DNA of 39,490 nucleotides from Okeania sp. SIO3I5 (GTDB lineage: Bacteria; Cyanobacteriota; Cyanobacteriia; Cyanobacteriales; Microcoleaceae): positions 1 through 39,490 of the forward strand of contig NZ_JAAHHT010000070.1 in assembly GCF_010672085.1 (NCBI RefSeq), read 5' to 3'. Positions 1-39,490 of this stretch are shown piece by piece. The stretch's first letter is position 1, and every line of letters begins with the position of its first letter. The notes below the pieces were generated by a model. The model did no database searches, was not told the DNA's origin, and saw nothing but the letters and a program-made list of their open reading frames with translations. The position numbers and the translations under genes are program-made.

Positions 1-127
1 TTATTCATTCAATGCGCTATGCTTAACCGCATGATACAGAATGGTAAACCCGAAAGTTATCAAGTAGACATTTAGCCTCCCCTCTTGTGGGAGTAATTTG
101 CGATCGCCACTTTCATGCAACAAAGCC
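1..127 (+). mobile_element. 3' end remnant of an IS5-family-like transposase gene plus right terminal repeat
   Basis: The plus strand reads the last residues of a transposase, ending CAMLNRMIQNGKPESYQVDI and a TAG stop at 73-75, followed by a non-coding tail that stops in GCAACAAAGCC at 117-127. A GGCTTTGTTGCA-type end and a C-terminus of the form LNRM..GKPESY resemble the IS903/IS1031 side of the IS5 family; that family call is from memory, not from a search. The gene's 5' part lies outside the window, so it cannot be said whether the copy was complete. Confidence 0.5.
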
Positions 128-150
128 ATTATGAATTATGAATTATGAAG

Positions 151-365
151 AGCTTTGTTGCACGTGGAATTGTTTATACAATGTGCCATGCTTAACCGTA
201 TGATTCAAATAGGTAAACCCAAGAGCTACAAAGTTGAAATCTAGTTCACTCTACTCAGGGAAGTTGTCGCGTTTCAGCTGTCGCCGACATCGAAAGCGGA
301 GCATTCCGTCAGGAAAAGACAGAGCAAGTGCGGCAGCTATATCGCTACTTTCATGCAACAAAGCC
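151..365 (+). mobile_element. Internally deleted IS5-like element (MITE-sized, about 215 bp)
   Basis: The left end GCTTTGTTGCA (152-162) and the right end TGCAACAAAGC (354-364) are inverted copies. Between them lies only the last roughly 23 codons of the same transposase C-terminus seen at 1-75 (LNRMIQIGKPKSYKVEI, stop at 241-243). The left terminus is therefore joined almost directly to the 3' end of the gene, which is the structure of a MITE formed by internal deletion. It probably moves only if a full transposase is supplied in trans. Its right end lies inside the minus-strand gene at 251-742. No clear target duplication was found. Confidence 0.5.
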
Positions 366-742
366 GAGTTGTCCCACAAATTGAGGACAAAATCAAAGCT
401 GCCATTAGTTTCTTGCGAACCGCAATAAAACAACCAGGAGACTTTATAAGTACAGGAGACTTTATAAGTAGATGGAGCAAATGTTTGATATTGATGAAAA
501 ATTAATCTATGATCATCAGCATGATTTGCAGGTAAAAACAGCCCTTTTTCATCAATAGACCAACCAGAATTACTGAATAACTCTTCATCTTCAGGCAATT
601 GATAATTATTAGTCGAAGAACAACGACCAAAATAACTATCATCCTTGTCAGGAGTAAATTCTATTTCCTCTAATAATATTTTCGGCTTTTGTGAAGATGC
701 GAGAATTCCTCTCGCATCAATATCAATATAATTAAACTTCAT
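251..742 (-). CDS. Hypothetical protein with an IS-derived C-terminus (truncated gene)
   Basis: A 163-residue ORF that I do not recognise. Residues 1 to about 126 look like native acidic protein, rich in D, E, N and aromatic residues. From about residue 127 the reading frame runs into the right end of the small IS-derived element at 151-365, so the last 37 residues are translated transposon. The native C-terminus is lost. An 18-bp duplication at about 434-471 repeats the residues around YKVSCTYKVS. Its ATG overlaps the stop of the upstream gene by four bases (ATGA, 739-742), which suggests translational coupling in a four-gene minus-strand set. Small acidic proteins in such clusters are sometimes toxin-immunity proteins, but nothing here proves that. 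Confidence 0.5.
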   Translation of the reverse strand: MKFNYIDIDARGILASSQKPKILLEEIEFTPDKDDSYFGRCSSTNNYQLPEDEELFSNSGWSIDEKGLFLPANHADDHRLIFHQYQTFAPSTYKVSCTYKVSWLFYCGSQETNGSFDFVLNLWDNSALLHESSDIAAALALSFPDGMLRFRCRRQLKRDNFPE

Positions 743-1086
743 AATATAGCAATAATTCTTTTAACCGCCTCTGGATGCAGCACACCAAACCGATCAACAA
801 AATCGAATTTAGACTTCAGGAACAACTCAACATCAAGCATAGAGAATTGCTTAACTTTTTCGTAAATCGGAGGCATTCTCAACCTACTACACTTAATCTT
901 CTCATGCCAGAGAATTGTTATAGGCACAAGCTTAATCCTCTCATCTAAACCGACAAAAAAATCAAGATACTCAAGATATTTATCCACAAGCATACTAATC
1001 TCATCATCAGATAAATTTTGATACTTTGCTTTATTAAAAAAACCCCTTTCTTTTTGAGAAAATTCCAGGAAATTATACTCAGACAA
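739..1086 (-). CDS. Hypothetical protein, 115 aa
   Basis: An unrecognised soluble protein with no signal peptide or membrane segment. It has a charged helical N-terminal half followed by a segment around residues 58-85 containing TILWHEKIKCSRLRMPPIY. It overlaps the following gene by four bases (ATGA) and lies 12 bases after the 66-aa ORF at 1099-1299, so the set was probably one transcript. Unlike its neighbours on both sides it shows no sign of element insertion and may be the only full-length member of the cluster. No function can be assigned. Confidence 0.5.
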   Translation of the reverse strand: MSEYNFLEFSQKERGFFNKAKYQNLSDDEISMLVDKYLEYLDFFVGLDERIKLVPITILWHEKIKCSRLRMPPIYEKVKQFSMLDVELFLKSKFDFVDRFGVLHPEAVKRIIAIL

Positions 1087-1098
1087 AGCAGCTATTTC

Positions 1099-1299
1099 CT
1101 AAACCTTTTCGCATCCCATAAAAGGATGACAACAACTGAAATAAATCCTCTCAAAATCCCCCAATATTACTTGCTCAAACTTCCTCTTTAATTCTACATC
1201 CCAAATCGGCCACCCATTGCAACCCCAACTCATTATAGTAGAAGTTTCTATCAACTTTTCATGCCTGGCGTGACAATCTCCAATAAAAGATAACTTCAT
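1099..1299 (-). CDS. Hypothetical small protein, 66 aa, possibly a fragment
   Basis: A short minus-strand ORF starting with ATG one base after the TGA of the ORF at 1301-1492. The protein starts MKLSFIGDCHARHEKL and is rich in C, W and H; it has no motif I can name. Its tight spacing with both neighbours supports an operon. It may be an intact small gene or the C-terminal part of a larger protein separated from the 1301-1492 ORF by a frameshift. Confidence 0.35.
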   Translation of the reverse strand: MKLSFIGDCHARHEKLIETSTIMSWGCNGWPIWDVELKRKFEQVILGDFERIYFSCCHPFMGCEKV

Positions 1300-1300
1300 A

Positions 1301-1492
1301 TCAAAACCCTAGAATATTAAAGACTTGATTAACTCGATCATAATTAAAAACAGCACTGCGATATTCCCCAATATCCAGTCTTACTCTGAAAAAATAATAC
1401 TTAGTCAACAAACTTGGACGTAAAATAATTTTGTCGTCAAACTCCTGCTGACTAGCTAAATTCTTAAATTTACAGGACTTACGCAAATACAC
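1301..1492 (-). pseudogene. Hypothetical ORF with 5' end replaced by a repeat element
   Basis: The 63-residue ORF begins with residues MYLRKSC, which are the translation of a half copy of the CAGGACTTACGC repeat family (1473-1500) read on the minus strand. The part that looks native starts at about KFKNLASQQEFDDK. The original start codon and promoter have probably been lost, so expression of the whole small cluster downstream (1099-1299, 739-1086, 251-742) is doubtful. No family was recognised. Confidence 0.4.
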
Positions 1493-1500
1493 TATATATA
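1473..1500. repeat. Half copy of the CAGGACTTACGC element family
   Basis: Only the left terminus CAGGACTTACGCAAAT is present. The matching right terminus seen in the other copies is absent, so this is a truncated or rearranged copy. Confidence 0.55.
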
Positions 1501-1515
1501 GCGTATGTCAAAGAA

Positions 1516-1549
1516 AGCGATATAGCTGCCGCTAGGCTCCGCCAACGCT
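1516..1549. repeat. Left member of a 33-nt inverted repeat pair flanking transposase debris
   Basis: The segment beginning AGCGATATAGCTGCCGCTAG is repeated in inverse orientation, essentially identically, at 2870-2902. The pair flanks the broken transposase at about 1650-2698. A 16-bp part of it also occurs inside the IS-derived element near 332-347, so this is a dispersed repeat and not necessarily the terminus of that transposon. Confidence 0.6.
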
Positions 1550-1649
1550 ACAATTTTTTTAAGCTATCGCCTCAAGATTTTTGCCATTCATTCAACAGTA
1601 AAAAAAAATACCTAGAAAATCATGCGGAGCTCTGAATTTTATTGTGGGC

Positions 1650-2698
1650 TTTTCCAGCTCTTGTATCAGATAATCTGAGAGTAATTCATGCTTAACTTGG
1701 GTTTATAGTTTTTCCTATTTTTACTGCAAAGCATGCATCAAAAAATTCCAGACTAATATAGCACAGGCTATATGATTTTTCTGAATTTTTCTGAGACGAC
1801 ATTGACAGAATTCGTGTGCCTTTAATTGTTTGATTCTGGCGTGAAATTCTTCAATTTTCCACCTGGTTTGAGATTCAAACTCTACTGCATCTACTGAATC
1901 TTGACATCAATCATTAGTTGCAATACCCAACTGTCCTATTGGTAGAAATAGTTGCCCTTGTGGAGCTTGACTGTCTTGAGTGCGTCTTAAATTCTGAGGA
2001 GACCTCAGAATTACGCACTCGCTTTTTTATCTCGCAGGAATTCCTTTAATTTTAATTATTTTACCTGATATTTTTTCTGACTCATCCCAACTTAACTCTC
2101 CTAGATTTTTATACTTTTCACTTGCGACCAGTATCATCTACGTGCGCGATTTATTTTTAAGGGACAGTAATAAATTTTTGACCTATTATCTATCAATCCC
2201 ATTAACCTTTGTGTTGCATACATGCCTATCCATTAACACAGTCTTAAATGGTAACTTTTTCTTATTTACCACAGATAAAATCATTTCTTCTACATGATCT
2301 CCGCATGGTTTTTTTATCAGTATCTGGATCATAGATTCGATAATCTATAAGCCAAAATTGTTCGATTTTTGGGTTAAAATATATACAATTTACTATTCCT
2401 ATGCCACGTTGGCGCAGCCTTCCGTAAGCAAACTACTTGATGCTCATTACCACGCTCTCTGTCGCCGAACCAAGTCAATTTTATTACTATGCTTCTTGTT
2501 AAGAACTGTATCATCAAAAATTAAATAACCCTCTGTATTAGTGACTATTTCTTTTTTAACATTTTTCCATAAATCCTGGTCATCAAAGTTTTCGATTTTT
2601 AAATAACGATTTATCTTGTCATGGCTAACATTTTCTAGGTGGTTTGAATTGAGCAAGTGATAGTATAATTTGTATGAGAGTTGAGTAGATACTGACAA
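1650..2698 (-). pseudogene. Degraded DDE transposase, IS4/IS701-like cyanobacterial type
   Basis: The 5' part is an ORF at 2447-2698 ending in the motif IFDDTVLNKKHSNKIDLVRR. Read on, the minus strand gives further conserved pieces in changing frames: GIGIVNCIYFNPKIEQFW, then VEEMILSVVNKKKLPFKTVL, and finally WKIEEFHARIKQLKAHEF followed by IQKNHIACAILVWNFL near 1730-1890. The order DDTVLDK..HRELKQ..CQCR..RNHIAC is that of a common cyanobacterial transposase. Several frameshifts and stops separate the pieces, so the gene is dead. I infer the exact IS family from memory. Confidence 0.75.
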
Positions 2699-2869
2699 TA
2701 ATCAATATAGTTAAAATTCATATTGTTAGCTCAAATTAACAATAATATTATTCTACAATAATCAGGGTATTTTCGCAAAAATTATTTACAATTAACCATA
2801 TATTTATAGAACTCAAATTAATTATACGAAAGTATCTTTGTAAAAGCTTATAATAATTTTGTTGTTGAG

Positions 2870-2902
2870 GCGTTGGCGGAGCCTAGCGGCAGCTATATCG
2901 CT
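2870..2902. repeat. Right member of the 33-nt inverted repeat pair
   Basis: Reverse complement of 1516-1548. Together they bracket about 1.3 kb containing the dead transposase. Confidence 0.6.
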
Positions 2903-3035
2903 TACTATTGGCTGTGTCGCGACGGTAAAAACTTGCCAGTAGTGGAATTAGGCAAATAAATATTTAGAGTAAGAGCGATCGCTTTCTGGTTTTGAGCGAT
3001 CGCTTTCTTATTTTCATCATCAGCATTTAACTACC

Positions 3036-3090
3036 GCCAGTGTTCTAGGTGGCCTTCTCCCCTTAGAACACTGGCAAATATTTTTGGGAT
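3036..3090 (+). terminator. Rho-independent terminator-like hairpin
   Basis: A 12-bp perfect stem, GCCAGTGTTCTA (3036-3047) and TAGAACACTGGC (3064-3075), with a 16-nt loop is followed by T-rich sequence including a run of about ten T at 3090. The gene it served is not visible. Confidence 0.6.
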
Positions 3091-3921
3091 TTTTTTTTTG
3101 ACTTCATTAATAGTGGGCCTATTTAAGCAGGTCCGCTATTGGCATTAGGAAATTGTTTTTCTGTTTCTCAGGAACAAGGAGAATGATAGGTTTTACGGGT
3201 GCGTGACGGCTATAACCATTGCCCATGATGGATTTTATAGGTATGTAGGGTTTTTAAATTTATAAAAATAGAAATAAATCAAAGAGGAGAAAAAAATATT
3301 TAAGAAAAATATATATTAAAGATGTAGGTGCGACTCGTTGGTCACTAAACTAGGAAACTAGGTATAAATGGCCGTTCCAAGTCAATACATGAGGACAACC
3401 TCGACTTGTGAATAACTCTTATGTCCTTAGTGGTGAAATTCCACTCGCCTTGTTGTTGGGTTGACAGCATAGGCCACGGAGTAGAGACTGAACATCAATC
3501 TCCGAAGCTGGTCTAAATGGGGTCAAAGCTTTAACTACCAAATAAGTGAGACTTCTAGCAAAGGCTGACAAGTGGACGAACAGGAAGGTAATAAAACTCT
3601 CGTAATTAATAGCCACTTCAAAGGTAGCTATGGAGTGTAGGACGAAGGTCAGGGGGTCAATGGATAGCTTTTTCTATATGAGGTTATCAACAACCATACT
3701 GAACCCTCCGGGAGATTTTACCCCACTAAATCAGCCGTAATAAAGGTATAAGGGAACGAGGAAACCTCTCTAAGGCACCTAAGCATATAGGTCGATAACT
3801 TAGGAAGCCATTCAAGGTCAATCTACACAAAAGTTGTAGGTCTTAGAGAGAGTAGGATTGGGTAAAAAGCTATCAAGCTGACGTACCCACTGTTAGACGT
3901 AATGTAAGGTAATCAATAGCG

Positions 3922-5687
3922 ATGAATAAGGCTAAAACACTAAAAAGAAGATTGGGTAATCCAAAGCCCTTTTTAAGCGTGGCATGGGATACAGACGATA
4001 TACCGAATCAAGTTAGTATCAATCCTAATCTCAAATGGAAGGATATTAATTGGAAGAGGGTTGAGAAGAATGTATTTAAGTTGCCGGCATTTAATTTACA
4101 AAGCATCCAGCCGTGGCAAAATCCGCAAGATGCGTAAATACTCTCATACTTCTGACCAAAAGTTATTACGCCTTGTTGCTAGCTGTTAGGCGCGTGACCC
4201 AAGATAACCAAGGCAAGAAAACTGCTGGTGTGGACGGAATTAAAAACCTTCCCCCTATGCACAGACTCAACCTGGTTGATTTATTAAACACGCGATATCT
4301 CAAAGCAAGCCCGACCCGTAGAGTCTGGATACCAAAACCAGGAAGGGATGAAAAGAGACCTCTTGGAATCCCTACAATGTAGGACCGTGCATTGCAAGCT
4401 CTGGTGAAGTTGGGTATGGAGCCAGAGTGGGAGGCAAGATTTGAACCTAATAGCTATGGTTTTAGGCCAGGACGGTCAACACATGATGCCATTAGTGCCA
4501 TCTTTGGAAGCATTAATCAAAAGCCCAAATATGTATTAGATGCTGACATATCCAAATGTTTTGACCGAATTAACCATGATGCACTGTTGAGAAAAATAGG
4601 TCAATCCCCCTATCGACGATTAGTCAAACAATGGCTAAAGTCCGGGGTTCTCGACAATAAACAATTCTCAAACACTGTGGAAGGTACGCCACAGTCCGGG
4701 GTGATATCACCTCTACTAGCAAACATCGCCCTACACGGTATGGAAGAAAGACTAAAAGAGTTTGCCGGAACCATAGACCTTAAAAATACAAAAGGCCAGC
4801 AGAGAAGTTGGCAAACGAAGTGTCAAAGTCTTTCCCTAATACGCTATGCTGACGACTTCGTTATCCTACACGAAGATATCAAAGTAGTGTTACAAGCTAA
4901 AACCGTAATAAAGGAATGGTTAAGCCAGATAGGATTAGAACTAAAACCAGAAAAAACCAAAATTGCCCACACCTTGGAGGAATATGAAGGAAATCAACCC
5001 GGATTTGACTTCTTAGGATTCACAATCAGGCAATGGAGGGTTAAGTCAACCAAACAAGGATTTAAAACACTGATTAAACCATCCTCCAAGAGTATTAAAA
5101 CTCATTATCGAAAATTGGCGGATATATTCGACTCTAATAAAACCGTCTCGACAAAGGCTCTAATAGCTAAATTAAACCCGGTAATCAGAGGATGGGCTAA
5201 TTACTTTTCCACCGTAGTCAGTAAAAAGATATTCAGCAAAATGGATATGCTTCTATGGAAAAGACTAGGTCGATGGGTGAGTAGAAGGCATCCAAACAAG
5301 TCAGCAGCCTGGGTAAAGAAAAAGTATTTCCCCGATGTTAAAGATACCAGGAATTGGTTACTTAACGACGGCGAATATATACTAAACTTACACGCAGATG
5401 TTCCTATTATACGGCATATCAAAGTGAAAGGTAATAAATCCCCATTAGACGGCGATTGGACTTATTGGAGCAATAGAATCGGAAAATATCCAGGCGTAAG
5501 GAAGGAAGTCACAACGCTGTTAAAACGGCAAAAGAATAAATGCGCATTTTGTGGGCTAACCTTTAGTCCATCTGACCTTATGGAAGTAGACCATATAAAA
5601 CCAAGGTCTAAAGGTGGTGACAACACTTATCAGAATAAACAACTGTTGCACCGACATTGCCACGACCGTAAAACTGCCTTTCAATAA
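3922..5687 (+). pseudogene. ltrA: Group II intron reverse transcriptase/maturase with HNH domain, disrupted
   Basis: An RT-maturase-HNH protein of LtrA type in three pieces. The N-terminal piece (3922-4137) loses frame at about 4093. The continuation KASSRGKIRKMRKY lies in a second frame, then shifts again near 4150 to the frame giving KSYYALLLAVRRVTQDN. That frame meets an amber codon at 4380-4382, where homologues have lysine (GIPTM then stop then DRALQAL). The rest is intact: FEPNSYGFRPGRS, the catalytic YADD at 4845-4856, a thumb/maturase region, and an HNH motif with CAFC, VDHIKPRSKGGDN and HRHC at the C-terminus (5539-5684). An intact protein would be about 590 aa. It should not make active maturase from this copy; splicing could depend on another copy in trans. 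Confidence 0.88.
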
Positions 5688-5802
5688 TGAATAATGAACA
5701 ATTAATAATGAACAATTAATTTGTTTTTAATTATTAATTATTAATTATTAATTATTAATTAAGGCAAGGATGTACCCATGTGATTTGGGACGTTTAAGAG
5801 AG

Positions 5803-5878
5803 GAGCCGTGATGAGGTGAAAGTCTCACGTCCGGTTCTGAAGACGAGTCGGTTTGGTAACAAACTGGCTTAGTTTAAC
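5803..5878 (+). ncRNA. Group II intron domains V and VI
   Basis: Domain V starts GAGCCGTGATGAGGTGAAAG and closes with CGGTTC; the catalytic-triad hairpin with its GAAA tetraloop is present. One extra base and a mismatch lie just above the basal stem compared with the usual sequence. Domain VI follows, GTTTG closing with CAAAC, with a candidate branch-point adenosine at 5871, eight bases from the 3' end. Confidence 0.75.
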
Positions 5879-6089
5879 AGTCACCCGTCATATCCGTCAA
5901 ATCCATCATAGAGAAAGGTTTAAGCCTTTGCAGACCCTTGAAACCCATAATTCTCGTTGCCACGAATCATGGCCATAATATTTCTTTCCCTACATGGCAA
6001 AAACATGACAAAAAACATGACAAGATTAAAAATAGACAGCTCCGAGAAAAACAGGATCAGGCCAATCAACCCTAAACCTTTACAAATAG

Positions 6090-6173
6090 TGGGGGTGGTG
6101 GGACTTGAACCCACACGACTGTTAAGGTCAACGGATTTTAAGTCCGTAGCGTCTACCATTCCGCCACACCCCC
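6090..6173 (-). tRNA. trnL: tRNA-Leu (anticodon UAA), intronless
   Basis: The acceptor stem is GGGGGTG paired with CACCCCC, with discriminator A. The anticodon stem ACGGA/TCCGT holds the loop CTTAAAA, giving anticodon TAA. There is a long variable arm, as expected for a class II tRNA, and a T arm GTGGG-TTCAAGT-CCCAC. Length is 84 nt and CCA is not encoded. Many cyanobacteria carry a group I intron in this anticodon loop; here the loop is continuous. Confidence 0.93.
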
Positions 6174-6840
6174 ATATATTGAGATGATTCGATAAGTATT
6201 AAAAACTCATTATTTTATTTAATCACAATGTTCTAAGTTTTGGCAAGTATTTTTTAGAGAAATTGAAATAAAAAAATTATTAAGGATTTTGGCCAAGGAA
6301 ATTAATTTTTTTGTGAAGCACCAGAATTTAGTAATTTGGGCCAAATGTTTAATATGGAATCTGGTTATGTAGTATATGTTGATAATTCTATAATTTACTC
6401 TAATTCTCAAATCTGTCCATCTCTTTTCGATTTGCTCCAAGAGATTGCTGGTCAACAAAATATAAATATTAAGGCTTAAGCTGATGGGATGAATTTATAT
6501 TTATGGCTAATAGCAAAAGTCCTCAGTTTTTGAGAAGTGAAGTAGCTGTATTTTAGTCAATATTTTAAGAGGATTGTTTTGTGGGTAAAATTTTTGCCTA
6601 GCACTAAATATTTAGGTTAGGAAATTGATAAACGCTGTTGCTAGGCAACATGAAATACTCTGGATGTTTGTTGGAAAAACTCTCTTAGAGACTACTTTCT
6701 CTGAAATAGGCTGAGGGGAAATCTCTAAAAATTTCTTGGCAGGACAAAATATGGAATAATCTGCAGGTTAGCTGGAAAAACAGTCGTTCAGATAATAGTA
6801 TGTTAAACAGAATACGATTAACTACTGTAATTTCTCAATC
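6174..6840. other. Intergenic region between tRNA-Leu and ndhL
   Basis: AT-rich DNA. The promoter of ndhL is expected in the last 200 bases, but I could not pick a convincing -35/-10 pair. A 44-residue ORF at 6345-6479 is listed separately with low confidence. Confidence 0.4.
6345..6479 (+). CDS. Possible small protein or gene fragment, 44 aa
   Basis: This short plus-strand ORF reads MFNMESGYVVYVDNS at the start and PSLFDLLQEIAGQQ near the end. The composition looks protein-like, but no ribosome binding site is evident. The frame is open a little further upstream, to a stop near 6305. It may be the 3' end of a decayed gene. No family was recognised. Confidence 0.22.
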   Translation: MFNMESGYVVYVDNSIIYSNSQICPSLFDLLQEIAGQQNINIKA

Positions 6841-6846
6841 TTGTTT

Positions 6847-7083
6847 ATGAACTTGGACCTAGACACGAATCTATTAATCTTAATTATTTATGCATCTCTG
6901 GCCGGAGCCTATTTTCTAGTAATGCCAGCTATAGTTTATGCCTATCTCAAGACCCGTTGGTATGTTGCTAGTTCTATTGAACGGGTTTTCATGTACTTCT
7001 TGATGTTCTTGTTCTTCCCTGGTATGTTGGTTTTATCCCCATTTTTAAATTTTCGCCCTAAACGGCGACAGATTGAAGGTTAA
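6847..7083 (+). CDS. ndhL: NAD(P)H-quinone oxidoreductase subunit L (NdhL)
   Basis: A small membrane subunit of the cyanobacterial NDH-1 complex in the thylakoid membrane, which carries cyclic and respiratory electron flow and is linked to CO2 uptake (older name IctA). The 78-residue product has two hydrophobic segments (about 7-29 and 44-63) and the family sequence [16 protein letters not shown] then [22 protein letters not shown] at 6847 gives the usual length; a TTG two codons upstream (6841) is also in frame but less likely. Its stop overlaps the next gene's ATG by one base (TAATG), so the two are translationally coupled. The order ndhL, DUF3007, trpA is common in cyanobacteria. Confidence 0.93.
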
Positions 7084-7433
7084 TGCGACGAATTGATGCT
7101 ATTGGAATAAGTCTCGGTATTTTTGCTGCTGGTGGTCTCCTCTACTTTGTTTTACAAATAGTAGGAATAAATAGTACCAACGCTGGTATTTGGACACAAG
7201 CAATTTTGGTCGGTGGCTTATTTGTTTGGCTACTGACCTATTTATTCAGGGTTACTAATAGTGATATGACCTATAATCAACAGTTGAAAGATTATGAAGA
7301 GGCAGTGCTGCAAAAGCGTCTGGAAGAAATGAGTCCAGAAGAGTTGGCTCAATTACAGGCTGAGGTTGAACGAGAAAAGGCAGATACAGCGCTACGCGCA
7401 AGGCAGAAGTCAAAAGGCAAAAGTCAAGAATAA
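7083..7433 (+). CDS. DUF3007 family membrane protein
   Basis: A 116-residue protein with two predicted membrane helices (about 8-27 and 37-57), followed by a charged, probably coiled-coil C-terminal tail from about residue 70, rich in E, K, R and Q (EEMSPEELAQLQAEVEREKA). This fits the DUF3007 family of cyanobacteria and plastids, whose function is unknown. The one-base overlap with ndhL suggests co-expression, and a link to NDH-1 or thylakoid function is a reasonable but unproven inference. The last residues (RARQKSKGKSQE) are low-complexity. Confidence 0.82.
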   Translation: MRRIDAIGISLGIFAAGGLLYFVLQIVGINSTNAGIWTQAILVGGLFVWLLTYLFRVTNSDMTYNQQLKDYEEAVLQKRLEEMSPEELAQLQAEVEREKADTALRARQKSKGKSQE

Positions 7434-7464
7434 TCTATGGCTGACGCAAGAAAATTTAGAAATG

Positions 7465-7605
7465 TCCTAAGCTTTGCTTCGATTGCTATATCTAAATACT
7501 GCCAGAAACCGGGTTGGTTTTAAATACCCCACTGTATAACATCTACTTCCCACAAACCCGGTTTCTTATAATACTCCGAAGCTAGCGGATTTGATATGAC
7601 TTGGT
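7465..7605. repeat. Dispersed repeat fragments between the DUF3007 gene and trpA
   Basis: This stretch contains the right half of a TA-type element (AATGTCCTAAGCTTTGCTTC ...GCTATA), an inverted pair AGAAACCGGGTT (7503) and AACCCGGTTTCT (7555), and one end of the ATATCAAATCCG family (GCGGATTTGATAT, about 7585). Such debris separates trpA from the two upstream genes, so trpA may have its own promoter. Confidence 0.5.
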
Positions 7606-7635
7606 TATCTATCCAATTTATTAAAAAAATTAAAA

Positions 7636-8439
7636 ATGATTTCAGTTTCTCATTGTTTTGAATCTCTACGCAATTCAGAAAATGGTCCCCAGTGTGCTTT
7701 GATTCCCTTCATTACGGCAGGTGACCCAGATTTGGAAACTACGGCGAAGGCTTTGGAAATATTGGATAAAAATGGGGCCGATCTGATTGAGTTGGGGGTG
7801 CCTTATTCCGATCCTTTGGCTGATGGCCCGGTAATTCAGGCTGCTGCGACTCGTTCTTTGAACCGAGGAACTACTTTAGAGTCGGTGTTGGAGGTAGTGC
7901 AGACGGTTAGTCCGAAGTTGCGATCGCCAATAATTCTATTTACTTATTACAATCCGATTTTATATCGAGGGGTGGAGAGTTTTCTGAAAAAAATTTATGA
8001 TGTGGGTGCTAGGGGTTTGGTTGTGCCAGACTTGCCGTTGGAGGAGGCGGATGTTGTATTGAAACCAGCAAGAGATATTGGGATCGAGTTGACTTTATTA
8101 GTAGCTCCTACTAGTCCAAAAGAGAGAATAGAGGCGATCGCTCGTCAGTCTGAAGGGTTTATTTATCTGGTGAGTGTGACTGGGGTGACGGGAATGCGTA
8201 CTCAAGTACAGACGCGGGTACAAGATTTGTTGGCACAAATGCGGGGGGTGACTGATAAACCTATTGGTGTGGGTTTTGGTATTTCTCAACCGGAACACGC
8301 TTTGCAAGTCAAAAAGTGGGGAAGTGATGCGGTTATTGTTGGTAGTGCGGTAGTGAAGCGGTTAGCTGAGGGAACACCCGATGAAGGGTTGGAAGCGATC
8401 GGGGAGTTTTGTCGGAGTTTGAAGGCGGTTATTAGTTGA
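7636..8439 (+). CDS. trpA: Tryptophan synthase alpha subunit
   Basis: This enzyme cleaves indole-3-glycerol phosphate to indole and glyceraldehyde 3-phosphate; indole is channelled to TrpB, the last step of tryptophan synthesis in the cytoplasm. The 267-residue TIM-barrel protein has full family length. PFITAGDPD lies at 24-32, and [15 protein letters not shown] holds catalytic Glu52 and Asp63 (Glu49 and Asp60 in the Salmonella enzyme). The phosphate-binding glycines appear in VGFGIS and VIVGSAVV near the C-terminus. ATG at 7636 is preceded by A-rich sequence without a Shine-Dalgarno match. A strong hairpin follows the stop codon. Confidence 0.97.
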
Positions 8440-8445
8440 ATTTGA

Positions 8446-8468
8446 AGGGGTTTGGTCTCCAAACCCCT
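8446..8468. terminator. Hairpin after trpA, possible terminator/dispersed repeat
   Basis: A 10-bp perfect stem AGGGGTTTGG-TCT-CCAAACCCCT lies seven bases after the trpA stop. There is no T run, and close relatives occur at about 10797-10826 and 35534-35591, so it is primarily a dispersed palindromic repeat that may also stop transcription or protect the mRNA end. Confidence 0.5.
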
Positions 8469-8633
8469 ACAGAAAACCAATTTCTATACCAATTCACTTT
8501 GAGGACGTCACAAATAGTTTCAAACTTTAAATTTCAAATAATTACCTGAAACTGTTGTGAGTGTCAAAGTTTTTAGCCGATCAAATCTCGCATTCTGAAT
8601 TTAGAATTCAGAATTCAGTGAAACGGTATAGAA

Positions 8634-9773
8634 TTAGTGTTTTTTCCAAGCTGATTGATAATATACTTGGGAACCTGTATCTGAGACAAAGTGACAAGTC
8701 AGATAAGAGTTGATAAAACTCTTCCAGATTGGTTCGGTTGACTTGCGATAATATTTACCCAAGATAGGTTTGATTGCCTCTGTAGCTGTTTTCAAGTGAT
8801 AGTGAGGCATATTTAAAAAGATATGATGCGCAACATGAGTACCAATGTCGTGATGAATGGAATTGATAAAACCGTAGTCGCGATCTATGCTAGATAATGC
8901 TCCTTTGAGAAAATACCAGTCATCTCCACGATACCAAGGAATGTCTGCTTCTGTGTGGTGCAGGAAAGTGACTAAATCTAGCCAGATTACAAATATCACA
9001 TAAGGAACCAGGTAATATTTTACTAGAAAAACCCAACCAAATTGATAAGTCAGCCAACCAAGAAAACCTACCATTAACATCCAGAGTGCTGAACTGGTTA
9101 AAACGTCCCATTTTTCATTAGGACGGAATAATGGACTGTTGGGGAGAAAGTGAGAACCTTCACGATTAGGCGATCGCCTAAATAAATAGAGAGGATAAGC
9201 TAATAATGGTAGATAAAAGCGAAATAGTTTTTCATACCAAGGCATGATATTGTACTTACTCTCGGTAACTGGATACCAACTTTCATCAGTGTCAATATTT
9301 CCGGTATTGGCGTGGTGAGTTCTGTGGCTGATGCGCCAACCGTGGTATGGTACAAGAATGGGAGTATGAGACAAATGCCCTATTAAATTATTCACCCATT
9401 TATATTTGGAGAAGGAACCGTGACCGCAATCATGTCCCACTACAAATAATGCCCAAAACATAGTTCCTTGCATTAACCAGAAAATGGGGAAAAAGAACCA
9501 TGAATCTAGATTGTAGGCAATAGCATATAAACCTGCAATAATGCCAATGTCTAGAAAGAAGTAGCTGAGAGACCTCCAGAGGGAAGGTTGAAAGCATTGG
9601 GGAGGAATAGCTGCCCTCACCTGTTGGAGAGTAAATGGTAACTCTATTTTTGATGGAGTTAAGTTTGTGTCAGTTGCTTGATTGAGAACTGTGTTTAATT
9701 CCACTAAATTTTCAATTTTATCTATTTTTACCGATATTTCATCTTTGATTAGTATTACACCAATTCGGAACAC
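8634..9773 (-). CDS. desB: Omega-3 (delta-15) acyl-lipid desaturase DesB
   Basis: A membrane di-iron desaturase that inserts the omega-3 double bond into membrane-lipid acyl chains, using ferredoxin in cyanobacteria. The three histidine boxes are HDCGH (114-118), HRTHH (150-154) and HVAHH (313-317), with hydrophobic segments at about 72-112 and 228-270. Sequences such as HDCGHGSFSKYKWVNNLIGH and SPNREGSHF..SPLFRP match DesB rather than the delta-12 enzyme DesA. The 379-residue ORF starts at GTG (9771-9773). Homology is strong only from about residue 45, and an in-frame GTG at codon 24 is an alternative start. DesB is typically cold-induced; no regulatory site could be identified. Confidence 0.93.
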   Translation of the reverse strand: MFRIGVILIKDEISVKIDKIENLVELNTVLNQATDTNLTPSKIELPFTLQQVRAAIPPQCFQPSLWRSLSYFFLDIGIIAGLYAIAYNLDSWFFFPIFWLMQGTMFWALFVVGHDCGHGSFSKYKWVNNLIGHLSHTPILVPYHGWRISHRTHHANTGNIDTDESWYPVTESKYNIMPWYEKLFRFYLPLLAYPLYLFRRSPNREGSHFLPNSPLFRPNEKWDVLTSSALWMLMVGFLGWLTYQFGWVFLVKYYLVPYVIFVIWLDLVTFLHHTEADIPWYRGDDWYFLKGALSSIDRDYGFINSIHHDIGTHVAHHIFLNMPHYHLKTATEAIKPILGKYYRKSTEPIWKSFINSYLTCHFVSDTGSQVYYQSAWKKH

Positions 9774-10110
9774 TACTTCTACCAGACTAGCAAGTAGTTA
9801 GTGGGAGATGAAACAGTATATAACTTAGCATAATTAGGGAGTAGTTAAGCAGAAGAATTTTCTTGAATTAGGCCAAGAAGAGTTTATCAAAAAAATTGGG
9901 TCGCGCCACCCCGCCTTGATCGGCGAAATGTTTTTGGAGCATTGCTCTAATCGCCGTTACAAAAAGAACTAGGCGCGAATGGCCATTCGCCCCTACTGAC
10001 TTCGTTAAAAGTTGGATTTTGGCTTTTGTCCCAATAGCGATAACCCAAGCTCTGGAGAAAAGCTGGCCCTTCAGAAAAACACCTTGATTATCTATGGATG
10101 GTGTTTCTAC
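9774..10110. other. Intergenic repeat-rich region upstream of desB
   Basis: No gene is supported. It should hold the desB promoter (minus strand). It contains a palindromic block with GGCGCGAATGGCCATTCGCC (about 9972-9991) and short inverted segments around TTGATCGGCGAA and CTAATCGCCG. Confidence 0.4.
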
Positions 10111-10223
10111 TATAGCGCTACGCGAAGCGTGAATAGGGAATAGGGAATAGGGAATAGGGAATAGTGAACTGTCAAAGGATTTGAGGATTTATAAATGTCC
10201 TAACCTTAATGCGTAGCACTATA
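10111..10223. mobile_element. MITE-like element with TATAGC(G/A)CTACGC termini
   Basis: The left end TATAGCGCTACGC (10111-10123) and the right end GCGTAGCACTATA (10211-10223) are inverted repeats with one mismatch, ending in TA. The interior has four GGGAATA tandem units (10135-10163) and the shared block TTTATAAATGTCCTAAC. Relatives are at 17597-17701 and 29456-29572. TA at both ends suggests insertion at TA dinucleotides, as in the IS630/Tc1 group. Confidence 0.6.
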
Positions 10224-10305
10224 AAATACGAGAGGCGATCGCTTCTTGTTCTGCTACTGACAATTTCTCAATTTCCCAAATTACACAGGGAAGTAACTCT
10301 GTCAT
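10219..10305 (-). pseudogene. Antitoxin-like fragment cut off by a MITE
   Basis: The minus strand reads MTELLPCVIWEIEKLSVAEQ then EAIASRIL and a stop. The pattern MTELL..I.EI.KLP..EQDAIA is that of small cyanobacterial antitoxin-like proteins, which normally continue for another 40 or so residues. The TAG stop and all downstream sequence belong to the terminus of the element at 10111-10223, so that insertion truncated the gene after 28 codons. No toxin gene is seen next to it. Confidence 0.45.
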
Positions 10306-10375
10306 GTTCCCAAAATTTATCTATAGCTTTAAGCATTTCCGTGCCGGAATGCTCTGCAAACAGCTATCATATCAA

Positions 10376-10466
10376 CAGGACTTACGCAGAACCGCTATAT
10401 CTAGCAAGGGCGAATGCCATTCGCCCCTACATATGGTGTATAATTCCATATTTTGCGTAAGTCCTG
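10376..10466. mobile_element. CAGGACTTACGC-family MITE, 5-bp target duplication ATCAA
   Basis: A 91-bp element with termini CAGGACTTACGCA and TGCGTAAGTCCTG-type inverted repeats and a central palindrome GGGCGAATGCCATTCGCCC. It is flanked on both sides by ATCAA (10371-10375 and 10467-10471). It carries no coding capacity. Confidence 0.8.
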
Positions 10467-10490
10467 ATCAAATTCCTCTAGTTTGGATAA

Positions 10491-10761
10491 TACAGCAGTT
10501 TTCATTTCGGTAGACCACAGTAGTAGCGTGTCTAGGTTAAAAATGTGGGTAACGAGCGAGTACCCGGAAGACCTTTCCCCCAACCCCTCTCCTGCAAGGA
10601 GACGGTAGAAATACTCCCCCTTCCCTGCTAGGGAAGGGGGTTGGGGGGTTAGGTTTTTACCCACAATTTTAGTCTAGATGCCCTAGCAGGGAAGTTCCAT
10701 GGAACTTCCCTACTGAGTCTTAGTTGTGACGATGTGGTTCATTAATCTGAAAAGCGCTGTA
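10491..10761. mobile_element. TACAGC(A/G)(G/C)TTTTCA-family MITE (large copy)
   Basis: The left terminus TACAGCAGTTTTCA (10491-10504) and the right terminus TGAAAAGCGCTGTA (10748-10761) are inverted repeats, with related subterminal GACCACA and GTGGTTCATT. The 271-bp copy is larger than its relatives at 17487-17586 and 20446-20551 because it carries a C-rich palindromic block (about 10571-10655) and a perfect 22-bp palindrome at 10689-10710. Confidence 0.6.
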
Positions 10762-10908
10762 AGATTCTATCATCAGTATTGGCAAAAACACCAAGTAGGG
10801 TTTAGGTTTGGAAACCAAACCCCTACAAGGCATGAATTGTACCGATACTAACGGAGCGGAAAATTTAGAATCTGATCTAATCCGATCTAGGAAGCTAAGT
10901 GATAACTG

Positions 10909-12549
10909 CTAAACCAATGGGTAGTTTAGATGAGTAATGAGGTAGCTACGAAACATCCGATCCTTGACTACATAATTACCATAAATATCTCTATCGATCA
11001 GCTTTCGTTGCAAAAGACTTTTCAATATTTCTTCAACCGAATAGTTTGGAAGAATCATCAGATTTTCTGTCTCAAAAGTAGCGGCTAGCTTTTCTAGTGA
11101 TACAGAATTCTCGTTTTTTGCGAGTATCCTGATAACTTTTGCTTCATCAACACTGAGGTCAGAACACCACTTTTCAAAAATAGCATTTCCCACATCCCTG
11201 ACGGTTGCTTGTAAAGCTTTTTCCCAAATGTCAATGTCTACAATTCTTGAAAGATGATTACTAAAAAGGTGATAACACAGTAGCTGCATCTCGAATGGAT
11301 GTCCGCCAGAATATTTTAATATATTTTGCATGACTTCTTGACTAAATGAAACTCCTGTTCCTGCAAGAGACTCTCGGATGGTTTCTTTAACCTCTTTTTC
11401 GGTTAACGAAGTCAGTTCTACTCTAGACAAAAAGTATCTAGAGAGGGGATGATGTTTCTCTACAGATGTTACTTCTAACCAATTTGTGGAAGTTGATGCC
11501 AAACCAACTAGAATTTTAGTTTCCATGATTGACTCTGTGGATAGTGCTGATTTGAATGTCATCAAAATCTCTGAAACTGCTGCCAAGTTTTCTAGATCGT
11601 CAAGCAGGATCACAAATACATCGGTTTTATCTTCAATGTCTTCCCATAGTTTGCTAAGAGTATCTCGTAAAAAAGCTTTAGGTGATATTATCTGCTGGTT
11701 ATTTTTGTTGCGCTCAATCTTTAATCCAGATCCGAGTATATTAATTTCAAGAGAATTAAAGAACTCAAGAACTTTCTTAAACCGCTCAACAGGGTAAGGT
11801 AGATCGTGCAAAATGCCTTCTACTATAATACGGGCAACATCCAGTAGATTTGAATCTGCTTGAATGGGTTCGATAGGAACAATACATGAAATATATCCAC
11901 GACTTTGACAGATTTTTTTATATTCTCTGAGTAATGTTGATTTACCTATTCCCCAATCACCGAGAATCAGGAAATGTTCCCGATATTGACTATAAATTGC
12001 TCTATTGAGCTTATCTTCAAAAAATTGGAGTGCTTCTATTCTGCCACCAAAAACAGTGGGTTCCAAACCTGTCATTGGTGTAAAAGGGTTTCCCACTCGT
12101 CTGATTTTCTCGTTACGAGTATCTATAGCTCTTTGAACTGCTGACACTAAAGCTTCAACTGCTGTGGCAGATTTTTCTATAAAATCAAACACACCTTTAG
12201 TCAGAGTTTTCTTTGCTAATTCTACATTTGCATAAGCAGTTATTACAATAATACGGCGGAGTGGATCTAGGTCTAGGGACTCATCTATTAATTCTAATCC
12301 TCCCATTTCTTGCCCAGATGAACCGGGAATTTTTAAATCAACAATCAGCACTTCAAATGGTTGACTTTTTAATTTTTTCAGTGCTGCAATAACTGAATCA
12401 CATTCCTCTACTTCTATAGTAGATTTATAGTTTAAATCCTGTGGTGTACTAAAATTTAAAGATTCCGATCTGATTCTACGTTTTAAAGATTTAACATAGC
12501 TTCTGAGATTATCTTTATTATCATCTACAATTAATATTCTCAATACCAT
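10909..12549 (-). CDS. Response regulator with C-terminal AAA ATPase module
   Basis: A 546-residue cytoplasmic protein. The receiver domain covers about 1-135, with acidic pocket Asp9/Asp10, phosphoacceptor Asp71 in IVDLKIPG, Thr104 in TAYAN and Lys126. From about residue 165 an AAA/Orc1-like ATPase follows: Walker A GDWGIGKST (197-205), Walker B VFVILLDDLEN (311-321), and a helical lid with a winged-helix-like C-terminus (about 440-546). It lies downstream of the kinase at 12628-14094 in the same operon (78-base gap), so that kinase is the probable phosphodonor. Phosphorylation probably gates ATP-dependent assembly, by analogy with other ATPase regulators, but there is no sigma-54 GAFTGA motif. 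Output and target are unknown. Confidence 0.85.
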   Translation of the reverse strand: MVLRILIVDDNKDNLRSYVKSLKRRIRSESLNFSTPQDLNYKSTIEVEECDSVIAALKKLKSQPFEVLIVDLKIPGSSGQEMGGLELIDESLDLDPLRRIIVITAYANVELAKKTLTKGVFDFIEKSATAVEALVSAVQRAIDTRNEKIRRVGNPFTPMTGLEPTVFGGRIEALQFFEDKLNRAIYSQYREHFLILGDWGIGKSTLLREYKKICQSRGYISCIVPIEPIQADSNLLDVARIIVEGILHDLPYPVERFKKVLEFFNSLEINILGSGLKIERNKNNQQIISPKAFLRDTLSKLWEDIEDKTDVFVILLDDLENLAAVSEILMTFKSALSTESIMETKILVGLASTSTNWLEVTSVEKHHPLSRYFLSRVELTSLTEKEVKETIRESLAGTGVSFSQEVMQNILKYSGGHPFEMQLLCYHLFSNHLSRIVDIDIWEKALQATVRDVGNAIFEKWCSDLSVDEAKVIRILAKNENSVSLEKLAATFETENLMILPNYSVEEILKSLLQRKLIDRDIYGNYVVKDRMFRSYLITHLNYPLV

Positions 12550-12627
12550 AATTTATAACTCCCATAAAATAAAAGCTTGTAAAGAGGTTAGATTTTCACT
12601 TACACATTTGTCTATAACTTTAGAAAT

Positions 12628-14094
12628 TTAACTCTCATTAAATAAAAGAGTAATAGTCGTCCCTTTTTCACAAGATTCTAATCTTAAGTCACCTCCCATT
12701 TGATGTATGATTTGATTAATTATATGTAATCCTATTCCCGAACTACTTTGACTTTCTACAACTTCTTTCAGTAGTTTATTTTTGAAATCATCCCTAATAC
12801 CAGAGCCATTATCTTTAATAGATAAAGTAATCAATCCATCATTTTCATAACTTGCAAATATTTGGATTTTACTACCCGGTTTATGTAATGCCTTTGTAGA
12901 GTTTCTAATCAGTTCAAACAAAATACTCTTGATTTGATCTGAATTCCCTAGAATAGTTCGACCTTTGAGATTTTCCTGTATTTTGACTTCCATTTCTATA
13001 TTTGAAGGTAATCTATGTCTATACAAATACTCAACTTCAGCTATTAGCTCCTCAATCTTAATAGCTTCCATTTGTGGCTGACCTATATTAAGAGAATATA
13101 TCAACTTTTGTAGACATATTTGACTATGTTCAATACTTCTTTGAATTACTTCACACTCCTCTAAAATTTCTGGTGAGTTATTAGATAAATAGCGAATTTC
13201 TTGGTTAGCTCCTCCAATATTTAAAAATTCTCCTTTCAGACTATGAGCTACATCAGCACAAATTATTTGATACATTTCGTAAGTTTGGTCGCTTATATCT
13301 TTTTCCTCAGAAGTATCCACTAATGAAAGTTGTTGATTTGCGAAATTGAGTTCATCCGATTTACTAGATTGGAGCTGATTTTTTATACTTCTCCAGAGAT
13401 TAAATCTTTGCTTAGATTTTACAGAAGTTTCAACCTCTTTTTGTAAATATGATTTTTGATATTCCTGCAACTTTTTCTCTAACTCTTCAATTCTATCCTG
13501 AGCTTGTTTAAGCTCACCTCTAACTTGATCATTTGTTTTAATATAATAATCTAGACGATTTGCAAAATTATTTATAAGTATCTCAGAACTATTTGTTTTT
13601 TTAGCTGAATCAATCAATTGTGTTACATGATCCACAAACTCTTTATGACGCACTATTGGTTTTGGGAAATAAGCATCAGCACCACTTTCGTTCAAAAAAT
13701 CTTCTTGATCGCCTAACGTTGCATGAGCAGTAACTAAGACTACAGGTATTAATGCAGTTTTAGGATTAGATTTCAATATTTGAGTAATTTCAATTCCATC
13801 AACAGCTTTGCCCTGGTAAACACTACGAGCTAGAGAAGTATCCATCAAGATAATGCTAATTTTACCTGACTCCGCTAAGTTTAGTATCTCCTCCACATCT
13901 TCTGTATGCAAAGTAGGATACCCACCGCGTTGTTTCAGAATTCTTGAAAACATAGTAGCATTAAGTTCATCATCTTCAACAATTAGGACAGTATCGTTAT
14001 CATAATTCCCCGTAGGGATAATATTTTCACTAAAATCCATAACATAAGACGGATCTGGTTCAATATTTAGTTTTTCTGGTATTGAATCATTCAT
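12628..14094 (-). CDS. Receiver-histidine kinase hybrid
   Basis: A 488-residue soluble kinase without membrane helices. The N-terminal receiver domain (about 34-160) has Asp41/Asp42, phosphoacceptor Asp85, Thr122 and Lys145. A coiled coil of roughly 185-225 leads to a dimerisation/phosphotransfer segment with candidate His284 in DVAHSLKGEF. This is not a textbook H-box and should be checked. The HATPase domain (about 345-488) has the N box FELIRNSTKAL, G1 KDNGSGI and G2 SSSGIGLHI. A good ribosome binding site, GAGGTGA, precedes the ATG at 14094. It is first in a two-gene operon with the REC-AAA gene. The sensing input is not in this polypeptide, so it probably receives a phosphoryl group or signal from another protein. 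Confidence 0.87.
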   Translation of the reverse strand: MNDSIPEKLNIEPDPSYVMDFSENIIPTGNYDNDTVLIVEDDELNATMFSRILKQRGGYPTLHTEDVEEILNLAESGKISIILMDTSLARSVYQGKAVDGIEITQILKSNPKTALIPVVLVTAHATLGDQEDFLNESGADAYFPKPIVRHKEFVDHVTQLIDSAKKTNSSEILINNFANRLDYYIKTNDQVRGELKQAQDRIEELEKKLQEYQKSYLQKEVETSVKSKQRFNLWRSIKNQLQSSKSDELNFANQQLSLVDTSEEKDISDQTYEMYQIICADVAHSLKGEFLNIGGANQEIRYLSNNSPEILEECEVIQRSIEHSQICLQKLIYSLNIGQPQMEAIKIEELIAEVEYLYRHRLPSNIEMEVKIQENLKGRTILGNSDQIKSILFELIRNSTKALHKPGSKIQIFASYENDGLITLSIKDNGSGIRDDFKNKLLKEVVESQSSSGIGLHIINQIIHQMGGDLRLESCEKGTTITLLFNES

Positions 14095-14509
14095 AAAATC
14101 ACCTCAACTTCTCCGAGTTTTGTGAAAAAACCTTCAGTTCTCAAAAGATTATGATAATCAGGACTTTTGATAAAGAAATTAATTAGAAGGTATTTTAACA
14201 AAGGAACAAGAAACAGGCAAGTGCAAACAGAAATTATAACAATTTGAAAAAAGAATGTTACGAATAGTTTGGTTAACAAAATGGTTACAATCAGATGTAG
14301 ATTTGGCAGAATCGAATTCTTTCTTTCTTCAAAAATGATAATAACAGCTCTTTCTACTGTACGGGTGATTCGCTTGCTCACCCCTACGACTACTATAAAC
14401 AGTTCCAGTATTTGTAGCAAACATTTATAAAATTGGTATGAATAAACCCCAGTGTAAGGACATTCCATAAGGGCGTCCCTACCAGGTTGCGGAAAGATTG
14501 TTTATTACA
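14095..14509. other. Intergenic region upstream of the kinase operon
   Basis: AT-rich with no supported gene. A 125-codon open frame on the minus strand here (14091-14468) is hydrophobic and low-complexity and reads through a repeat-like segment near 14360, so I do not call it a gene. The kinase operon promoter is expected here. Confidence 0.4.
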
Positions 14510-14593
14510 CAGGACTTACGCAAAATATCGAATTATACACCATCTGTAGGGGCGAACCCGTTCGCTAGGTATAGTGGTTTTGCGTAAGTCCTG
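14510..14593. mobile_element. CAGGACTTACGC-family MITE, target duplication TTACA
   Basis: An 84-bp element bounded by CAGGACTTACGCAAAAT and TTTTGCGTAAGTCCTG, with core GGGGCGAACCCGTTCGC. It is flanked by TTACA on both sides (14505-14509, 14594-14598). Confidence 0.85.
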
Positions 14594-14618
14594 TTACAGT
14601 TATTTAATGAGACATGAT

Positions 14619-14709
14619 CAGGACTTACGCAAAAAACGAAATTACACACCATCTGTAGGGGCGAATGGCATTCGCCCTCCCTATATGTAGAGTCTCCGCG
14701 TAAGTCCTG
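14619..14709. mobile_element. CAGGACTTACGC-family MITE, target duplication ATGAT
   Basis: A 91-bp element whose core GGGCGAATGGCATTCGCCC is palindromic. It is flanked by ATGAT on both sides (14614-14618, 14710-14714) and lies only 25 bp from the previous copy. Confidence 0.85.
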
Positions 14710-14989
14710 ATGATATTACAACCGAAGTAACTCTTAGAGAGATGGGGAGTGGGGAGATGCATGGCTGTTTCATTCTAGTCAAACGCATTGGGGAGATGAG
14801 TTTGGGAACTTTGCTTCGGTGGGTATAGCTGTTTCAAAGTATTGTAAGTTAATGATTGAGGGAGAACGAGAGGTAAGGGGATAGGGGAATAGAAAAACTC
14901 ACAAAAATTTGCCGATTTTTCAGCCCATGAGGAGAAAAGTGTGGAGATTGGGGGAACTATTGAATCAACTTTTTGGGAGTTTCTCCCCA

Positions 14990-15093
14990 CACCTCCTACA
15001 CTTCCGACACCTCCCACACCTCCCACACCTCCCACACTTCCCACACTCCCCACACCTCCCACACCTCCCACACCTCCCACACTCCCCACGCTT
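14990..15093. repeat. Tandem nonamer array (CACACCTCC-type)
   Basis: About eleven imperfect 9-bp units (CACACCTCC, CACACTTCC, CACACTCCC) end right at the ppk1 stop codon. A second array of the same type is at 32985-33072, next to the stop of another minus-strand gene. Apparent proteins rich in G, V and S or in P, T and H over this stretch are translations of the repeat. Confidence 0.85.
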
Positions 15094-15094
15094 T

Positions 15095-17257
15095 CTAACT
15101 ATGCGCTACAGTTTCCATCAAAATTTTATGGGAACCAAGTTCAGGAGAATTATCAGTAGGACGACGCTGAATATACTGACCATCTGGTAGCAAATCCCAA
15201 GCTTGGCGGTTGTCAGATAATAGAATCCCCATAATCTCTTGCAACTCTTTCGTGAGATCGGGATCTTCCACAGGTGTAATAGCTTCAACTCGGCGATCGA
15301 GATTACGAGGCATCCAGTCAGCAGAACCAATATACACCTCTTCCTTACCTTTATTATGGAAGTAGAAAATGCGAGAGTGTTCTAAATAACGTCCGACAAT
15401 ACTCACCACCTTAATATTTTCACTGATATCTTCTAAACCCGGACGCAGACAGCAAATACCACGGATAATCAAATCAATTTTCACCCCTGCTTGGGATGCT
15501 TTATACAAATTAGCAATGATTTCAGGGTCTACTAAAGAGTTCATTTTGGCAACAATACGACCTGTATCTCCATCTTGGCAATTCTCAATTTCCCGACGAA
15601 TCAGTTTGATAAAGCGATCGCGCATATTCACAGGCGCCACGAACAACTTCCGGTAAGACTGCTGCCGGGAATATCCTGTCAAGAAATTAAACAAATCTGC
15701 TAAATCTGCTCCCAATTCTGGGCGACAACTCAACAAACCCAAATCGGTATAAAGTTTAGCCGTCTTAGAATTATAATTACCAGTGCCAATATGAACATAA
15801 CGACGGATATGACCTTCTTCCTGACGCACCACCATCACAATTTTAGTATGAGTTTTCAGACCTGCTAAACCATAAACCACATGAACGCCAGATTGTTCTA
15901 ATTTCCGCGCCCATTGAATATTATTTTCTTCATCAAATCTTGCTTTCAATTCCACCAATGCTGCTACTTGTTTGCCATTTTCAGCTCCAGCAATCAAAGC
16001 ATTAACAATGGGTGAATCTCCTGAAGTCCGGTAAAGAGTCATCTTAATTGCCAACACATTAGGATCGTGTGCTGCCTGGGTAATGAAACCTTGTACCGTA
16101 TTGGCAAAGGAGTGATATGGATGATGTACCAATAAATCTTTCTGGCGAATGACTGCAAAAAAGTCTATTCCATTCTTCTCATTCAGATTGGCAGTACCGA
16201 TCTCATCACCATAATGTCGCAACCGTGGTGGCATAGTAGATGTCCAACTTGGGTCTTTGAGTGTTGGCAATGGCAACCCTAGAAATGACATTAAATCTTT
16301 GAGATCGAGTAATCCCTCTACTGTGTAGACATCTTTTTCCGACAACTCCAACTTTTCCATTAATATCTTTTTTAACTTACTTGGCATTCTTGGATTAATT
16401 TCCATTCTGACTACGGTACCACCGATACGCCGTTTTCGTAATTCTTTCTCGATCGCTAACAGCAAGTCATCACCTTCATCTTCCTGTACTGCTACGTCAG
16501 CATCACGAGTAATCCGAAATAGGTGATATTCCTGAATATCCATACCAGGAAACAGAGAACCTAAATTGTGAGCAATGATTTGTTCGAGAGGAACTCCCAT
16601 CCAATTTACAGTTTGAGTTTTTTCTTCTACTTGTAATTTTTCTGGTAATGGCAAAAATCGAGGTAATATTTTCGGCACTTTAATTCTGGCTAATAAATCT
16701 TCTTGAGTTTCGGGATTTTTGAGCATTACTGCTAAGTTAAAACTGAGATTAGATAAATAAGGAAAAGGATGACTAGCATCAATAGCTAGAGGTGTAAGTA
16801 CAGGAAATATGTGTTCTTCAAAATAGTTTTTTAGATATATTTTTTGTTCTTGATTTAAGTCTATATAATTTAGGATATAAATGCCATTTTTGCTTAATTC
16901 TGGTCGTAAAGTTTCCTCAAAAAATTTGTGTTGTAAAGAAACCATTGGTAATAGTTTTTGATTAACTCCATCTAGTTGTTCTTGGGGAGTACGACCATCA
17001 GGAGTTAATTTATGCACATCAGCTTCTATTTGTTTTTTCAAAACTGCTACTCTAACCATAAAATATTCATCTAAGTTAGAGCTAAAAATTGCTAAAAATT
17101 TTAAACGTTCTAATAAGGGAGTACGGGGGTCTAAACCTTCAGATAAAACTCTACGGTTAAACTCTACCCAACTAAATTCTCTGTTAAAATAGTATTCTGG
17201 GTCACTGAAACTTTTTTTCACAGGAGTTTCTGCTGCATTCTTTTTATTTTTGGACAT
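15095..17257 (-). CDS. ppk1: Polyphosphate kinase 1
   Basis: This enzyme reversibly polymerises the gamma phosphate of ATP into inorganic polyphosphate, the cell's phosphate and energy store. The 720-residue protein has family length. The N domain opens YYFNREFSWVEFNRRVL (22-38). The autophosphorylated histidine is His470 in GLKTHTKIVMV (His435 in E. coli), followed by YVHIGTGNYNSKTAKLYTD. A second catalytic-region histidine is in FHNKGKEEVYIGSADWM. Arg/Asn-rich phosphate-binding segments are present, and the enzyme looks intact. ATG at 17257 has no obvious Shine-Dalgarno. The next coding gene upstream is a PhoD-like phosphatase on the same strand about 1 kb away, so a common phosphate-related role is possible but co-transcription is unlikely. 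Confidence 0.97.
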   Translation of the reverse strand: MSKNKKNAAETPVKKSFSDPEYYFNREFSWVEFNRRVLSEGLDPRTPLLERLKFLAIFSSNLDEYFMVRVAVLKKQIEADVHKLTPDGRTPQEQLDGVNQKLLPMVSLQHKFFEETLRPELSKNGIYILNYIDLNQEQKIYLKNYFEEHIFPVLTPLAIDASHPFPYLSNLSFNLAVMLKNPETQEDLLARIKVPKILPRFLPLPEKLQVEEKTQTVNWMGVPLEQIIAHNLGSLFPGMDIQEYHLFRITRDADVAVQEDEGDDLLLAIEKELRKRRIGGTVVRMEINPRMPSKLKKILMEKLELSEKDVYTVEGLLDLKDLMSFLGLPLPTLKDPSWTSTMPPRLRHYGDEIGTANLNEKNGIDFFAVIRQKDLLVHHPYHSFANTVQGFITQAAHDPNVLAIKMTLYRTSGDSPIVNALIAGAENGKQVAALVELKARFDEENNIQWARKLEQSGVHVVYGLAGLKTHTKIVMVVRQEEGHIRRYVHIGTGNYNSKTAKLYTDLGLLSCRPELGADLADLFNFLTGYSRQQSYRKLFVAPVNMRDRFIKLIRREIENCQDGDTGRIVAKMNSLVDPEIIANLYKASQAGVKIDLIIRGICCLRPGLEDISENIKVVSIVGRYLEHSRIFYFHNKGKEEVYIGSADWMPRNLDRRVEAITPVEDPDLTKELQEIMGILLSDNRQAWDLLPDGQYIQRRPTDNSPELGSHKILMETVAHS

Positions 17258-17486
17258 AGTTAATTGGGGTATCTATTGATATTGGTTTAAGTTGATATTG
17301 ATTGTAAGCTAGTTTTCATCCCTTGTAAAGTCTACTTTTTCTATGAGTTTCACTGTAATTAGAAGCTTTTATCTATTCCTAGGAAAGTTAAAGTTGATAG
17401 CGATCGCTCTGATTTAGTTATCAACATGAAATGCTCAGTTATTCACCTAATTAGATATTTGTCTAGATAAGTTATGTTGTGGTAAA

Positions 17487-17586
17487 TACAGCGCTTTTCA
17501 TTTGAGTAAACCACAAAGCGAATGGCATTCGCCCTCATAAGGTTATCATTTTTTTTATGTGGTTCATTGACCTGAAAACTGCTGTA
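17487..17586. mobile_element. TACAGC-TTTTCA-family MITE
   Basis: A 100-bp element. The left end TACAGCGCTTTTCA and the right end TGAAAACTGCTGTA are inverted repeats with two mismatches, and subterminal AAACCACA matches GTGGTTCA. The core contains GCGAATGGCATTCGC. The outermost TA on both sides could be the duplicated target. Confidence 0.65.
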
Positions 17587-17596
17587 AATGTTTAAG

Positions 17597-17701
17597 TATA
17601 GCAGGGAATAGGGAACAGGGAACAGGGAACAGTTGGAAAAGTGTTTCCTAGTATAAGATTCATCATCAGTCTATGTCCTAATCTTTGCTTCGACTGCTAT
17701 A
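17597..17701. mobile_element. TATAGC-family MITE
   Basis: The ends TATAGCAG and CTGCTATA are inverted repeats. The interior has GGGAATA/GGGAACA tandem units and the family block ATGTCCTAATCTTTGCTTCG shared with the copy at 29456-29572. Confidence 0.6.
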
Positions 17702-17775
17702 ATAGTCATTTCAGTTATCAGTTATCAGTACCTCTGGCTGTTTGCGCAGCATGACCTAGGAAAGTCAGAAGCTTG

Positions 17776-17912
17776 ATATCAAATCCGTTGGCTTCGGAGT
17801 AATATAATTCTGTCGTCGTCATAGAATGGTTAAGGAAGAATGATCATTTACCCCTACAATATAGATTCTTATCTTTAATGCTGAATAACACCGATGCTAC
17901 CGGATTTGATAT
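17776..17912. mobile_element. ATATCAAATCCG-family MITE
   Basis: The left end ATATCAAATCCGTTGGCTTC and the right end, whose reverse complement is ATATCAAATCCGGTAGCATC, form terminal inverted repeats around about 100 bp of non-coding DNA. Other ends of this family are at 19806-20047, 20227, 21826 and 7598. Confidence 0.55.
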
Positions 17913-18254
17913 AACATAAGGAATATTCTCTTTTTTTATCCTCTTAAAAGGGGAGGATTTAGACCTTTTTTTTGCTAATATATAGTTAAATATATCAGGT
18001 GCATATCAATTTTGAAGAAAGCCAAAAATTTATCACTTTTAGGGAATAGGGAATAGGGAATAGAAAAAAAGTATTTTTGCAAATATTCAGATCATCCTGT
18101 CTATTATTACCAAAAAAATTGGATCTAAAACCCCGCCTTTTAAGGCAAAATATTTTTGTAACGGGGATTTGAACCCCGCTCCAAAAATCACTTCTAACTT
18201 CTGACTTATAACTTCGTTCTACTCCCTATTTTCTAATAGTAAAAACAAAACAAA

Positions 18255-19676
18255 TTAAAAACTATGTTGCTTTTCTCCCAATAACTTACCTAATCTTTGA
18301 AAAACCTCAAATTTCAAAGAATTCAAATCGCAAGTCACCCGCGAAAAATTGTCATCAAAATGAATAGGTCCGGCATTTGCTAGAGTATAGATATGAGATG
18401 CTAATGAGGTAGTTTTCAGCTTTCCTGATAACTGGAAAGTACCACTTTTATGAGGGTACGGCCAGAAAAAAGCCGATGAGATCAGAGAAATAATTTTAAA
18501 ATCTGGGTCTTCTTCGCAAAGTAACTCCGCTGACATAGAACAATGTACGTCACCAGATAGAAAAACTACCCGTTTAATTTGATGAGTGCGGATAAATTCC
18601 AAAAGTTCGGTGCGTTGGTGCAAAAAACCACTCCACTTATCTAACTCAGTCTTTTTGAAGTCAGGGAAAAATGGTACTCCAGAAACAACGAACTTTACCC
18701 GCTCCGAACCATCTGTTAGCCATTTTTTCAAAGCTTCAAACTGATTTTCACTAATTATTTCTCGCTCTCGATCTGCTGGTTCGGAGGATTCTGCTTCGTG
18801 ACGCTCTGTGCGGGTGTCGGATACAAAAAAGTCACAGCATCCATCTGTAAATTTGTACCAGAGTTTTGAGGGCGAACCAATAACATCAGCTTTGTCATCT
18901 ACAATCTCAAATAACGGACTGTGACTCATCTGATAGGTGATGTAAGCATGAATTGCTGTCGGGAATAGAGTCACCCAATCCTTCGGCGACGCTTTGGACG
19001 GCCAATTATCCTCAATTTCGTGGTCATCAAGAGTCATGTAGGTAGGAATTCTTGCCATCAGTTCGCGAATATGGGGTTGGGTAAAGGCATCTTGATAGCG
19101 GTCAAAAAACTCCTCAATTTTGCGATCTGCACCGATAACATTGAGGTCGTCGGCATAAATTTGGTCTCCTACCATAAGCACCGAATTAGTAGTTGTGCCA
19201 GAGTTTATTTGTTTGAGAACAGATTCAAAGGTTTTGTCGCCGCGATCGTCAAACCAAGAACCAAATAATCGGAGCAGATAACGACAAGAACCAAAAACAA
19301 ATGAGCGACTCTTTTTCGGATCTATGGAAGCAGTCTGAAACTTTTGGGTATGTGCTTTCGACCAATCAAGGTTCATGTTTGCTTGGTCTACTTCCCCTTT
19401 TTTTTGGAAAAAATAGCCAATTTGATATTCATACTCTGTTTCTGGGGAGAGTTCGTCGAATACTGCTACCCCGGAGGTATCAAAAGCGGGAGACATTTTG
19501 AAGAAGATGGGGGGTTCGTAGTCCGAGGAGTCTAGGGTACGAATGCGGGCGACCCCTACACAGGCGAGGATACTTTTGTTCTTAGAGAGTTTATATTCGC
19601 CACGACCAAATATGCGAGCATTGTCGCCAGTGACTGCGCCCAGAATCGGACCAACGGTTAAAGATTTTACTTTCAT
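18255..19676 (-). CDS. PhoD-like metallophosphatase
   Basis: A calcineurin-like phosphoesterase of the PhoD (alkaline phosphatase D) group, 473 residues. The N-terminal beta-rich domain is about 1-115. The metallophosphatase domain then shows VFGSCRY (127-133), MVGDQIYADD (168-177), TLDDHEIEDNW (215-225), a segment with VVSGVPFFPDFKK, and FLSGDVHCSMSAEL towards the C-terminus. These supply the metal-binding Asp, Asn and His ligands. There is no Tat or Sec signal at the N-terminus (MKVKSLTVGPILGAVTGD), unlike classical secreted PhoD, so a cytoplasmic role is likely. The substrate could be a phosphodiester or phospholipid and cannot be told from sequence. Confidence 0.85.
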   Translation of the reverse strand: MKVKSLTVGPILGAVTGDNARIFGRGEYKLSKNKSILACVGVARIRTLDSSDYEPPIFFKMSPAFDTSGVAVFDELSPETEYEYQIGYFFQKKGEVDQANMNLDWSKAHTQKFQTASIDPKKSRSFVFGSCRYLLRLFGSWFDDRGDKTFESVLKQINSGTTTNSVLMVGDQIYADDLNVIGADRKIEEFFDRYQDAFTQPHIRELMARIPTYMTLDDHEIEDNWPSKASPKDWVTLFPTAIHAYITYQMSHSPLFEIVDDKADVIGSPSKLWYKFTDGCCDFFVSDTRTERHEAESSEPADREREIISENQFEALKKWLTDGSERVKFVVSGVPFFPDFKKTELDKWSGFLHQRTELLEFIRTHQIKRVVFLSGDVHCSMSAELLCEEDPDFKIISLISSAFFWPYPHKSGTFQLSGKLKTTSLASHIYTLANAGPIHFDDNFSRVTCDLNSLKFEVFQRLGKLLGEKQHSF

Positions 19677-19754
19677 TACCTATCTAAATAGTATGCTTGT
19701 TAACGTATTGTATAGTATCGTTATTCTTTGATTAAGTCAATGCTCTAATGAAAA

Positions 19755-19787
<33 letters not shown>

Positions 19788-19805
19788 GGGAGTTTTGGAG
19801 GAGTC

Positions 19806-20047
19806 ATATCAAATCCGGTTAAACAGTTATAGATTGCTTAACTCAGAAGGAGACAGGAGGTAGGGACGTTTAGCTAAAGCACAACTCCGTTAACGCTACG
19901 CGACATGGAAAGCGCAGCATTCCCTATACGAAAACGCATTTTTGTTATGCAACGTCCGTAGGTCGCAGGAGGAGAAAGAATTGTAAAGATGAGCGTAGTT
20001 ATGAAGATAGGAAATTTTTTTTATGTTCAATTAAACGGATTTGATAT
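19806..20047. mobile_element. ATATCAAATCCG-family element, about 242 bp
   Basis: The left end ATATCAAATCCGGTTAAA and the right end, reverse complement ATATCAAATCCGTTTAA, are terminal inverted repeats. The interior is non-coding and contains GACATGGAAAGCGCAGCATT, similar to sequence in the IS-derived element near 290-305. Confidence 0.5.
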
Positions 20048-20053
20048 CATAAT

Positions 20054-20164
20054 TAGACATCTCCAGAAAAGAGGGAACAGGGAACAGGGAACAGGGAACA
20101 GGGAAGAGTAATTGATAATTTATGGATAAGAATTGATTTGATTTTTCATTTTTGGAGATGTCTA
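20054..20164. mobile_element. TAGACATCTCC-family MITE
   Basis: The termini TAGACATCTCCAGAAAA and TTTTTGGAGATGTCTA are inverted repeats with TA at both ends, around five GGGAACA units and an AT-rich right half. A left-end relative starts at about 30188. Confidence 0.6.
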
Positions 20165-20256
20165 TTCAGGATATTGTCTGGGTTGTTCAATTCCAGCAGC
20201 ATAAGAATCAAGTAAATTACTTAATTATATCAAATCCGGTAGCATCGGTATAATTA

Positions 20257-20349
20257 CAGGACTTACGCAAAATACGAAATCATACACCTTATGTAGGGGG
20301 CGAATGCCATTCGCCCCCTACTATGCATGGTGGTTCTGCGTAAGTCCTG
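20257..20349. mobile_element. CAGGACTTACGC-family MITE, target duplication AATTA
   Basis: A 93-bp element with intact termini, flanked by AATTA on both sides (20252-20256, 20350-20354). The central palindrome is GGGCGAATGCCATTCGCCC. Confidence 0.85.
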
Positions 20350-20445
20350 AATTAGATAGTTAATCTAGGAGTCAGGAGTCAGGAGGGAAGAGAACTTAGA
20401 AAGATTTACTCTTTGCTGAAAATGAATATTTTTATTATTAGCAGT

Positions 20446-20551
20446 TGACAGCGCTTTTCATATTGATGACTTCACGTCACAACCAGAATCAAGTAGGGAC
20501 TAACCATGGTTAGTCCCTACTGTAGTTTACTGTGCAGGAAAACTGCTGTAA
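20446..20551. mobile_element. TACAGC-TTTTCA-family MITE with a 30-bp perfect palindrome
   Basis: The left end is (T)GACAGCGCTTTTCA and the right end GGAAAACTGCTGTA. Its middle (20492-20521) is a perfect 30-bp palindrome whose centre reads GACTAACCATGGTTAGTC. The copy at 10491-10761 carries a different perfect palindrome at the equivalent place. Confidence 0.55.
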
Positions 20552-20575
20552 TGTAACCCTACAAAGGATTTTATA

Positions 20576-21376
20576 TTAGACAGAATCAGGATCGATCCCT
20601 AACTCTTTTAATTTAGCAGCCAGACGTTCAGCACGTTGCTGTTGTTGTTCAGCGCGTTGCTGTTGTTGTTCAGCGCGTTGCTGTTGTTGTTCAGCACGTT
20701 GCTGTTGTTGTTCAGCACGTTGCTGTTGTTGTTCACCAAAGTCTAATACTAAGTTTCCTTGCGCGTCATAAAATCGTAACCATGTTGCCGACTCGTCCCG
20801 AATAGTTCCTTCCCAAGTACCTAGCCATAACTCTAATTTCTCGCACCACAACCATCCCTGATCATTCTGCTGTAACTCCTGATATTTATTATTTTTCAGA
20901 TGCCATCCCTGTAATGAATTCGGGTCAAATGGATCAAAAACAAAATAATTTGTGGTTTGGAATACTTGTTCGTAAATATCCTTTTTAGTGCCAATGTCTA
21001 CACTAGCAGTAGACGGAGAGGTGATTTCAATTATCACATCTGGATAACGACCTCCTTCCTCCCAAACCACCCATCCTTTGCGGCCTGTATGGCGTTCTAC
21101 ATTCAAGACTACAAAGAAATCAGGACCTCTGAAATCCTGATTTTTGACTCGCTTGCTACTGTAATAAACAAACATATTGCCACCTGCAAAAAAGTCGTTG
21201 CGGTCTGACCAATATTCAGACAAGGAATCAATCAGAACATTCATGGCAATACGGTGACGGTTCGTTTCCAAGGGTTCTCCATCATCAAAGATTAAGTCTG
21301 TAGGTGGCATGGGTGATTCCCAGTCGGGAGTGACTTCGGTTAGTGACTCGGTTTTGGGAGATGTTTCTATTGTCAT
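20576..21376 (-). CDS. Uma2 family putative endonuclease with RAEQQQQ repeats
   Basis: A 266-residue Uma2/DUF820 protein, a restriction-endonuclease-like (PD-(D/E)XK) fold greatly expanded in cyanobacteria and of unclear function. The core is at about 80-170: RGPDFFVVLNVERHTGRK, then GRYPDVIIEITSPST and DIGTKKDIYEQ (candidate Asp, Glu and Lys site), then NYFVFDP. The C-terminus carries five tandem 7-residue units (RAEQQQQ, 21-bp DNA repeat at 20629-20733), probably a coiled-coil or flexible tail prone to length change, then RLAAKLKELGIDPDSV, which is common at Uma2 ends. A ribosome site, GGAGG, lies nine bases before the ATG. Confidence 0.87.
   Translation of the reverse strand: MTIETSPKTESLTEVTPDWESPMPPTDLIFDDGEPLETNRHRIAMNVLIDSLSEYWSDRNDFFAGGNMFVYYSSKRVKNQDFRGPDFFVVLNVERHTGRKGWVVWEEGGRYPDVIIEITSPSTASVDIGTKKDIYEQVFQTTNYFVFDPFDPNSLQGWHLKNNKYQELQQNDQGWLWCEKLELWLGTWEGTIRDESATWLRFYDAQGNLVLDFGEQQQQRAEQQQQRAEQQQQRAEQQQQRAEQQQQRAERLAAKLKELGIDPDSV
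20629..20733. repeat. 21-bp coding tandem repeat in the Uma2 gene
   Basis: Five near-identical 21-bp units (plus-strand form TTCAGCACGTTGCTGTTGTT plus G) encode RAEQQQQ. Two units differ by a single base (GCACG or GCGCG). Such an array allows in-frame length variation by slippage. Confidence 0.9.
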
Positions 21377-21448
21377 TGTTAGCCGCCTCCAATTGTGTTT
21401 TCATTATTTATAATAGCACAGATCAATAATGGATAATGGATAGTTAAT

Positions 21449-21539
21449 CAGGATTTACGCAAAATACGAAATTAGACGCCACCTGTAGGGGCGAATGGCA
21501 TTCGCCCTCACTAGATGTGCTGGTTCTGCGTAAGTCCTG
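21449..21539. mobile_element. CAGGACTTACGC-family MITE
   Basis: A 91-bp copy with left end CAGGATTTACGC (one change) and intact right end. The flanks TTAAT and ATTAT do not match as a 5-bp duplication, so this copy is older or rearranged. Confidence 0.75.
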
Positions 21540-21666
21540 ATTATGTTCGGATAAACACTAACTATAAAGTCATTGCGACTTACACTCCGTGGAAGGAAGC
21601 AATCTCAAGGGTTTGAGATATCTCTTTCATCTATATCTTAATCATAACTATTCAACCGAACATGAT

Positions 21667-21757
21667 CGAGATTTACGCAAAATACGAAATTAGACGCCAC
21701 CTGTAGGGGCGAATGGCATTCGCCCTCATTAGATGTGGTGGTTCTGCGTAAGTCCTG
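21667..21757. mobile_element. CAGGACTTACGC-family MITE, near-duplication ATGAT/TTGAT
   Basis: A 91-bp copy with a mutated left end CGAGATTTACGC. The 5-bp flanks ATGAT and TTGAT match at four of five positions. Its interior is nearly identical to the copy at 21449-21539, so one may derive from the other. Confidence 0.75.
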
Positions 21758-21861
21758 TTGATATAATATCTACCTCGGACAAACCCGGTTTCTGATAACA
21801 CTTCCGTTGCCAACCGGATTTGATATAATTAATGAAATTTGATTTAATCAGAGGTAAAATT

Positions 21862-24800
21862 ATGGAAGCAGGTATAGTCGGATTAGCTGGTTGGGGATTA
21901 TCAAAAATTGCCGATTCTTTGTGGGATACTGCTTGGGAAAAAGGAGGGAAAAGTCTCACTGAATCTCTCAATAAATCTGATATTGAAAAGGCAATTAAAT
22001 CTGGAGAAAAAGCAGTTCAAGAATGGGAAAAACAACTCTCTCCTCAACAATTTTTGTTTTATTCTGCCAAACAAGATGGTTGGAATGGAGCTAACAAATT
22101 TCTGAGTCAATATTTTCAGAATATTGCTGTTTTGAACGAGTTACAAAAACCATTGATTAATCAAGGCAAACCAGATATTGATATTTTGATTGCCATTTTT
22201 CAACAGGAAGCTGAAACTAAAAATATTCAATTAAATCAAGAAAGTCTACGGCGGTGGTTAGAAATTTTTGTTAATGCTTATTTTCAACAAACTGATACTT
22301 ATATTAAATTCCAGATTGCTAAACAAAATTATTTTGAACAGTTAGCTAATTGGTTTGATGATGTGAAATTTGCTGGCATTTCTGTGCCTGGGCAAGAGGT
22401 GGAAAAATCAGAGAAATTAGCTAATATTTTTGTGATGCCAGATGTGGTAGAAGATATCTCAACGGGAGGGGGTTGGGAACAGGATTTATTTTTAGGAGGA
22501 ACTGGGGAACTGGAAAGAGAACTATTGGCCAATAGTACAGGTAGAAAATTTTTAGCTTCGGAATTATTGACTCAAAGTCGATCGCGTAAATTTGTGATCT
22601 TGGGTGCGCCTGGTTCGGGGAAAACAACTTTGATGAGTTATTTTGCGGTGATGTTGGCATCGATCCCCCCAACCCAGGAGTCAATCCCCCCAACCCCCCT
22701 TCGTAAGGGGGGCTATTCCGTTTCCCCCCTTTCAAAGGGGGGCTATTCCGTTTCCCCCCTTTCAAAGGGGGGCCAGGGGGGATATCTTGATGCTACGCTC
22801 CGCGCTCCCAATACCGAATCTTCTTCTCCCTTTCATCAGGAGTCAATCCCCCCAACCCCCCTTCGTAAGGGGGGCTATAATGCCGAAAGCTTTGTGGATG
22901 ATAGAGATAAGGCTGATGCTACGCAGCGCGATCGCAATCCCGAATCTTCATCTTCTTCCCCCCTTTCAAAGGGGGGCCAGGGGGGATATCTAGGTTTAGA
23001 TCCAAACACCGACTGGTTGCCAATTTTAATCAGGATGCGCGACTTGGCAAGACATCCAGACAAAAGTATTCTGGAATATGTTCGGATTTTTGCTGAAAAA
23101 ACGATGGCAGTCAAAACTTTACCGACGGGATTTTTTGAGCATTGGTTGGAAGATGGCAGGGCGTTAATATTGCTTGATGGTTTGGATGAAGTGGCAGAAG
23201 AAGGCAAACGTTATGATGTTGTCAGACGCATTGAGAATTTTTTAGGGCAGTTTGACAGAAACCGGGCAATTATTACATCTCGTCCGGCGGGGTATCGGCG
23301 CGACTTTTTCCGCACTGCCGAATTTCCCCACTATCAAATGCAGTCGTTTGATGATGAGAAAATTTCGGCGTTTATCAATAATTGGTATGACAGTCGGTTT
23401 AAAGATAAAACGGAGGCAGAAAGGCGGAAGGAGAGTTTGCAAAAGGCGTTGGATGATAACGATCGGATTAAATTATTGGCACGGAATCCTTTGTTGTTGA
23501 CGATTATTGCTTTGATTCATCGGTATCAGGCGGTTTTGCCGAAAGAAAGACATCGACTTTATGACAAGGCGGTGGAAACGTTGTTAATTTCTTGGGATGC
23601 GAATAAGGAGTTGAGTAGTCATGGAAGGTTGCAATATTTGGGTTTGGATGACGTGCGGAGGTTGATGGAGTTGTTGGCATATTGGGTGCATACTCAGGGA
23701 AATGTTGGCAGTGGCGAGGGTGGTACGTTGATAGATAAGGATGAGTTGATAGAGCAGTTGAGTCGGGAGATTAAGGATTTGAAGCAGGTGCAGTTGTATC
23801 AGTCGAAGGAGGAGGCAGAAAGATTTGTAGATTTGATTCGGGAACGCACTGGTTTGTTGAATGAGCAGGGGCAAGACTGTTATGCTTTTGTGCATAAGAC
23901 TTTTCAGGAATATTTGTGTGCTGAGGAAATTGACTATCAGTTGGAGAATGAGTTTGATTTTGGGATTATTTTGAATGCTATTCGAGAATATTTGCATGAT
24001 GCTCATTGGCGAGAGGTTTTATTGTTGTTGATAGCGCAACAAAAGCCGAAAAATGCTGCCAAGGCAATTCGAGCAGTTTTGAATAATGGTAGTGAGTATG
24101 AGGAGTGGTTACATCGGGATTTGTTTTTTGCTGGTAGTTGTTTGGTGGAAAATCCGAAGGGGTTGCGGGGTGTTGATGGTGAGTTGGTGCAGGAGATTTT
24201 GGAGAAGTTGGTTGAGTTGGAGGTGAATAGTGAGGAGCAGGTTGGCGAGAAAGTTCGAGACCAGGTACATGAAATTCTTTGTAGTCTGTATGAAACTGAT
24301 TTTGACGTGCAAGCTCTGGAGATGTTGAAAGGACAGTCAAATTTAATTGATGAGTTGCGCTTATTCCAATATCAAGCAGAATTAGGAGGAGAAGATGAAG
24401 TAATCGCAATATTGCTAGCACGACTCCAAGATGAAAATTTGTATGTCCGGAAAAGAGCGATCGCTGATGCTTTCAAAGTAGGTAAGAGTTCAGAAGCTTT
24501 AGTCAATGTCTTACTAACACGGCTTCAAGATGATGATTATTATATACGTTGGAGGTCAATCATAGTCTTAGGTAAATTGGGAAACAGTTCAGAAACAGTA
24601 GTAACTACTCTATTAGCACGGCTTCAGGATGAAGATTATAGTGTGCGTAGCTGGGCAGTTTCAGCCCTAGCTCAATTGGGAAATGCTTCAGAAACAGTAG
24701 TCAGCGCCCTACTAGCAAGACTTCGAGATGAAGATTATAGCGTGCGTGGGTGGGCAGCTTCCGCCTTAGCTCAATTGGGCAAATTGCAAAAGAACTCAGA

Positions 24801-25404
24801 AACAGTAGTAACTGCTCTACTAGCACTGCTTCAGGATGGAGATTCTGATGTACATTGGATAGCAGCTATAGCTTTAAGCTATTTAGGACAAAGCTCAGAA
24901 ACAGTAGTAACTACCTTATTAAGGCTTCTTCAAAATGAAAATTCTGATGTGCAAGGTTGGGCAGCTTCAGCTTTAGGCAAATTAGGTAATAGTTCAGAAA
25001 CTGTCATCAGTGCCCTATTAGCACTGCTTCAGAATGAGAATTCTTCTCCCCGTTGGCAGATAGCGACAGCTCTAGGCAGATTGGGCAATAGTTCAGAAAC
25101 TGTCATCAGTGCCCTACTAGCACTGCTTCAGGATGAAGATTCTGATGTGCGTAGAAACGCAACTTCAGCTTTAGGCAAATTGAACAATAGTTCAGAAACT
25201 TTAGTTAATGCTTTAGTGGCAAGACTTGAAGATAAGGATTATTTTGTGTGTCATAGGGCAGCCGAAGCCTTGGGTAAATTAGGCAAAAAATCCGACAATA
25301 TCCTCCCCACTATTGTTCAATGGATTCAACAACATCAAGATTCAGAATATGTCGGCAGAGGTGTTGATGCGCTGTGGTATTTGGTTGTAGGTGAGGAGAG
25401 CTAA
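21862..25404 (+). CDS. NACHT-domain STAND ATPase with C-terminal HEAT repeats
   Basis: A large cytoplasmic signalling ATPase of about 1180 residues. The N-terminal helical region (1 to about 235) begins MEAGIVGLAGWGLSKIADSL; the effector type was not recognised. The NACHT module has Walker A LGAPGSGKTT (247-256) and Walker B ALILLDGLDEV (434-444), then ITSRPAGYR and FVHKTFQEYLCAEEI typical of NACHT ATPases. Between Walker A and the next strand, residues about 267-380 are translated palindromic repeat DNA (see 22660-23000). The C-terminus (about 845-1180) is nine or ten HEAT-like repeats of about 33 residues, probably the sensor. ATG at 21862 is preferred over the in-frame ATG at 21832 because AGAGG lies just upstream. 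Bacterial NACHT proteins are known antiphage defence ATPases; that role here is inference. Confidence 0.87.
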   Translation: MEAGIVGLAGWGLSKIADSLWDTAWEKGGKSLTESLNKSDIEKAIKSGEKAVQEWEKQLSPQQFLFYSAKQDGWNGANKFLSQYFQNIAVLNELQKPLINQGKPDIDILIAIFQQEAETKNIQLNQESLRRWLEIFVNAYFQQTDTYIKFQIAKQNYFEQLANWFDDVKFAGISVPGQEVEKSEKLANIFVMPDVVEDISTGGGWEQDLFLGGTGELERELLANSTGRKFLASELLTQSRSRKFVILGAPGSGKTTLMSYFAVMLASIPPTQESIPPTPLRKGGYSVSPLSKGGYSVSPLSKGGQGGYLDATLRAPNTESSSPFHQESIPPTPLRKGGYNAESFVDDRDKADATQRDRNPESSSSSPLSKGGQGGYLGLDPNTDWLPILIRMRDLARHPDKSILEYVRIFAEKTMAVKTLPTGFFEHWLEDGRALILLDGLDEVAEEGKRYDVVRRIENFLGQFDRNRAIITSRPAGYRRDFFRTAEFPHYQMQSFDDEKISAFINNWYDSRFKDKTEAERRKESLQKALDDNDRIKLLARNPLLLTIIALIHRYQAVLPKERHRLYDKAVETLLISWDANKELSSHGRLQYLGLDDVRRLMELLAYWVHTQGNVGSGEGGTLIDKDELIEQLSREIKDLKQVQLYQSKEEAERFVDLIRERTGLLNEQGQDCYAFVHKTFQEYLCAEEIDYQLENEFDFGIILNAIREYLHDAHWREVLLLLIAQQKPKNAAKAIRAVLNNGSEYEEWLHRDLFFAGSCLVENPKGLRGVDGELVQEILEKLVELEVNSEEQVGEKVRDQVHEILCSLYETDFDVQALEMLKGQSNLIDELRLFQYQAELGGEDEVIAILLARLQDENLYVRKRAIADAFKVGKSSEALVNVLLTRLQDDDYYIRWRSIIVLGKLGNSSETVVTTLLARLQDEDYSVRSWAVSALAQLGNASETVVSALLARLRDEDYSVRGWAASALAQLGKLQKNSETVVTALLALLQDGDSDVHWIAAIALSYLGQSSETVVTTLLRLLQNENSDVQGWAASALGKLGNSSETVISALLALLQNENSSPRWQIATALGRLGNSSETVISALLALLQDEDSDVRRNATSALGKLNNSSETLVNALVARLEDKDYFVCHRAAEALGKLGKKSDNILPTIVQWIQQHQDSEYVGRGVDALWYLVVGEES
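22660..23000. repeat. Palindromic repeat cluster inserted in frame within the NACHT domain
   Basis: At least five C6/G6 palindromes occur in about 340 bp: CCCCCCTTCGTAAGGGGGG twice and CCCCCCTTTCAAAGGGGGG three times, with linkers that include GATGCTACGC segments. The translation is low-complexity (SIPPTPLRKGGY, SVSPLSKGGQGGY). The insert preserves the frame and lies between the Walker A helix and the strand starting NTDWLPILIRMRDLA. The hairpins would be very stable in mRNA. Confidence 0.88.
24410..25300 (+). repeat. HEAT-repeat coding array, about 99-bp period
   Basis: Nine successive units follow the pattern (T)VV.ALLA.LQDED.DVR..A..ALGKLGNSSE. DNA identity between adjacent units is high, for example CAGAAACTGTCATCAGTGCC occurs in neighbouring units near 24997 and 25096. 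This points to amplification or homogenisation after the array formed. Confidence 0.8.
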
Positions 25405-26037
25405 TGTGAAGTTTCGTCGGTTGGGTTGACGTTCGCGTAAGCGTTGCGTAGGAAAGGAAACACAACAATAATTAGGTAGATGTTGGGTTACGCTGTCGCT
25501 AACCCAACCTACTCAATTAAGTTTTAACTATTGTCCAATAGATTCAACAACATCAAGATTCAGAATATGTTGGTAGAGGTATTGATGTGCTGTGGTATTT
25601 AGTGGTAGGTTCCGAAAGCTAATGTGAAGTTTCGTAGGTTGGGTTGACGGAGGAAACCCAACAATAATTAGATATATGTTGGGTTGCATTGTGGTATTTA
25701 GTTGTAGGTTCCGAAAGCTAATGTGAAGTTTCGTCGGTTGGGTTGACGTTCGCGTAAGCGTTGCGTAGCAAAGGAAATACAACAATAATTAGGTAGATGT
25801 TGGGTTACGCTGTCGCTAACCCAACCTACTCAATTAAGTTTTAACTATTGTCCAATAGATTCAACAACATCAAAATTCAGAATATGTCGGCAGAGGTATT
25901 GATGCGCTGTGGTATTTAGTTGTAGGTTCCGAAAGCTAATGTGAAGTTTCGTAGGTTGGGTTGACGGAGGAAACCCAACAATAATTAGATAGATGTTGGG
26001 TTGCGCTGTCGCTTAACCCAACCTACTCAATTAACTA
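25311..26037 (+). repeat. Degraded tandem copies of the NACHT gene 3' end
   Basis: Three units start with TATTGT(T/C)CAAT(G/A)GATTCA at 25311 (inside the gene), 25529 and 25846. Each repeats the last 30 or so codons (QHQDSEYVGRGVDALWYLVVG) followed by an intergenic block built on GTAGGTTGGGTT and AACCCAACCTAC palindrome arms. Unit 2 has an extra internal partial copy. Codons outside the gene have stops and no start, so they are non-coding duplications. Confidence 0.85.
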
Positions 26038-26094
26038 TAGAGAGCGATCGCCTGTTCCCTTTTCCAATTTCTGCTTTAGCTGTTCAATATGTTG

Positions 26095-26745
26095 TCAAAT
26101 AGACTCCGTTTCTTGCCTTAGCTGTTCAGCACGTTCATCACCAGTAGGAATCACATTTCCCTCAACATCGCACCAACGCAACCAAATACCCCGCATACCA
26201 TAGAATTTTCCTGACCATAAAGTCACCCCCAAGCCGACTTTTTCTAACCAAGTTTCCGTCATTTGCTCATAACCGCTCGCCCCCAACTTATACACTCGTA
26301 GCACAGACTCTCCCAAAATTTGGAAAGGATCGTAAACTACATAATACTCAACTCCTATCTTTGCATAATCTTCAAATTTACTACCCAACTCGTTCCCCTC
26401 TTCGTCAGAGACTACTTCCACTACCACATCTGGAGCTTTACCAACCCTCCAAGTAAAATAGCTGCGGTTTATTTTTTTGCTCCAGTCATCAGGTACTGTC
26501 ACACCCACACTCAAGAACACATCAGGTACTAAAGGTGGTTGTTCGACATCATAAAATATTCCCACATTCGCTGACACCAAAAACCGACGACTGCCATCTA
26601 CACCCAACCATGAACTATATAAACAGGTTGCTAGCAGACTTTGTTGTGCTCCCGAAAAAAAATCCACTGGAGTGTCATCCTCTATGATTAAATGGCTAAT
26701 ATCGGGTTCTGTTTCATCTGTTGTGATTTTAGAGTTCATATTCAT
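26095..26745 (-). CDS. Uma2 family putative endonuclease
   Basis: A 216-residue Uma2/DUF820 protein. The core comprises PLVPDVFLSVGVTVPDDW, then RVGKAPDVVVEVVSDEEG (candidate catalytic Asp and Glu) and SKFEDYAKIGVEYYVVYDP (Lys/Tyr region). It lacks the extended Q-rich tail of the first Uma2 gene and ends DERAEQLRQETESI, a short remnant of a similar coiled-coil tail that may have been cut when the repeats at 26037-26094 arose. It is transcribed towards the NACHT gene; no operon partner is visible. A second in-frame ATG two codons in is possible. Confidence 0.87.
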   Translation of the reverse strand: MNMNSKITTDETEPDISHLIIEDDTPVDFFSGAQQSLLATCLYSSWLGVDGSRRFLVSANVGIFYDVEQPPLVPDVFLSVGVTVPDDWSKKINRSYFTWRVGKAPDVVVEVVSDEEGNELGSKFEDYAKIGVEYYVVYDPFQILGESVLRVYKLGASGYEQMTETWLEKVGLGVTLWSGKFYGMRGIWLRWCDVEGNVIPTGDERAEQLRQETESI

Positions 26746-27188
26746 CTTGCTAATTTACTTAAAGGACAAAATATTTAGCTTCGTAGGTTGAACCTACTCA
26801 ATTACAGCGGCTTCCGAAGTTATGAGGTACACCCATCGCGGGCAAGATGCCCGCACTACAATATTTTCACCATTCACCTTGTACGTCATTTGCCCGAAAT
26901 CTGCTATAACTTTCTTCTTAAGATTATAGCAGTAAATCAACAGAATTCAATCATTTCGCTTACATATTTATTTAGTCTAGAGGCGATCGCTAACCTAACC
27001 TACTCAATTAACTTTTTTCCTCCATTCTAACTTCTGAAGACTGCGCAGATTCTCAAAACCATCAAAAATATAGCCAAAAAACTTAGTCTAGCTCCATACA
27101 ATTTTCAACAAGGTTTCAATATTTCCCTAAGTAAGTTAATCTAGTTCTTATGGTTTGATTTTGAATAGATAGAAAAAGGAAACAAATT
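26746..27188. other. Intergenic region before the TerB-like gene
   Basis: It contains a 31-nt repeat at 26828-26858 whose core GCGGGCAAGATGCCCGC is a hairpin, its exact inverted copy at 27804-27834 beyond the next gene, and a TAACCTAACCTACTCAATTA fragment (about 26989). The TerB-like gene promoter is expected in the last 150 bases. No other gene is supported. Confidence 0.45.
26828..26858. repeat. 31-nt repeat, inverted copy at 27804-27834
   Basis: Starts TACACCCATCGCGGGCAAGA and contains a 7-bp-stem hairpin. The pair flanks the TerB-like gene in opposite orientation with no mismatch. Confidence 0.7.
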
Positions 27189-27680
27189 ATGGCGACAAAT
27201 GAAGAGCAAATGATACCAGGTTCAGAATACCTGAAAAGGACTCAGGGTATTTCCTCAGCTCCCTTGGAAGCATATCTTAACTTTGGGTATGTACTGCTCG
27301 TTATTGCTGGAGCTGATGGAGATGTGCCAGAGTCAGAGATGAACTGGTTAATAAATCATCAACGGATGATTGGCGCTCCTGAAGAAGTGATAGAAAAATA
27401 CAAAACATTTGACTACAAGAATGCTAAGTTGGAAGACCTTTTGCCCAAGGTAAAAGGAGATGTTCCTAATTTTTCGGCATCAAGAACATTACTGTATCAT
27501 GCCATGAAAATGTCTCGAGCAGATAAGGATTACGCAAAAGAAGAGCAAGAAGCTGTAAAAAAAGCGGCTAAATTGTTGGGAGTTGAAGATGATATTACCA
27601 TTGCTCTAAATACATTAGTAGAGATGGAAGAAAATCTTGAGACTATGCTTAAGGCGCTGATTCATACTGAAACCTTGTAA
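27189..27680 (+). CDS. TerB-like (tellurite resistance B family) protein
   Basis: A 163-residue soluble helical protein. It fits the TerB-like fold: an acidic metal-binding first motif LLVIAGADGDVPESEM (about 37-52) and a second repeat HAMKMSRADKDYAKEEQEAV (about 103-122) followed by KKAAKLLGV. TerB-family proteins bind divalent metal and occur in stress-response and phage-resistance contexts; the specific role here is unknown. A ribosome site AAAAAGGAAAC lies just before ATG. It stands alone, flanked by 31-nt inverted repeats at 26828-26858 and 27804-27834, which may mark a mobile cassette or just common repeats. Confidence 0.75.
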   Translation: MATNEEQMIPGSEYLKRTQGISSAPLEAYLNFGYVLLVIAGADGDVPESEMNWLINHQRMIGAPEEVIEKYKTFDYKNAKLEDLLPKVKGDVPNFSASRTLLYHAMKMSRADKDYAKEEQEAVKKAAKLLGVEDDITIALNTLVEMEENLETMLKALIHTETL

Positions 27681-27713
27681 TTAGGCAGAATTATTGAAGT
27701 AGTTAAAGCTTTG

Positions 27714-27890
27714 TAGGTTGGGTTGACGTTAAGGAAACCCAACATTAATAGATACAGCATATTCCAGGTATATGAAGTACAGATATTAACAATTAAGTGT
27801 TTATAGTGCGGGCATCTTGCCCGCGATGGGTGTACTTAGGTGGAATATGCTGTCTATGTTGGGTTGCGCTGTCGCTTAACCCAACCTACG
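27714..27890. repeat. Nested palindromic elements between the TerB-like gene and tldD
   Basis: The outer arms are GTAGGTTGGGTTGACG and AACCCAACCTAC. Within them is a second element with ends ACAGCATATTCCA (about 27752) and TGGAATATGCTGT (about 27841). Inside that is the 31-nt repeat with AGTGCGGGCATCTTGCCCGC (27804-27834). This is element-in-element insertion. The outer unit without the inner one is seen at about 25951-26031. Confidence 0.7.
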
Positions 27891-27893
27891 AAA

Positions 27894-29387
27894 TTAACTA
27901 CCAGATCCACTACCTATCAAAATATCCCGCACCCTGACAGGTACACAACCATGAGTCATCTGAGCTAACTGCATCGGTTCCCCTTTCCCACAAATATTAG
28001 TACCGCACTGCTCCCATTCGGCAGCAGGTCCGACAGCATCAACGCTATTCCAAAAATCAGTCGTCATAGAATGATAAGTCACATCTTTCAACATTCCCAC
28101 AACTTTACCTTTTTTCACCTGCCAAAACGCATCCCCACCAAATTGAAAATTCCGCCGTTGTTGATCAATAGAAAAACTACCAATACCATCTATTAAAATT
28201 CCATCCTCAGTATCGGCAATCATTTCTGCTAAAGTTGCAGTATGACTCCCACCATCTGCACCCGCTTCTAATCCCAAATTGGGAATGCGCACCATAGGTA
28301 TACTGGACCAACTGTCGGCATAAGCACAACCATTACTGCTACCACGCCCCAGACGGTGAGCAGTTTCCCTGTCTGTGAGATAATCTACTAATACTCCATC
28401 CTTAACTACATACCATTCTTGAGACTTGACACCTTCATCATCATATCCTACCGTACTGCGACCTCCTGGTTGGATGCGATCGCATTTAAAGTTAACCCAG
28501 GGGGCAGCATATTGGAGTTTACCCATTTTATCGGTAGTGGCAAAACTTGTACCTGCAAAATTAGACTCATAACCATAAACTCGGTCTAATTCTGTGGGAT
28601 GTCCGACTGATTCGTGAATGGTTAAAAATAGATTCGTTGGCTTTAAAATTAAAGTGGAACGAATATCAGCGGGTCCCTTGGGAGCATGAACTTTTTCTAT
28701 TGCTTCGCTGGCAACTCGCTCTACTTGACTGAATAAATTGGTAGGGTTAATATGTTCGTATCCAATATTCAAAGGAGGTCGTTCATAACTACGACTTTGA
28801 GCATCATTATTAGCAATAGCTGTACAACTAAACGCCGGATAGCTACGGTAAATTGTTTGGTTAATTAGGGAATCATTTGTAGAAGCAAATATTTTCTCTT
28901 CTTTGGTAAACCTGAGAAAAGAAAAAGCTTTTTTAATCCCCTGCTGTTCATAACTTAATAATTTCTCATTCAGACTTAAAAGTAGTTCCGCCTTTTCCTG
29001 AATCGGAACAGTAAACGGATCAATTTCGATAGGAGTAACGTAAGTATCGCGGTAAGTTTCTACGGGTACTAACTGTACCGGTGTTTTTTGAGATAGACGA
29101 CTACCTTTAGCAATATCCACTGCTAAGGCAACAACTCTAGTTATTTCTTCAGGTGTTTGGCGATGACTAGCAGCAAAACCCCAAGCACCCTTGAGCAAAA
29201 CTCGGACTCCAAAACCAGAGCTAACTTTATCTTGTAGTTGCTTAAGAGAGCGATCGCTAGCTGTCAAATTTTGAGAACGGTAACTACATAACCGAATATC
29301 CCCATATTCACATCCTGCCTGACGAATTAGGTCTATTGCTAATGTTGCTAATTCTGTAGTTTGAATTTTTACTGGTGCTTGTACCAT
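27894..29387 (-). CDS. tldD: TldD/PmbA family metalloprotease (TldD-type)
   Basis: A cytoplasmic zinc metallopeptidase. In enterobacteria TldD pairs with TldE/PmbA to degrade unfolded peptides and mature microcin B17; the cyanobacterial substrate is unknown. The protein is 497 residues. The metal site is HESVGHPTELDR at 258-269 (the HExxxH arrangement, His258 and His263 with Glu259). A downstream GTSFATTDKMG segment and the C-terminal GTNICGKGEPMQLAQMTHGC region are typical. Length is normal. The partner pmbA gene is not in the window. The stop lies next to repeat DNA (27890), but the C-terminus VRVRDILIGSGSGS looks normal. Confidence 0.93.
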   Translation of the reverse strand: MVQAPVKIQTTELATLAIDLIRQAGCEYGDIRLCSYRSQNLTASDRSLKQLQDKVSSGFGVRVLLKGAWGFAASHRQTPEEITRVVALAVDIAKGSRLSQKTPVQLVPVETYRDTYVTPIEIDPFTVPIQEKAELLLSLNEKLLSYEQQGIKKAFSFLRFTKEEKIFASTNDSLINQTIYRSYPAFSCTAIANNDAQSRSYERPPLNIGYEHINPTNLFSQVERVASEAIEKVHAPKGPADIRSTLILKPTNLFLTIHESVGHPTELDRVYGYESNFAGTSFATTDKMGKLQYAAPWVNFKCDRIQPGGRSTVGYDDEGVKSQEWYVVKDGVLVDYLTDRETAHRLGRGSSNGCAYADSWSSIPMVRIPNLGLEAGADGGSHTATLAEMIADTEDGILIDGIGSFSIDQQRRNFQFGGDAFWQVKKGKVVGMLKDVTYHSMTTDFWNSVDAVGPAAEWEQCGTNICGKGEPMQLAQMTHGCVPVRVRDILIGSGSGS

Positions 29388-29455
29388 TTTTTTCTTAGTA
29401 TTAATTTTGCCTTATATATTGTATACTATCAAAGAAGAAAGCGGGTTTATTGCTA

Positions 29456-29572
29456 TAGCGCTAGGGAACAGGGAAGAGGGAACAGGGAACAGGAGACTAT
29501 TAAAGGGTTTTTCCTGCGGAAATGCTCCGCAAACAGGATTTATAAATGTCCTAACTTTTGCTTCGACTGCTA
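29456..29572. mobile_element. TATAGC-family MITE inserted at TA (empty site visible)
   Basis: A 117-bp element bounded by TAGCGC and GACTGCTA with TA on both sides, inside unit 1 of the tandem array. Removing it with one TA restores GGGTTTATTGCTATTGTTTT, which matches units 2 and 3. The interior has GGGAACA units, the hairpin TGCGGAAATGCTCCGCA, and TTTATAAATGTCCTAAC. Confidence 0.75.
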
Positions 29573-29697
29573 TATTGTTTTTTTTAATCCCTAAATTTCC
29601 TCGAAAAACCTGGTTTCTGTATAAGAAATATTTGGGATAGGTGGTGCGTTACATTTCATTAACGCACCCTACTAGACTCCTAAATTTCTACAATAAA

Positions 29698-29811
29698 TAG
29701 GACTTACGCATGAACGCTATTGGTAGGGTGTGTTTCTGCTAAGAGCGGACATGAAAAGCGCGCTTAGTAACGCACCAAAGCACTATATATAGAGCCTTTG
29801 CGTAAGTCCTG
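29698..29811. mobile_element. CAGGACTTACGC-family MITE, target duplication ATAAA (empty site visible)
   Basis: A 114-bp copy with left end TAGGACTTACGC (first base changed) and right end GCGTAAGTCCTG, flanked by ATAAA on both sides (29693-29697, 29812-29816). Its interior differs from the other copies and carries GGTAGGGTGTGTTT and TAACGCACC segments. Removing the element and one ATAAA restores the unit-to-unit junction seen at about 29955-29980. Confidence 0.85.
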
Positions 29812-30290
29812 ATAAATTAAACAAGAAAACGGGTTTATTACTATTTTTTTTATCCCTAAATTTCCTAAAAAAACCGGTTTCTGTATAAGAAATATTTGGG
29901 ATAGGCGGTGCGTTACATTTCATTAACGCACCCTACTAGACTCCTAAATTTCTACAATAAATCAAACAATAAACCGGGTTTATTACTATTTTTTTTAATT
30001 CCTAAATTCCCTCGAAAAACCTGGTTTCTGTATAAGAAATATTTGGGATAGGCGGTGCGTTACATTTCATTAACGCACCCTACTAGACTCCTAAATTTCC
30101 TCAATAAATCAGATTTATGGGTAAGTTTTAATCTAGGTATAAATTATAAGTATTCACCTCAAACACTACTTGTTCCCTAACTATTAGACATCTCCGATAA
30201 TCAAAAATCAAATCAATCCCATGCCCTATATACATCAATTATTTCCCCCTATTCCTGTAGGGGCGATTCGCGAATCGCCCCTACTCCCTA

Positions 30291-30878
30291 TTACCAAATA
30301 GTCTCCAAATCTAATACAAATCCAGGCAAAACATTCTCTCCAGAAACCGTCTCATAATTTACCAATATTTCCATTTCTTGCTGAGGGCGATAAACTTCTA
30401 CTTCTCGTTTTTTTCGATTAATTAACCATCCTAACAATGCACCATTTGCTATATACTCCAACATCTTTTCTCGTGTTTTGGGCAAAGTATCGCTAGGAGA
30501 CATTAATTCCACCACAAAATCAGGACATAAAGGTGCAAACTTATCTTGTTCTTCAAGAGTTAAACTATCCCAACGTTCAAGTTTTACCCAAGAAGCATCA
30601 GGAGAACGTTCGGCTCCATTTGGTAAAGTAAAACCTCCATTTGAATCAAATACTTTACCCAAATTATTCTGACGACTCCACGCTTTTAGTTGATAATTTA
30701 AGTCGGCATTACGTTCGCTTGTATTTCCTCCTGTAGGTGGCATAATAATTAATTCTCCTGTGGCAGTTCTTTCAAATCTTAAATCATCATTTTCTTGACA
30801 AAGTTGCCAAAATTGTTCTTGGGTGAGATTAATTTTTAATTCTAATCTGGGTGGTAAATAAATTGTCGATGTTTCCAT
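30291..30878 (-). CDS. Uma2 family putative endonuclease
   Basis: A 195-residue Uma2/DUF820 protein of full family length and the most typical of the three in the window. The N-terminus contains LTQEQFWQLCQENDDLRFER (candidate active-site Glu-rich helix) and GELIIMPPTGGNTSERNADL. The core comprises SPDASWVKLERWDSL, LCPDFVVELMSPSD and KTREKMLEYIANGALLGWLI, so the PD..E..K/R order of the nuclease fold is present. A GAGGC ribosome site lies eight bases before ATG. It sits divergently from the AMIN-domain gene across 152 bp. Function in vivo is not established for this family. Confidence 0.92.
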   Translation of the reverse strand: METSTIYLPPRLELKINLTQEQFWQLCQENDDLRFERTATGELIIMPPTGGNTSERNADLNYQLKAWSRQNNLGKVFDSNGGFTLPNGAERSPDASWVKLERWDSLTLEEQDKFAPLCPDFVVELMSPSDTLPKTREKMLEYIANGALLGWLINRKKREVEVYRPQQEMEILVNYETVSGENVLPGFVLDLETIW

Positions 30879-31030
30879 AACTTTGCCTCTTTTACCATTC
30901 TTATGTTAATCTGAAGTTTGTCTAAACTATTTTAGAGAATGTTCTATATTTAGTCCAGTTTGACAAACTTTGTAAATTATAAATTGTAGCTCAATAATTC
31001 AATAGTTGTGGCATTGTGAGGAGTTAACTT

Positions 31031-32509
31031 ATGGCAAGTCAATATCAAAAAAATCTGTCAAAATTCAAATCTCAATTAAAATTTATTAGTTTATTGGGAA
31101 CACTGGCAATAAGTTTTAATTTTCCTAGGCCAGTTTTTGCCGCTTTCTTAACAAACTGGTTTTTTGATCCAGATAATAACCAACTTCAATTTACTCTCCC
31201 AGCAGGTAAAATTCCTAGTTATTCTGTTGAAAACCAATCTACTCGTCTAGTTGTCTACATTCCAGATACCGAAGTTAGTGTAGATGTGACTGAATTATAT
31301 CCAGTAGGGATGGTACGTCGAGTTAGTCTCTCTCAAGAGCAACCAACACAAGCAAAAGTTACTATAGATTTTGCGCCAGAAGTAGCTATATCTAATAAAC
31401 AAGTCAAATTAGAACAAGTCGAACCGCAAGAAAATAGTTGGCAGTTGCGTCTACTTGTAAATCAGGAAGAAATCTCAACTCCAGCAGTTCCAAGAGCTTT
31501 AGATGGAAATTATGTAGAACCAGCAACAACAGCAACACAAACCACAGAATCAGAAATAGATTCTGTAGAACCAGCAACGACAACTACACAAACCACAGAA
31601 GTACAAAATTTGGAATCTACTGTTGAAGAAGACGATCGAGCTTCTACTCAACCAAAGCAAAGTCGTGTAGGTTTTCTAGAAACAGATCCAAAAGATGAAT
31701 CTCCTCTACCAAACCCCCCTCCTTCAGCAGATCCTTCCATTCCATTCCTGGTTATTCCTACTGATAAACCAGATGATGTCAGTTCTCCATTAATAGATGC
31801 TTTGGGCGATCGACAGTCTCCTACTGAACCCTCTGAAATTGGAGAAGTGCCGCAACTTCAAACTCAAGAAACTGAAGATACTTTTATTCCACCTCCCCCA
31901 GAACCTGAACCTTTAGAAGAACCAAACTATAACACTACAAGATCGGTAGATGTGATTTCTTTTGGAGAACCTTTACCTGGAGTTTCGGAGCGAAAGCGAT
32001 CTGAAGATGATGTTTCTATATTAATTGAGGAAGGAGAGATAATAGCTTTAGTTTACCCCACTGGAAAGATTACACTACCACGCGGTATTGAGACACAAGA
32101 AGTTTTGTTGTTGGAGAAGGCGATCGCTGATAAATCTGGTAGAATTATAGTACCAGCTAAAACACCTGTAGTCGGTGGTTTTGATACTAAGAAGCGCGGT
32201 AGTAAATTTACCGCCAGAGCTATATATTTCAATGGCCGTCTTATCCCTTTTGCTGCTCGATCTGAATTGCTCCGAGGACGCCCTGATGTTAATGAAAAGG
32301 TTTTAATAGGTAGTAGTGCTGGTGGGGGATTAGGATTATTACTCCTAACTGGATCTGGTTTTGGTTTCTTAGCAGGAGCAGCCCTTGGAGCTGGTACTGT
32401 TCTTCTCGCTTCTCCTCGTTCCGTCACCATTGAACCAGAGCATATTGTAGAAGTTCGTGTTCTTGAAGATTTACCCCGCTCCAAATTTTATGATTTCAAC
32501 AATTTTTAG
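31031..32509 (+). CDS. AMIN-domain periplasmic/envelope protein
   Basis: A 492-residue exported protein. The signal peptide is about 1-37, with a hydrophobic core FISLLGTLAISF and likely cleavage after PVFA. An AMIN domain follows (about 38-145: TNWFFDPDNNQLQFTLPAGK, TRLVVYIPDT, AKVTIDFAPE), the peptidoglycan-targeting module found on AmiC amidases and type IV pilus PilQ. The middle (about 160-310) is a low-complexity linker rich in P, T, E and Q with a duplicated EPATT.TQTTE unit. The C-terminal part has a glycine-rich hydrophobic segment LIGSSAGGGLGLLLLTGSGF, probably membrane-associated. There is no amidase or peptidase domain, so it may be structural or scaffold. The GAGGAG ribosome site is well placed before ATG. 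Confidence 0.82.
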   Translation: MASQYQKNLSKFKSQLKFISLLGTLAISFNFPRPVFAAFLTNWFFDPDNNQLQFTLPAGKIPSYSVENQSTRLVVYIPDTEVSVDVTELYPVGMVRRVSLSQEQPTQAKVTIDFAPEVAISNKQVKLEQVEPQENSWQLRLLVNQEEISTPAVPRALDGNYVEPATTATQTTESEIDSVEPATTTTQTTEVQNLESTVEEDDRASTQPKQSRVGFLETDPKDESPLPNPPPSADPSIPFLVIPTDKPDDVSSPLIDALGDRQSPTEPSEIGEVPQLQTQETEDTFIPPPPEPEPLEEPNYNTTRSVDVISFGEPLPGVSERKRSEDDVSILIEEGEIIALVYPTGKITLPRGIETQEVLLLEKAIADKSGRIIVPAKTPVVGGFDTKKRGSKFTARAIYFNGRLIPFAARSELLRGRPDVNEKVLIGSSAGGGLGLLLLTGSGFGFLAGAALGAGTVLLASPRSVTIEPEHIVEVRVLEDLPRSKFYDFNNF

Positions 32510-33090
32510 GGGGTCATTTCAGTTATCAGTTATCAGTACCTCCTGCTGTTTACTCCGCATTCCGCAGGAAACCAGGAGGCTTGAAAATGCAGAAGATTCT
32601 TTTTTTTACGCTCTTGAAAGAGGAGGCTTGAAACCAAAATTTTTCGGTCATTTCAGTTATCAGTTATCAGTACCTCTGGCTAAACCCAGAGGCTTGAAAC
32701 ACAAAAATTGATTTTTTCTTGGTCGATTGGATATGGCGAGGAAACCTCGCCATCCCTCGACCGCTTTTTCATCTCCTTAAAAGGGGAGGCTTTAGACCTA
32801 ATTTTTTGGTAATTCTAATTATTGCTCTGCTGAATAAATCTAAAAGTCTTTACAGATAAAGGTTATAGCCTTTTTCAATCCCGAAAAAGTGCAACTTTTC
32901 CAGCTAAAACTACCAAAAAGTTAGGATTTTAGGGAGACCAAGGGTAGAAAAATCAAGGAAAAATTATTCCTCCTACTTTACTCTGTCTTCCCACACTTCC
33001 CACACTTCCCACACTCCCCACACTCCCCACACTTCCCACACTTCCCACACTCCCCACACTCCCCACACTCCCTGTTCCCTGTTCCCTTAG
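32510..33090. other. Intergenic repeats between the AMIN and DUF3172 genes
   Basis: Convergent gene ends with no gene between. It contains two TCAGTTATCAGTTATCAGTA repeats (about 32519 and 32655), three copies of a GAGGAGGCTTGAAACC / GGGGAGGCTTTAGACC repeat ending TTTTTCGGT or TTTTTTGGT (about 32610-32650, 32690 and 32775-32812), and a TTCCCACAC nonamer array (32985-33072). Confidence 0.5.
32985..33072. repeat. Tandem nonamer array (TTCCCACAC / CCCCACACT)
   Basis: About nine 9-bp units alternate between TTCCCACAC and TCCCCACAC. Like the array at 14990-15093 it ends next to the stop codon of a minus-strand gene and is followed by CTGTTCCCTGTTCCC. Confidence 0.85.
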
Positions 33091-33600
33091 TTAGAAATTG
33101 TTATTTTCAGGTGAAGTAAACCCTGGCCCTATATTTTTAAAGAATAGGTTTTCAGCGCCGTCATTTTGATAAATGCAATCAATCTCTGGTTCATCGTTAA
33201 TATTTCCTGTATACCCGAAGGTATTCATCCGGTTTTTACAATCACGCACTTGATCGTTGTTGACTAATTTTCTTTGCTGTAGAATTTCCCAGTTACTTCT
33301 GCGGATAACACATCCTGGTTTTAAATTTGGCTGAGATACGTATACATTAAAAGGGTTTAAAGTCAAGAAAATGCGCATATTCGTTACCATCGCGCTAGCT
33401 CCAAACTGTACACAAATTTCGGGGTTAGGTGAGCTGCGATCTATAAATTCACTAGAGGCCATGTTTCTTGGGGTAAAATTAGCAGTGGAGCTAAAAGCAA
33501 TGCCAATGCCAATACCCAAAACAAATACTCCTGCTAAAATTGCCATAGTAGCATAATTGAATCTGGATGGTTGGCTAGTGGTTTGAGTTCTACGTTTCAT
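33091..33600 (-). CDS. DUF3172 domain protein
   Basis: A 169-residue cyanobacterial protein of the DUF3172 family. After a basic N-terminus (MKRRTQTTSQPSRFNYATM) comes one membrane segment, roughly residues 19-38 (AILAGVFVLGIGIGIAFSST), which makes it a single-pass membrane or anchored protein. The conserved domain follows, with NPEICVQFGASAMVTNMRIF, LNPFNVYVSQPNLKPGCVIR, VRDCKNRMNTFGYTGNI and cysteine pairs. Function is unknown. ATG at 33600 is preferred over an in-frame TTG two codons upstream. An ORF-like gap of 282 bp separates it from the divergent clpS. Confidence 0.85.
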   Translation of the reverse strand: MKRRTQTTSQPSRFNYATMAILAGVFVLGIGIGIAFSSTANFTPRNMASSEFIDRSSPNPEICVQFGASAMVTNMRIFLTLNPFNVYVSQPNLKPGCVIRRSNWEILQQRKLVNNDQVRDCKNRMNTFGYTGNINDEPEIDCIYQNDGAENLFFKNIGPGFTSPENNNF

Positions 33601-33882
33601 ATACAATTTTTTTTTAAGTTATTAGAGTTGCTTTTAGGCCATTAATCATGGGCAAAGCTCAATTGATGTTTTTCCTAACATAATCCCTATAATTATAAAT
33701 TTTAGCAGGGAATTCACAGTTCTTTCAAATTAGGGGCTTTAAGTCAAAAGTCAAAATAAAAAAGTCAGATAACAAAAAAATCAGATTTTTTGTCTACTAT
33801 CCTACTTTAATATTAAGTTTTATGTTATATATATAAAAATATCAACCTAATATTAGTTTGCTTAAGTAAGCGGGATAGAATA
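33601..33882. other. Divergent promoter region between the DUF3172 gene and clpS
   Basis: AT-rich, with TATTAAGTTTTATGTTATATAT-like sequence shortly before clpS that could hold a -10 element; no firm promoter call. No gene or strong repeat was seen. Confidence 0.3.
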
Positions 33883-34170
33883 GTGTCTGTAAAGACTATA
33901 GAAAAACCTACCACTTCCACAGTCCGCAAAACTGCACCCCGTTATCGTGTTTTACTCCATAACGATGATTTTAACAGCATGGAGTATGTAGTGCAGGTAT
34001 TGATGAAGACTGTACCGAGTTTAACTCAACCTCAAGCTGTTAGTATAATGATGGAAGCTCACTCGAATGGTATTGCATTGGTAATTATCTGCGCTTTAGA
34101 ACCGGCTGAGTTCTACTGCGAAAATTTGAAAAATCATGGACTAACCAGCACCATAGAACCTGATGAGTGA
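33883..34170 (+). CDS. clpS: ATP-dependent Clp protease adaptor ClpS
   Basis: An N-degron adaptor that hands substrates with N-terminal Phe, Leu, Tyr or Trp to ClpC/ClpA-ClpP. The 95-residue protein has a flexible N-terminal extension (1-20) and the folded core YRVLLHNDDFNSMEYVVQVL (22-41), including the HNDD..M motif of the substrate pocket, then LTQPQAVSIMMEAHSNG. The C-terminal AEFYCENLKNHGLTSTIEPDE is normal. It starts at GTG (33883) without a strong ribosome site. Cyanobacteria usually have two ClpS paralogues; this looks like the canonical ClpS1. Second-strongest alternative: none. Confidence 0.95.
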   Translation: MSVKTIEKPTTSTVRKTAPRYRVLLHNDDFNSMEYVVQVLMKTVPSLTQPQAVSIMMEAHSNGIALVIICALEPAEFYCENLKNHGLTSTIEPDE

Positions 34171-34559
34171 TTTAATTTATAACAATAGAAACCGGGTTTC
34201 TCGACTGAGGAACTCGGTTTCTTGTTTTTACATGGAAATAGGAAGTAGGGAGTAGGGAGAAATATCATGTTCGGTTGAATAGTTATAAATAAAAATGGAG
34301 GAGTAATGAGTAATGAGTAATGAGTAATGAGTAAGGAGTAAGGAGTCAGGAGTCAGAAGGGAAGAAGAGGGAATTTTAAGCTATAAAGAAAAAGAAGAAA
34401 AAGTTTTTTTATCACGCTCTTATCCGGACATGGTATAAGGAGTAGGGAGTAGGCAGAAGTAATTATCCATTATCCATTAATGAAAGACGTCTAATTTATA
34501 TCTTAATTATAAACCTAAATATCCTAATTCATAGTTTGATTTACTAACGGCAAGTTTTT
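34171..34559. other. Intergenic region downstream of clpS
   Basis: It begins with an inverted pair AAACCGGGTTTCTCG and AACTCGGTTTCTT (34190-34224), which could act as a clpS terminator followed by TTTTT. It then holds a GAGTAAT tandem run (about 34302-34334) passing into GGAGTCA units (about 34339-34357), and a TCCATTATCCATTA fragment. No gene. Confidence 0.5.
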
Positions 34560-35417
34560 ATGCCTAATTTAATATTCACTAAAATAGCAAATTTTTCCGC
34601 TCCTGCAAGAATAACAATTTTCATTTTAGCATTACTTTTGGTGTGGATACCACTGGCAATACCGATATATCTTTTGGTGGAAAATGTTAATAATGAAAGT
34701 ATTTTAGCGATCGCTCTACTCTACATTGAGTTTATTATTTTAGTCAGGTTTTGGGGAAAGAAGGTTTATCGGGAACCCCAACTATTACATCACTACGGTT
34801 TAGTAATAAATAGGCGTAATTTTCAAGAATTTTTGCAAGGTTTAGGAATAGGTTTATTTAGTCTATTTAGTCTGTTTATATTAGAAATATTTTTGGGGTT
34901 GGTAGTATGGCAGTCACCCTCAGAACAGTTACCCCAAATTATTCTTGAAGGTTTATTAGTATCTATAGGTATTGGTTTTGCTGAAGAGTTATTATTTCGG
35001 GGTTGGTTATTAGATGAGTTGGAGAGAAATTATCAACCAAAAGTAGTTTTATGGATGAGTAGTATTGTTTATGCAGTGCTACATTTTATTAAACCTTTGG
35101 AGGAAATTTTACGAACTTGGCTGCAATTTCCGGGTCTAGTTTTATTGGGTTTAATATTTGTTTGGGCAAAACGTAGTAGTAGGAAAAAATTAAATAAATT
35201 TACTGATAAAAAACAGGAATTATTGGGTTTGCCAATGGGTATTCATAGTGGTTTAGTTTGGGGATATTACATTATTAATGTGGGTAATTTAGTCAAATAT
35301 TCTGAAGAGGTTGGAGAGTGGTTAGTAGGAATAGATGGAAATCCTTTGGCGGGTGTAATGGGGTTGTTATTTTTAGGAGCGAACGCTCTGTGGATAAGAA
35401 ATAAAATATCTGATTAA
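34560..35417 (+). CDS. CPBP family intramembrane metalloprotease
   Basis: A 285-residue polytopic membrane protein of the CPBP (CAAX prenyl protease 2 / Rce1-like, Abi) family, about seven hydrophobic segments. The three signature motifs are present: EELLFRG with paired glutamates (about 141-147, in GIGFAEELLFRGWLLDELER), a second motif AVLHFIKP with histidine (about 172-179), and GIHSGLVWGYYI with histidine (about 227-238). Bacterial members cut membrane substrates; some modify peptides or confer bacteriocin self-immunity. The substrate is unknown here. It is a single gene with ATG at 34560 and no strong ribosome site. A repeat-containing gap of about 230 bp follows it. Confidence 0.87.
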   Translation: MPNLIFTKIANFSAPARITIFILALLLVWIPLAIPIYLLVENVNNESILAIALLYIEFIILVRFWGKKVYREPQLLHHYGLVINRRNFQEFLQGLGIGLFSLFSLFILEIFLGLVVWQSPSEQLPQIILEGLLVSIGIGFAEELLFRGWLLDELERNYQPKVVLWMSSIVYAVLHFIKPLEEILRTWLQFPGLVLLGLIFVWAKRSSRKKLNKFTDKKQELLGLPMGIHSGLVWGYYIINVGNLVKYSEEVGEWLVGIDGNPLAGVMGLLFLGANALWIRNKISD

Positions 35418-35649
35418 GAAAATAATTTTAGTAAAAATTTTTGCCTACTTATTTCCCATAAAATCTTGAATTTATGGCAATATTGATGATATTTTGATAT
35501 CTAGCAATTCGCTCTTATGTTGTAAAATTTGATCGTAGGGATTTGCTCTCCAAACTAAAGGGAAAATGGGATTTGGCAACCCAACCCCTACAGTTTTTTT
35601 CAAAAATAATTTAGGATTGTTATAATTGTAAGTATAAAAGGAAAAAATA
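35418..35649. other. Short intergenic region with a palindromic repeat
   Basis: GTAGGGATTTGCTCTCCAAA (about 35535) and GGCAACCCAACCCCTAC (about 35576) form imperfect arms related to the hairpin after trpA. AAAAGGA before 35650 is the probable ribosome site of the next gene. Confidence 0.4.
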
Positions 35650-37458
35650 ATGGCCTATTCACCTCAATCAAGAGTAGAAGAAAGGGATGATAATCTGTCT
35701 AGAGTCAACTATTTACCAATATTAAAAGGAATCTTACAGATTCTTCGAGGCAATGAAAAGACAAAAAAAGAATCTGCATTTTTGCTAGACAAAGATAACA
35801 GACTAACTTTACTAGCAGAGCGCATAACTGGTTCTGTTATTGAACTATCCAAACAAAAACCAGACGATTTTCCACCACCTTTAAGAGGATCTACAAAATC
35901 GGCATCTGTTAATTTTGCAAATGAATCATTATTTAGAAAATATATTCAGAAAATTCAACAAGAATTAAAATTACAATTAGATGAAATATTAGACATTAAT
36001 CAAGATAATGCTGAATCTATTCAGAAATGGCAAGCACATTTTCTCAGCAGCTTAGAAGAATTTGTTAAACAAGATGGTTTCTTTAATTTTTCAATTGAGC
36101 AAGAAAGACAATTAAAGTTACAAAGAATCAACACAAATAATGTTAAAGCTGATGAGTCAGCTCAGAAACATTTCCGAGGTAAGATTAGGATAAAAATTCC
36201 TACAGAGTTTGACAAACAATTGTTAGAAGCAATTCATAATGAACTAAATAGAGAAAACGGATTTTACAGTAGTTGTTATGAAGATGAAATTGATAGATTA
36301 AATGATTTGTATGATGATATTTCTGAAGATGGCGACTCTAGAATTAATAATCTGAAGAAATTAATTCAGGAAGAAATTACAGGGAAAATTAGAGCAGATA
36401 TTTCCCTGGAATTTCTACAAATTTTTGTAGACAAAATACCTAATGCCAAAAAACAAGGTGAAGGATATGAACTTTTAGTAGATTTTTTGAATCGTTTAAA
36501 AGAATTTGACGACTTTTTAAGCCGGGATATACATACTGTTAGTTTATTTGGCAATGATTATAAGTTACAAGATTTATTTGGCAGAGGAGATAAATGGGAT
36601 TTATTACCTGTAAAAGTAAAAATTGAAGCTCGTCAAGCAGAAGGATTAGATAAAACTAAAGAGTGGCATGAATTTACTTATGCGATAGATTTTAAATTGA
36701 ATGGTAGAACAAATCGTACAAATAGTAAAAACGTATTTGAGCATAATTGTAAATTATTGAATCCTGAGAGTGAAGAGGGTTATAAGTCAGAGATTAAAAA
36801 CCGTGGAAATGATAATAAGAGAAAAGCAGGTTTTTATGGAAAGTTGGTAAAAATTATATTTCTGTACTGCTTTGTATTTTATCAGTTTGATGATTCCAAG
36901 GAATCACAAGATAAGGTAGTAGAGCGTATTTTTCAGAGGTTATCAGCAAGCACCACAGAAGCAGAACAAATACAATTTATAACTAAGTTTTCTGATTATC
37001 TTAAAAATCAATCACAGGCAGAAATAAAATTAGATAAAATTGTTGGGTATATCAAAGATATATGCTCTGAAAAAAATGCAGCTTGGCAGACTATTCAAAT
37101 CGATGGATATTTAAGTCTGAGAAAGGGGTTGTTAAAACATCCATCTGAGCTAAATGAAATTTTAGACAATCAATCTTTTTTAACAGATGAACTATCTCAA
37201 AAAAACGAAGGTATTAGTTTTAAATCTGCATTGCAATTTCTCAAGTTTGTCAAAGATAGAGACGAAAATAATTTGTATGATATTCAAGTAAAAGTAGATA
37301 TTGATGATATTAGGTACAAACTAGAAGGTGAAGCAGAAACAGGAAATTTTACTTTAGTTAATGATGGGGAATATCGACACTTACTTGTAATGTTTGTTGA
37401 GCGAACAGAATTATTAAAACTATGGGTAATTCAACAATTAATAATGAATAATGAATAA
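35650..37458 (+). CDS. Large hypothetical protein, probable 5' part of a split gene
   Basis: A 602-residue ORF I do not recognise. It is soluble, lysine- and glutamate-rich, mostly helical in composition (VNYLPILKGILQILRGNEKT near the start), with a central segment VSLFGNDYKLQDLFGRGDKW and VKVKIEARQAEGLDKT, and a probable beta-rich stretch at about 540-575 (YDIQVKVDIDDIRYKLEGEA). The last natural-looking residues are RTELLKLWVIQQ. The final five residues (LIMNNE region) come from an AATTAATAATGAATAATGAA simple repeat that begins the inserted block at 37441-37560. The reading after that block resumes as GWTPIKKLQLEQLQKILPSL, so this and the next ORF may once have been one gene. AAAAGGA precedes ATG. 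Confidence 0.6.
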   Translation: MAYSPQSRVEERDDNLSRVNYLPILKGILQILRGNEKTKKESAFLLDKDNRLTLLAERITGSVIELSKQKPDDFPPPLRGSTKSASVNFANESLFRKYIQKIQQELKLQLDEILDINQDNAESIQKWQAHFLSSLEEFVKQDGFFNFSIEQERQLKLQRINTNNVKADESAQKHFRGKIRIKIPTEFDKQLLEAIHNELNRENGFYSSCYEDEIDRLNDLYDDISEDGDSRINNLKKLIQEEITGKIRADISLEFLQIFVDKIPNAKKQGEGYELLVDFLNRLKEFDDFLSRDIHTVSLFGNDYKLQDLFGRGDKWDLLPVKVKIEARQAEGLDKTKEWHEFTYAIDFKLNGRTNRTNSKNVFEHNCKLLNPESEEGYKSEIKNRGNDNKRKAGFYGKLVKIIFLYCFVFYQFDDSKESQDKVVERIFQRLSASTTEAEQIQFITKFSDYLKNQSQAEIKLDKIVGYIKDICSEKNAAWQTIQIDGYLSLRKGLLKHPSELNEILDNQSFLTDELSQKNEGISFKSALQFLKFVKDRDENNLYDIQVKVDIDDIRYKLEGEAETGNFTLVNDGEYRHLLVMFVERTELLKLWVIQQLIMNNE

Positions 37459-37560
37459 TTAATAATTACCTCTCCTTGAAAAGAAGAGGATTGACTAAAA
37501 GGAAAATTTTTATTTATTATCCCCTATCCAAGGGGAGGCTTTAAACCAAAATTTTTCGGT
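37441..37560. repeat. Repeat block interrupting the right-end locus
   Basis: Two parts: AATTAATAATGAATAATGAA-type simple repeat, and a copy of the dispersed GGGGAGGCTTTAAACC ...TTTTTCGGTA repeat that also occurs at about 32610-32650 and 32775-32812. Stops in all forward frames within it separate two coding stretches. Confidence 0.7.
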
Positions 37561-39054
37561 AAAGGTTGGACTCCTATTAAAAAATTACAGCTAGAACAAC
37601 TACAAAAAATTCTGCCTAGCTTGACAAAAGAAGAGGGTGAAAAAATCATATCAGGCGAACAAAAATTCGATATTAAAAAGATACAAGCAAGAAAAACTCT
37701 GACAAACTATCCTAAATCTGTAGTTATTACCTACGACAGTTCGCGACAATTTACTAATTTAGAATCAGAAGTACAAAGTATTGAAGATAGACGCAAAGAA
37801 TGTTTTTATTATCAGATAGTTTATAGCATTATTGTTATCCTGGGAATTTTGGTTTTATCTGAAAGACTTTCAATTACCAAAAATAATCCCAAGAAGAGAA
37901 TCAAAACTTTTATTTCCTTATTCAGAAGTCAAAGTTCGAGTGAAGAAAATTCGACTTCCTTCGATACTTTTATTGCTACTTTCTGTAAAGATTTAGAATT
38001 AGTTCTGGATATAGAAAAATCAATTTTATGCAGCACGCAAGGTTTGGATATAAGTAGTAAATTGTCAGCAAATCAAAAACAGTACAAAAAAAATAATGCT
38101 TTATTATCTCTATACTCAAAACTTCCGAGTCGAATTCAATTAGACAAAGAAATAGATTTTCTCAATGAGTCTAAAATTGATAAAGTAGGAATTATTGTTG
38201 TATCGAGTCACGAGTGCGATGCTCAAAATCAAGGAGACGAAAAAAAATCAATTGTATTTGGCAGAGTCTACACAATAACAAGGAAAAATACATTATTTGA
38301 AATCAAATCATTTGCCTCTTTTTGTAAATCCGAATTTAGTCACAAAAGGTTTGCCTCAAGTATAGTTGTAGATCAAGTAAGTCGGTTAGATAAAGCTGGA
38401 TATAAACACATTTTTTATGTCTCAAAGACACCCTATCAAGATAAGTTTAATTTTTCTCTAGCAGATGAAGAAAAAGATGATGATACAGAGAGATTATTTT
38501 TTATGAATAGTGATGTTATTAAACAGATGAAGGCAGTAAATAATTCCATAACTATATATCCAGTCTTTGTCTCGAATTATCGAATTTTTGATTTAAAACG
38601 AGGCAATAAAGATAAAGGATGTTCATACTATCTAGCTTCCGTAGAAGATGTCAGTAAAATTGAACCTCTTACTAGAAATGCTGCTGCATTTTTAAACCTA
38701 TATAATTTAGAGGCAGTTGACAAAAAGAAGTCTTCTTATAATAGTGTCATTAGTTATGCTTCCCCAATTAATATTTATGCAGCAGATGTGTTAGATAATA
38801 GGGAGATTATACATGGATTATTTGGTACCGATACTAATACTTCTGACAGGGATACTCTGTTTTTATTTATGGCAATGCTGCATTATGCTAAAAATGAAAA
38901 ATTTGGTAAATTTTCGACTATTAAACTTAATCCTTATGAGGATATTTTTAAGGATGTAGGATATAAATCTACTAAATTTTATCACCCACAATCTTCTGCT
39001 AAATTTAATTTATTGGCATTTGTTTATGAAGTCTTTCATTCTGTGGTTGGCTAA
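37561..39054 (+). pseudogene. Large hypothetical protein, downstream part, no credible start codon
   Basis: Coding from about KGWTPIKKLQLEQLQKILPS at 37561 to a TAA at 39052-39054, about 497 codons. A TTG at 37621 could be forced as a start, but it lies inside sequence that is plainly coding upstream, and the first internal ATG is far downstream. Visible features are one hydrophobic segment FYYQIVYSIIVILGILVLSE (about 80-100), a strand-rich core KVGIIVVSSHECD, then IVVDQVSRLDKAGYKHIFYV and SITIYPVFVSNYRIF, and a C-terminus rich in aromatic residues. The family was not recognised; a nuclease- or PIWI-like fold crossed my mind, but no catalytic set could be established. The reading frame continues past the TAA (see 39055-39490). 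Confidence 0.55.
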
Positions 39055-39490
39055 TTTTCTGGAAAAAATATTTATGATGATACTTATGACAAAGGTGGCG
39101 AATTTTCCCTGGAGTTAGGTTTCTCTAAACTGCCTTTTTTCCTACAAAGAAAATTCGGAGAAAATTTGGCTGTACTTTCTCAAAAGGAAGAAAAAATATT
39201 TGAGAAATTTATGGTGGAGGGCTAGAAAATTTGCCTGGAGATGTCTGTCGGAAAAATCCACGAGTCAAATATTATGGGAAAAATCATAATTTTTGGCGAG
39301 AGTTGAGGCAAAGGCGGCAAATTTTTCCTTGGTTTAGGTTTCTCTAAACTACCGTTTTTTCTACAAAGAAAATTTGGGGAAAATTTGGCTGTACTTTCTC
39401 AAAAGGAAGAGAAAATATTTGAGAAATTTATGGTGGAGGGGTGGGAAATTTCCCTGGAGATGTCTCTGGGAAAAACGCGCAAGTCAAATA
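39055..39490 (+). pseudogene. In-frame continuation with a 219-bp tandem duplication and three different stops, cut by window end
   Basis: Past the TAA at 39052 the same frame reads FSGKNIYDDTYDKGGEFSLE then LGFSKLPFFLQRKFGENLAV and SQKEEKIFEKFMVEG, then TAG (39223-39225), more sequence, TGA (39304-39306), and then a second copy of the block (LGFSKLPFFLQRKFGENLAV again), which continues open as GWEISLEMSLGKTRKSN to the edge. The two copies start at 39091 and 39310, exactly 219 bp (73 codons) apart. This is either a dead C-terminal repeat domain or an unusual repeat array; the rest of the array is outside the window. Confidence 0.6.

Follow-up and report, generated by a model that had tools for sequence, protein, structure and literature searches.

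A split, probably fast-evolving copy of an Argonaute-like gene and its helicase partner in Okeania sp. SIO3I5, most likely part of an undescribed two-gene system

Background

Mobile islands have recently yielded pairs of an Argonaute-like protein and a helicase that remove plasmids, such as DdmDE and ApsAB. DdmDE plasmid defence combines a helicase-nuclease with an Argonaute-like protein. The pocket of the MID domain is marked by the motif (Y/R/H)-x3-K ... Q ... K, and the Argonaute/PIWI superfamily includes inactive members. DdmDE is also named in the ApsAB report, which states that ApsAB-dependent plasmid loss is abolished by mutating the helicase or the MID lysine, and which refers to ApsAB-like systems from some cyanobacteria in its supplementary lists (PMC11096173). 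The pPIWI-RE systems comprise three genes, for a PIWI protein about 1,000 aa long, a helicase and a restriction-type nuclease (PMC3702460), and are marked by conserved Arg and Glu residues in the beta-sheet extension.

Here we compare with these systems a locus of Okeania sp. SIO3I5, in which an Argonaute-like gene (A*) and a helicase gene (B*) appear to occur as additional copies beside a canonical A and B elsewhere in the same genome.

Results and discussion

One gene in two pieces

The window, i.e. the whole analysed stretch of 39,490 nucleotides, is a complete contig (C531), and its right end holds A* (Table 1). A preliminary description of the sequence had noted an ORF (35650-37458) terminating in simple-repeat sequence, a coding stretch that restarts without a start codon immediately 3' of a dispersed repeat, three in-frame stops (TAA 39052, TAG 39223 and TGA 39304) and a 219-bp duplication, all of which we could reproduce. 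The ORF is 602 aa long, the simple sequence at its end is AT-rich, and coding restarts at 37564 (GWTPIKK...). Rfam yielded no match over 34000-39490. The suggestion of one large interrupted gene was borne out, as every one of the 23 homologous ORFs at 20 loci of relatives aligns with both halves. These intact homologues, the search for which had been proposed, are single ORFs of about 1,010 aa (range 980-1,050 aa) in related cyanobacteria. At least 39 further long copies of the interrupting repeat exist (90-100% identity over matches of 124-154 bp; 40 scored of 1,226 candidates), and the flanks were unlike one another in the 29 copies compared. Since the repeat has many copies and both ORFs match one same ORF in relatives, the split pattern is not due to chance. 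Judged by these homologues, the two ORFs are a single gene split by a dispersed repeat, and the break lies close to the border between the N-terminal half and the MID-PIWI-like half.

Table 1. Features at the right end of the contig (positions in the window)
Feature	Position	Strand	Remarks
A* N-terminal half	35650..37429	+	open frame; counterpart of residues up to ~585 of intact homologues; matches reach residue ~589 of the intact ORFs
Dispersed repeat (~133 bp) interrupting A*	37430..37562		the first ORF stops within it (37456-37458)
A* C-terminal half, MID-PIWI-like; MID counterpart from ~37714	37564..39051	+	aligns with the C-terminal portion of these ORFs; fold via homology to model m79d42db275f0
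TAA, normal end of the gene	39052..39054	+	homologues end here
Start of the A*-B* spacer: 219-bp tandem units, cut by the contig end	39055..39490		array continues on C182; TAG 39223 and TGA 39304 lie inside the spacer

Distribution of the A-B pair

Among 98 related cyanobacterial genomes the C-terminal half of A* was matched in 66 and the N-terminal half in 64, normally within one intact ORF. A is one ORF at 75 of the 76 named loci, the remaining one being truncated by the end of its contig. B comes after A on the same strand at 62 of the 76, with a gap of zero or less in 25 and of at most 300 bp in 50 of these 62; at five loci B is missing despite room downstream of A. This recurrent order agrees with the expectation, voiced in the preliminary description, that the arrangement of the parts could reveal an undescribed system.

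The pair is mostly located next to housekeeping genes and not in defence islands. Its neighbours include, at 20 and 18 of the 76 loci respectively, genes that we take from their sequence to be purQ-like and pheT-like. It is also carried by six conjugative plasmids, and related pairs occur in the proteobacteria Cupriavidus and Acinetobacter; no relatives were found in viral contigs (pattern-based search) or in phages. Additional copies of A and B diverge fast. In trees of selected available sequences, with 33 rows for B and 34 for A, A* and B* sit on very long, unplaced branches, and the closest relatives of B* in 385 other cyanobacterial genomes (at most two candidates scored per genome) are 33-37% identical over most of the length, or 39% over a fragment of 402 residues.

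The stable sites beside purQ-like and pheT-like genes and the match in 66 of 98 relatives would suit a cyanobacterial housekeeping machine, concerned for example with R-loops, replication or plasmid copy number instead of defence, the more so as R-loops are acted on by DinG-type helicases (PMC3702460). We nevertheless consider such a role unlikely: 32 of the 98 relatives show no match to the C-terminal half, so that the pair is dispensable, and both its presence on the six conjugative plasmids and the fast divergence of additional copies point the other way.

Protein A resembles Argonautes in its predicted fold

In line with the earlier remark that the protein family could not be named, neither the window halves nor intact homologues of A scored above the cut-off of any Pfam, NCBIfam, PADLOC or PHROGs model; DUF6860 came closest among the Pfam models (E 0.0082), and the sequences of solved structures gave no match at E <0.05. 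An intact homologue was modelled with AlphaFold (pLDDT 85.9, pTM 0.82). Among the best 50 of 418 Foldseek matches of this model, ranks 1-38 and 40-42 belong to the Argonaute superfamily, with TtAgo first, except that two of the titles (4kpy, 8jsi) leave the protein unnamed. Of these listed Argonaute matches, 26 chains have E <=0.001; the TM-scores of the best 26 are low (0.16-0.26, relative to the query). A HerA-NurA complex chain and Endonuclease V follow among noise. The model thus has the predicted MID-PIWI fold of the Argonaute/PIWI superfamily, at low TM-scores.

The conserved residues fit a predicted guide-binding MID domain, with Q681-G682 invariant in 68 of 68 sequences and K705 present in 67. 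Conservation does not extend to the Y-x3-K pair of known MID pockets; H670 occurs in 58 of 68. The Q-to-K spacing of A, 24, is as expected and the same as in TtAgo. No conserved acid is found at 722-730 or 798-812, where secondary structure places the first and third catalytic residues, whereas D733 and E748 are invariant (68/68). The GLD and RDG aspartates, conserved in 12 prokaryotic Argonautes (pAgos) of the same phylum, are absent from A. The classical catalytic aspartates are not recognisable, and the PIWI-like domain seems to lack them.

The best fold matches of A are classical long pAgos, but A is longer than these, is paired with a helicase and is missed by PF02171 (Piwi), which matches 17 of 194 cyanobacterial genomes, none of them at an A locus, and nothing in the genome of the window. 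The pPIWI-RE model PF13032 does not detect A either (7 of 194 genomes match, with no listed place at an A locus; controls 0/14). Hhalign comparisons of A with pPIWI-RE and pAgo alignments gave no sequence-profile link and are uninformative, since pPIWI-RE and pAgo, compared as a control, could not be linked either.

Protein B is an SF2 helicase

B is about 1,210 aa long (range 1,200-1,283 aa). Helicase_C scored above the Pfam cut-off in five of five B proteins, the motifs PGIGKTT (Walker A), DEIT and QVIYRGRG (motif VI) are conserved, and the best fold matches of the predicted model (pLDDT 81.2) are SF2 helicases (best 50 of 1,217); by motifs, domain and fold alike B is an SF2 helicase. Weak PADLOC matches to mad8 (2.6e-5), NsnC (9.2e-5), Avs1b (2.6e-4), MkoA (5.8e-4) and type IV DinG (6.9e-4) reach only the P-loop or helicase level, and we do not take them as membership of those families. 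In the N-terminus, a possible PD-(D/E)XK-like nuclease domain, E14, D162, D179 and K214 are invariant in a 53-row alignment, with S181 in the place of the nuclease lysine; the proteobacterial members have Glu at position 179. Near the C-terminus no conserved (D/E)-x-K was found.

Likeness to DdmDE, pPIWI-RE and ApsAB

The combination of a helicase and an Argonaute-like protein is shared with DdmDE, but titles naming DdmD or DdmE are absent from the best 50 of 418 (A) and the best 50 of 1,217 (B) Foldseek matches. With pPIWI-RE, a separate gene of which is present in the genome of the window, the pair shares a PIWI-type protein of about 1,000 aa beside a helicase, but in pPIWI-RE the PIWI gene comes last, after those for the REase and the DinG helicase (PMC3702460), whereas A precedes B. 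None of the papers listed in our PMC literature search names the A family, and a word search of PMC12477606 gave no mention of cyanobacteria, ApsB, pPIWI-RE or DdmE.

ApsAB is a further close parallel (PMC11096173). It likewise joins an Argonaute-like protein with a QG...K signature to an SF2 helicase with a nuclease domain (a possible one in B), and its proteins also belong to a family not recognisable by sequence. The cyanobacterial ApsAB-like systems in the supplementary lists may even include some A-B pairs. With the same division of labour and the QG-K signature of ApsB, A-B might then be merely a cyanobacterial branch of ApsAB. We regard this as quite unlikely in view of the differences: the gene order is reversed, only QG and K are kept of the motif Y[X]3K[X]nQG[X]nK, the Q-to-K spacing is 24 instead of 58, and B has DEIT where ApsAB has DELH. 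Furthermore, the PD-(D/E)XK nuclease of ApsA is C-terminal (residues 1420-1435), beyond the end of B, whose possible nuclease is N-terminal, and ApsAB resides in genomic islands whereas A-B is mostly chromosomal beside housekeeping genes (PMC11096173).

The break in A*

The position of the break near the MID-PIWI border, in frames otherwise open for 602 and 497 codons, raises the question whether A* could still function as a split Argonaute, with an N half and a MID-PIWI half made separately and reassembling, for which Archaeoglobus AfAgo with its N-L1-L2 partner offers a precedent (PMC10954474). This is very unlikely. The second half has no good start codon: the first in-frame candidate, TTG 37621, has no visible ribosome-binding site upstream, and is followed by further TTGs and a first ATG only at 38503. 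The break looks recent, given that the interrupting repeat is common and that one of its other copies is identical across 133 bp. Moreover, several near-invariant positions are altered in A* in the 68-row comparison, including K705 to Ser and E748 to Arg.

The end of the gene and the 219-bp array

In the search of 98 genomes, all matches to the second half but one fragment (G047) run to residue 490-495 of its 497, which identifies TAA 39052 as the normal end of the family. The preliminary description had considered this conserved end together with halves that are always separate genes; the stop is indeed conserved, but the halves are not separate, given the single ORF at nearly all loci. Two tandem copies follow (39070-39271 and 39289-39490), spaced by 219 bp and with 85% identity across an ungapped alignment of 202 nt. 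The array ends C531 and opens contig C182 of the same genome (C182:1-179; 40 of 106 candidates scored), where it stops 58 bases upstream of the B* ORF, a divergent, open helicase frame of 1,221 aa beginning at C182 base 238. From this we infer the order A*(broken)-array-B*, with C531 adjoining C182.

The sequence past 39052 had been called clearly coding-like. The 30 differences between the copies lean to third positions (4/11/15 for positions 1/2/3; chi-square 6.2, p ~0.045), which makes the unit look weakly coding-like. An origin from the 5' part of a helicase gene, suspected by eye, was rejected because the B profile gave no match under E 0.1 in whichever frame. Nor does the unit resemble the array that follows canonical A, the beginning of B* or the 3' end of A*. 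That the frame continues as a C-terminal repeat domain beyond the window, as had been proposed and as the in-frame 73-codon unit and the third-position excess might suggest, is hardly conceivable, being refuted by the homologues that end at 39052 and opposed by the three stops, the end of the array ahead of B* and the tandem arrays in the spacers of other A-B pairs. The 219-bp repeat is a spacer ahead of a separate helicase gene and not a protein domain.

Conclusions

We consider it likely that the locus is a second, fast-evolving A*-B* copy of a two-gene system, an Argonaute-like A followed by the SF2 helicase B, in which A* has been split by a repeat while B* is open. This most likely is an undescribed system of the same kind as DdmDE, ApsAB and pPIWI-RE, where A would recognise DNA and B would unwind or destroy it, and the unnamed pair of many cyanobacteria is probably a guided system policing DNA. 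A would probably bind a short guide or a nucleic-acid end via its MID domain, and it would recognise its target but not cut it, as its PIWI-like domain seems to be without the classical catalytic aspartates. Recruitment of B would follow, for unwinding or translocating the target DNA and, should the PD-(D/E)XK-like domain at its N-terminus be active, for degrading it. The targets may be plasmids or other foreign DNA.

More tentatively, and at somewhat less than even chances, A-B may be a near-core, mostly vertically inherited pair of filamentous cyanobacteria for guided surveillance of DNA or R-loops, which spread to conjugative plasmids, reached proteobacteria and spawned fast-evolving copies such as A*-B*. 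Surveys relying on Pfam, NCBIfam, PADLOC or PHROGs models would miss A, since no such model finds it. A near-core pair in 66 of 98 sampled genomes, often at stable chromosomal sites, would make it possible to study the role of such systems as near-core genes.

An interrupted gene at a contig end

Both ORFs at the right end of the window have relatives in many genomes: the first (the N half) is matched in 64 and the second (the C half) in 66 of the 98 genomes searched, own genome counted, with the C half alone in three (G034, G036 and G080) and the N half alone in one (G022). The preliminary description, whose sequence features were all found at their coordinates, had taken the two ORFs for one large interrupted gene. 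Indeed, each of the 23 homologous ORFs (981-1,046 aa long) in 20 fetched loci is matched by both halves, the N half within residues 1-589 and the C half from residue 549-640 to no more than about 20 residues short of the ORF end. In a named collection (76 loci with cyanobacterial titles, obtained from the best 80 of 120 relatives) the gene, here called A, is a single ORF of about 960-1,050 aa in 75 loci and is truncated by the contig end in the remaining one. Judged by sequence comparison, the two halves of the window copy (A*) are one gene, not two. Matches to the C half in the 98-genome search terminate at residue 490-495 of 497, one fragment excepted, so that the TAA at 39052 is the normal end of A*, instead of lying within a C-terminal repeat domain that continues beyond the window, as one of the two proposed readings had it.

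The gene is interrupted by a dispersed repeat; 40 of 1,226 candidate copies were scored, and 39 of these are further long copies. The copy on contig C518 is identical to it across 133 bp, and the flanks are unlike among the 29 copies compared. It sits just ahead of the MID-like part of the protein, where A* has extra residues too, and the second half of A* is without a good start codon. Since neither half contains additional stops, we take the break in A* to be recent. Several near-invariant family residues are altered in A*, which points to divergence before the break or to drift since.

The genome comprises 10.5 Mb in 562 contigs, and because the window is the entire contig C531, the extension to the right that had been suggested finds no sequence in the assembly; contig C182, on the other hand, begins in the 219-bp tandem repeat that follows A*. 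In a scan of the genome that scored 40 of 106 candidates, this repeat turned up nowhere but at the end of C531 and the beginning of C182. C182 opens in a third, distinct unit (87% identity to the first window unit over 181 alignment columns, 94% to the second over 105 columns). The array is over by base 179, and a helicase ORF of 1,221 aa (B*) starts at base 238. B* shares 34% identity with the helicase (B) encoded downstream of A in a same-genus genome, and that helicase shares 78% with the copy of B on contig C521. Given the shared array and the position of B* after it, the assembly seems to break inside the tandem array between A* and B*, and from the shared repeat and the gene order in relatives we infer that C531 and C182 are adjacent.

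The canonical pair of the same genome seems likewise divided, with A at the end of contig C550 and B at the end of C521, both inside an array of ~127-bp units. In trees, this A and B cluster with their counterparts of Okeania sp. SIO2C9 (support 100/100), so that the source of the genome is probably a filamentous cyanobacterium close to Okeania. The A-B spacers of several Okeania-type genomes contain tandem arrays with units unlike one another (see Table), such as the 24 copies of a 126-bp unit in L158. Spacer units are similar to the 3' end of A in C550 (76% identity) and L167 (80-90%); those of L158, L161, L173 and the window show no resemblance to it.

Table. Features of the window and of related loci
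Feature	Location	Positions	Remarks
N half of A*	window	35650-37455	
Interrupting repeat	window	~37430-37562	
C half of A*	window	37561-39051	
Reverse transcriptase-maturase-like ORF, HNH-like end	window	4392-5687	near tRNA-Leu (6089-6173); organisation presumably as in group II introns
NACHT-type NTPase with HEAT-like repeats (presumed names)	window	21832-25404	short repeated element read in frame as SPLSKGG-like peptides
317-bp tandem duplication, 95% identity	window	25373-26004	directly after NACHT-type gene
pPIWI-RE-type gene	L194 (G000:C209)	2421-5453	PF13032, 26.2 bits (cut-off 25)
A-B spacer array	L099	3292-3727	
A-B spacer array	L098	12170-12396	
A-B spacer array	L158	4320-7421	
A-B spacer array	L161, L167, L173		

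Predicted structure and family assignment

No family model reaches its cut-off for A. An AlphaFold model of the intact homolog from Microcoleus sp. EPA2 (L101:6001-9036; built on 70 rows, with each window half in a row of its own) reaches a mean pLDDT of 85.9 and a pTM of 0.82. In a Foldseek search against the PDB, ranks 1-38 and 40-42 of the 50 matches listed fall to the Argonaute superfamily, counting 4kpy and 8jsi, whose titles carry no protein name. Rank 39 goes to a HerA-NurA complex chain and ranks 43, 44, 46 and 49 to Endonuclease V; the other matches listed are noise. NurA shares the PIWI-like RNase H fold. So does Endonuclease V, according to passages of PMC3702460. TM-scores are low: the 26 chains with E <=0.001 span 0.16-0.26 of the query. 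The same search with the model of B gives helicases, so the procedure does not simply yield Argonautes for any query.

Q681-G682 (68/68 rows) and K705 (67/68) of A are MID-like features, with a spacing that we take to agree with that of TtAgo; the Y-x3-K pair shows no conservation in the 68-row alignment. A conserved acid is absent from 722-730 and 798-812, where secondary structure places the first and third catalytic sites; GLD and RDG are retained in 12 pAgos of the same phylum. From these features we infer that A would be an Argonaute-like protein that binds a guide but does not cut. Two acids, D733 and E748, are each invariant (68/68), and A may thus have another active site.

Helicase_C exceeds its Pfam cut-off in all five B proteins, and the motifs PGIGKTT, DEIT and QVIYRGRG are conserved. 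The B model (pLDDT 81.2) matches SF2 helicases, including HrpA, UvrB and BLM, with DinG at rank 19. Residues 1-300 form an alpha/beta domain with conserved E14, D162, D179-x-S181 and K214, position 179 being Glu in proteobacterial members. This domain resembles PD-(D/E)XK, except that the lysine has been substituted or sits elsewhere, and is a putative nuclease.

By fold, the predicted model places A in the Argonaute superfamily; the Piwi model does not match it and the Argonaute catalytic residues are unrecognisable. Profile-profile comparisons of A with pPIWI-RE and pAgo alignments gave no match, but neither did their control, so they carry no weight either way. The pair differs from pPIWI-RE in the PF13032 and gene-order tests and from ApsAB in the motif and domain-order tests, and is filed as a variant of the Argonaute-plus-helicase kind that belongs to neither. 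Of 194 cyanobacterial genomes, 7 carry pPIWI-RE proper, among them the window's, at a separate locus (L194) where an ORF of 617 aa, apparently part of a helicase, precedes the gene; the Piwi model matches 17 of the 194.

Pairing, distribution and proposed role

In 62 of the 76 named loci B has the same orientation as A and lies downstream of it (57 complete, 5 cut or split); in one it lies upstream, in eight the sequence is too short to judge, and in five B was not seen despite ~6 kb of room. The gap is <=0 in 25 and <=300 bp in 50 of the 62, with a maximum of 3.1 kb. Three fetched Microcoleus-type genomes (L052, L053 and L054) have the order A1-B-A2, with genes that overlap or abut and with A1 and A2 from different branches. 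B* as a query matches 50 of 386 cyanobacterial genomes, spread over 30 of 142 genera. Hits of this phylum search also include longer B-like helicases that make up a second class (e.g. G441:C214, G151:C1 and G119:C1). These have open frames of ~1,270-1,340 aa and ~30% identity to B* from residue ~407 on, and may stand closer to the proteobacterial type.

By analogy with ApsAB and pPIWI-RE, A would recognise a target directed by a guide, and B would unwind or destroy the target so recognised. For ApsAB, passages of PMC11096173 describe loss of plasmid destabilisation upon mutation of the helicase or the MID lysine, and a partial effect of the nuclease mutation; for pPIWI-RE, parts of PMC3702460 propose R-loop-directed restriction.

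Housekeeping genes lie upstream of A in many of the 76 named loci, the neighbour being presumably purQ-like in 20 and pheT-like in 18, and this neighbourhood speaks against the pair being a pure defence system. Yet both A and B are found on six conjugative cyanobacterial plasmids, and distant pairs on a Cupriavidus plasmid (A 1.6e-10, B 1.8e-91) and an Acinetobacter plasmid (A 1.1e-8, B 6e-79); of the two genes, only B can be recognised on a plasmid of Acetobacter (4.4e-55). The plasmid-borne pairs, like the fast divergence of A*-B*, speak for a role in defence.
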